From Burkholderiaceae bacterium (GTDB lineage: Bacteria; Pseudomonadota; Gammaproteobacteria; Burkholderiales; Burkholderiaceae_C): a stretch of 36,591 nucleotides of DNA. The translations under genes and the position numbers were made by a program. This document shows positions 1 to 36,591 of the stretch, in pieces. A model generated the notes under the pieces. The model was given only the letters and a program-made list of their open reading frames with translations. It was not told the origin of the DNA and searched no databases. The stretch is from the NCBI GenBank assembly GCA_030654805.1, contig JAURWR010000131.1, forward strand, positions 1 through 36,591, given 5' to 3'. The stretch's first letter is position 1. The number at the start of each line of letters is the position of its first letter.

Positions 1-82
1 TCCCATCCCGAACAGGACAGTGAAACGCCTCAGCGCCGATGATAGTGCGGGTTCCCGTGTGAAAGTAGGACATCGTCAGGCT
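1..82 (+). rRNA. rrf: 5S ribosomal RNA, 3' part
   Basis: The window opens inside a 5S rRNA. Conserved blocks are readable: CCCATCCCGAACAGG, GTGAAACGCC, AGCGCCGATGATAGT, and the 3' arm GAAAGTAGGACATCGTCAGG, in the usual order and spacing. The first third of the gene lies outside the window. The variant is typical of Betaproteobacteria. Upstream there should be 16S, tRNA and 23S genes. The exact 3' end is estimated from the usual ending of the family. Confidence 0.93.
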
Positions 83-90
83 ACTATTTG

Positions 91-121
91 AAACCCCCGT
101 GCCCCCAAGGTACGGGGGTTT
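91..121 (+). terminator. Rho-independent terminator of the rRNA operon
   Basis: A perfect 10-bp inverted repeat, AAACCCCCGT (91-100) and ACGGGGGTTT (112-121), encloses an 11-nt loop and starts nine bases after the 5S end. The A/T ends of the stem give the required U-rich 3' side (TTTCTGCTTT). Position and shape fit the end of an rrn transcript. Confidence 0.88.
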
Positions 122-122
122 C

Positions 123-452
123 TGCTTTGTGGACGCAGTAAATCCTTGAGCGTCCAGCTGCCCCACCTTGACGACCGCGCGATCAGTCGCTCGGCGGTGA
201 GCGTCTTGCCATCCCACCTTGCTTGCCGGCGATAGGCGCTTGAGGATGGCGTCCACCTATTATTCATTGGTGGACGCCTATGCATCCCAAATCTGGGCCT
301 CGGCGCGCCACAGCGATGAACTCAAGGCCAATCTGGTCCTGTCGAGATTCGTGAGGAACTCGACATTTCGGCCCCTGCGGATCGTTCAACCGACCGTCGG
401 GCGCCCTGGCGAACGGACAGAATTCGGTCATCCCGCCACGCCCACACATCCC
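123..452. other. Gene-poor stretch with a strong hairpin
   Basis: No convincing gene is visible between the rRNA terminator and the flagellar-type gene. The open frames here have no recognisable domain and poor start context. The one clear structure is a perfect 10-bp inverted repeat, GGCGTCCACC (248-257) and GGTGGACGCC (269-278), around an AT-rich 11-nt loop. No T-run follows it, so it is not an obvious intrinsic terminator. The stretch could be an eroded mobile-element remnant, but no transposase motif was recognised. Confidence 0.5.
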
Positions 453-752
453 ATGTTGCCCGCTTCTGCAATCAGCCTCTCCGGAATGAACGCTGCGCAA
501 ACCGCGCTGGGTGTCTCGGCGCACAACATCGCCAATTTGGCGACGAGCGGTTTTCGGCGCCAGGAGGTGGTCCAGTCGACGGCGGTCAACGGCGGCGTCG
601 CGACCTCACTGACGCAGGCCTCCGAGGCCGGAAGCGCCATCGAGACGGACTTCGTCGGTCAACTGATGGCCAAAAACGCGTTCCTGGCGAACTGGGCGGT
701 GTTCCGAACGAGCAACAAGATGCTCGGGGCACTGTTGAACGAAAAGGGCTGA
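453..752 (+). CDS. Short flagellar basal-body rod-like protein
   Basis: A 99-residue protein with only the two end segments of the flagellar rod/hook family. Near the N-terminus is the helix ISLSGMNAAQTALGVSAHNI followed by the family signature ANLATSGFRR. At the C-terminus is a second amphipathic helix (about residues 67-97) with the usual VGQLMAKNAFLANWAVFRT pattern. Rod and hook proteins are exported by the flagellar type III apparatus and pair these two helices. The central domain of FlgC, FlgF or FlgG is missing. The open frame extends further upstream, but the flagellar homology begins at the ATG at 453, so that start was chosen. No other flagellar gene is nearby. Orphan proteins of this kind are, to my knowledge, found in several Burkholderiales; the role is unknown. 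Confidence 0.72.
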   Translation: MLPASAISLSGMNAAQTALGVSAHNIANLATSGFRRQEVVQSTAVNGGVATSLTQASEAGSAIETDFVGQLMAKNAFLANWAVFRTSNKMLGALLNEKG

Positions 753-769
753 CGCCGGCGCAGAACCGC

Positions 770-1066
770 CGCCTGGCAGGTCGAAGCGAATCACCCGATG
801 GTGTTTTGCCGGGCAGCCAGCTCTGCGCCCAGGGCTCCCAAGTGTGCAGGCTGCCGCCGAAGCCGTGGATGAGGATCGCGGACCGGTGCGGCCACCGGTC
901 CGCTGTCTCGAAAATGCAGCCGCACGTCGGCGACTTCCATGAGGTCGGACGGTGCATCGCGGTATCGGGATTCGAGGACAGCTCGGTCCCAGTCCGGTGT
1001 CCACAACAGGAAGGCGATCAGCAGAACGACCAGCACGATGGATGGCGTGAGCACTGCGAACTTCAC
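770..1066 (-). pseudogene. Decayed alpha/beta hydrolase, frameshifted and truncated
   Basis: Reading leftward from a GTG at 1066, 17 nt after the stop of the esterase-BVMO gene, a normal N-terminus appears: one membrane segment (VLTPSIVLVVLLIAFLLW) and then DVRLHFRDSG. The frame is then lost near 875. The next stretch of the family, ILIHGFGGSLHTWEPWAQSW, is in another frame. A second shift at a run of four A near 807-812 moves the reading to HHRVIRFDLPG. After about 780 the similarity stops, before the nucleophile elbow and the rest of the catalytic triad. Two shifts plus loss of the C-terminal two thirds make this a pseudogene. The intact protein would have been a membrane-anchored alpha/beta hydrolase co-transcribed with the monooxygenase. 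Confidence 0.75.
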
Positions 1067-1082
1067 CCTGAGATGGTGAAGC

Positions 1083-3500
1083 TCAGCGAGCTGCCTTGGA
1101 ATCGAAGGCGTAGTCTGCCAAATCGGGTTGTCGCACTGCCTGCACGTATTCACGTGTGAAGCCCGGGAACAGCGCGAACACCCTGCCGTTCTCCATGCGG
1201 TACCAGCTGCGGCACTGGCTCCACACCGATCTGCCCAACCGCGCCTGCAGTCGCTCGTTGTGTTCGCGCAGCACCTCGGGGCGGACATCGATCCAGCGGT
1301 GGTTGCCCGCGCGCACCGCCTGCATGCAGGCGATGGCGTGGTCGGCTGCAGGCTCGATGAAGAGCAGCGTCGAGGTGTGGCCGGTGGCGGTATTCGGCCC
1401 CAGCATCAGGAACAGGTTGGGAAAGCCCGACACGGTGATGCCGTGATACGCCTCGGGGCCCTGCGCCCAGGTGTCGCTGAGCGTGCGGCCCAGCCGGCCG
1501 GTGACCCGGATCGATGACAGCAGATGCGCCACGTCGAAGCCGGTGGCGCAGACCAGCGCGTCGATCGTGCGTTCGCGGCCGTCGGCAGTGACGATGCCGT
1601 GCGCGGTGATGCGCTTGACCGCATCGGTCACCAGCTCGACATTCGGCCGCATCAGCGCCGGATAGAAGTCGTTCGAGTAGATGATGCGTTTGCAGCCCAG
1701 CGGGTAAGGCGGCACGAGCTTCTGCCGCAGCGCCTCGTCAGCCACCTGCTTCTTGAGGTGCGCGCCTGCCGCAGCCAGCAGCGCACGGCGTGCCAGCGTG
1801 CCTTCATCGAAGCCGCTGCGACCCCATTCGAGCACCTGGGTCCAGTTCCAGCGGACCATCGCTGCATACGGCGGAAAGTGCGCCAGCAGACGATCGAGTC
1901 CGGTGTACAAGCGGTCGCGCCGTGGCAACACCCAGTTGGCGGTGCGCTGGAACACATGCAGTTGCTGCGCCTTTTCTGCGATCGGCGCCACCAGTTGGGA
2001 CGCGGTCGACCCGGTGCCGATCACCGCGACCCGCTGGCCCGACATCGCATAACCATGGTCCCAGCGTGCCGAATGCAGACGCTCGCCCTGGAAGTCGCCG
2101 AGGCCCGGGATGTCCGGCCAGCGCGGCTGACTCAGCGGGCCGGCACTGCACATGAAGAAGCGCGAGCGCAGCGCAGATCGCGCGCCAGCCGCGCCTTCGA
2201 CGTCGAATCGCCAATGGCCACTCGAATCGTCGAAGCGGGCCTCGGTGATGCGCGTGCCCAGGCGGATGTGCGCCAGCAGCCCGAAGCGCGCGGCGACCCG
2301 CTGCATGTAGGCCTGGATCTCTGGCGCCCCGGCGAAGCGACGCGTCCAGCTGGGGTTGGACGCGAAGGAAAACGAATACACCGGCGCGGGCACGTCGACG
2401 TGGGCGCCCGGATAGGTGTTGTCCCACCAGGTGCCGCCCAGGCCGTCCTGCTTCTCCAGGATCACGAAGTCGTGGATGCCGGCGCGCTTGAGCTTCACGG
2501 CGGCGCATAGCCCCGACATGCCGGCACCGAGGATCACGACCTCGTGGTCCGAGGCTCGGGTGCCGGCCGCGTCAGCGGCTGTCGCCACGGGCCGCATCAG
2601 GAAGCGGGCGACCCGCTCAATCGCCTCGTCCGCGCTGCGCAGCACGCCGCCGTTCGTCTGGAACACATGCCAGCGGTGCGCGGTGATCTCGCACCGGGTC
2701 TCGACGTCGGAAGCCAGCAGCGCCGCTTCGAGTTGCAGTGCCTGGCCGTGCAGCAATTCGTCGGTGCCCGCCTGGATCAACGTCGGAGGCAGCCCGCGCA
2801 GGTCTGCAAAAAGCGGTGATGCGAGCGGCGCGTCGGCGGAGGTGCTGCCCAGGTAGTGCGCGGCACAGGCGGCGGCCCAGGCCACGCTGAGCATCGCCTC
2901 GCCGGGTGGCTCGGTCTTTGGCGCATCTTGCATGGCCACATCGACCCAGGGCGAGAACAGCACCAGCGCTGCGGGCAGCGTCGAGCCAGCGTCGCGCAGC
3001 GCCAGCGCGCTGGCGAGCGCCAGGCCACCGCCTGCTGAATCGCCGGCAAGCACCACCGGGCGGCCCTCGGCGCTCAGCGCCCGAAACGCGGCGACCGCGT
3101 CGTCGAGCCCTGCCGGGAATCGGTGCTCGGGCGCCAGCCGGTAGTCGAGCGAGAACACCGGCAAACCGGTCACCAGCGCCAGTCGCGCGGTCAGTGACCG
3201 GTGCGTGACGGGCGAGCCGACACAGTACGCGCCTCCGTGCAGGTACAGCACGACGCCGGCCGGTGCGGTCGGTGCCTGCGACGATCGCAGCCATTCGCCA
3301 GGCACACCGCCGACCTGTCCGGCCTCGATCGACACGCCCTTCGGCAGCAGAGTGGTGCGGGACAGCCCGAGCAGACAGCGGCGTTGAAAATCGATCGACC
3401 AGCGCGGCGAGAACACCGGCTTTAACAGCAGCTTCAGCGAGGCGCGCAACAACGCAGCCTTCAGTCCTTCGGTGATACCTCTTGGCTGGTAGACGATCAT
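1083..3500 (-). CDS. Esterase / Baeyer-Villiger monooxygenase fusion
   Basis: An 805-residue fusion. Residues 1-305 are a hormone-sensitive-lipase-type alpha/beta hydrolase: oxyanion HGG at 88-90, GDSAGG with nucleophile Ser155, Asp247 in GTDELL and His278. Residues 318-805 are a flavin monooxygenase: FAD-binding GAGMSG (325-330), GGTWWDNTYPGAHVDVP, the Baeyer-Villiger fingerprint FxGxxxHxxxW as FQGERLHSARWD, and NADPH-binding GTGSTAS. Known family chemistry suggests that the C-terminal half turns a ketone into an ester or lactone and the N-terminal half hydrolyses it, in one cytoplasmic polypeptide. The substrate is not predictable. The ATG at 3500 has AAGG 10 nt upstream; an in-frame TTG at 3518 is less likely. 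A broken hydrolase gene follows directly. Confidence 0.93.
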   Translation of the reverse strand: MIVYQPRGITEGLKAALLRASLKLLLKPVFSPRWSIDFQRRCLLGLSRTTLLPKGVSIEAGQVGGVPGEWLRSSQAPTAPAGVVLYLHGGAYCVGSPVTHRSLTARLALVTGLPVFSLDYRLAPEHRFPAGLDDAVAAFRALSAEGRPVVLAGDSAGGGLALASALALRDAGSTLPAALVLFSPWVDVAMQDAPKTEPPGEAMLSVAWAAACAAHYLGSTSADAPLASPLFADLRGLPPTLIQAGTDELLHGQALQLEAALLASDVETRCEITAHRWHVFQTNGGVLRSADEAIERVARFLMRPVATAADAAGTRASDHEVVILGAGMSGLCAAVKLKRAGIHDFVILEKQDGLGGTWWDNTYPGAHVDVPAPVYSFSFASNPSWTRRFAGAPEIQAYMQRVAARFGLLAHIRLGTRITEARFDDSSGHWRFDVEGAAGARSALRSRFFMCSAGPLSQPRWPDIPGLGDFQGERLHSARWDHGYAMSGQRVAVIGTGSTASQLVAPIAEKAQQLHVFQRTANWVLPRRDRLYTGLDRLLAHFPPYAAMVRWNWTQVLEWGRSGFDEGTLARRALLAAAGAHLKKQVADEALRQKLVPPYPLGCKRIIYSNDFYPALMRPNVELVTDAVKRITAHGIVTADGRERTIDALVCATGFDVAHLLSSIRVTGRLGRTLSDTWAQGPEAYHGITVSGFPNLFLMLGPNTATGHTSTLLFIEPAADHAIACMQAVRAGNHRWIDVRPEVLREHNERLQARLGRSVWSQCRSWYRMENGRVFALFPGFTREYVQAVRQPDLADYAFDSKAAR

Positions 3501-3584
3501 CGCGGCTGCGCCTTGCAAAGTGAGGATCGTACCGGCCCGGTTTCATCGGCATTTCTGCACGGCGTTTCGGACTGCCGAGCAAAT

Positions 3585-3603
3585 TGATACATCGTGATAC
3601 ATC
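3585..3603. promoter_or_regulatory. Tandem 9-bp direct repeat between divergent genes
   Basis: TGATACATC occurs twice, separated by one G (3585-3593 and 3595-3603), giving a repeat period of 10 bp, one helical turn. It lies 85 bp upstream of the esterase-BVMO start and 116 bp upstream of the response-regulator start. Direct repeats on the same helix face are typical of AraC/XylS-type or similar activator sites. That it controls the monooxygenase is inference; no regulator gene is adjacent. Confidence 0.45.
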
Positions 3604-3718
3604 CTTTAACTGCTTCACCGGTACGCTCGATGGGGTCGGATTTTTCGGAGACGCTCTTGCAGGCCTGGTGCGTGCAAACCGGTGTGGTGTCAGTGACGGA
3701 TGGGGGGTCCGTGCGACG

Positions 3719-4915
3719 ATGAATGACTATCTTTTGTGGGGCGCTGGCGCGGTGCTGGTTCTGCTCGTGGCGTTGCTGCTGGTGCGGCGCCGCAGTGCGC
3801 CGGCGCTGCGGCGGGATCAGTCCAAGAATCGGCAACAGCCTTCTGACGCTGTGACACGCGCCGCCGATGCGGTGCCATCGCGATCGCGCGGAGCGTCTCA
3901 GTTCGATACCGCCAACGCTGTCCACGAAATGGAGCTGGCACCCAGGGCCGGCGTCGATGTGCCGCTGGAGGCCGACCGCGAAGCCGCGCAAGCTGCCGAG
4001 CTGGCAGCTCGTGCCGAGGCAGACCGTGAAGCCGCCGAATGGGAAGCCCGCCTCGTTGCGCAGTTGCTCGCCGATCAGGAGCGCGAGCGGGCTGCGATCG
4101 AAGCCGAGCGCCTGGCCGCCGAAGCGGCCGCGAATGAACCGCCTCCACCTGACGAGAGGGCCGTTCGCGAGCAAGCCGACCGCGAAGCCGCCGAATGGGA
4201 GGCGAAGCTGGTCGCACAGCGACTCGCCGACGAAGAAATCCGACGTGTCGAAGCCGAGCGGCTGGCTGCCGAGACCGCTGCGGCCGAGCAGTTGCAGCGT
4301 GACATCGCGGCCCATGTGGCGCTGGAGCGGGCCGCCCAGGATCGTTTTGAGCGCGCTGCTGATGAGCAACTGGCCCGGCTTGAAGCGCAGCGCATGGCCG
4401 AAGCAGCGCAAGCTGAAGCCGAGGCGGCCCGCATTGCTGCGGCGGCTTTGGCTGCAGCGTCGGCGGAAGCGGCTTTCACCACGTCGTTGGAGCCCGCTGC
4501 GGCCGTGCTGGCTGTCGCTGCCGGCCCGCGCACGCCCGAACAATGCCTGGTGATGATCGCCGACGACTCCAAGGTGGTGCGGGTCAAGACCAGCCGACTG
4601 CTCGCGAAGCACCTGTACCGCGTGTCGCTGGCCGAGGACGGACTCGACGCAGCGCGCCAGATCGAGATTGACCTGCCCCATGTGCTGATCACCGACGTCG
4701 AGATGCCCGGCATGGACGGGTTCGAGTTGACGCGTCAGGTGCGCAGCAATCCGCGCACCGCGCACATCCCGATCGTGATGATCACGGCCGACGATGAAAA
4801 GCACCGTGCCGACGCGCTCGAAGCCGGTGTCAGCGTGCTGCTCAGCAAGCCGTATCCCGAAGACCAGTTGCTGTCGTACCTGCAGTCGACGCTGAGCGGC
4901 GCGGCAGCGCACTGA
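3719..4915 (+). CDS. Membrane-anchored response regulator with Ala/Glu-rich coiled linker
   Basis: A 398-residue protein in three parts. Residues 4-22 form a single membrane helix followed by RRR, which suggests that the rest is cytoplasmic. Residues about 80-250 are rich in Ala, Glu, Arg and Gln with coiled-coil character and include two near-identical blocks: ADREAAEWEARLVAQLLAD (101-119) and ADREAAEWEAKLVAQRLAD (153-171), each followed by an EAERLAAE motif. Residues 275-395 are a receiver domain with acidic pair Asp282/Asp283, phospho-acceptor Asp326 in LITDVEMPGMDGF, Thr356 and Lys377 in SKPY. There is no output domain, as in PilG/CheY-type regulators, so it probably signals by protein contact. 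The frame is open further upstream, but the ATG at 3719 begins directly before the membrane helix. Confidence 0.85.
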   Translation: MNDYLLWGAGAVLVLLVALLLVRRRSAPALRRDQSKNRQQPSDAVTRAADAVPSRSRGASQFDTANAVHEMELAPRAGVDVPLEADREAAQAAELAARAEADREAAEWEARLVAQLLADQERERAAIEAERLAAEAAANEPPPPDERAVREQADREAAEWEAKLVAQRLADEEIRRVEAERLAAETAAAEQLQRDIAAHVALERAAQDRFERAADEQLARLEAQRMAEAAQAEAEAARIAAAALAAASAEAAFTTSLEPAAAVLAVAAGPRTPEQCLVMIADDSKVVRVKTSRLLAKHLYRVSLAEDGLDAARQIEIDLPHVLITDVEMPGMDGFELTRQVRSNPRTAHIPIVMITADDEKHRADALEAGVSVLLSKPYPEDQLLSYLQSTLSGAAAH

Positions 4916-4988
4916 CATTCCCCGGCGCTGCTGCCCGCGCGGCGCCTCGGCAAGGGGGCATGATCGCGAGCAACCGGACGGAGATTCC

Positions 4989-6569
4989 ATGGACGACAAG
5001 CTCATCGTCAGCAACCGCCGCGCGCTGAAGTCCAAGTACGGCGCGGGCGGCTTTGCGAAAGTGCTGGGCGCGGTGCGCGCGCTGATCGCAGCCGACAAGC
5101 AGCGTGGCATCCGCAGCCGGCTGGTGTTCATCGACGATGCGGCGGCGATGAAGAAACTGAAGGCCCCGCCGGTCACCGTTGCGTCGAGTCCGAGGCAGGC
5201 GAAGGCGGCGATCGATGCGGTGTTCCGCGCCACCGACCCCGAGTACCTGATGATCCTCGGCTCGCCCGACGTGGTGCCGCAGCAGGACCTGATCAACCCG
5301 CTGTACTCGCCGCCCGACGACGACCCCGATGCCTGCGCCTGGGGCGATCTGCCCTACGCCTGCGAGGCCGGCTACTCGCGCGATGTGTCGGCCTTCAAGG
5401 GTCCGACGCGGGTCGTCGGTCGACTGCCCGACCTGGCCGGCGCCAGGGATCCGTCCTACCTGCTCGGTGTGCTCGACCGTGCAGCCCGTTACCAGCCGCG
5501 AGACGTGGCCGACTACGGCGCGTACTTCGGGCTGTCGACCCGCACGTGGCGCGAATCGACCGCGCTCAGCCTGTTCAACATCTTCGGCAATTCGAAGGAG
5601 CTGACGCTGTCGCCACCGGCGAGTGCCAAAAATTCGGACGCACGCCTGGCGCCGCTGATGCATTTCATCAACTGCCACGGCGGGCAGGCCGACCCGCAGT
5701 TCTACGGTGAGGATGCGAAGCACCACTTTCCGGTGTCGCTCTCCAGCACCGCGATTGCCGGCCGGATCCACCCCGGCACCGTGGCGGCGGCCGAATGCTG
5801 CTATGGCGGCGAGATGTACGACTCGGTGACGCTGGGCCTGCCGATGCCGATCGGCCAGCATTACCTGGCGCAGGGCGCGTTCGCGTTCGTCGGCAGCTCG
5901 ACCATCGCCTACGGCCCGGCCGACAGCAACGGCGCCGCCGACCTGCTGACGCAGTACTTCCTGCTCGCGGTGCTGGAAGGCGCGTCGACCGGCCGCGCGA
6001 TGCTGATGGCACGGCAGCGCTTCGTGCAGCAGACGGCCGAACTCGACCCGATGGACCTGAAGACGCTGGCGCAGTTCAGCCTGCTCGGGGATCCGGCGGT
6101 GCACCCGGCGCGCGTGCCGAATGCGACGGTGGTGCCACGCGGTGTCGCGTCGTCCGATGCGCTGCGCCTGCAGCGCCGAGAGCGCCGCGCCAAGCTGCGC
6201 GCGGCCGGCGATTTTCTCGAAGCGACAAAGCCGGCGACGTCGCTGCCGCAGGTCGACGCGCCGTGCTCGGCGCAGGTGCGTCAGGCGCTGGCCCGCATCG
6301 CGCAGAGTGCCGGCCTGGGGGCGAATCAGGCCTTCGTTTCGTATGTGGTGCAGGGCGGCGCTGTCGGTGCATCGGCGGCCCCGGTTGCCAGCAGCCGCAC
6401 CTTGCGTGGCAAAGCGCCGGCGGCGACCATGCCGACCCGGTATCACGTCGCGATCGCGACACCGTCTCGTCCGACCCGGACCGCAGCGGCACCGCATTCC
6501 GCGGTGGCGGCGGTCGCACGCGAGGTCGACGGGCGCATCGTCGCCTACCGCGTCTACGTGCAGCGGTAG
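4989..6569 (+). CDS. Cytosolic gingipain-like (C25, clan CD) cysteine peptidase
   Basis: A 526-residue protein with the layout of a C25/caspase-fold peptidase. After a Rossmann-like N-terminal half (LMILGSPDVVP at 87-97, then GRLPDL) comes the His block LMHFINCHGG with His230, then the Cys block TVAAAECCYGG with Cys270/Cys271. The C-terminal end of the domain shows GAFAFVGSSTIAYG and FSLLGDPAVHP, as in gingipain-type domains. About 150 further residues follow: an Ala/Pro-rich linker and a final beta-rich segment ending DGRIVAYRVYVQR. There is no signal peptide, prodomain or sorting domain, unlike secreted gingipains, so it should act in the cytoplasm. GGAG lies 9 nt before the ATG. The next gene starts 2 nt after the stop. 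Substrate and trigger are unknown. Confidence 0.78.
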   Translation: MDDKLIVSNRRALKSKYGAGGFAKVLGAVRALIAADKQRGIRSRLVFIDDAAAMKKLKAPPVTVASSPRQAKAAIDAVFRATDPEYLMILGSPDVVPQQDLINPLYSPPDDDPDACAWGDLPYACEAGYSRDVSAFKGPTRVVGRLPDLAGARDPSYLLGVLDRAARYQPRDVADYGAYFGLSTRTWRESTALSLFNIFGNSKELTLSPPASAKNSDARLAPLMHFINCHGGQADPQFYGEDAKHHFPVSLSSTAIAGRIHPGTVAAAECCYGGEMYDSVTLGLPMPIGQHYLAQGAFAFVGSSTIAYGPADSNGAADLLTQYFLLAVLEGASTGRAMLMARQRFVQQTAELDPMDLKTLAQFSLLGDPAVHPARVPNATVVPRGVASSDALRLQRRERRAKLRAAGDFLEATKPATSLPQVDAPCSAQVRQALARIAQSAGLGANQAFVSYVVQGGAVGASAAPVASSRTLRGKAPAATMPTRYHVAIATPSRPTRTAAAPHSAVAAVAREVDGRIVAYRVYVQR

Positions 6570-6571
6570 AG

Positions 6572-6844
6572 ATGGCGAGCACCGCCGACCCCGGGCCGCA
6601 GCGCGTCGATGCGCTGGCGGGCACCGTGGTGGCCGGGCCGGTCGGCGCCGGCAGCAAGAGCGAACGCGCGGCGGTGTGGATCGAGACGGCTCAGGGTCGC
6701 TATCTGCTGCGCCGGAAGGTGGGCCCGAGCCACGGCGATGCGACGCTCGATCGCTATGTCGGACAGCGCGTGGTCTGCTGCGGCTTCATCGTGGGCCATT
6801 CGCTGCTGGCCGAGCACATCGAAGTGGTCGGCGCGAGCGGCTGA
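6572..6844 (+). CDS. Small beta-rich partner protein of the C25-like peptidase
   Basis: A 90-residue protein that begins 2 nt after the stop codon of the peptidase gene, so the two are almost certainly co-translated. It has alternating hydrophobic strands: a first strand GTVVAGP, a motif GSKSERAAVWIET, then GRYLLRRK, LDRYVGQRVVCCGFIVG and a last strand LLAEHIEVVG. The pattern resembles a small OB-like barrel, but no family was named with certainty. There is no signal peptide or membrane segment. It could be an inhibitor, adaptor or ligand sensor of the peptidase; this rests on position alone. Cys-Cys in VVCCGF is notable beside a cysteine peptidase. Confidence 0.7.
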   Translation: MASTADPGPQRVDALAGTVVAGPVGAGSKSERAAVWIETAQGRYLLRRKVGPSHGDATLDRYVGQRVVCCGFIVGHSLLAEHIEVVGASG

Positions 6845-6853
6845 GCCCGAGTC

Positions 6854-7435
6854 TCACGACCAGAACGTGAGAACCTCGTCGGCCGTGGGCTTGACGTGTT
6901 TCGCCCGGCGATCCAGTGATGGCGTGCCGATCGCGATCCAGCCGACCAGCGCCTCGCCGGGGCCGCAGAACGCCGCGGTCAGCAGCGGTGAACGTGCCTT
7001 CGCACCGCTCAGCATCTTGGCGCCGTACCCCAGCGCCTGGGCAGCCAGCAGGAAGTGCGCGATCGCGCCGCCGATGCAGGCCCACTGCTCGTGCGCCGGC
7101 ACCTGCGGATGTCCGAGGTCGATGCGGGCGATCACCGCCACCGTCACCGGCGCCTTCAACGCGCGATCGCGATCGAGGCCCGCGCCTTCGGCGTCCTTGC
7201 CGGCCGCCACCGCCGCCTGTTCGAACAGCGCGGCCATGCGTGCGCGCGCCTCGCCGCGCACCGCGCGGAACCGGAACGGCACCAGCGCAGCGTGGTCTGG
7301 CGCGCGCAACGCGGCCTCGGTCAGCGTGCGCAACTCGTCGTCGCTCGGTCCAGGTTCGATCAGGTAGCGCTGGCCGATCGAATGGCGATCGAGCAGGGCT
7401 TCGAGAAGCAGGGGGAGGGTGTCGGGTGGATTCAT
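6854..7435 (-). CDS. Nitroreductase family flavoprotein (YdjA-like)
   Basis: A 193-residue protein of the small nitroreductase group. The FMN-binding N-terminal pattern RHSIGQRYLIEPGPSDDEL and ALRAPDHAALVPFRF (about 16-58) is clear. A central helix, AHEQWACIGGAIAHFLLAAQALGYGAKMLSG, and the C-terminal GWIAIGTP are also typical. Such enzymes use FMN and NAD(P)H to reduce nitro or quinone compounds; the true substrate is not known. The ATG lies 2 nt after the stop of the second permease gene, so it is the last gene of the DsrE-Phn operon. No link between nitroreductases and phosphonate import is established, which makes the pairing odd. Confidence 0.88.
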   Translation of the reverse strand: MNPPDTLPLLLEALLDRHSIGQRYLIEPGPSDDELRTLTEAALRAPDHAALVPFRFRAVRGEARARMAALFEQAAVAAGKDAEGAGLDRDRALKAPVTVAVIARIDLGHPQVPAHEQWACIGGAIAHFLLAAQALGYGAKMLSGAKARSPLLTAAFCGPGEALVGWIAIGTPSLDRRAKHVKPTADEVLTFWS

Positions 7436-7437
7436 GG

Positions 7438-8253
7438 TCAACGATTCAGCCAGCGTCGCGCAGCGTACGACAACGCATCGACCAGCGCCACCAGCCCCAT
7501 CATCGCGATCAACACGGTGCAGCTCTCGCGCATCTGGAACAGACCGAGGTGGTAGTACAGCATCTGCCCGAGCCCGCCGGCGCCGACCACGCCCAGCACC
7601 GCGGCCGCGCGGATGTTGTTTTCCCAACGGTACAGCGTGTACGAGATGACCTGCGGCCAGACCTGAGGCAGCGTCGCGTACAGGAACACCCGCAGCCGAC
7701 CGATGCCGCGCACGCGCAGCGCAAAGGCGGGCTCGGGCGGCGCGTTCTCGATGCTCTCGGCGAACAGCCGGCCCAGCACGCCGCTGGTGTGCACCGCCAG
7801 CGCCAGCGTGCCGGAAAACGGCCCGAGCCCGGCCGCGATCAACAGCAGCGAGGCCCACACCAGCTCGGGTACCGAGCGCAGCACGTTGAGTGCGGTGCGC
7901 GTCGCTCCGCGCAGCAGCGGTGCGGTCATCGAGCGGTGGGCATCGTGGTTGCGTGCACTGGCTCCGAGCGCCAGCGCCAGGCCGCCCACTGCGGCGAGCA
8001 GCGTGCCGAGCAGCGACATCGCCAGAGTTTCCAGCGTGCCATCGAGCGTGCGACGCAGGAAGGCCGCCGACGTCTCGGGCGGGAAGAAACTGACCGCAAA
8101 TCGGCCCAGCGATCGCAGCGCGCCGGGTGACAGGAAGTCGGACCAGCGCAGATCGAGCGTCGTGAAACTCAGCACCACCAGCGCGACGATGCCGAGACCG
8201 ATCCAGCGCATCGCGTGGCGCGGCGGCGGGGGTGCAAGCAGCCGATCGTTCAC
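7438..8253 (-). CDS. phnE: Phosphonate-type ABC transporter permease, second copy
   Basis: A 271-residue inner-membrane protein with about six helices and the ABC permease coupling region: RSVPELVWASLLLIAAGLGPFSG and then ENIENAPPE-like sequence leading to LPQVWPQVISYTLYRWENNIRAA and VVGAGGLGQML. This is the PhnE pattern. It starts with a GTG overlapping the TGA of the first permease (GTGA), so translation of the two is coupled. Two different PhnE subunits probably form a heterodimeric channel. It shares the PELVWA, YRWE and VGAGGLGQ blocks with its neighbour, so the pair arose by duplication. Confidence 0.92.
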   Translation of the reverse strand: MNDRLLAPPPPRHAMRWIGLGIVALVVLSFTTLDLRWSDFLSPGALRSLGRFAVSFFPPETSAAFLRRTLDGTLETLAMSLLGTLLAAVGGLALALGASARNHDAHRSMTAPLLRGATRTALNVLRSVPELVWASLLLIAAGLGPFSGTLALAVHTSGVLGRLFAESIENAPPEPAFALRVRGIGRLRVFLYATLPQVWPQVISYTLYRWENNIRAAAVLGVVGAGGLGQMLYYHLGLFQMRESCTVLIAMMGLVALVDALSYAARRWLNR

Positions 8254-9092
8254 GCCATCGCCCGTCGCAGCACCGCGCTGATGCGGTCCGACACCGCCAC
8301 CAGCGCGATGAAGACCAGCAGGATGCTGCTGACCTCGCCACCCGAGAACATCTTCGCCGCGCTGTCGAGCAACTGGCCCAGCCCACCGGCACCGACGAAG
8401 CCGAGCACCACCGAGGCGCGAATCGCGCATTCCCAGCGGTACACGGTGTAGCTGACCAGTTCCGACGCGCACTGCGGCAGCGTGCCGAACAGCAGCGCCT
8501 GCAACCGGCCCGATCCGTTGCGCAGCAGCGCCTGCGTCGGTGCGGGGTCGCCGCTTTCCAGGATCTCGGCGTAGACCTTGCCCAGCATGCCGCCGTAGGC
8601 GATGCCGATCGCCAGCACGCCGGCGGTCGGACCCAGGCCGACCACGCGCACGAACAGCAGCGCCCACACCAGCTCGGGCACCGAGCGCAGCACCACCATC
8701 GTCCAGCGCAGCAGCGTGCGCACCGCAAACGGAAACGAGCTCATCGGGTGAGCCAGTGCGCTGACCGACAGCCGCGCGGTCGATCCCAGCGCCAGCGGCA
8801 CCGCGATCAGCCACGCCAGCGTCATGCCGGCGGTGGCGATCGCGACGGTGCGCCAGGTCTCGTGCGCCAGCATCAACAAGAACTCGGCATCCATGCGCGG
8901 CGGAACGAAGCTCGCCAGAAAGTGCAGCGTCGAGCGCAGGCTGCGCTCATCGGCCAGCACCCAGGGCTTGAACTCGGTCAGCACCGCCAGCGGCCACAGC
9001 AGCACCGCGAGCAGCAGCACGCTGGCCCAGCGCATCGGCAGCGCCGGGTCGCTGCGGGCGAGGTCCGCTGTCGGCGGCAGCGTCGAGACCAT
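8250..9092 (-). CDS. phnE: Phosphonate-type ABC transporter permease, first copy
   Basis: A 280-residue permease from the ATG at 9092. The first helix is RWASVLLLAVLLWPLAVL, followed by the conserved TEFKPWVLAD loop. RSVPELVWALLFVRVVGLGPTAG, YTVYRWECAIRASVVLGFVGAGGLGQLL are PhnE blocks. The open frame runs further upstream to 9275, but that part is Arg/Pro-rich and unlike any permease, so the later ATG was chosen. With this start the gene overlaps the end of the ATPase frame by 146 nt, which is unusual. The first residues before the membrane helix (STLPPTADLARSDPALP) are compatible with a short cytoplasmic tail. Confidence 0.87.
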   Translation of the reverse strand: MVSTLPPTADLARSDPALPMRWASVLLLAVLLWPLAVLTEFKPWVLADERSLRSTLHFLASFVPPRMDAEFLLMLAHETWRTVAIATAGMTLAWLIAVPLALGSTARLSVSALAHPMSSFPFAVRTLLRWTMVVLRSVPELVWALLFVRVVGLGPTAGVLAIGIAYGGMLGKVYAEILESGDPAPTQALLRNGSGRLQALLFGTLPQCASELVSYTVYRWECAIRASVVLGFVGAGGLGQLLDSAAKMFSGGEVSSILLVFIALVAVSDRISAVLRRAMA

Positions 9093-10002
9093 CGTCCCGG
9101 GGTCGCCCCCGTCCGGGGCAGATGTTGTGCCCGGGTTTCGCACCACGTTTCGGCGTGCCGCCGGCGGATTCGCCCGCCGGCTGCACGGCATCGGCATCGA
9201 GGCCGCGCGGCCCATAGAGCGCAGCCACCTGCGCGTCGGTGAACGACGCTGCGGGCCCGTCGTAGGCGATCGCACCGTCGCGCAGAGCCACGATGCGTGG
9301 AAAGCTCCGCCTCGCCACCTCGATCTGGTGCAGCGTGCAGATCAATGTGCGGTTGGCGCTGCGGGCCGCCTCGGTCAGGCGTTCGATGACCTGCTCGGCA
9401 CGCGCGGGGTCGAGTGCCGACAGCGGCTCGTCGATCAGCCACAGCTCGGCGTCGGCGACCAGCGCACGCGCCAGACCGACGCGCTGGCGCTCGCCGCCCG
9501 AGAGGCGGTCGACGCGCTCCCACAGTTTGTCGCCGAGGTCGAGCGCGGCCAGTGCGGCCTGCGCCGCAGCTGCTTCGCGCGGGTGCCACAACGTGCGCAG
9601 GCTCTCGATCAGCGTCTGCGATGGCAGTCGTCCGGCCAGCACGGCGGTGACCACGCGCTGACGCGGTGGCAGCGGCGGCACCTGAGGCGCCAGGAACAGT
9701 CGGCCGCGCAGCCGCTGCCTTTCGCCCGACGACAGCGCCCACGGGTCCGTTCCGAACAGGGTGAGCGTGCCCGACAGTGGCGCAACGGCACAGGCCAGCG
9801 CGTGCAGCAGGCTGGTCTTGCCGGCACCCGACGAGCCGATCAGCGCCACCTGTTCGCCGCGCCGAATTTCCAGCGAGAGGCCGCGCAGCACCTCGGAGGT
9901 GGACAGCGGGGCCGCCGCCGCGTGCAGATCGCGCAGCGAGACGACCGCCTCGGCGACCGCGCCCGGTTTGACACCAGAGACAGCGGCCGTTCGCGAAGTC
10001 AC
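8947..10002 (-). CDS. phnC: Phosphonate-type ABC transporter ATP-binding protein, extended C-terminus
   Basis: A 351-residue ATPase. It has Walker A GSSGAGKTS, signature LSGGERQRVGLARAL, Walker B ELWLIDEP and the H-loop CTLHQIEVA. It energises import through the two PhnE permeases. The GTG start at 10002 overlaps the TGA of the binding-protein gene (GTGA). Family homology ends near VAALYGP; PhnC proteins are usually about 250-290 residues. The remaining roughly 85 residues are Gly/Arg/Ala-rich, look like out-of-frame sequence, and run 146 nt into the permease gene. A lost stop or a frameshift near 9180-9200 is the likely cause; a real read-through tail cannot be excluded. Confidence 0.88.
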   Translation of the reverse strand: MTSRTAAVSGVKPGAVAEAVVSLRDLHAAAAPLSTSEVLRGLSLEIRRGEQVALIGSSGAGKTSLLHALACAVAPLSGTLTLFGTDPWALSSGERQRLRGRLFLAPQVPPLPPRQRVVTAVLAGRLPSQTLIESLRTLWHPREAAAAQAALAALDLGDKLWERVDRLSGGERQRVGLARALVADAELWLIDEPLSALDPARAEQVIERLTEAARSANRTLICTLHQIEVARRSFPRIVALRDGAIAYDGPAASFTDAQVAALYGPRGLDADAVQPAGESAGGTPKRGAKPGHNICPGRGRPRDDGLDAAADSGPRPQRPGAADALGQRAAARGAAVAAGGADRVQALGAGR

Positions 10003-10877
10003 TTCAGCAGACCGGCGTTCTCGGCGGCCGCTCGGATGCCGGTGTAGTTCTCGGCCTTGGTCGCCACGAAGCGGGTGGCTCGTTGCAGGCCGAGGATTTC
10101 CTTGCCCTGCGGCGTGTTCGCGTCCAGCGACAGGAATGCCTGCTGCAACTTGCTGCGCAGATCGGCCGGCATGTCGGCATGCACCGTCCAGTTGTAGTCG
10201 TAGTACGCAGGGGTCGTGTAGAACACCTTGACGACCGCCGGGTCGACCTTCTTGTCGGCGACGAACTTGTCCCACACCGAGATGTTCAGCGCGCCGGCAT
10301 CGACCTTGCCGCTGGCCACCGCAGCGATCGTCGCGTCGTGTGCTCCCGAGAAGCTGATGCGCTTCAGGTCGGCATCGGGATTGATCTTGGCCGCCAGCAG
10401 GAAGCTGCGCGGCATCAGGTGGCCCGATGTGCTGGAGGCCGAGCCGAAGCTCAGCGTCTTGCCCTTCAGGTCCTCGAGCTTGTTGATGCCGCTCTTCGCA
10501 TCGGTGATGAAGACCGAGCGGAATTTCTCGTCTTCCTCGCGCTGCACCAGCGGGATCACCTTGCCGTCGGAGCGCACGCTGGCCTGCACGAACGTGAAGC
10601 CGCCGAACCAGGCCAGGTCGACCTTCTTGTTGACCAGCGCCTCGACCGCCGCCGCGTAGTCGGTCACCGGGGTCCATTCGACCTTCATGCCCAGCTTGCC
10701 TTCCAGGTACTGGCCCAGCGGTGCGAACTTGCGGGCCAACTCGGTCGGCGCCTCGTCGGGAATCGCGGTGACGCGCAGCACCTGCTGCGCCTGCGCGGTG
10801 ACGGTGATGGCGGCCGCAGCTGCGGCCAGACCGATCGAGCGCGCCCAGCGGGCCACACGGGGAAGGGTGGAATTCAT
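9999..10877 (-). CDS. phnD: Phosphonate/phosphite-type periplasmic binding protein
   Basis: A 292-residue binding protein. A signal peptide (about 1-31, WARSIGLAAAAAAITVTAQA) is followed by the PhnD fold: RVTAIPDEAPTELARKFAPL, VEWTPVTDYAAAVEAL, VDLAWFGGFTFVQA, and the phosphonate-loop-like GSASSTSGHLMPRSFL with a second lobe GAHDATIAAVASGKVDAGAL. In this family the STSG helix end binds the phosphonate or phosphite oxygen atoms. AGGAG lies about 8 nt before the ATG. No C-P lyase, phosphonatase or phosphite dehydrogenase is in the window, so the ligand (phosphonate, phosphite, or another oxyanion) cannot be fixed. Confidence 0.92.
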   Translation of the reverse strand: MNSTLPRVARWARSIGLAAAAAAITVTAQAQQVLRVTAIPDEAPTELARKFAPLGQYLEGKLGMKVEWTPVTDYAAAVEALVNKKVDLAWFGGFTFVQASVRSDGKVIPLVQREEDEKFRSVFITDAKSGINKLEDLKGKTLSFGSASSTSGHLMPRSFLLAAKINPDADLKRISFSGAHDATIAAVASGKVDAGALNISVWDKFVADKKVDPAVVKVFYTTPAYYDYNWTVHADMPADLRSKLQQAFLSLDANTPQGKEILGLQRATRFVATKAENYTGIRAAAENAGLLK

Positions 10878-10901
10878 GAAGATAGCTCCTGGAGTGGGGT
10901 G

Positions 10902-10936
10902 CGGGTGCACCCGTGGAACCAGCCCAATCTGGCTGG
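10902..10936. promoter_or_regulatory. Two inverted repeats in the dsrE-like / phnD gap
   Basis: The gap between the DsrE-like stop and the phnD start holds a perfect 12-nt palindrome CGGGTGCACCCG (10902-10913) and an inverted repeat CCAGCC/GGCTGG with a 6-nt loop (10919-10936). Neither is followed by a T-run in the direction of transcription. They may adjust the mRNA level of the binding-protein gene relative to its neighbours, or be an operator. Function is not shown by sequence. Confidence 0.35.
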
Positions 10937-10939
10937 AGG

Positions 10940-11368
10940 TCAAAAAACGAGTGTGCGCCAGTCCGGGTCGCAGAGCCGGCCCATGAACAATGCCGGGCCA
11001 CCGCGACGAGTGCATTCGGGGATCAGGCTGCGAGGGTTCATGCCATGGGACTGCAGCGCGTCGGTGCAGGCGACCAGCACGGCCCCGTGGTCGACCGCTT
11101 CGCGCATCGATTCGAGCACTGTCTTCGGGTCGAACGGGCTGGGTTGCAGGATTTCCGCCACCCCCGGCTGCAGCAAAAGCACGCTGCGGGCGGTGAAGTG
11201 GATCTCGACCGCGATGCCGATCGTTGCCGCAGCAGCAGCCTGCGCGAACGGGGCCGCGAGGCGATGTGGCTCGGTCGGGTCGCAGGCCCACAGCAGCAGT
11301 GCAATGCCGGTCGGTGTCCTGCCGGTTGGGGTCGGGTCGAGCGGAGGATCTTCAAGAATGGAACGCAT
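10940..11368 (-). CDS. DsrE/DsrF-like small protein
   Basis: A 142-residue protein with the DsrE-type pattern: a first strand TGIALLLWACDP, a helix with APFAQAAAAATIG, the strand IAVEIHFTARSVLLL, then VAEILQPSPFDPKTVLESMREAVDHGAVLVACTDALQSHGM. DsrE-fold proteins carry sulfur or serve as small redox or adaptor proteins. One cysteine (in VACTDAL) sits where many DsrE-fold proteins have their active-site Cys. It is the first gene of the operon that continues with phnD-phnC-phnE-phnE and the nitroreductase. Its ATG has no good ribosome-binding site and is embedded in an inverted repeat. Confidence 0.72.
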   Translation of the reverse strand: MRSILEDPPLDPTPTGRTPTGIALLLWACDPTEPHRLAAPFAQAAAAATIGIAVEIHFTARSVLLLQPGVAEILQPSPFDPKTVLESMREAVDHGAVLVACTDALQSHGMNPRSLIPECTRRGGPALFMGRLCDPDWRTLVF

Positions 11369-11394
11369 GGTTGATTATTCAACCACGCGGGTTG
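11368..11394. promoter_or_regulatory. Alternating inverted repeats at the head of the DsrE-Phn operon
   Basis: On the plus strand three half-sites alternate: GGTTGA (11369-11374), TCAACC (11379-11384) and GGTTG (11390-11394). The first two form a perfect 18-nt inverted repeat, TGGTTGATTATTCAACCA, whose last base is the A of the start codon when read on the minus strand. The second and third can pair with a 5-nt loop. The mRNA could therefore fold in two exclusive ways, one closing the start codon. Alternatively this is a dimeric-repressor operator. No regulator is adjacent. Confidence 0.45.
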
Positions 11395-11561
11395 GCGCAT
11401 CGCTGTGTCCAACCTTCACCCTGGAACCCTCGGGCGAGGTCCGCTCGCCGCACGGCCGGGCCGCAGCCGTTCCCCTTGACGCAGTTGCGTGCCTTTCGCC
11501 TTTCCAACGGACTTCCGCCCTTCGTCTCCACTGCTGGATCGGTGGTGCGATACGCTCGGTG

Positions 11562-12767
11562 ATGAGCGACCTCCAGTCACCCAAATACCTCGCCGATCCC
11601 CTCACCCCGGCTGTTCAGTCGCCAGAAGCCGCAGGCGAGCCGACAACCGCAGACCCCGAGCACGTGCTGCTGCACATGCCGGTCGATGGACGCAGCCTGT
11701 CGCTGGCGATTCTCGCGGCGCTGGGCGTGCTGTTCGCAATGCGCTGGGCCAGCGCGGTGCTGATTCCGCTGATGCTCGGGGTGATGCTCAGCTATGCGCT
11801 CAGCCCGATCGTCGGTCGACTGCATCGCTGGCGGGTGCCGCGCGCGGCCGGTGCAGCCATGCTGCTGCTATTCATCGTCGGCAGCCTGGGCTGGACCGCC
11901 TACACGCTGAGTGACGACGCCACGGATCTGCTCGAGTCGTTGCCCGAGGCGACGCAGAAGATCCGTCAGACCCTGCGGTCGCATCGCAACCCGTCCGAGT
12001 CGACGATCGACAAGGTGCAGAAGGCGGCGACCCAACTGGAGCAGGTCGCCGCAGAAGGCGGGCCGGTGCCGGCGACGACCGCGCGCGGCGTCACCCGGGT
12101 GCGCATCGAGCGACCGCAGTTCGACATCAAGGACTACGTCTGGACCGGTACGCTGGGGCTCGCCGCATCGATCGGTCAGGCCACCGTGGTGCTGTTCATC
12201 GCCTTTTTCTTGATGGCGTCGGGCGACACCTTTCGGCGCAAGCTCGTGAAGATCGTCGGACCCACGTTCGCCCGCCGCAAGATCACCGTGCAGGCGCTCG
12301 ACGAGATCACCTCGCAGATCCAGCGCTACCTGCTGGTGCAGCTGTTCATGAGCGTGTGCGTCGGCGCCGTGACCTGGGTTGCCTTCCTGCTGATCGGCGT
12401 GCAGCACGCTGCGGTGTGGGGCGCGGCGGCCTGCGTGCTCAATTTCGTTCCGTACATCGGTTCGATCGCGTTCACGGTGGCGTCGGCACTGGTCGGCTTC
12501 GTGCAATTTGCCAGCGTCGACATGGCGATGCTGATTGCTGGCGTCTCCGTGCTCATCCACACCCTCGCGGGCCACCTGATCACACCCTGGCTGACGAGTC
12601 GCACCAGTCAGATGAATGCGGTGGCGGTGTTCGTCGGCGTGCTCGCCTTCGGGTGGTTGTGGGGCCTGTGGGGTCTGCTGCTGGGCGTGCCGGTGCTGAT
12701 GATGGTGAAGGCAGTCTGCGATCGCGTCGAAGATCTGAAGCCGATCGGCGAGTTGCTCGGGAACTGA
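11562..12767 (+). CDS. AI-2E family transporter (PerM/YdiK-like permease)
   Basis: A 401-residue integral membrane protein. After a hydrophilic N-terminus of about 45 residues come two pairs of helices (LAILAALGVLFAMRWASAVLIP; LMLGVMLSYALSPIVGRLHRWRVPRAAGAAML), a soluble middle section (about 125-200), and four or five C-terminal helices including NFVPYIGSIAFTVASALVGF, LIHTLAGHLITPWL and FGWLWGLWGLLLGVPVLMM. NFVPYIG and the WGLWGLLLGVPV block are the family signatures. Some members export AI-2 or act as Na+/H+ antiporters; the substrate here is unknown. The ATG at 11562 has little of a ribosome-binding site, but is the first start at a sensible N-terminus. Confidence 0.9.
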   Translation: MSDLQSPKYLADPLTPAVQSPEAAGEPTTADPEHVLLHMPVDGRSLSLAILAALGVLFAMRWASAVLIPLMLGVMLSYALSPIVGRLHRWRVPRAAGAAMLLLFIVGSLGWTAYTLSDDATDLLESLPEATQKIRQTLRSHRNPSESTIDKVQKAATQLEQVAAEGGPVPATTARGVTRVRIERPQFDIKDYVWTGTLGLAASIGQATVVLFIAFFLMASGDTFRRKLVKIVGPTFARRKITVQALDEITSQIQRYLLVQLFMSVCVGAVTWVAFLLIGVQHAAVWGAAACVLNFVPYIGSIAFTVASALVGFVQFASVDMAMLIAGVSVLIHTLAGHLITPWLTSRTSQMNAVAVFVGVLAFGWLWGLWGLLLGVPVLMMVKAVCDRVEDLKPIGELLGN

Positions 12768-12792
12768 GCACGGGATCGGACCCAGCCTGCGG

Positions 12793-13032
12793 TCAGACGG
12801 AAATGCCGGCGTGCTCGTCTTCCGGCGTGCAGCAACTGTCGTCCCGGTCGTCGCGACGGGCATCGGCGCAGCTTCGGCCGATCGAATGATCGGTCCGCAG
12901 GCCATACCGACGTTGACCCGGTTGAGCAGTCCGCCAGCGATCCAGACCGCCCAGGGAGTGCCGCAGCCTGATGAAACGGCCGGCAAGGTCCGAAGCATCG
13001 AGAGGGTCGTTGCGGTTGAGTTGTTGGTTCAT
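12793..13032 (-). CDS. Possible small hypothetical protein
   Basis: A 79-residue frame beginning MNQQLNRNDPLDASDLAGRF and ending in an acidic, Cys-containing tail (DDSCCTPEDEHAGISV). Codon third positions are GC-rich as in neighbouring genes, and it fills the gap between two plus-strand genes. No domain is recognised, and the ribosome-binding site is weak (GTGAG). It may be real or a chance frame in high-GC DNA. Confidence 0.33.
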   Translation of the reverse strand: MNQQLNRNDPLDASDLAGRFIRLRHSLGGLDRWRTAQPGQRRYGLRTDHSIGRSCADARRDDRDDSCCTPEDEHAGISV

Positions 13033-13172
13033 GCACTCACAACGGCGTCTTCAGGCCACCGGTCGACCGTTCAGTCGCAGCATTTGTATCAACTTGTTAC
13101 TGGAGGTCGGTTGGTGGCATCTGGCGGGCGCAGCCGACCTGTGCTTGTGCCGATTCGTGGCTCGTGCCCGAC

Positions 13173-13200
13173 TCAAGTCGGTCGTGAAAACCACCGATAG
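13173..13200 (+). promoter_or_regulatory. Possible FliA (sigma-28) promoter of the chemoreceptor gene
   Basis: TCAAGTCG (13173-13180) and ACCGATAG (13193-13200), 12 nt apart, resemble the flagellar sigma-28 consensus TAAAGTTT/GCCGATAA, 90 nt upstream of the chemoreceptor start. The spacer is one base longer than the ideal. Chemoreceptor genes are often FliA-controlled, so the site makes sense, but the match is partial. Confidence 0.35.
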
Positions 13201-13289
13201 AACCGGAAGCGTTCAGCGGCGGCCTGCCGCTGTCGTCGCATCGAACACAGTCACAGACAACAGCCAGCCTCACACAAGGAAGTACCCCG

Positions 13290-14942
13290 ATGTCCGCCAT
13301 CGCTCAGTCACACCCCCGTCCTTTTCCGCAGTCAAGGAATGGCATCGCTCGCGACACCGGTTTCTTCGCGCACCATGGCATGTGGGCTCCGGGTGTTCGC
13401 CTGTTTCGCAGGCTGCGTTTCACCTCGAAGGCGTTGATCATTTCGCTGGCGTTCCTGCTTCCGCTGCTGGGGCTGCTCGGTTGGCAGTTGAAGAACCAAT
13501 CCGACCAGGCCATGCAGACACGCATGGATGGGACGCGGCAGCACGTCGAGATCGCACACGGTCTCCTCGTCTGGGCGCAGGCTCAGGAAGTCGCTGGCAC
13601 GCTCTCCCGCGAACAGGCGCAGCGCCTGGCGATGAACGCGGTGTCCAAGCTGCGCTACGACGGCAAGGAGTATTTCTGGATCAACGACATGCAGCCCCGC
13701 ATGGTCATGCACCCGATCAAGACCGAACTGGACGGCAAGGACCTGAGCGGCTTCAAGGACCCGAACGGTTTCCACTTGTTCAACGAATTCGTGGCGCAGG
13801 TACGCAAGGAGGGCAAGGGGTTCGTCGCCTACCAGTGGCCGAAGCCCGGCAGCGACAAGCCGGTCGACAAGATTTCGTATGTTCAGGGCTTCGAGCCCTG
13901 GGGCTGGGTCATCGGCTCGGGCGTCTACACCGGGGACATCCACGAAGCCATGCAGCGTGAGCTGGTGTGGGTCAGTGGTGTGGTCGTGGCCGCGCTGCTG
14001 TTCGCCGGCTACCTGTTCCTGAGCTTCTACCGCGTGATGGATGGTGGCCTGAAGGAAACCCGCCGTCACCTGCGCGCGATGACCGAGGGCGACCTGACGA
14101 CGTCACCGTCGCCCTGGGGCAACGATGAAGCGGCGCAGCTGATGCTCGAGTTGCGCAACATGCAGGACTCGCTGCGTCGCATGGTGGTCCGGGTTCGCGC
14201 GTCGAGCGACGACATCGTCAGTTCGAGCAACGCCATTGCCAATGGCGCGATGGATCTGTCAGGGCGCACCGAGCAGACTGCGGCCAACCTCGAAGAGTCT
14301 GCGGCTTCGATGGAGCAGATCTCGTCCACTGTCAAGAGCACGACCGAGCACACCGACGAAGCCTCGCGCCTCGCCAGCCAAAACGCCGAGGTGGCCGCGC
14401 AGGGCGGTGCCGTGATGCGCGATGTCGTCGACACGATGGATGGCATCCGCGCGTCGTCTGCCCGCATTGCGGAAATCATCGGGACGATCGATGGCATCGC
14501 GTTCCAGACCAACATCCTCGCACTCAACGCTGCGGTCGAAGCTGCACGTGCCGGCGAGCAGGGTCGAGGCTTTGCGGTGGTGGCGACCGAGGTCCGTTCG
14601 CTCGCCCAGCGCAGTGCCGAGGCGGCGAAGGAGATCAAGACGCTGATTGGCAGAAGCGTGGAACAGGTCGAGGCCGGTACCAGCATCGTTCGTCGTGCGG
14701 GTGCCACGATCGACGAGATCGTGTCGTCGTCGGACCGCGTCAACCACCTGTTGGGCGAGGTGGCCACGGCGGCACGCGAGCAGAACCAGGGCATCAGCCA
14801 GATCGGCCAGGCCGTTCAGGAGCTCGACCGCATGACGCAGCAGAACGCCTCGCTGGTCGAGCAGACCGCCGGCGCGGCCTCGGCGATGCGAGATCAGGCG
14901 CGGACCCTCGCCGAAGAGGTGGCGCGCTTCAAGATGCCCTGA
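13290..14942 (+). CDS. Methyl-accepting chemotaxis protein with single Cache domain
   Basis: A 550-residue chemoreceptor. A cytoplasmic start of about 45 residues precedes membrane helix 1 ([18 protein letters not shown]). The periplasmic part (about 66-225) is a single-Cache type 2 domain: [20 protein letters not shown], then [20 protein letters not shown]. Membrane helix 2 (about 228-250) leads to a HAMP linker and the long signalling helices with the conserved hairpin tip [21 protein letters not shown] and the block [19 protein letters not shown]. There is no C-terminal NWETF-type tether for CheR/CheB. Ligands of such domains are often small carboxylates; the actual one is unknown. AAGGAAG lies 8 nt before the ATG. 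Confidence 0.95.
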
Positions 14943-14948
14943 CGGCAG

Positions 14949-15034
14949 AGGGACTGTGGCGCCGAGTCCCTGTGTGGCCTCGGCACCCGGCACGCTCAAC
15001 CTGCGAACGCAGCCCGGGCTTGAATCGCCCGGGC
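14949..15034. terminator. Two hairpins between convergent genes
   Basis: The gap between the chemoreceptor and the cytochrome gene, which converge, has two stem-loops: AGGGACT/AGTCCCT with a 9-nt loop (14949-14971), and GCCCGGG/CCCGGGC with a 9-nt loop (15012-15034). Neither has a good T-tract, so efficiency as intrinsic terminators is uncertain, but the position suits two-way termination. Confidence 0.45.
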
Positions 15035-15044
15035 GGCGGTCAGA

Positions 15045-15509
15045 TCACTTCGGCGGAATGGCGACCCACCAGTCCTTGAACCTGGGCTCTTCCGGCTTGC
15101 CAATGCTGGCCAGGTAGGCCGCGATGTTCTTCACGTCCTGCGTGTTCACATAGGCGCGGTACGAGATCATCCCTTCGCCCGCGCCTTGCAGAACCTTCTC
15201 GGACACATCGCCGTACTCCGCATGGGCGACCTTGGGGCCCATGCCGCCCGCGCCGCGGTCGCCATGACAGCCGTAGCAGTTCAGCTTCAGGTACAGACGC
15301 CGCCCTTCACCGGCAGCACTGAGTGTCGCTGTCGTGACGGGCACCGGCGTGACGGACGGAGCGGTCACCACCACCGGCTTCTTCTTTCTGCTTTCCGTTT
15401 TGACCTTCACGGGTTGGGTGGCCCTCTCGTCGTCCGCGTAAGCCGGCGCCGAAGCCGCGAGGAAGCCGGCCAGCATCGATCCGATCAGCAAGGTGTTCAG
15501 GTTGCGCAT
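15045..15509 (-). CDS. Cytochrome c, electron acceptor of the PQQ dehydrogenase (XoxG-like)
   Basis: A 154-residue secreted cytochrome c. The signal peptide (about 1-25) ends at APAYA. A Lys/Pro/Val-rich linker (31-60) follows, then one haem-binding site CYGCH (Cys78, Cys81, His82). Met114 in GEGMISY is a candidate axial ligand. The C-terminal helix VKNIAAYLASIGKP is typical of class I cytochromes. It lies last in the xoxF-xoxJ-like-cytochrome operon, 2 nt after the binding-protein stop. This suggests that it takes electrons from the PQQ enzyme in the periplasm. The ATG at 15509 was chosen because GGAGAA lies just before it; an in-frame ATG also exists at 15524. Confidence 0.88.
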   Translation of the reverse strand: MRNLNTLLIGSMLAGFLAASAPAYADDERATQPVKVKTESRKKKPVVVTAPSVTPVPVTTATLSAAGEGRRLYLKLNCYGCHGDRGAGGMGPKVAHAEYGDVSEKVLQGAGEGMISYRAYVNTQDVKNIAAYLASIGKPEEPRFKDWWVAIPPK

Positions 15510-15511
15510 GT

Positions 15512-16483
15512 TCAATTTCTCCATTTTTCGACCATCGATCCGAGCACGACGCCCGCTTCGACTTGGGCCAGGGGCGCGCTCGGTGCCGTCTTCGCTAGCA
15601 AGGGCACGCCATAGGTTTGCAAGATCGCCTGGATGTCGGGTTGTCGCCGGTCCAGTGCCTGTTGAAGTTCTTCCAGCAACTCGTTGTCTCCCGGTCGAAC
15701 CGATACCGCCATCTCGAACTGGAAGGTGGCTGTCGGTTGCAGCGGGTCGCCGGTGACCGGCGTCACCATCAACCGGTCGCCGTGGCGCTGCGCGAAGTAG
15801 CCCGCCACGGGTCCCCAGACGATCGCCATGTCGATCTCGCCGGCCGCCACCGCGTCGACGATGTGCGCCTGAGGGGTCTCGTCGGACTCCTCGCCCCACA
15901 TCGAGAACCCGACGACGTGATCCGACAGCCCGCGTCGCGACAGCGCACTGGCCGGGGGGGTGTTCGAGCCCTCGGCACCGACCGCCTGCAAGCCGATCTT
16001 GAGTTTCCGCAAGCTCGGGTCGTCGAAGCCACTGACCTTCGCACCGCCCTGGCGGGGCGTCACGAAGGCGTAGCTCGACCCGTAGTACGGCCGGGTCTGG
16101 GCCACACCCTGCAGGCCCATTGGCAGACCGATCACCACATCGCAGGCGCCCGCCTTCAGCGTGCGCCGCAGGAAACTGCGCCGCTGCATGTTCCAGGTGT
16201 AGTTCACCGTGGCATGCATTTCGTCGGCAAGCAGACTGGCGATGCGGTTCTCGAAGCCTTCGCCGCGGTCGTTGGAGAACGGCAGGTTGCTCGGGTCGGC
16301 GCAGACCGCCAACACGCGACCCGGGTCGGCAGCGACCGCGATGCAGGTGAGTCCCGTCATCGCGGCCGCGATCGCCAGTCGGCTGGGCCAGTGCACGCGG
16401 TGGATCCCCCGGGACGCGCTCACTGGAACCCTTCGCGCTGCACGCTTCGGGATAAGCGCTTGGGAGCGGCCCGGCGCGCTCAT
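15512..16483 (-). CDS. Quinoprotein-associated periplasmic binding protein (XoxJ-like)
   Basis: A 323-residue protein with a long basic N-terminus and signal peptide (LAIAAAMTGLTCIAVA, cleavage near residue 52). The mature part resembles extracellular solute-binding family 3: RVLAVCADPSNLPFSNDRGEGFENRIASLLADEM, CDVVIGLPMGL, then RPYYGSSYAFV. This DPxNLPFSN pattern marks the group of binding proteins found next to PQQ alcohol dehydrogenases (MoxJ/XoxJ), believed to help activate or mature the enzyme. The ATG overlaps the TGA of the dehydrogenase gene (ATGA), so the two are coupled. Confidence 0.88.
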   Translation of the reverse strand: MSAPGRSQALIPKRAARRVPVSASRGIHRVHWPSRLAIAAAMTGLTCIAVAADPGRVLAVCADPSNLPFSNDRGEGFENRIASLLADEMHATVNYTWNMQRRSFLRRTLKAGACDVVIGLPMGLQGVAQTRPYYGSSYAFVTPRQGGAKVSGFDDPSLRKLKIGLQAVGAEGSNTPPASALSRRGLSDHVVGFSMWGEESDETPQAHIVDAVAAGEIDMAIVWGPVAGYFAQRHGDRLMVTPVTGDPLQPTATFQFEMAVSVRPGDNELLEELQQALDRRQPDIQAILQTYGVPLLAKTAPSAPLAQVEAGVVLGSMVEKWRN

Positions 16484-18285
16484 GGCAGCTTGAAGACGTG
16501 CAGCATGCCGCTGGCGCCCGTGGTGGTCTGCGAGTCCTCCGAACCGCCCCCCGGGCACTTGCCGCCAGCGAATCCGCCGGCCAGCCAGCCCACCCCGGTG
16601 TAGATGGCGACGCGTTGCTTGCCATCGGGTGCGGTGTAGGTCATCGGATTGCCGACGATGCCGCATTCGAGCTGTTTCTCGAACAACGCGGCTCCGGTGG
16701 TGGCGTCGACGGCCTTGAACTTGCGATCGAGCGTGCCGTAGAACACCACGTTGCCGGCGGTGGCCAGCACGCCGCCGTACAGCGGCAGCGGCTCCTTGAT
16801 GCTCCAGGCGCGCTCGCCCTTGGTGGCGTCCCACGCGACCAGCTCGCCCATGTTGCCGCCCGGGCCCGGTACGAACGACAGATCGGCGCCCATGAACGGC
16901 GTGCCCGCGATGAAGACCGCCCGCAACGGTTCGAGGTTGTCGCAGAAGTTGATGGCGGGCACATAGAACAGCTTGGTGACCGGCGAGAACGCCGACGGCT
17001 CCCAGTCCTTCGCACCCAGCGGCGACGGGCAGATGTTGCTGGTGATCTGGCCTTCGTGCGGGCTCATCCCGGGGTTGACGACCGGTGCGCCGGTGGCGAG
17101 GTCGACGTGGTCGGCCCAGGTGACGTGCCCGAACTTGTTCGCATTGATGATCTCGCCGGTGGCGCGGTCCATCGTGTAGGCGAAGCCGTTCTTGTCGAAG
17201 TGAACCAGCACCTTGCGCGGCTTGCCGTCGATGGTCAGATCGACCAGCGTGTTTTCGTTCACCGAGTCATAGTCCCAGCCGTCGTGCGGCGTCAGCTGGT
17301 AGGCCCAGCGCGCTTCTCCGGTGTCGGGGTTGCGCGCGAAGATCGAGGCGCCCCAGCGGTTGTCACCGGGACGCATGTCGGGGTTCCAGACCCCCGGATT
17401 GCCGGTGCCGTAGTAGACGAGGTTCAACTCCGGGTCGTAGCTGAACCACCCCCAGGAGGTGGAGCCGCCCTGCTTCCACATCGTGCTGGGCCAGCTGGTG
17501 GCGCCGAGGTCGGTGCCGCGGTCCTTCGCGTAGTACGCGTGGAAGCCGGCGCCGATCTTCACGTCGGCATCGGGGCCCGTGTTGTAGGCTTTCCAGAGCG
17601 CCTTGCCGGTCTTCAGGTCGAGTGCCTGGACCCATCCCCGGATGCCCAGTTCGCCGCCGGCGTTGCCGATGATGACCTTGTCCTTGGCCACGATCGGCGC
17701 GCCGGTCAGCGTCTCGCCGGTGGTCGGGTCACCGAGCTTGGTGCGCCACACCAGCTTGCCGGTGATGGCGTCCACCGCGACGGTGTAGTCATCGAGGGTG
17801 TTGTAGATGACCTTGCCATCGGCATAGACGGCACCGCGATTGACGACGTCGCAGCAGGCGACGCCGCGCGCGAATTCCTTTCCGCCCGGGTTGTACGTCC
17901 ACAGCGTCAGGCCGGGATGCGCCAGATCGAGCGCGATCAGCCGGTTCGGAAACGGCGTCACCACGTACATGCGGCTGCCGACGACCAGCGGCTGGCCCTG
18001 GTGCGTTGCCGTCGATCCGGTCTTGAACGAGAACTCCTCGACCATCTTGCCGACGTTGCCGGGCGTGATGTCGGTCAGCGAGCTGAAGCGGGTGGCCTGG
18101 GCGGTGCCCGACGGCGTGGTCCAGTCGGCGCCAGCCGCCGCCTGCGCATGGGACAACGTCGGGGCGGCCAGGGCGGCCGTCAGCAGCAGGGCGGTTGCGC
18201 CGGATTTTCGGACCGATGCTGCGCGAGGCACGCTGCTGTGCGTCGCAGGTCGAACGCGCAGGGAAGACAACTTTGTCGGGGCCAT
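16480..18285 (-). CDS. xoxF: PQQ-dependent alcohol dehydrogenase, lanthanide (XoxF) type
   Basis: A 601-residue secreted quinoprotein with an eight-bladed propeller. After a signal peptide (to about residue 48) are the adjacent-Cys motif Cys144-Cys145 (GVACCDVVNRG), metal ligands Glu212 (GGELGIRG) and Asn296 (GTGNPGVWN), and catalytic Asp338 with Asp340 in HDGWDYDSVNE. The second Asp is the hallmark of lanthanide-dependent enzymes; calcium-type MxaF has Ala there. It should oxidise methanol or another short alcohol in the periplasm and pass electrons to the cytochrome c encoded two genes downstream. It differs from textbook XoxF in several places, so the alcohol preference is open. GGAG lies 8 nt before the ATG. 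No PQQ-synthesis genes are in view. Confidence 0.92.
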   Translation of the reverse strand: MAPTKLSSLRVRPATHSSVPRAASVRKSGATALLLTAALAAPTLSHAQAAAGADWTTPSGTAQATRFSSLTDITPGNVGKMVEEFSFKTGSTATHQGQPLVVGSRMYVVTPFPNRLIALDLAHPGLTLWTYNPGGKEFARGVACCDVVNRGAVYADGKVIYNTLDDYTVAVDAITGKLVWRTKLGDPTTGETLTGAPIVAKDKVIIGNAGGELGIRGWVQALDLKTGKALWKAYNTGPDADVKIGAGFHAYYAKDRGTDLGATSWPSTMWKQGGSTSWGWFSYDPELNLVYYGTGNPGVWNPDMRPGDNRWGASIFARNPDTGEARWAYQLTPHDGWDYDSVNENTLVDLTIDGKPRKVLVHFDKNGFAYTMDRATGEIINANKFGHVTWADHVDLATGAPVVNPGMSPHEGQITSNICPSPLGAKDWEPSAFSPVTKLFYVPAINFCDNLEPLRAVFIAGTPFMGADLSFVPGPGGNMGELVAWDATKGERAWSIKEPLPLYGGVLATAGNVVFYGTLDRKFKAVDATTGAALFEKQLECGIVGNPMTYTAPDGKQRVAIYTGVGWLAGGFAGGKCPGGGSEDSQTTTGASGMLHVFKLP

Positions 18286-18596
18286 GTGGAAACTCCATCA
18301 GATGCGGAGCCCGGAGTCTCGGCAGCAACAACCCTGATCTTGAAGAGGTTTTGCATCCCCGAACAGTCGATTGCAAATGCGAACAACTTCCTCCCGCAAC
18401 GCCGGAAATTCTTAAGCTCAGCTTCATATTTGACGAACCCATGGCCGTCCCGAACCTGCGGCATCCGCTTCGGCGAACGTTCATAGGACAGCGACTACAC
18501 CCGCACGGGATCGCCGCTGCTGGCAGGTGGCCGACTGAATCCGGACAGTAGCGAGGTATCAGGCCGGTCTTTCCAGGCCGGCTTGGATCGCACTCG
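18286..18596. other. Divergent promoter region of xoxF and a hybrid kinase
   Basis: The 311-nt gap between two divergent genes is locally AT-richer than its surroundings. It holds an inverted repeat TTTGCA (18350-18355) and TGCAAA (18372-18377), 16 nt apart and 65 bp upstream of xoxF. A direct repeat AGGCCGG occurs twice at 14-bp spacing (18561-18567, 18575-18581) just before the kinase start. These are candidate regulator sites. No gene was found. Confidence 0.4.
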
Positions 18597-20216
18597 ATGA
18601 ATGCCCAGCTCCACTTTTCCAGCGCGCCCACACCGGCCACTCGAGGTCGGGTCGATCCTCGGCGCGCGTCCTTGCTGCGCGAGCTGGGCATCCTCGACAG
18701 CGAACCGGAGGCCAGCTTCGATGGCCTGACACAGGCGGCGCGCCTGTTGACGGGCTGTCCGATCGCGCTCGTCAGCCTGCTGGACGAGCACCGTCAGTGG
18801 TTCAAGTCGAAGCAGGGATTGACCGCCTGCGAAACCCCGATCGCCTGGTCGTTCTGCGTTCACGCGGCCCGGCAGGAAGACCTGTTCGAGGTCGAGGACG
18901 CCCGGGCCGATGTGCGCTTTGCGACCAATCCGCTGGTCACCGGCGAGCCTCACATCCGGTTCTACGCGGGCGTGCCGCTCAAGTTGGACGGCGTGTCTCT
19001 GGGCACGCTGTGCGTCATCGACAACCGGCCGCGCCGCCTGTCCAGCGAGGTCAGGCTCGCGCTGGAGGGTCTGGCTCGTGCGGTGGAGGGGCTGATCGCC
19101 GCGCAGCAGGCCGCGCGGTTGCGAAGCGAGGTGCTCTCTCGGGTCAGCCACGAACTGCGTACCCCGCTGAACGCGGTCGTCGGGTTCGCCCAGTTGCTGA
19201 TGCGCGATCCCCAGGACGTGACGCTCTACGCAACGCACATCCATCGCGCCGGTACACACCTGCTGGCCCTGGTCAACGACATGCTGAACCTTGCCCGCCT
19301 CGAAACCGGACGCACCGATGCCGAATCGCAGCCGGTGTCCACCGCCCACGTGATGCAGCGTTGCCTGGACCTGCTGAAGCCGGATGCGCACCGGCAAGAT
19401 GTGTCGCTGTTCGCGGTGACCGGGCCCGAGGCGGAGGTCGTGATGGCCGATCAACGCGGGCTGACGCAGGCGCTGCTCAACCTGGCGGGCAATGCGCTCA
19501 AGTTCAGTCCGCCCGGCAGCGGAGTGAACATGCTTGCGCACCGTGTTCCGGACGATCGGGTTCACATCGATGTGACCGACCAGGGGCCGGGCATCGCCCC
19601 CGAGATGATTCCGCTGCTGTTCCAGCCGTTCAGCCAGCTGCCCGGTGCCCGCAAGAGCAAGGGCACCGGCCTTGGCCTGGCGATCAGCCGCCAACTCGTG
19701 CAGGCCATGGGAGGCGACATTTCGGTGCGCTCCGAAGTCGGTGTGGGCTCGACCTTTACCATCGCCCTGGACGCTGCCGAGCCGGGCTTGCCGGCGGCAG
19801 TCGATTCGGCTCACGCGGTGCTCGAAGGCCATGCGGTGTCACCCACCGCACGCTGGTTGAGGGTGCTTTACATCGAGGACGACCCGGTCAACGCGCTGTT
19901 GATCGAACACATGCTGGCGCATTTCGGCCAGATCCATCTGCACCATGCTGCGACGGCGGACGAGGGCCTGCAACAAGCGCTCTCGCGTCCGCTCGACCTG
20001 ATCCTGCTGGACATGAATCTGCCCGACGGCCACGGACTCGACGTGCTGAAGCGCCTGCGCGCCGATGAGCGCACGGCCAGCGTGCCGGTCGTCGCCCTGA
20101 GCGCCGATGCCCTGCCGGACTCGATCGGCACCGCGCGGGCAGCCGGCTTCGACGATTACCTGACCAAGCCCATCGACATGACCCGGCTCGAACGGCTCAT
20201 GACCGATCTGCGGTGA
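18597..20216 (+). CDS. GAF-domain hybrid histidine kinase with receiver
   Basis: A 539-residue cytoplasmic sensor. Residues 22-165 are a GAF domain (RRASLLRELGILDSEPEASF, then FYAGVPLKLDGVSLGTLCVID). The kinase core follows: His185 in SHELRTPLN, N-box LLNLAGNALKFSP, G1 DQGPGIAPEM and G2 GTGLGLAISRQL. Residues 421-539 are a receiver with acidic pair Glu427-Asp428-Asp429, phospho-acceptor Asp472 (LLDMNLPDG) and Lys in TKPID. There is no membrane segment. It lies divergent to xoxF; control of that operon is a guess from position. A second hybrid kinase at 31459 has a very similar receiver (LSADALP and FDDY-TKPID). The start has a weak ribosome-binding site. Confidence 0.92.
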   Translation: MNAQLHFSSAPTPATRGRVDPRRASLLRELGILDSEPEASFDGLTQAARLLTGCPIALVSLLDEHRQWFKSKQGLTACETPIAWSFCVHAARQEDLFEVEDARADVRFATNPLVTGEPHIRFYAGVPLKLDGVSLGTLCVIDNRPRRLSSEVRLALEGLARAVEGLIAAQQAARLRSEVLSRVSHELRTPLNAVVGFAQLLMRDPQDVTLYATHIHRAGTHLLALVNDMLNLARLETGRTDAESQPVSTAHVMQRCLDLLKPDAHRQDVSLFAVTGPEAEVVMADQRGLTQALLNLAGNALKFSPPGSGVNMLAHRVPDDRVHIDVTDQGPGIAPEMIPLLFQPFSQLPGARKSKGTGLGLAISRQLVQAMGGDISVRSEVGVGSTFTIALDAAEPGLPAAVDSAHAVLEGHAVSPTARWLRVLYIEDDPVNALLIEHMLAHFGQIHLHHAATADEGLQQALSRPLDLILLDMNLPDGHGLDVLKRLRADERTASVPVVALSADALPDSIGTARAAGFDDYLTKPIDMTRLERLMTDLR

Positions 20217-20221
20217 CCTGA

Positions 20222-21259
20222 ATGGCGCGCCGACGGGCCTTCGACGTCTGGGCCAGGATGTTCCAGCGCAGCCTCACTGCGATCACCGGAAGCGTGCTTC
20301 GCGAGAGCGGCCGCCAGGTCACTCGCGCAATGAAGCCCTTGCGGGAGATGTCGTTGCCGCAACGTCCGCTGGTCAAGGGATCGGGCGACTGGATTCCGGG
20401 CGTGGCCCTGGGCCCGACCGGCGCACGTCGCTTTCGCCTTTACCGCCCGCCCGACGTGAAGTTCGGCGAGCGGTTGCCGCTGATGGTGATGCTGCACGGC
20501 TGCGGCCAGACTGCCGACAGCTTTGCTGCCAGCACGCGGATGAACCGCATCGCATCGCGCGAACGCTTTCTGGTGCTGTATCCCGAGCAGGACCGTCTGG
20601 CCAATGCGCAGGGATGCTGGAACTGGTTCGATACGACGAAGTTGCGTCGCGCCCAGGGCGAAGCCGCGTTGATCCTGAAGGCGATCGACCAGGTGTGCCT
20701 TCTCCATCCGGTCGATCGGGGCCGTGTCGCGCTGGTTGGCCTGTCGGCCGGTGCCAGCATGGCGTCCCTGCTCGCCACGCTGCACCCCGAGCGTTTCAAG
20801 GCGGTGGTGATGCATTCGGGTGTCCCGCCCGGGAAGGCGCACTCGGCGATCTCGGCGCTGGGCGCGATGCACGGTCGCCGCGCCACGGTGCCGCTGAAGG
20901 CGACGCCGCAGACCCCGTCCGCGTCCTGGCCGCCACTGCTGGTCATCCACGGGGCGGCCGATACGGTGGTTTCGCTTGAGAACGGTCGGGCGGCGGCGCA
21001 GATGTGGTCGGATGCTGGCCGCACAGCGCATGCCAGACCCGGGCGGACGGTGCGGCGGGGCAAGCGCTATCCGATGACGGTCACGGATTTCAAGGAGGGC
21101 CGCCGCACCGTCGTCACCCTGGTCGAGGTGGACCGACTCGGGCATGCCTGGAGCGGTGGAGCCGGCAAGCAGCCGTTCAGCGACGCCCAGGGTCCCGACG
21201 CCTCGCGCCTCGCGTGGGCCTTTGCCGCACGCCAGTTTCGCGCGCACGGCGCGGGCTGA
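20222..21259 (+). CDS. Polyhydroxyalkanoate depolymerase-type esterase
   Basis: A 345-residue alpha/beta hydrolase of the PHB depolymerase / feruloyl esterase (LpqC) group. The oxyanion region is MLHGCGQTADSF, the lipase box is GLSAGAS with Ser175, the acid is Asp247 in HGAADTVV, and the base is His308 in LGHAWSGG. CWNWF at 132-136 is another family mark. Such enzymes cut polyhydroxyalkanoate or similar esters. There is no clear signal peptide, substrate-binding or lid domain, so it may act on intracellular granules or soluble esters. It begins 5 nt after the kinase gene, hence may share its transcript. Confidence 0.88.
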   Translation: MARRRAFDVWARMFQRSLTAITGSVLRESGRQVTRAMKPLREMSLPQRPLVKGSGDWIPGVALGPTGARRFRLYRPPDVKFGERLPLMVMLHGCGQTADSFAASTRMNRIASRERFLVLYPEQDRLANAQGCWNWFDTTKLRRAQGEAALILKAIDQVCLLHPVDRGRVALVGLSAGASMASLLATLHPERFKAVVMHSGVPPGKAHSAISALGAMHGRRATVPLKATPQTPSASWPPLLVIHGAADTVVSLENGRAAAQMWSDAGRTAHARPGRTVRRGKRYPMTVTDFKEGRRTVVTLVEVDRLGHAWSGGAGKQPFSDAQGPDASRLAWAFAARQFRAHGAG

Positions 21260-21295
21260 GGCGAGGCCGCTCGCCGAGGGCCGCACTGGGCTGCG

Positions 21296-21451
21296 ATGTG
21301 TGCCAAGTTCAAGACTGCGTCCAGCCCGGGTTCGGCTGCGTCTGCAGGCAGCCCTAAGCCGACCCGGCCCATCGGACAGAAGCGCAGCCTCGAACGGGGC
21401 AAGTCGACGCGCAAGAAGAACCCCGGCAAGCGCGCGACCCAGGGCGGTTGA
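21296..21451 (+). CDS. Small basic Lys/Arg-rich protein
   Basis: A 51-residue frame, MCAKFKTASSPGS... ending RKKNPGKRATQGG, with about a quarter Lys or Arg and many Ser, Gly and Pro. It lies 36 nt after the esterase gene, and no other frame competes in this gap. Its composition suggests a disordered nucleic-acid-binding protein, similar in character to small basic proteins found in many Burkholderiales. No domain could be named. Confidence 0.5.
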   Translation: MCAKFKTASSPGSAASAGSPKPTRPIGQKRSLERGKSTRKKNPGKRATQGG

Positions 21452-21543
21452 GGCGGAATTGATCTGGATCAGCCCCCGCCTTCAGGGTTGCACCGATCAT
21501 TGAATTGAACCGTCGTGGATTGCGCGACCCGTCCGGAACCTGC

Positions 21544-21918
21544 ATGAACCAACCCCTCAGCAAAGAACAACAAGCCACGCTCGCCCATGCCCTGCAAGTG
21601 CGTCGACAGGCGCTGGAACGGCAGATGGCGCTGCATCAGCATGACCAGACGCGTGTCGAGTTCGCGCGCGATTTGCTGCTGCAGGACGGCGACGATGCAC
21701 CGCAGCGTGCCAGCGACCGGGAGGTCGATCAGACGCTGTCGGATCTCGATCTTCAGACACTGGCAGCCGTGTCTGCGGCGCAAGATCGGCTTCAGAAAGA
21801 CACCTACGGCCAGTGCATCGATTGCGAGGATCCGATCCCGTTCGAGCGCTTGCTGATCGAGCCCGAGGCCGAGCGTTGCCTGGCCTGCCAATCCACCCAC
21901 GAAACCAGCCGTGCATGA
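21544..21918 (+). CDS. DksA/TraR-type C4 zinc-finger protein
   Basis: A 124-residue protein. A long helical region (about 5-85) resembles the coiled-coil arm of DksA-like proteins. A C-terminal four-Cys zinc finger follows: QCIDCEDPI and, 17 residues on, RCLACQ. Proteins of this group bind RNA polymerase in the secondary channel or are smaller relatives of unknown target. The DxxDxA tip motif of true DksA is not obvious, so it may be a DksA-like accessory protein. The ATG at 21544 gives the family N-terminus; a longer upstream reading needs a TTG start. Confidence 0.87.
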   Translation: MNQPLSKEQQATLAHALQVRRQALERQMALHQHDQTRVEFARDLLLQDGDDAPQRASDREVDQTLSDLDLQTLAAVSAAQDRLQKDTYGQCIDCEDPIPFERLLIEPEAERCLACQSTHETSRA

Positions 21919-21944
21919 AATCAGCCATCAAAGGACAAAGTGAC

Positions 21945-22325
21945 ATGAGCCTCTTCCACGCCGTCGTCTGGACCGATCACCAGTCCGCCCAGGTATTGCA
22001 GTTCGACGCCGAGCACGTCAAGGTGAACAAGGTGAAGGCGCATTCGCACCCCACGGCGCAGCACGGCAGTCAGGTGCGCACCGAGCATGAATTCTTCGGC
22101 GAGTTGTGCGACTCGCTCGACGGCATCGCCGAGGTGCTGGTGACCGGCTCGCACACCGCACTCGCCGATCTGCGTCACTATGCCGAGAAGCACCGCCCGC
22201 AGGCTGCCGCCCGCATCGTCGGATACGAGGTGGTCGATCACCCGAGCGAGAAGCAACTGGTGGCACTGGCCCGCAAGTTCTTCCTGGAGAGCGACCGCAT
22301 GTCGGGCATCCCGACGCCGACCTGA
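21945..22325 (+). CDS. Host-attachment / translational-machinery-like small protein
   Basis: A 126-residue soluble protein with a repeated strand-helix pattern: HAVVWTDHQSAQVLQFDAE, HEFFGELCDSLDGIAEVLVTGSHTALADLRHYAEKH, then IVGYEVVDHPSEKQLVALARKFF. This resembles the eRF1-domain-3-like or host-attachment family, whose members are annotated as translational machinery proteins; biochemical function is unsettled. AGGA lies 11 nt before the ATG. It follows the zinc-finger gene by 26 nt and probably shares its transcript. Confidence 0.72.
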   Translation: MSLFHAVVWTDHQSAQVLQFDAEHVKVNKVKAHSHPTAQHGSQVRTEHEFFGELCDSLDGIAEVLVTGSHTALADLRHYAEKHRPQAAARIVGYEVVDHPSEKQLVALARKFFLESDRMSGIPTPT

Positions 22326-22344
22326 GCGGCACGGTCTTCTGAAA

Positions 22345-22368
22345 CGAGCCCGACTGCGGTCGGGCTCG
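22345..22368. terminator. Hairpin between convergent genes
   Basis: A perfect 10-bp stem CGAGCCCGAC / GTCGGGCTCG with a 4-nt loop TGCG lies between the convergent host-attachment-like and Dps genes. It could stop transcription from both sides, although no T-tract follows. Confidence 0.6.
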
Positions 22369-22392
22369 CAGCGGCGATTGCTTCGAATCAGG

Positions 22393-22983
22393 TCAGGCTG
22401 CGATCGGGGTTGCAGCGACCAGGTGTTCCGTGAGGAACCAGGCCTGCAGTTCATTGGTGCGCAGCACGTTGCTCACCAGCAGGTCGTTGGTTCCCGAGTC
22501 GCCCGTGTCAGCGACGATCTCGGCGTTCTTGCGCGCCGCGATGATGATCAGCTCGTGGGCTTCGGCCAAGCGCGATAGCTGCACCACGGCCGGCTCGCGG
22601 CCGCGCGGCGGGCGCGGGATGCGCGTCGTCTCGGCCACATCGGCCGCCATCGCGATCGTCACACCACCCAGCACCTGGATGCGTTCGGCCACCAGGTCGA
22701 CCAGTTCGGCCTGCGCTTCGTAGTGCTTGTCGAACAGCAGGTGCAACTGATCGAAGGTCGGGCCGACGACCTGCCAGTGGTGCTTCTTGTAAAGGTCGCG
22801 CAGCGTCATCGTGTCGGCCAGCGTCTGGTTCAACAGCGCCACGCTCTTGATGCACACCGATTCGGACAGGCCGTTCGGCAGCTTGACGATGGTGCCGTAC
22901 TTCTGGGTGACGGCGGCGTGCTGGTGAAGTTGAGGGGCGACCTCGTCAGAGGCGGTGCGGGATTCGGCGTGGGTCTTGGACAT
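22393..22983 (-). CDS. dps: Dps family DNA-protection / ferritin-like protein
   Basis: A 196-residue Dps-like protein. The ferroxidase motif lies in KHHWQVVGPTFDQLHLLFDKHYEA followed by ELVDLVAERIQVLGG, giving the His, Asp and Glu ligands. The helix HELIIIAARKNAEIVADTGDSGTNDLL and the C-terminal WFLTEHL complete the four-helix bundle. Dps dodecamers oxidise ferrous iron with peroxide and coat DNA. The N-terminal 28 residues form a charged tail, possibly for DNA contact. GGAG lies 7 nt before the ATG. It is somewhat longer than E. coli Dps. Confidence 0.93.
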   Translation of the reverse strand: MSKTHAESRTASDEVAPQLHQHAAVTQKYGTIVKLPNGLSESVCIKSVALLNQTLADTMTLRDLYKKHHWQVVGPTFDQLHLLFDKHYEAQAELVDLVAERIQVLGGVTIAMAADVAETTRIPRPPRGREPAVVQLSRLAEAHELIIIAARKNAEIVADTGDSGTNDLLVSNVLRTNELQAWFLTEHLVAATPIAA

Positions 22984-23293
22984 CAGTGGCTCCTGAAAAA
23001 AGTGTGCATTCAGTGTGCGCAGAGGCACGCAAACCACGGCATCGGAGAGGGCCGCGCAGATTCCCCGGTGGCGTCCTACACACTCAGGCTTTGATTGCAC
23101 TTCGATGGGCTGAACAGGCGAACCGCGTCACGTTGTACAAGGTGCTCGGCGGTGGCTGCGGCCGGCACGACGAAGCCAGCGTGTCGCCACAGGTCCCCTG
23201 GCCGGAACCGAGACAGCGAGGCCACATCCTAAAATCAGACGTTGATTTGCGAGCGGTTTCGTGCGCTGTGGCGCGCTTCTTTCGGAGTTGATC
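22984..23293. other. Intergenic region between dps and the M48 protease gene
   Basis: No gene is supported here. Both neighbours read away from this gap, so it should carry two promoters. A 17-nt inverted repeat, AAATCA-GACGT-TGATTT (23232-23248), lies 45 bp upstream of the protease start and overlaps a TAAAAT that could serve as a -10 box. This is a possible operator for the protease gene. Confidence 0.45.
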
Positions 23294-24790
23294 GTGCGCT
23301 CTCCCTCTCCCTGCCTTGCCTTGATGGTCTCCGTGGCGCTGCTCGCCGGTTGCGCAACCTCCACCGTGAGGAACCCCGTCACCGGGCTGAAAGAGCGCAC
23401 GGTGATGAACGAGTCGACCGAGCTCGCCGAAGGCAAGAAGGCCCACGATCAGGTGCTGTCCGAGTACGGCGCCTATCCCGACCCGAAGGTCCAGGCCTAT
23501 GTGAACGAGCTCGGCCAGCGCCTGGCCAGCCAGTCCGAGCGCAGCCAGCTGGAATGGCACTTCACCGTGCTCGACAGCCCCGAGATCAACGCCTTCGCGC
23601 TGCCCGGAGGCTACGTCTACGTGACGCGCGGCATCATGATCTACATGGAGAGCGAGGCCGATCTGGCCGGCGTCATCGGCCACGAGATCGGTCACGTCAC
23701 CGCGCGCCACGGCTCGCAGCGCGCCACGCGCCAGCAGACCGCCGGGATCGGCGTCGTCGCCGCCACCCTGCTCGGCGCGGTACTCGAAGGTGCCGGCGTG
23801 GGTGGGGCAGGGCAGCTGGCCAGCCAGGTGTCGCAAAGCGTGGCTGCGGGCTACATCGCGTCGTATGGGCGCGAGCAGGAACTGCAGGCCGACCAGCTCG
23901 GTGCCGAGTACCTGTCGCGCAGCCACTACGACCCGCGCAACATGGTCGACGTGATCCAGGTGCTGAAGAACCAGGAGCGTTTTGCCGACGACACGGCTCG
24001 CGCCGAAGGCCGCAACCCGCCGCCGCACAACAACTGGCTGGCCTCGCATCCGAGCAACGACAAGCGGCTGGAAGACATCACGCGCATTGCCGAGAGCTAC
24101 CAGGGCCAGTACAGCGACGAAAGCCGCAGTCGTTACCTGCAGGCCATCAACGGCATCACGTTCGGAGAAAGCCGAGAGCAAGGCCTGACGCGTGGCCAGA
24201 ATTTCTATCACGAAGGGTTGGGTATCGCGCTGACCGCCCCCGTCGGCTGGAAGATCCAGAACGGCAAGGATGCGATCACGCTTGTCAACAGCGACGGCAC
24301 GGCGGGACTGGTCGTCAAGCTCGTGCCGGCCAAGGCGGGCGGGTCGCATGAGGAGATCGTGCGCAAGTTGCTCAAGCCGGCCAGTGGCCGCGCTGAACCC
24401 CTCGCGCTGAACGGCTTGTCGGCGACGCATTTCGTGGGCAACCGCAGCAACGATCCCGGTCAGCCGCAGCCCTTCGAAGTCACCATCGTCAGCGGGCCCG
24501 GCGACCAGAACTACTTCCTGGGCTATGCCGCGAAGGACGGCCAGACGATGCAGCGAGCCCGTCGCCAGATCAAGGAAGCCGAAGGGTCGTTCCGCGCGCT
24601 GACCACCGCCGACCGCGCTGCGGCCCGCCCGTGGGTCGTCAAGACGGTTCCCTATCCACGCGGCGGGTTCCCGGTGCTGGCGCGGCAGTCACCGCTCTCC
24701 AGCGCCTCCGAGCAGCAATTGCGGCTCATCAACGGTGTGTATGCGGGCGGCGAGCCGAAGCCGGGGCAACTGGTGAAGGTGGTGGAGTGA
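23294..24790 (+). CDS. M48 family zinc metalloprotease, lipoprotein
   Basis: A 498-residue lipoprotein protease. The signal peptide ends in the lipobox LLAGC (Cys20). The zinc site is HEIGH (130-134), and the third ligand is probably Glu in REQELQADQLGAEYL. SHPSNDKRL (HPS motif) follows in the catalytic domain. The C-terminal third (about 300-498) is a non-catalytic domain ending GQLVKVVE. Relatives (BepA/YfgC, LoiP) act in outer-membrane protein quality control in the periplasm. The GTG at 23294 was chosen because CGGAG lies 6 nt before it and it gives a compact signal peptide; an upstream GTG at 23261 is in frame. Confidence 0.92.
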   Translation: MRSPSPCLALMVSVALLAGCATSTVRNPVTGLKERTVMNESTELAEGKKAHDQVLSEYGAYPDPKVQAYVNELGQRLASQSERSQLEWHFTVLDSPEINAFALPGGYVYVTRGIMIYMESEADLAGVIGHEIGHVTARHGSQRATRQQTAGIGVVAATLLGAVLEGAGVGGAGQLASQVSQSVAAGYIASYGREQELQADQLGAEYLSRSHYDPRNMVDVIQVLKNQERFADDTARAEGRNPPPHNNWLASHPSNDKRLEDITRIAESYQGQYSDESRSRYLQAINGITFGESREQGLTRGQNFYHEGLGIALTAPVGWKIQNGKDAITLVNSDGTAGLVVKLVPAKAGGSHEEIVRKLLKPASGRAEPLALNGLSATHFVGNRSNDPGQPQPFEVTIVSGPGDQNYFLGYAAKDGQTMQRARRQIKEAEGSFRALTTADRAAARPWVVKTVPYPRGGFPVLARQSPLSSASEQQLRLINGVYAGGEPKPGQLVKVVE

Positions 24791-24901
24791 ATTCAGCCGT
24801 GTAGGCCGTGTCCTGCATGTGAAACATCGATGCACCGCCTCCGCGCTCGCCGCGCAGGCGAGCATGATTGTTGCGTTGCACAACGTGCCACCGGAATCAT
24901 C

Positions 24902-25717
24902 ATGCTCATCCACATCGGCTACGACATCGAGCTTTCGCTCACCGCGCCCACAGCGCTGATCTACCTGCTGCGGGTGCATCCCAGCCGCGAGCACGACCTG
25001 CAGGGGCCGGAGAACCTGTATCTCCACCCCGGGCTGGTCGCGACGGAATACATCGACGCCTATGGCAACCGGTGCGGTCGCATCCAGGTGCCGGCCCATG
25101 TCTCGTCGGTGCGTCTGACCAACCACGCGAGCATCTACGACAGCGGACTGCCCGATGCGGTCAACTTTGGTGCGTACCAGCATGCGCCCGAAGAGTTGCC
25201 GACCGACGTGCTGCAATTCCTGCTGCCCAGTCGCTACTGCGAAGTCGACAGCGAACTGCTGGCGTTTGCTTGGGCGCAGTTCGGCCAGACGCCGCTGGGC
25301 TGGGCCCGTGTGCAGGCGATCTGCGACTTCGTGCACCAGCGCATTCGCTTCGACTACAACCAGGCCCGCTCGAATCGCAGCGCGCTGCAAGGCTTCCACG
25401 AGCAGACCGGCGTCTGCCGTGATTTCGCGCATCTGGCAGTCACGCTGTGCCGCTGCATGAACATCCCGGCCCGCTACGCCACGGGCTACCTGGGCGACAT
25501 CGGCATCCCGCCGGTGCGCTTCCCGATGGATTTCAGCGCCTGGTTCGAGGTCTACCTGGGCGGCCAGTGGCACACCTTCGATGCCCGCCACAACACGCCG
25601 CGCATCGGCCGTGTCGTGATGGCGCGGGGCCGCGATGCGGGCGACGTGCCGATCACGATGACCTTTGGCCAGAACGCACTGACCCGCTTTGCGGTGACCA
25701 CCGACGAGGTGTTGTGA
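24902..25717 (+). CDS. Transglutaminase-like cysteine protease family protein
   Basis: A 271-residue protein. An N-terminal beta domain of about 110 residues is followed by a transglutaminase-like core: Cys172 in TGVCRDFAHLAVTLCR, then IPARYATGYLGDIG and WHTFDARHNTPRIGR with Asp227. Such bacterial proteins are thought to be peptidases or amidases, often near proteasome-like or circularly permuted ATP-grasp genes, absent here. At the place of the classical catalytic His (before AWFEVY) there is Ser212. The His of WHTFD may take its role, or this is a subfamily feature. There is no signal peptide. The ATG at 24902 agrees with the family start. Confidence 0.87.
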   Translation: MLIHIGYDIELSLTAPTALIYLLRVHPSREHDLQGPENLYLHPGLVATEYIDAYGNRCGRIQVPAHVSSVRLTNHASIYDSGLPDAVNFGAYQHAPEELPTDVLQFLLPSRYCEVDSELLAFAWAQFGQTPLGWARVQAICDFVHQRIRFDYNQARSNRSALQGFHEQTGVCRDFAHLAVTLCRCMNIPARYATGYLGDIGIPPVRFPMDFSAWFEVYLGGQWHTFDARHNTPRIGRVVMARGRDAGDVPITMTFGQNALTRFAVTTDEVL

Positions 25718-25795
25718 CCGGCATGGCCCAATCGAGCGACCTGTGGTGCGCTCCCCCGACGGAGAGGATCAAAGACCGACGATCGGGGTCGGGCA

Positions 25796-25811
25796 GCTTG
25801 AATATCGAAGC
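25796..25811. promoter_or_regulatory. Imperfect palindrome upstream of the OhrR-type gene
   Basis: GCTTGAATATCGAAGC is a near-palindrome centred on an AT-rich core, 19 nt before the regulator start. MarR/OhrR proteins commonly autorepress through such sites close to their own start. The assignment rests on symmetry and position only. Confidence 0.3.
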
Positions 25812-25829
25812 AAAGGCGACAATCCAGGC

Positions 25830-26321
25830 ATGAAACTCGGCCCGACCGCGATCGACCAAAACCAGCCGCAAGCCTCCGGATCGTTGCTGCTCGGAGATCA
25901 GATGTGCTTCGCCCTGTATGCGGCGTCCAACGGCATCATTCGAGCCTACCGGGCGCCGCTGGCCAAACTGGGGCTCACCTATCCGCAATACATCGCCATG
26001 CTGGTGCTCTGGGAGCACGGTGACCAGACCGTCAAGAGCTTGGCTGCGCAACTCGACCTGGATTCCAGCACCGTCACCCCGCTGGTCAAGCGATTGGCCG
26101 CCGCCGGCCTGGTGCATCGCGAACGCGATCCGACCAACGAGCGCAATCTGAAAATTCAGCTGACCGCTGCCGGCCGGGCGTTGCACGCGCCTGCTGCTGT
26201 GGTGCAACAGCGGGTGGCGTGCCAGACCGGTCTGAGCCCGGAGCAATTCCTGCTGCTGCGCTCGCAGTTGCATGACCTGACGCGCAGACTGGAACGGGCG
26301 CTGGAGAAACCCGCGCCCTGA
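25830..26321 (+). CDS. MarR family regulator of OhrR type
   Basis: A 163-residue winged-helix repressor. The N-terminus LLGDQMCFALYAAS places Cys26 where OhrR proteins have their peroxide-sensing Cys. The wHTH is clear: LTYPQYIAMLVLWEHGDQTVKSLAAQLDLDSSTVTPLVKRLAAAGLVHRERDP in two segments, with the wing around RDPTNERN. In known OhrR, oxidation of that Cys by organic hydroperoxides releases the repressor from ohr. No ohr gene is in the window, so its target here could be itself, or a distant ohr. A second Cys (in RVACQTGLS) might serve as resolving Cys. Confidence 0.88.
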   Translation: MKLGPTAIDQNQPQASGSLLLGDQMCFALYAASNGIIRAYRAPLAKLGLTYPQYIAMLVLWEHGDQTVKSLAAQLDLDSSTVTPLVKRLAAAGLVHRERDPTNERNLKIQLTAAGRALHAPAAVVQQRVACQTGLSPEQFLLLRSQLHDLTRRLERALEKPAP

Positions 26322-26324
26322 GGA

Positions 26325-27923
26325 TCACAGCCCGGCCTGGGCCAGACTTTCGAGGAAGCGTTCTGCGTTCTGGTAGCCGATCACCCGGCGATTTGGAATC
26401 TCGACGCCCCTTGCATCGAAGAACACGATGCCGGGTGGTCCGAAGAGGTTGAAGCGCTTCAGCAATTCCTTGTCCTCGGGCGAATTGCGCGTCACGTCGA
26501 CCTGCAGCAGCAGCACCGGGCCCAGTCGGTTACCCACCTTCGGATCGCTGAAGGTGTAGTGCTCCATCTCCTTGCAGCTGACGCACCAGTCGGCGTAGAA
26601 GTCGAGCATGACCGGACGCCCCGCGCTGCGCAACGCGGCGTCGAGCTCGCCCACGTCGCGCACCCGCTGGAAGTGAACTGCATCCGATGTGGGTGAGACC
26701 GCCGAAGTGCCTGCACCCAGCGTGGGCAGCACCGGACTGACGATCCAGTACGCAACGCCGAGCAGCAGCACGCCGAAAAACCGCTTGACCCACTCCATCC
26801 AGGCCCCGGCGCGCGGCAGCAGTGCACCGGCCGACGCCCCGACCAGCAACAGCGGCACGCTCATGCCGACGGCCAGCGAGAACAGCGCCCCGCCGCCGAG
26901 CATCACATCACGGCTCTGGCTGATGTAAAGCAACGCGCCGGCCAGCGGCGCGGCCACGCAGGGGCTGACGATCAGGGCGGACAGGCCACCCATCGCGAAC
27001 ACGCCGGCCCAGCGGCCGCCTTTCAAGCCGCTGGCGCGTGCATCAAGGCGGTCGCGCAAGGCAGCGGGCAGTTGCAGGTCATAGACCCCGAACATCGACA
27101 GCGCCAGACCAACCAGAACCATGGCGAAGGCGCCAAGCACCCACGGGTTTTGCAAGGTGGCGGCAAGGCCTTCGCCGGCCAGCCCGGCGGCCACGCCCAG
27201 TGCGGTGTAGACCAGCGCCATTCCCAGCGAGTACACCAGCGCCAGACCGAAGCCGCGTGAGCGGGAGGATGGGCTGGCAGTGCCCGACTGACCGACGATG
27301 ATCGACGAGAGGATCGGCAACATCGGTAGCACACACGGCGTGAGCGACAGCAACAGCCCGGCAGCGAAGAACACGCCGGCCACGATCCACAGGTGACCGC
27401 TGCGCAATGCGCCATCCAGCCCCGGCGCCCCGTCGATCGCGGCACGAACATCGTTGCCGATGCTGACACTCAGTCCGGCACCAAGGCCGGCGAGCTGCAT
27501 GCGCGCGCTGCTTTGCATTGGCGGGTAGCACAGGCCGGCATCGGCGCAGCCCTGGCTGGTCACCGTCAGCGTGACCGATTCCGGCTTGGTCGGGACCGGT
27601 ACGCGGATCACGACACGGCCGCGGTGAGTTTCGACGTCCTTCCCGAAGGTTTCGTCGAACTTGATCTTGCCGGCCGGAATCAGCGCGTCACCGAGGCGCA
27701 CCTCGACGCTTTCGGCTGCGAAGGCGAACCGGTCGCGGTACAGGTAGTAGCCGTCGGCCACGCTGAACACGATCTCCAGGTTGCTGTCGTCGATGGCGCG
27801 CGCTTCGAAGCGAAACGCCTGTTCGGGCGGCAGGAAGTCTTGAGCGAACGCAGTGGGCGCGATCACTGCCGCCTGGATAACCAGCAGGATCGACGCGAGG
27901 AGTCTCAGAAGCGCGGTGTTCAT
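26325..27923 (-). CDS. dsbD: Thiol:disulfide interchange protein DsbD
   Basis: A 532-residue inner-membrane reductant carrier with all three parts. The signal peptide (to about residue 27) leads to the periplasmic N-terminal domain, with the Cys pair in GCADAGLCYPP. The membrane domain of eight helices carries one Cys in LTPCVLPMLP and one in VSPCVAAPLAG. The C-terminal thioredoxin domain has WCVSCK. Electrons pass from cytoplasmic thioredoxin to periplasmic DsbC or cytochrome-c maturation proteins. It is slightly shorter than E. coli DsbD. It converges with the OhrR-type gene, leaving only 3 nt between the stops. Confidence 0.95.
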   Translation of the reverse strand: MNTALLRLLASILLVIQAAVIAPTAFAQDFLPPEQAFRFEARAIDDSNLEIVFSVADGYYLYRDRFAFAAESVEVRLGDALIPAGKIKFDETFGKDVETHRGRVVIRVPVPTKPESVTLTVTSQGCADAGLCYPPMQSSARMQLAGLGAGLSVSIGNDVRAAIDGAPGLDGALRSGHLWIVAGVFFAAGLLLSLTPCVLPMLPILSSIIVGQSGTASPSSRSRGFGLALVYSLGMALVYTALGVAAGLAGEGLAATLQNPWVLGAFAMVLVGLALSMFGVYDLQLPAALRDRLDARASGLKGGRWAGVFAMGGLSALIVSPCVAAPLAGALLYISQSRDVMLGGGALFSLAVGMSVPLLLVGASAGALLPRAGAWMEWVKRFFGVLLLGVAYWIVSPVLPTLGAGTSAVSPTSDAVHFQRVRDVGELDAALRSAGRPVMLDFYADWCVSCKEMEHYTFSDPKVGNRLGPVLLLQVDVTRNSPEDKELLKRFNLFGPPGIVFFDARGVEIPNRRVIGYQNAERFLESLAQAGL

Positions 27924-27946
27924 GTCGATGGATGGGAGCCCGTGTC

Positions 27947-28017
27947 AAAGGACGTGACTGACCCCAGTCCGACTAAGAAATGGGGGCACAGGTTCACAGT
28001 GCAAGCACAAAGTCCTT
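27947..28017. repeat. Possible REP-like palindromic element
   Basis: A 71-nt stretch between the dsbD start and the next gene is bounded by AAAGGAC (27947-27953) and GTCCTT (28012-28017) and contains an inner CCCCA / TGGGGG pair. Elements of this look, with a TGACCCCA block, occur many times in some betaproteobacterial genomes beside REP-associated transposases. No transposase is here, so the repeat status is a hypothesis. Confidence 0.3.
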
Positions 28018-28082
28018 AACCCCGATTCTCAACCTTTGGCATGTCTTTGGGGTCGCAGATGCTTTTGCGCGGCCATCGGCCT

Positions 28083-28589
28083 TCAGGCGCTGTACAGGCG
28101 GCGCCGCGCACTTTCTGCGGCTTGCCCCCCTTTGCGCTTGGCGATTTCGGCCAGAACGCGCTCTGCGACCGGCTCGAGTTCACTGACATCAGCTGCTTTC
28201 TCCACCGCCAGCGTCAGCCGAAAGCCGCGCAGCCCCAGCTCGCTTGAAATCATCTGGGTCAGCTTCTCCGTGAGCAGGCCGTAGCTCTGCGCTGGTTGGC
28301 GCCCGCCAGATGGCGTGCTGCGGGAGGCAAGAGACGCCGGCTTCGACAAAGGTACGGTACTGGACGCGGGGCGTGCCGCCGGCGCAGAACCGGCCGGTGC
28401 CCTGGCGATCAGGCCCAGGCGGGCCAGCTGGTCGAAATCCTCCGGGCCGATGCCTGCGACGCTGGCCAGCAGGGTGTCCTGCGAAAGCAGGCCATCGATC
28501 AGCAGCAGCAGGTTGCGCCTGGCACGCTCATGCACCAGCGCGCGGGCGCCGATTTCGGCACGTCCGATGGCAGTCTTGGTCCAAATCAT
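28083..28589 (-). CDS. Hypothetical protein with winged-helix-like N-terminus
   Basis: A 168-residue protein. The N-terminal 65 residues (TKTAIGRAEIGARALVHERA, LLLLIDGLLSQDTLLASV, DFDQLARLGLI) have the pattern of a family of betaproteobacterial proteins in which a wHTH-like module precedes a linker. A Ser/Pro/Ala-rich linker (about 66-105) and a C-terminal helical domain (LLTEKLTQMISSELGLRGFRLTLAVEKA) complete it. Function is unknown. The ATG at 28589 is preceded by GAGG at 6 nt; a GTG at 28601 is also in frame. Confidence 0.68.
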   Translation of the reverse strand: MIWTKTAIGRAEIGARALVHERARRNLLLLIDGLLSQDTLLASVAGIGPEDFDQLARLGLIARAPAGSAPAARPASSTVPLSKPASLASRSTPSGGRQPAQSYGLLTEKLTQMISSELGLRGFRLTLAVEKAADVSELEPVAERVLAEIAKRKGGQAAESARRRLYSA

Positions 28590-28766
28590 TCGCGTCCTCA
28601 CGGCTGAGGTCTGCGGCCTCGAACCACGACGTCGGGGGACGTCGAGGGCGTCATCCTCAGCCGCATCCGGGAATATCGGTGTGGAAAACGCAGATCGGTA
28701 GCGGTCTTGAGCAACCGTGTGTAACGCGTTCCGCAGACGCGCACCGGGCGGCCGATCGCTTCTCGG

Positions 28767-29180
28767 TCAGACGATTCGAGCGCGGCGCCGACGCCTGCGG
28801 GCCGCCTGTGCTGCGTTTTGGGCGGTGTGCAGAGCGGAGCCGCGCAACTCATCCGACAGCTGCCGCGCCCGTCCATTGCGAGCCGGCACCGCCCCTGCAG
28901 GCATGCCACTGAGCGTCGCGACCCGGCTGAGCATCCATGCCAGCACGATGAAAACCGCCACCCCGCCGATCGCACAGCCCACCAGCAGCACACCGTGTTC
29001 CCAAGGATGCGTCCGTGCCGCGAATGCAACCGCTGCCAGCAACGCCAGCGTCGCTGCCCGCAACCTCCCCCTGGTGCTGAACATCGAGCCGAGCGCCGCG
29101 CCGTAGCCGAGCAGGAAGATGCTAGCCAGCAGGTGCTGATCGAGAGTCAGGCGATTCAAGGTGGTGCTCAGTTCGCCCAC
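28767..29180 (-). CDS. Hypothetical membrane protein with three predicted helices
   Basis: A 137-residue protein from the GTG at 29180, chosen because GGAGG stands 8 nt upstream. Predicted helices are HLLASIFLLGYGAALGSMF, RAATLALLAAVAFAA and HGVLLVGCAIGGVAVFIVLA. The C-terminal 40 residues are Arg-rich and end in a run of basic residues (ARRRRRRARIV), so they are probably cytoplasmic. No family was recognised. Confidence 0.58.
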   Translation of the reverse strand: MGELSTTLNRLTLDQHLLASIFLLGYGAALGSMFSTRGRLRAATLALLAAVAFAARTHPWEHGVLLVGCAIGGVAVFIVLAWMLSRVATLSGMPAGAVPARNGRARQLSDELRGSALHTAQNAAQAARRRRRRARIV

Positions 29181-29356
29181 GAAACAAACCTCCAAGTCGG
29201 TGACACGGAGACTGCGCCAGCCCTGAGGCGGGTGCAAGCCCGTTGCACAGGAATCGACGGCGTCTGTGACGGGCATCACGTCGATGCCGCAACGCCTGTG
29301 CAGCGTGTTCGACCATGCTGGCGCCGATTGGTTGCAGCGCCGGCGACGCGGGAACT

Positions 29357-30745
29357 TCAGGGCGGCAAGGGCCACCCGCGTTGCGCTGGGCGCATCTGTT
29401 CCCAGGCGCGTGAAAGTTGCAGCACGCCGAGGTCGTCGAAGCGACGACCGACGATCTGCAAGCCGATCGGTAAACCCTCGGTGGAATAGCCTGCGTTGAT
29501 GCTGGCGGCGGGTTGCTCGCTCATGCTGAACGGCAGCGTGTAAGCGATGTGTTCGAACGGTCGCGTTGCATCATTCGTTGGGCACGGCAGTTCGGCGGCG
29601 AACGCGGTCATCGGCGCCACGGGCGACAGCACGAAGTCGTAGGGCTGGCACGCAGCCACCGTTGCGGCGCGCATCGCCAGCGTCTGGCTGTAGCTCTTCA
29701 TCACGTCAACGCCGCTCAGTCCGGCGCCACCTCGCGCCCATTCGTAAATGAATGGCAGCACAAGGCGTTGGCGTTCGACATCGAAGGTCTGCAGATCGAC
29801 CCAAGCCCGAATGCGCCAGAAGCGGTCGATGCCGGTGGCCATCTCGCGGGTGACGAAGGGCGCCAGCGGCTCGACGATGGCGCCCGCCGACTCGAACGCG
29901 TTTGCAGCAGCCGCAACCACTGCCGTGACCTCCGGATCGGGCGCGAGGCCCCAGCCGGCGTCGAGCATCACACCGATGCGCAGGCCTCGCAGATCGCGGT
30001 CGAGCTGCATCCATTCGATTCGTTCGGCCGGCAGACTCATGTGGTCGCGCCAGTCGGGCTGGCTCAGCGCCGACAGCATCAGCGCCGCGTCGGTGACGCT
30101 GCGGGTGATCGGCCCGGCCACGCGTGCCGGGTACGGCGCGCCGATCGGTACGCGGCCGTGGCTGGGCTTCATGCCGAAGACGCCACACCAGCCGGCCGGC
30201 AAACGGATCGAGCCACCGATGTCGGTCCCCACTTGCAGCGGGCCGTAACCGGCGGCGGCGCCCGCAGCGGCTCCCGCGCTGCTCCCGCCGGGGTTCAGCC
30301 GCAGATCCCAGGGATTGCGCGTCAACGGGTGCAGGCTCGACAGTCCGGACGACAGCATTCCCAGGTCGGGCATCGTCGTCTTGCCCAGGATGAGCGCGCC
30401 GGCTTCTCGCAGCCGTACGGCCGGCGGCGCATCAGCCCGTGCCGGGACCCGCTCGGTGGCTGCGGTGCCCAGCGGCACCGGCACGCCGCGCGTGGCGATG
30501 TTTTCCTTGATCAGCGTCGGCACGCCATCCAGTTCACTCAGCGGTGAACCGCGCTGCCAGCGTGCTTGAGAGTCCGAGGCTTGCGCCAACGCCGACTCGG
30601 GGTCCAGCGCATAGGTCGCATGCAGCGATGGTTCCCATGCGTCGATGTGCCGCAGCACGTCAAGCGCCACCTCGACCGGTGAAAGCGTCTGGTCGCGGTA
30701 GGCCTGCCCGAGTTCGGCCGCGCTGAGATCACAGGGCCGGGCCAT
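29357..30745 (-). CDS. Amidase signature enzyme
   Basis: A 462-residue amidase. The Ser-cisSer-Lys triad is visible: Lys80 in PTLIKENIATRG, cis-Ser155 in LNPGGSSAGAAAG, nucleophile Ser179 in VGTDIGGSIRLPAGWCGVFGMKPS. The C-terminal part ASINAGYSTEGLPIGLQIVGRRFDD is also standard. It hydrolyses an amide or aryl acylamide in the cytoplasm; the substrate cannot be deduced. It is not GatA, since no gatB or gatC is near and the C-terminus is short. The stop lies 177 nt from the membrane-protein start. Confidence 0.92.
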   Translation of the reverse strand: MARPCDLSAAELGQAYRDQTLSPVEVALDVLRHIDAWEPSLHATYALDPESALAQASDSQARWQRGSPLSELDGVPTLIKENIATRGVPVPLGTAATERVPARADAPPAVRLREAGALILGKTTMPDLGMLSSGLSSLHPLTRNPWDLRLNPGGSSAGAAAGAAAGYGPLQVGTDIGGSIRLPAGWCGVFGMKPSHGRVPIGAPYPARVAGPITRSVTDAALMLSALSQPDWRDHMSLPAERIEWMQLDRDLRGLRIGVMLDAGWGLAPDPEVTAVVAAAANAFESAGAIVEPLAPFVTREMATGIDRFWRIRAWVDLQTFDVERQRLVLPFIYEWARGGAGLSGVDVMKSYSQTLAMRAATVAACQPYDFVLSPVAPMTAFAAELPCPTNDATRPFEHIAYTLPFSMSEQPAASINAGYSTEGLPIGLQIVGRRFDDLGVLQLSRAWEQMRPAQRGWPLPP

Positions 30746-30816
30746 GGGTCAGGAGCCGTCGGCGGTCTGGCGGGGCAATTGCCGCCGGGTCACGATCATG
30801 GTTTCGGTTCGCGATT

Positions 30817-31254
30817 TCAGGTGTAGCGACCTTCGTTGGCGACCAACTCGCAGCCATCGATCAGGAACAGCCCGTTGGGCTGACGTTCGAGCTGGTAGGT
30901 GACCAGCCATGCAGCGCCCTGGGAGTCGGTCATCTGCACACCCAGCATCACGACACCGTCGATCAACTGGGGTTTCAGGAACGCCACCGAAGCTGGCCGG
31001 TACACGACCGCGTAGTTCTTGCGCACGAGCTTGATGAAGTTGTCGGGCGAGCCGAGATGCTTGCGGGCGCTTGGTGATGCCAGCTGGAATGCACGGCGTG
31101 CGTCGTCAGCGGCGAAGGCATCGAGTTGCGCCTGAACGACCGCGCGCGCCTTCGCGGCGTGGGCTTTCGGAACGTCGGCGGCAAATGCACCCGCTGTGGC
31201 GAGGCACCAGCCGAGCGCGATCAGCGCACGGCGTTGAATCAAGACAGCGTTCAT
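30817..31254 (-). CDS. DUF4864-type secreted protein
   Basis: A 145-residue protein with a signal peptide (ALIALGWCLATAGAFA, cleavage near residue 25). The mature part has VVQAQLDAFAADDARRAFQLASPSARKHLGSPDNFIKLVRKNYAVVYRPASVAFLKP in two consecutive segments, the pattern of DUF4864, an NTF2-like fold of unknown function. GGAG lies 5 nt before the ATG. The frame is open further upstream but without signal-peptide character, so this start was taken. Confidence 0.82.
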   Translation of the reverse strand: MNAVLIQRRALIALGWCLATAGAFAADVPKAHAAKARAVVQAQLDAFAADDARRAFQLASPSARKHLGSPDNFIKLVRKNYAVVYRPASVAFLKPQLIDGVVMLGVQMTDSQGAAWLVTYQLERQPNGLFLIDGCELVANEGRYT

Positions 31255-31458
31255 GGCGACTCCGCAGATGTTGAAGTGAACATGATGCCGTGATCGTCGG
31301 GAAAAGACACGCTCGGGCCAATATCGCCTTGTCGTGCTCTTCGGATGGACCCGCTCATCTCGGGGGGGCGAGGGGTGTTCTGGGCATTTCAACCCCTGAA
31401 TGCGGGGCGGGAAACGGGTTTCCCGGTGCGATCCAACCAGTTGAAGAATGTTACATAT

Positions 31459-33558
31459 ATGCATCCTTCAGAACAGCTTGAACCTTGCGCTCAAGTGCGG
31501 CGCACCGATCGCACGCTCCACACACCGACGATGCACCCGACGGCACGAATTCCACGCAGCACCGCGCCGCCCAGTTCGACAACCGAACAGCAGGAACCTG
31601 CCGTTCGCAGTCTGCGCCGGCGAAATGACCGCGATCCGATCGTCGAGATGCAGTCTCTGCTCGACAAGCTGCCCGGCATGGTGGTTCGCCTGCACCGTTC
31701 GGTGGACGGCAGTTGGTCAGTTCCCTATGCCTCCACTGCGTTCATTGGCCTGTGCGGAATCGGCTTGCCTGCCCTGCGCAACGATGCTCGTCCTCTTGCC
31801 GAATGTGTGCATCCTGAGGATCTGCGGCGGCTCCAGCGCCTCGGCGCCGAAAAGGAGGAGCCTCCGCTTCCGATCAAGGAGATCCTGCGTATCCGCCGTC
31901 CGAACGGCCAGTGGGCAAGGTTGGACGCCAGTGCCATGGTCGACCGCTCTAGCGATGGCGGGTTGTTTCTGAATGTCCTTCTGAACGAAGCGGCTCCACC
32001 CCCGGAAGTCGATGTCGAGTTGCAGCGGCAGAACAATCGATGGCAGCTTGCTATCGCCGCTGCGGATATTGGCATGCTGGAAATCAGCTTGTTGACGGGA
32101 TCCTTGCAGTTCGACGCAGTGGCCTGCCGGCACCAGGGGCTGGACCCGGCCGAGCGTTGCTGGGCGTTCGAGCCGTGGATCGAGCGCGTCGCCGAGGCAG
32201 ACCGCCCGGCAGCACGCGCCTTGCTTGCGAAGCCGGAATCGCAAGACGAGGTGACCCGTCTGTTGTTGTCGTTCGATGTTGGTGATGCACACGGGCCGCG
32301 TACGCTTGAATTCGTCTTGCAGGCGGTGGCCGATGAAGGGCGGCGGGTAGGCACCTGCACCGACGTGACTCAGCGCAAGACGCTCGATGCACTGAAGCGC
32401 GACAAGCTCGACGCCGAAAAGGCGAGCCGCAGCAAGAGCGAATTCATGTCACGAGTCAGTCACGAATTACGCACGCCCTTGAACGGCATCCTGGGATTTG
32501 CCCAGTTGATGGCCCTTGATGGGGAGCATCCATTGGCGCCCGCACAGTCGCAGCGCCTCGAGGTGCTGCGGCAATCCGGATCGCGGCTGCTCTCGCTGAT
32601 CGATCAGCTCCTCGAGGTGTCGCGGATCGAGCAGGGTCGACTCCGCTTGCGTAACCGGCCCATCGACGTGCGACTGCTCGTCGAGCGCTGTGCCGTCGAG
32701 GTCATGCCGCTGGCTCAGCAACGAGGCATCGAACTGTTGATCCAGATTCCGTTGACCGCCGGCCCGGTGCGTGCCGACCCCGACGCGCTGGAGCAGGTCG
32801 TGACCAACCTGTTGACCAATGCCATCAAGTACAACCGCCCCAAGGGTCGTGTCCGGGTTCGATTCGAAGCTGGTGAGCACGGTGTGTTGACGGTCGACGA
32901 CACCGGCATCGGGATGACCGAGGAGCAGCTCGGCAAACTGTTCGAGCCGTTCAACCGGCTCGGAGCAGAAAAATCGGAAACCCAAGGCAGCGGATTGGGT
33001 CTGGTCATCACCCGCAAGCTGGTGCGCGCCATGGGCGGCAAGATCGATGTGCTGTCGAGGCAAGACCGGGGCTCACGTTTCGCGGTGTCTCTGCCCTTGG
33101 CGAAGACGGGCAGGGCGAAGCTGCCAGACGTCAGTTTGCCCATCGACGTCCCGTCGAGCTGGGACAGCGGTGTCGAGCAGGTCGTGCTTTACGTCGAAGA
33201 TGACGATGTCAACACCATCCTGATGGAGCAGATCTTCCGCTCGCAACCGAACTGGCGCTTGTTGACTGCCACCAGCGGCCCTGAAGGACTGGAGATCGCA
33301 CAGGAGAATGAGCTGTCACTGGTCTTGCTTGACTTGAACCTTCCCGGACTGTCCGGTTTCGAGGTGCTGGAGCGATTGAAGGCCGACGAACAGACCCGTC
33401 ATCTGAGGTGCATCGCGCTCAGTGCCGATGCGTTGCCGCACCAGATTCAGCATGCCTTGTCGCTGGGTTTCGACGACTACTGGACCAAGCCGATCGATGT
33501 CGGGACGGTGATCGGCAAGTTGAAAGACGAATTCCGGCAGCTTTCCGAGGCTGTTTGA
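31459..33558 (+). CDS. PAS-domain hybrid histidine kinase with receiver
   Basis: A 699-residue kinase without membrane helices. A PAS-like domain (about 65-175, LDKLPGMVVRLHRSVDGSW, then IRRPNGQWARLDASAMV) and a second, weaker one (about 190-305, ending VGTCTDVTQRK) lead to His335 in SHELRTPLN, N-box LLTNAIKYNRP, G1 DTGIGMTEEQ and G2 GSGLGLVITRKL. The receiver (573-699) has Glu580-Asp581-Asp582, phospho-acceptor Asp625 (LLDLNLPGLSGF) and Lys in TKPID. The start is unsure: ATG at 31459 is chosen, and ATG at 31531 is possible. It resembles the kinase at 18597 in core and receiver. The HD-GYP gene follows by 70 nt. Confidence 0.92.
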   Translation: MHPSEQLEPCAQVRRTDRTLHTPTMHPTARIPRSTAPPSSTTEQQEPAVRSLRRRNDRDPIVEMQSLLDKLPGMVVRLHRSVDGSWSVPYASTAFIGLCGIGLPALRNDARPLAECVHPEDLRRLQRLGAEKEEPPLPIKEILRIRRPNGQWARLDASAMVDRSSDGGLFLNVLLNEAAPPPEVDVELQRQNNRWQLAIAAADIGMLEISLLTGSLQFDAVACRHQGLDPAERCWAFEPWIERVAEADRPAARALLAKPESQDEVTRLLLSFDVGDAHGPRTLEFVLQAVADEGRRVGTCTDVTQRKTLDALKRDKLDAEKASRSKSEFMSRVSHELRTPLNGILGFAQLMALDGEHPLAPAQSQRLEVLRQSGSRLLSLIDQLLEVSRIEQGRLRLRNRPIDVRLLVERCAVEVMPLAQQRGIELLIQIPLTAGPVRADPDALEQVVTNLLTNAIKYNRPKGRVRVRFEAGEHGVLTVDDTGIGMTEEQLGKLFEPFNRLGAEKSETQGSGLGLVITRKLVRAMGGKIDVLSRQDRGSRFAVSLPLAKTGRAKLPDVSLPIDVPSSWDSGVEQVVLYVEDDDVNTILMEQIFRSQPNWRLLTATSGPEGLEIAQENELSLVLLDLNLPGLSGFEVLERLKADEQTRHLRCIALSADALPHQIQHALSLGFDDYWTKPIDVGTVIGKLKDEFRQLSEAV

Positions 33559-33580
33559 CCGATCTTTGATGGTTTATGGG

Positions 33581-33592
33581 CCGTCCGGACGG
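33581..33592. promoter_or_regulatory. Perfect 12-nt palindrome before the HD-GYP gene
   Basis: CCGTCCGGACGG stands 36 nt before the start of the HD-GYP gene and 22 nt after the kinase stop. A TTAATCT lying 13 nt downstream might be a -10 box. It may be an operator, or a weak terminator between the two genes. Confidence 0.3.
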
Positions 33593-33628
33593 GTGTGCGG
33601 ACTGTTAATCTAGGGGTTGGCGGCAGTC

Positions 33629-34909
33629 ATGCAATTCACCCAATCCACGGAACCGATCGACGTCTCCGCCCTGCGGCTGGGCATGTTCATTCATCTTGAA
33701 GGTGGATGGCTGTCGCACCCGTTCCCGAGATCCAGCTTCAAGATCACCAGCGAGGATCAACTGCTCACCCTGCGTTCACTGGGCATCGGCACGTTGCGCT
33801 GGAGCCCGGATCTCAGCGACCCGGAGGCACTCCCTACCAGCTTTTCAGCGGCGCCAGCGGTTGCCGCTGAAACTGTGAATCCGGCCGAACTTGACGCTAT
33901 TGATGCCCGCATCGCCCGCCGGGCGGCCCTGAGTGCACAGCGTCAGGCGCTGGCCGAGTGTGAGCGGCAGTTCAGCGAAGCCACTCGCGCTTCCAAGCGT
34001 GTCTTCGACAGCGTGGTCAGCCACCCGATACAGGCCTGCCAAGGTGCGCAGGCCTTGACCCGCGAGCTCGTCGACAAGATGCTCGGTTCCGAAGCGCTGT
34101 GCATCCGCCTCCTCAGCGAAGCCGCTGGCGACAAGGCCAGCGCCCACGCCGTCAATGTCAGTGTCATATCGCTGCTCATGGGGCGCATCTTTGGTCTCGC
34201 CGAAGCTGAAATGCTCGACCTCGGCCTCGGCGCCTTGCTGCATGACATCGGCAAGGCTGACATTCCTGAACGATTTCGCCACCGGGACGACCACCACACC
34301 ACTGCCGAGCAGAAACTCTACGAGACCCACGTTGTTCACGGAATCGCCCAGGCACGGCGCATGGATCTCGGTGCAGGTGCGGCCACCGTCATCGCCCAGC
34401 ACCACGAACTCATCGACGGGAGTGGCTTTCCGCTCAAGCTCACGAGCGATCGCACCAGCGTGCCGTCGCGCATCGTCGCCCTCGTGAACCGCTACGACAA
34501 CCTGTGCAACCCGGCCAGCAACCCCGGCAAGGCCGTCACCCCGCATGAAGCGGTCGCGCTGATGTTCGCGCAAGGCAAGAACAAGTACGACCCGGCCATC
34601 CTCGGGGCATTCATCAAGATGATGGGTGTCTACCCCGCCGGCTCAGTGGTCCAGCTCACCGACGACCGATATGCGCTGGTCGTCGGGGTGAACTCTTCAC
34701 GTCCGCTCAAACCCCGCGTTTTGGTGCACGAGCCGGGCGTACCTCGCGATGAGGCGATGATCCTTGACCTGGAGACCGTCGGCAGTCTTGGCATCCGTCG
34801 CAGTCTGAAACCGACTGCGCTTCCCGAGCAGGCGCTGAGCTACCTCTCGCCCCGACCTCGGATCAGCTATTTCTTTGAAAGCGTTCGGGACCTGGAGCCG
34901 ATTCGGTGA
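33629..34909 (+). CDS. HD-GYP cyclic-di-GMP phosphodiesterase-like protein
   Basis: A 426-residue protein. The N-terminal domain (DVSALRLGMFIHLEGGWLSHPFPRSSFKI) is the DUF3391 type commonly ahead of HD-GYP. The HD-GYP domain (about 135-330) has His173, the HD pair His205-Asp206 in LLHDIGKADIP, His-His 258-259 in AQHHELIDGSGFP and the following NRYDNLCNP. The GYP triplet is GFP (266-268), a change that might affect partner binding more than metal binding. It should degrade c-di-GMP to pGpG or GMP. Its stop TGA overlaps the next start (TGATG), so it is coupled with the GGDEF-EAL gene. Confidence 0.92.
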   Translation: MQFTQSTEPIDVSALRLGMFIHLEGGWLSHPFPRSSFKITSEDQLLTLRSLGIGTLRWSPDLSDPEALPTSFSAAPAVAAETVNPAELDAIDARIARRAALSAQRQALAECERQFSEATRASKRVFDSVVSHPIQACQGAQALTRELVDKMLGSEALCIRLLSEAAGDKASAHAVNVSVISLLMGRIFGLAEAEMLDLGLGALLHDIGKADIPERFRHRDDHHTTAEQKLYETHVVHGIAQARRMDLGAGAATVIAQHHELIDGSGFPLKLTSDRTSVPSRIVALVNRYDNLCNPASNPGKAVTPHEAVALMFAQGKNKYDPAILGAFIKMMGVYPAGSVVQLTDDRYALVVGVNSSRPLKPRVLVHEPGVPRDEAMILDLETVGSLGIRRSLKPTALPEQALSYLSPRPRISYFFESVRDLEPIR

Positions 34910-36591
34910 TGCCGCAGTTCACACCGCACCCGATACATGGCGTGGGCGCTCCGGCACCAGTCCGGCCGCGGCCGGTGCCTGCGCCGCAGCCGCTGTCGGT
35001 TGCGGGTGACGATGCGCTGCAGGATCTATCGCCTCTGATCGAGGGCTTGCTCGACGCTGCTTGGCTGGTCGATACGGACAGCCTCCGGATACTGGCGGCC
35101 AATGCCGCCGCCGCGATCTTGTTCGCCATGGATGCGCAGGCTCTGTGTCGCGCCGATGCTCTGGAGCTCGCGGCCACCCCGGAAGACGTGGTCTTCTGGG
35201 AATCGGGCGTTGACGATCTGGCGGACAGCACCGATGCGCAGACCTTCGTCAGTCGGGCCGATGGAAAATTGGTGCCGGTATTGCGGCGAGTCACCCGAAT
35301 CCGGCTTGGGTCTGGTCGTGCTTCGCCACCGGGGTCGCGCAACGAGGCCTACCTGGTTGTCATGCGAGACCGCAGCCTGGAGTTGCGCACGCAGTCCGAA
35401 CTCGAAGAGCGACTGTCCCAGCTGCGTGCCACGCTCGAATCGACCACCGATGGCATCCTGGTGACCGATCTGGCAGGTCGCATCGTCAACTTCAACCCGC
35501 GTTTCATCGCACTGTGGGGCGTTCCAGAATCGCTGCTGGCGGAGCACGACGATGCGGCCGTATCGGCCTGGATGCTGCGTCGCGTGTCCGACCCGGTGAG
35601 CTACACCAAACGCCTCCAAGCCATCGGCGAGTCGACGACGCTGGAAGGCAGCGACGTGTTGAACCTGCGTTGCGGCAAGGTCCTGGAGCGACGCACGTTG
35701 CCTCAGCGCAATCGCGGGCAGCCGATCGGCCGCGTGTACTCGTTTCGAGACATCAGCGAGAGCCTCGAAGCCAACCGGCGCATCGACGCCCTGTCTCATA
35801 TCGACGCGCTGACCGGGTTGCCCAATCGACGGGTGGTGGCCAGTCGCATCGAGTACGCACTGGCGCTGGCGCAGCGCGAAGGAGTGGCTTTTGCGCTGCT
35901 GCACCTCAACCTCGACCGTTTCAAGCCGGTCAACGACGCCCTGGGCTTGGCAGTCGGTGATCGCATCCTGGTGGAAGTCGCCAGACGCCTGACCGCGACG
36001 ATGCGTCAAGTCGATGCGGTCGCTCGACTGGGTGCCGATGAATTTGTGATGCTGGTGCACCATGCCGACATGCAGCGCGCCGAGGGTGCGGCGCGTCGCC
36101 TGGCCGGCGCCTTGCAGGCGCCGTTCGTGATCGACGGAATGAACCTGACGCTGACTGCCAGCATCGGCATCGCGTTGTATCCCGGCGACGGCAGCACGTC
36201 CGACGAACTCCTTCAGGCCGCCGATGCTGCGATGACCGACCTGAAATCGGCCGGCGGTGCCGGCTACCGATTCCATCACCAGCGAGCCGGCGCGACGGTG
36301 GTTGCGCTGCGCACCCGCATGAAGCTCGACCAGGCGATGCGCCAGGCGCTGGCCGCCGGTCGCTTCCGTCTGCATTACCAGCCACAGGTCGATCTCGAAA
36401 GCGGCGAGATCGTCGGTGCCGAGGCGCTGATCCGCTGGCGTGACCCCGAGCTGGGCGACGTGCCGCCGGCGGAGTTCATCCCGGTGGCCGAGCGCAGTGG
36501 CTTCATCGTCTCCATCGGTGCCTGGGTGCTGCGCCAGGCGGTGCAGCAAGCCGCGCTGTGGCACGGGCGCGGGCATCGACTGCTGATATAG
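34909..36591 (+). CDS. PAS-PAS-GGDEF-EAL protein, truncated in the EAL domain
   Basis: Two PAS domains (about 45-150 and 170-285), a GGDEF domain (about 295-455: HIDALTGLPNR, LNLDRFKPVND, LGADEF) and the start of an EAL domain (about 473-560: HYQPQVDLESGEIVGAEALIRW). The cyclase signature is GADEF at 375-379 instead of GGDEF; Ala for the first-half Gly may lower cyclase activity. The EAL part stops after about 88 of the usual 240 residues at a TAG that is also the last three bases of the window, so either the gene continues beyond and the end is faulty or it is truly truncated. GGAG lies 10 nt before the ATG. Confidence 0.88.
   Translation: MPQFTPHPIHGVGAPAPVRPRPVPAPQPLSVAGDDALQDLSPLIEGLLDAAWLVDTDSLRILAANAAAAILFAMDAQALCRADALELAATPEDVVFWESGVDDLADSTDAQTFVSRADGKLVPVLRRVTRIRLGSGRASPPGSRNEAYLVVMRDRSLELRTQSELEERLSQLRATLESTTDGILVTDLAGRIVNFNPRFIALWGVPESLLAEHDDAAVSAWMLRRVSDPVSYTKRLQAIGESTTLEGSDVLNLRCGKVLERRTLPQRNRGQPIGRVYSFRDISESLEANRRIDALSHIDALTGLPNRRVVASRIEYALALAQREGVAFALLHLNLDRFKPVNDALGLAVGDRILVEVARRLTATMRQVDAVARLGADEFVMLVHHADMQRAEGAARRLAGALQAPFVIDGMNLTLTASIGIALYPGDGSTSDELLQAADAAMTDLKSAGGAGYRFHHQRAGATVVALRTRMKLDQAMRQALAAGRFRLHYQPQVDLESGEIVGAEALIRWRDPELGDVPPAEFIPVAERSGFIVSIGAWVLRQAVQQAALWHGRGHRLLI

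What the first reader, a model, noticed from the sequence alone, without database searches (positions are those of the whole stretch)
4989..6844. Cytosolic gingipain-like peptidase paired with a 90-residue partner
The peptidase has the clan CD His (HGG, 230) and Cys (AECCYGG, 270/271) blocks and the LLGDPAVHP end of C25 domains. It lacks the signal peptide, prodomain and secretion tail of gingipains. A small beta-rich protein follows after 2 nt. Clan CD peptidases inside bacteria are often switched on by a partner or signal (caspase-like defence or regulated-proteolysis systems). Here the small protein is the natural candidate for inhibitor, sensor or substrate. I know of no characterised example of this two-gene unit.
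Basis: partly seen in the sequence, partly recalled or inferred. Interest (0 to 1): 0.8.

Follow-up and report, generated by a model that had tools for sequence, protein, structure and literature searches.

The report
Caspase-fold protease with conserved small partner
A protease related to gingipains, apparently made inside the cell, is nearly always encoded next to one small barrel-shaped protein in bacteria of several phyla, and the way the genes are lost suggests that the small protein restrains the protease.

Summary
Window 4989-6569 encodes a 526-aa C25-type cysteine peptidase and 6572-6844, after 2 nt, a 90-aa protein. The pair is a real, widespread unit: the small gene lies directly 3' in 53 of 55 peptidase loci examined and in all 38 peptidase carriers among 60 genomes of the genus Chitinophaga. 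The peptidase model (pLDDT 90) matches gingipain K best. The partner is predicted to be an OB fold whose L12 loop carries a G-[ST]-K-S-E motif (position 29 K in 49, R in 1 of 50). In five Chitinophaga genomes the peptidase is gone from the site while the partner remains; there the partner tends to evolve faster and the motif is lost in 4 of 5, against 38 of 38 intact in carriers. Best explanation: a dedicated OB-fold inhibitor whose basic loop blocks a peptidase probably specific for Lys/Arg. Pairing and dependence of the loop on the peptidase are shown; inhibition is inferred. My searches found no description of the pair. A link to contractile injection systems was tested and rejected. Substrate and release signal are unknown.

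The parts
4989..6569 (+). C25-type (gingipain-like, clan CD) cysteine peptidase, 526 aa, no evident signal peptide
5670..5684 (+). catalytic His block N228-C-H230-G-G
   Evidence: H230 invariant in A2, 45 of 45; NCHG present in 53 of 53
5793..5801 (+). catalytic Cys block E269-C270-C271; C271 the likely nucleophile by analogy with Kgp C476-C477
   Evidence: invariant in A2; Kgp numbering from passages of PMC6426963
6084..6095 (+). LGDP motif at the end of the C25 domain (L366-P369)
6234..6566 (+). C-terminal alpha/beta extension (residues 416-526), mostly confidently modelled (460-473 below pLDDT 50), ending in Arg here and in Arg/Lys in 49 of 53 loci
6572..6844 (+). cognate partner, 90 aa, predicted OB fold
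6650..6667 (+). G27-S-K29-S-E-R32 motif in the L12 loop of the partner's predicted OB fold
   Evidence: position 29 K in 49 and R in 1 of 50; loop between strands 10-24 and 32-39
4980..4983 (+). GGAG, Shine-Dalgarno-like, 5 nt before the peptidase start
   Evidence: read from sequence

Best explanation
A regulated intracellular protease module. The first gene makes a caspase-fold C25 peptidase; the second, closely spaced and often overlapping gene makes a dedicated OB-fold inhibitor. The inhibitor presents a G-S/T-K-S-E loop (OB loop L12) whose Lys enters the peptidase's S1 pocket as a pseudosubstrate, as a residue of the RgpB prodomain and an Arg of securin do in other clan CD peptidases. The peptidase is thus kept harmless in the cytosol until the inhibitor is removed, cleaved or titrated by an unknown signal. 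SHOWN: pair conservation across phyla, the two predicted folds, the invariant dyad, the K/R-only loop position, and loop decay when the peptidase is lost. INFERRED: that the two proteins bind, that binding inhibits, that the Lys occupies S1, that the peptidase prefers Lys/Arg, that release is regulated.
For: Partner directly 3' in 53 of 55 loci; with starts chosen by script, 22 of the 53 overlap the peptidase gene, 25 start 0-25 nt after it and 6 further. 38 of 38 Chitinophaga carriers, -11 to +62 nt between matched stretches (five of these genomes are also among the 55). In the relatives set 8 of 60 genomes carry the peptidase and all 8 have the partner directly 3', one cut by a contig end. 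Asymmetry: among 60 Chitinophaga, 0 carry the peptidase alone, 5 the partner alone. Three further loci have a damaged peptidase with the partner gene intact: L047 and L075 interrupted frames, G272 only residues 247-526. Motif intact in 38 of 38 carriers against 1 of 5 orphans (Fisher p 4e-5, orphans not independent). Partner/epimerase divergence to the nearest carrier 3.0-7.7 in 5 orphans, median 1.7 in 30 carriers, whose highest value, 4.2, overlaps. Loop position 29 is K in 49 and R in 1 of 50, the P1 residues of gingipains (PMC4357240 passage). Distance matrices correlate (r 0.64, 0 of 2000 permutations, n = 48). Peptidase model pLDDT 90.3, pTM 0.91; Foldseek best Kgp, then SAVED-CHAT, Craspase TPR-CHAT, separase. 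Partner pLDDT 83.5, pTM 0.69, OB-type order of strands and helix; Foldseek list led by OB-fold proteins.
Against: No complex was modelled and no coordinates were available, so docking of the loop in the active site is untested. The asymmetry rests on about 2-3 independent losses in one genus, and a 1.5-kb gene is a bigger deletion target than a 0.27-kb one. L052 has the peptidase and no partner found in its (MAG) genome; L079 has the partner 3.6 kb upstream, not adjacent. Motif decay fits any peptidase-dependent role (activator, substrate) too. The prodomain analogy is not clean: isolated RgpB and Kgp propeptides inhibited non-competitively (PMC3677877 passages). No acidic residue was assigned to S1. 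No partner Foldseek match reaches E 0.001 (best 0.056), although prob is 0.97-0.99 for several top hits. Sequence searches found no convincing PDB relative of either protein.
Confidence: 0.55

Rival explanations
1. The partner is an obligate activator, foldase or substrate-recruiting subunit: it binds the peptidase away from the active site and is needed for activity or stability.
For: Near-perfect pairing and motif decay without the peptidase fit any obligate binding partner. A trans helper for a prodomain-less enzyme is plausible (recalled, not tested).
Against: Loss of the peptidase with the partner kept (5 of 60) but never the reverse (0 of 60) in Chitinophaga is the order expected of an antidote, though only 2-3 events. 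A strictly basic residue in the loop is not needed for this role.
Confidence: 0.2
2. The partner is the dedicated substrate: the peptidase cuts after K29 in the L12 loop, and the cut OB protein is the signal (as gasdermin or Csx30 for other bacterial proteases; recalled).
For: A conserved Lys (Arg once) in a loop is a good P1 for a C25-type enzyme; model block 21-30, which holds the loop start, has lower pLDDT (74).
Against: No second domain that cleavage would release (90 aa, single predicted OB fold) and no clear membrane segment. Overlapping genes and one-to-one pairing suggest a stoichiometric complex rather than turnover.
Confidence: 0.12
3. Exported effector plus immunity protein: the peptidase is cargo of a contractile injection or other secretion system and the partner protects the producer.
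For: An eCIS_core protein lies 2.4 kb upstream in L054 and a tail-sheath gene 4 kb away in L072; 31 of 41 carrier genomes have eCIS_core, 0 of 14 control genomes.
Against: Base rate explains it: in Chitinophaga 56 of 60 genomes have eCIS_core, and 3 of the 4 without it are peptidase carriers. In the window's relatives none of the 8 carriers has it, against 5 of 52 non-carriers. The window genome has none. No evident signal peptide. Other genera were not base-rate matched.
Confidence: 0.07
4. The two genes are chance neighbours.
For: None found.
Confidence: 0.01

Closest known systems
Gingipains (MEROPS C25; RgpB, Kgp)
   Same: Pfam PF01364 over the cut-off; clan CD His/Cys blocks; two adjacent cysteines as in Kgp C476-C477; best fold match Kgp.
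   Different: No evident signal peptide, no ~200-aa N-terminal prodomain, no Ig or T9SS-tail domain matched in Pfam; a different C-terminal extension; a separate predicted OB-fold partner instead of a cis prodomain.
Staphopain-staphostatin, SpeB-Spi and Bacteroides C10-Bfi protease-inhibitor pairs
   Same: Cysteine protease gene juxtaposed to a small specific inhibitor gene; staphostatin is a beta-barrel that inserts a substrate-like segment (passages of PMC2873492 and PMC7863939).
   Different: Those proteases are of families C47 and C10 and are exported; staphostatin is lipocalin-like with an uncleavable Gly at P1, not an OB fold with Lys.
Separase-securin
   Same: Clan CD peptidase kept inactive by a dedicated inhibitor; in the securin complex an Arg fills S1 (PMC7863939 passage); separase is among the fold matches.
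   Different: Securin is unstructured and long; here the partner is a small folded domain; the peptidase is C25, not C50.
TIMP (OB-fold metalloprotease inhibitors; recalled, no call)
   Same: Precedent for an OB fold as protease inhibitor.
   Different: Targets zinc proteases; no sequence relation tested.
Craspase TPR-CHAT and SAVED-CHAT
   Same: Bacterial caspase-fold proteases controlled by a partner; fold matches from E 7e-5.
   Different: CHAT domains with large sensing partners (recalled); no such genes beside the window pair.

Membership tests
Peptidase family C25 (gingipain) | Matches the C25 profile above its curated cut-off | tested here: met
   (30.5 bits, cut-off 23); all 38 A4 members match at E <= 0.01
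Peptidase family C25 (gingipain) | Clan CD His and Cys blocks conserved | tested here: met
Peptidase family C25 (gingipain) | Caspase-like gingipain fold | tested here: met
   (predicted model); TM 0.46 query / 0.53 target over 591 columns with rmsd 20, so the overall superposition is loose
Peptidase family C25 (gingipain) | Secreted: signal peptide, N-terminal prodomain, Ig domain, T9SS tail | tested here: not met
   hydropathy scan only; peptidase fold begins at the N-terminus; no second Pfam domain. These define gingipains, not all of C25
Peptidase family C25 (gingipain) | Acidic S1 pocket for Arg/Lys | tested here: inconclusive
   sequence profile does not align to PDB gingipains; no coordinates to superpose
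Staphostatin (I57) | Gene directly beside a cysteine protease gene | tested here: met
Staphostatin (I57) | Lipocalin-like barrel, target C47, conserved Gly at P1 | tested here: not met
   predicted OB fold, C25 neighbour, Lys in the motif
Separase-securin | Unstructured inhibitor threading through the peptidase | tested here: not met
   partner is predicted as a folded domain
OB-fold proteins | beta1-beta2-beta3-alpha-beta4-beta5 barrel | tested here: met
   order of elements; Foldseek list (weak E-values; naming of hits as OB folds recalled)
Toxin-antitoxin-like pair | Toxic first protein never found without the second | tested here: inconclusive
   0 of 38 Chitinophaga carriers lack the partner; 1 of 55 loci lacks it in its whole MAG; toxicity not testable
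Known anti-phage defence systems | Match of the window proteins in PADLOC, or conserved defence neighbourhood | tested here: not met
   isolated defence-like neighbours only in L047, L074, L085

The most novel reading that the evidence does not exclude
A bacterial counterpart of separase-securin: a cytosolic caspase-fold executioner protease held by an OB-fold pseudosubstrate, whose OB face also senses a ligand (nucleic acid, nucleotide or peptide) through the same L12 loop, so that ligand binding frees the protease and starts a programmed proteolytic response.
Probability: 0.15. Interest if true: 0.9.

Novelty: new variant of a known kind. Interest (0 to 1): 0.72.

Why it matters
Clan CD proteases run cell death and chromosome separation in eukaryotes and some bacterial immune systems. 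A compact two-gene version, found by record title in six or seven bacterial phyla and kept at one chromosomal site through much of Chitinophaga, would give a simple model for how such a protease is held and released. It would also add an OB-fold class of cysteine-protease inhibitor with a one-residue test (K29), and give a function to a small gene that is annotated only as a hypothetical protein in the plasmid records where it is annotated at all.

Tried and rejected
(1) Link with extracellular contractile injection systems: looked strong (31 of 41 carriers) until base rates were taken in two groups; rejected. (2) A larger conserved operon: clustering of neighbours across 55 loci found no third gene common outside related groups (one search used a naive gene caller and is superseded). 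(3) Phage origin: no phage-record relative, none among candidates of one viral-contig scan; plasmid hits exist in 10 records, six of them Rhizobium. (4) Known name for the partner: only weak Pfam hits (DUF5818 in 10 of 50, best E 1e-4; EspG, Rrp40_N, DUF5666, DUF1980_C). (5) Nucleic-acid binding as main role of the partner: the family is not consistently basic (net charge median 0, range -8 to +13, n = 48); not excluded. (6) Mapping the S1 acid by sequence to PDB gingipains: no alignment obtained. (7) A read-through fusion of the two genes as a way to fold the complex was considered and not done, because no coordinates are returned. (8) Paper searches: (and 90 for staphostatins) listed nothing describing the pair, judged from listings.

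Rows dropped before counts: A2 (45 of 55) leaves out L015, L038, L039, L040, L047, L061, L062, L068, L075, L081 (close relatives, or interrupted frames in L047 and L075); A4 (38) further leaves out the 7 plasmid rows. A3 (50 of 53) leaves out L015, L040 (cut by contig end) and L080 (insertion); A5 (42) further leaves out L062 and the 7 plasmid rows. One search uses 48 pairs. The epimerase and partner trees use 35 of 43 Chitinophaga loci (8 had no readable epimerase in the fetched stretch). L149 (G377) is on a cut contig, so its peptidase was read only in part and misses the block check (37 of 38). Seven of ten plasmid records were opened. L052 and L079 count as misses.

Full report
OBSERVATION. 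The window holds, as stated, a 526-aa peptidase gene (4989-6569) and a 90-aa gene 2 nt downstream (6572-6844). The peptidase passes the Pfam C25 cut-off (30.5 bits against 23) and has no second match in its genome. The window's partner has no family above a cut-off in Pfam, NCBIfam or PADLOC.

HOW FAR THE PAIR GOES. Among 60 relatives, the window genome included, 8 carry the peptidase, 7 of them among the 15 of the same genus. The partner, searched independently, has its strong hits in the seven genus carriers and a weak one (E 0.034) just behind the eighth. Reading the DNA shows it directly 3' in all 8, one cut by a contig end. A scan of one genome per species gave 46 loci. By record title they come from Pseudomonadota, Nitrospira, Acidobacteria, Bacteroidota, Chlorobiaceae, Planctomycetota and Actinobacteria, many of them MAGs, plus one contig labelled Nitrososphaerales, which may be mis-binned. 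The plasmid collection gave 10 records, of which I opened seven. Of 55 loci examined (window, L015, 46 + 7), 53 have the partner in the same direction directly 3'. With starts chosen by script, 22 overlap the peptidase gene, 25 start 0-25 nt after it and 6 further. The two misses are L052, with no partner found in its MAG, and L079, whose partner lies 3.6 kb upstream. In a class-wide sample of 274 genomes the peptidase is in 2 and the partner in the same 2, plus one weak hit inside a longer frame. One of the two, G272, keeps only peptidase residues 247-526 although its contig continues, so it lacks the His block; its partner is intact.

STRUCTURES. The peptidase model has pLDDT 90.3 and pTM 0.91 on 38 sequences. 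The best Foldseek matches in the PDB are gingipain K (E 2.5e-12 and 7.3e-12), then SAVED-CHAT, Craspase TPR-CHAT, separase and, weakly, caspases. The partner model has pLDDT 83.5 and pTM 0.69: strands 10-24, 32-39, 42-48, helix 57-62, strands 66-74, 77-85, the order of an OB fold. The leading Foldseek matches are TiaS, mitochondrial SSB, PriB, a DNA polymerase delta subunit and RecO; none reaches E 0.001 (best 0.056), with prob 0.97-0.99 for most of these. That these share the OB fold is recalled knowledge. The conserved G-S-K-S-E-R motif lies in the loop between strands 1 and 2 (L12).

RESIDUES. H230, C270 and C271 are invariant in 45 of 45 aligned peptidases, and both blocks were found in 53 of 53. 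Kgp has C476 beside its nucleophile C477 (PMC6426963 passages), so C271 is the likely nucleophile here. In the partner, position 29 is K in 49 and R in 1 of 50; S30 is S in 49; E31 is E in 45; R47 is R in 47; D56 is D in 47. [quoted passage not shown] A K/R-only loop position is what such a pseudosubstrate would need. Against a simple analogy, isolated gingipain propeptides inhibit non-competitively (PMC3677877 passages).

A NATURAL EXPERIMENT. I took 60 genomes of the genus of L055 (Chitinophaga chungangae). The peptidase is present in 38 and the partner in 43. All 38 carriers have the partner adjacent; five of them are also among the 55 loci. The other five (G402, G418, G379, G415, G393) have the partner alone. 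There a ~420-aa gene ends 30-150 nt before it, leaving no room for a peptidase, and an epimerase-like gene follows, in L107 after one small ORF. The same two neighbours flank the pair in carriers: see clusters 19 and 26, and an epimerase found at 30 of 38 carriers. The gene name is recalled. Only two weak matches to the peptidase (E 0.009 and 0.087) were found, both in L108 and some 3-4 kb from its partner. On the epimerase tree the five fall in three groups, on the partner tree in two, so 2-3 independent losses. The [ST]KSE motif is intact in 38 of 38 carriers and in 1 of 5 orphans. Distance to the nearest carrier, partner over epimerase, is 3.0-7.7 in orphans and 1.7 (median, n = 30) in carriers. 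The highest carrier, 4.2, exceeds the lowest orphan (Mann-Whitney p 2.6e-4, orphans not independent). Thus the loop is kept because of the peptidase, and the peptidase was not seen without its partner in this genus. The first point holds for any interaction model; the second favours an inhibitor, with the caveats of few events and unequal gene length. Three further damaged peptidases with the partner gene intact point the same way: G272, and L047 and L075, whose frames are interrupted. Sequencing error is possible in the last two.

MECHANISM. I therefore propose a cytosolic C25 peptidase with a dedicated OB-fold inhibitor acting through the K29 loop. Binding, inhibition, S1 occupancy and the release signal are inferred. 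The two sets of evolutionary distances correlate (r 0.64, 0 of 2000 permutations, n = 48), which is expected for a co-inherited pair and does not by itself prove contact.

WHAT IT IS NOT. Neighbourhoods differ from group to group (Pfam on 20 chosen neighbours). eCIS_core proteins occur in 31 of 41 carrier genomes, but in 56 of 60 Chitinophaga, and 3 of the 4 without it carry the peptidase. Among the window's relatives they occur in 0 of 8 carriers against 5 of 52 non-carriers. Phage records gave no match, nor did the candidates of one viral-contig scan.

KNOWN RELATIVES. Juxtaposed protease-inhibitor genes are known for SpeB-Spi, staphopain-staphostatin and Bacteroides C10-Bfi (PMC2873492 passages), and staphostatin and securin occupy the active-site cleft (PMC7863939 passages). 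None of these is a C25 enzyme with an OB-fold inhibitor. Four phrase variants for family C25 returned 15 papers; from titles and abstract starts none concerns a cytosolic C25 enzyme with a partner. Further searches listed nothing on the pair. Most subscription papers and all bioRxiv preprints are outside the library.

Noticed in passing
window 6564-6566 and peptidase C-termini of other loci: The peptidase ends in Arg or Lys in 49 of 53 loci and 38 of 38 Chitinophaga carriers; three of the four exceptions have ...AR plus two residues. A C-terminal P1-like residue could cap its own or a neighbour's active site.
   Followed up: partly
window 3584-4915: Upstream same-strand gene with an Ala/Glu-rich coil and what looks like a response-regulator receiver domain (not scanned); a related gene (cluster 9) directly precedes the peptidase in the other genus loci L037-L042.
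   Followed up: no
L085:10772-10903: A second, short partner-like stretch (E 1.8e-6) 1.25 kb behind the intact pair on a Bradyrhizobium plasmid.
   Followed up: no
L083, L084, L085, L088: On alphaproteobacterial plasmids the pair sits beside ferritin-like and radical SAM genes with companions, one of them weakly LodA-like, and in L085 a 'tryptophan 7-halogenase'.
   Followed up: partly
L045, L049, L063, L086, L089: One neighbour family (cluster 22) recurs near the pair in different groups: GDSL-lipase-like in L045, L049, L063, annotated 'caspase family protein' in L086 and L089.
   Followed up: partly
L047, L075 and L036 (G272): The peptidase is in two frames (L047, L075) or lacks its N-terminal half (G272) while the partner gene is intact: early peptidase decay, or sequencing error in the first two.
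   Followed up: partly
Chitinophaga genomes: eCIS_core domain proteins are present in 56 of 60 genomes of the genus sampled, often in several copies.
   Followed up: no
L047:9835-14430: Two TIR-domain proteins, one with NACHT, lie beside the pair in one Nitrospira MAG.
   Followed up: no
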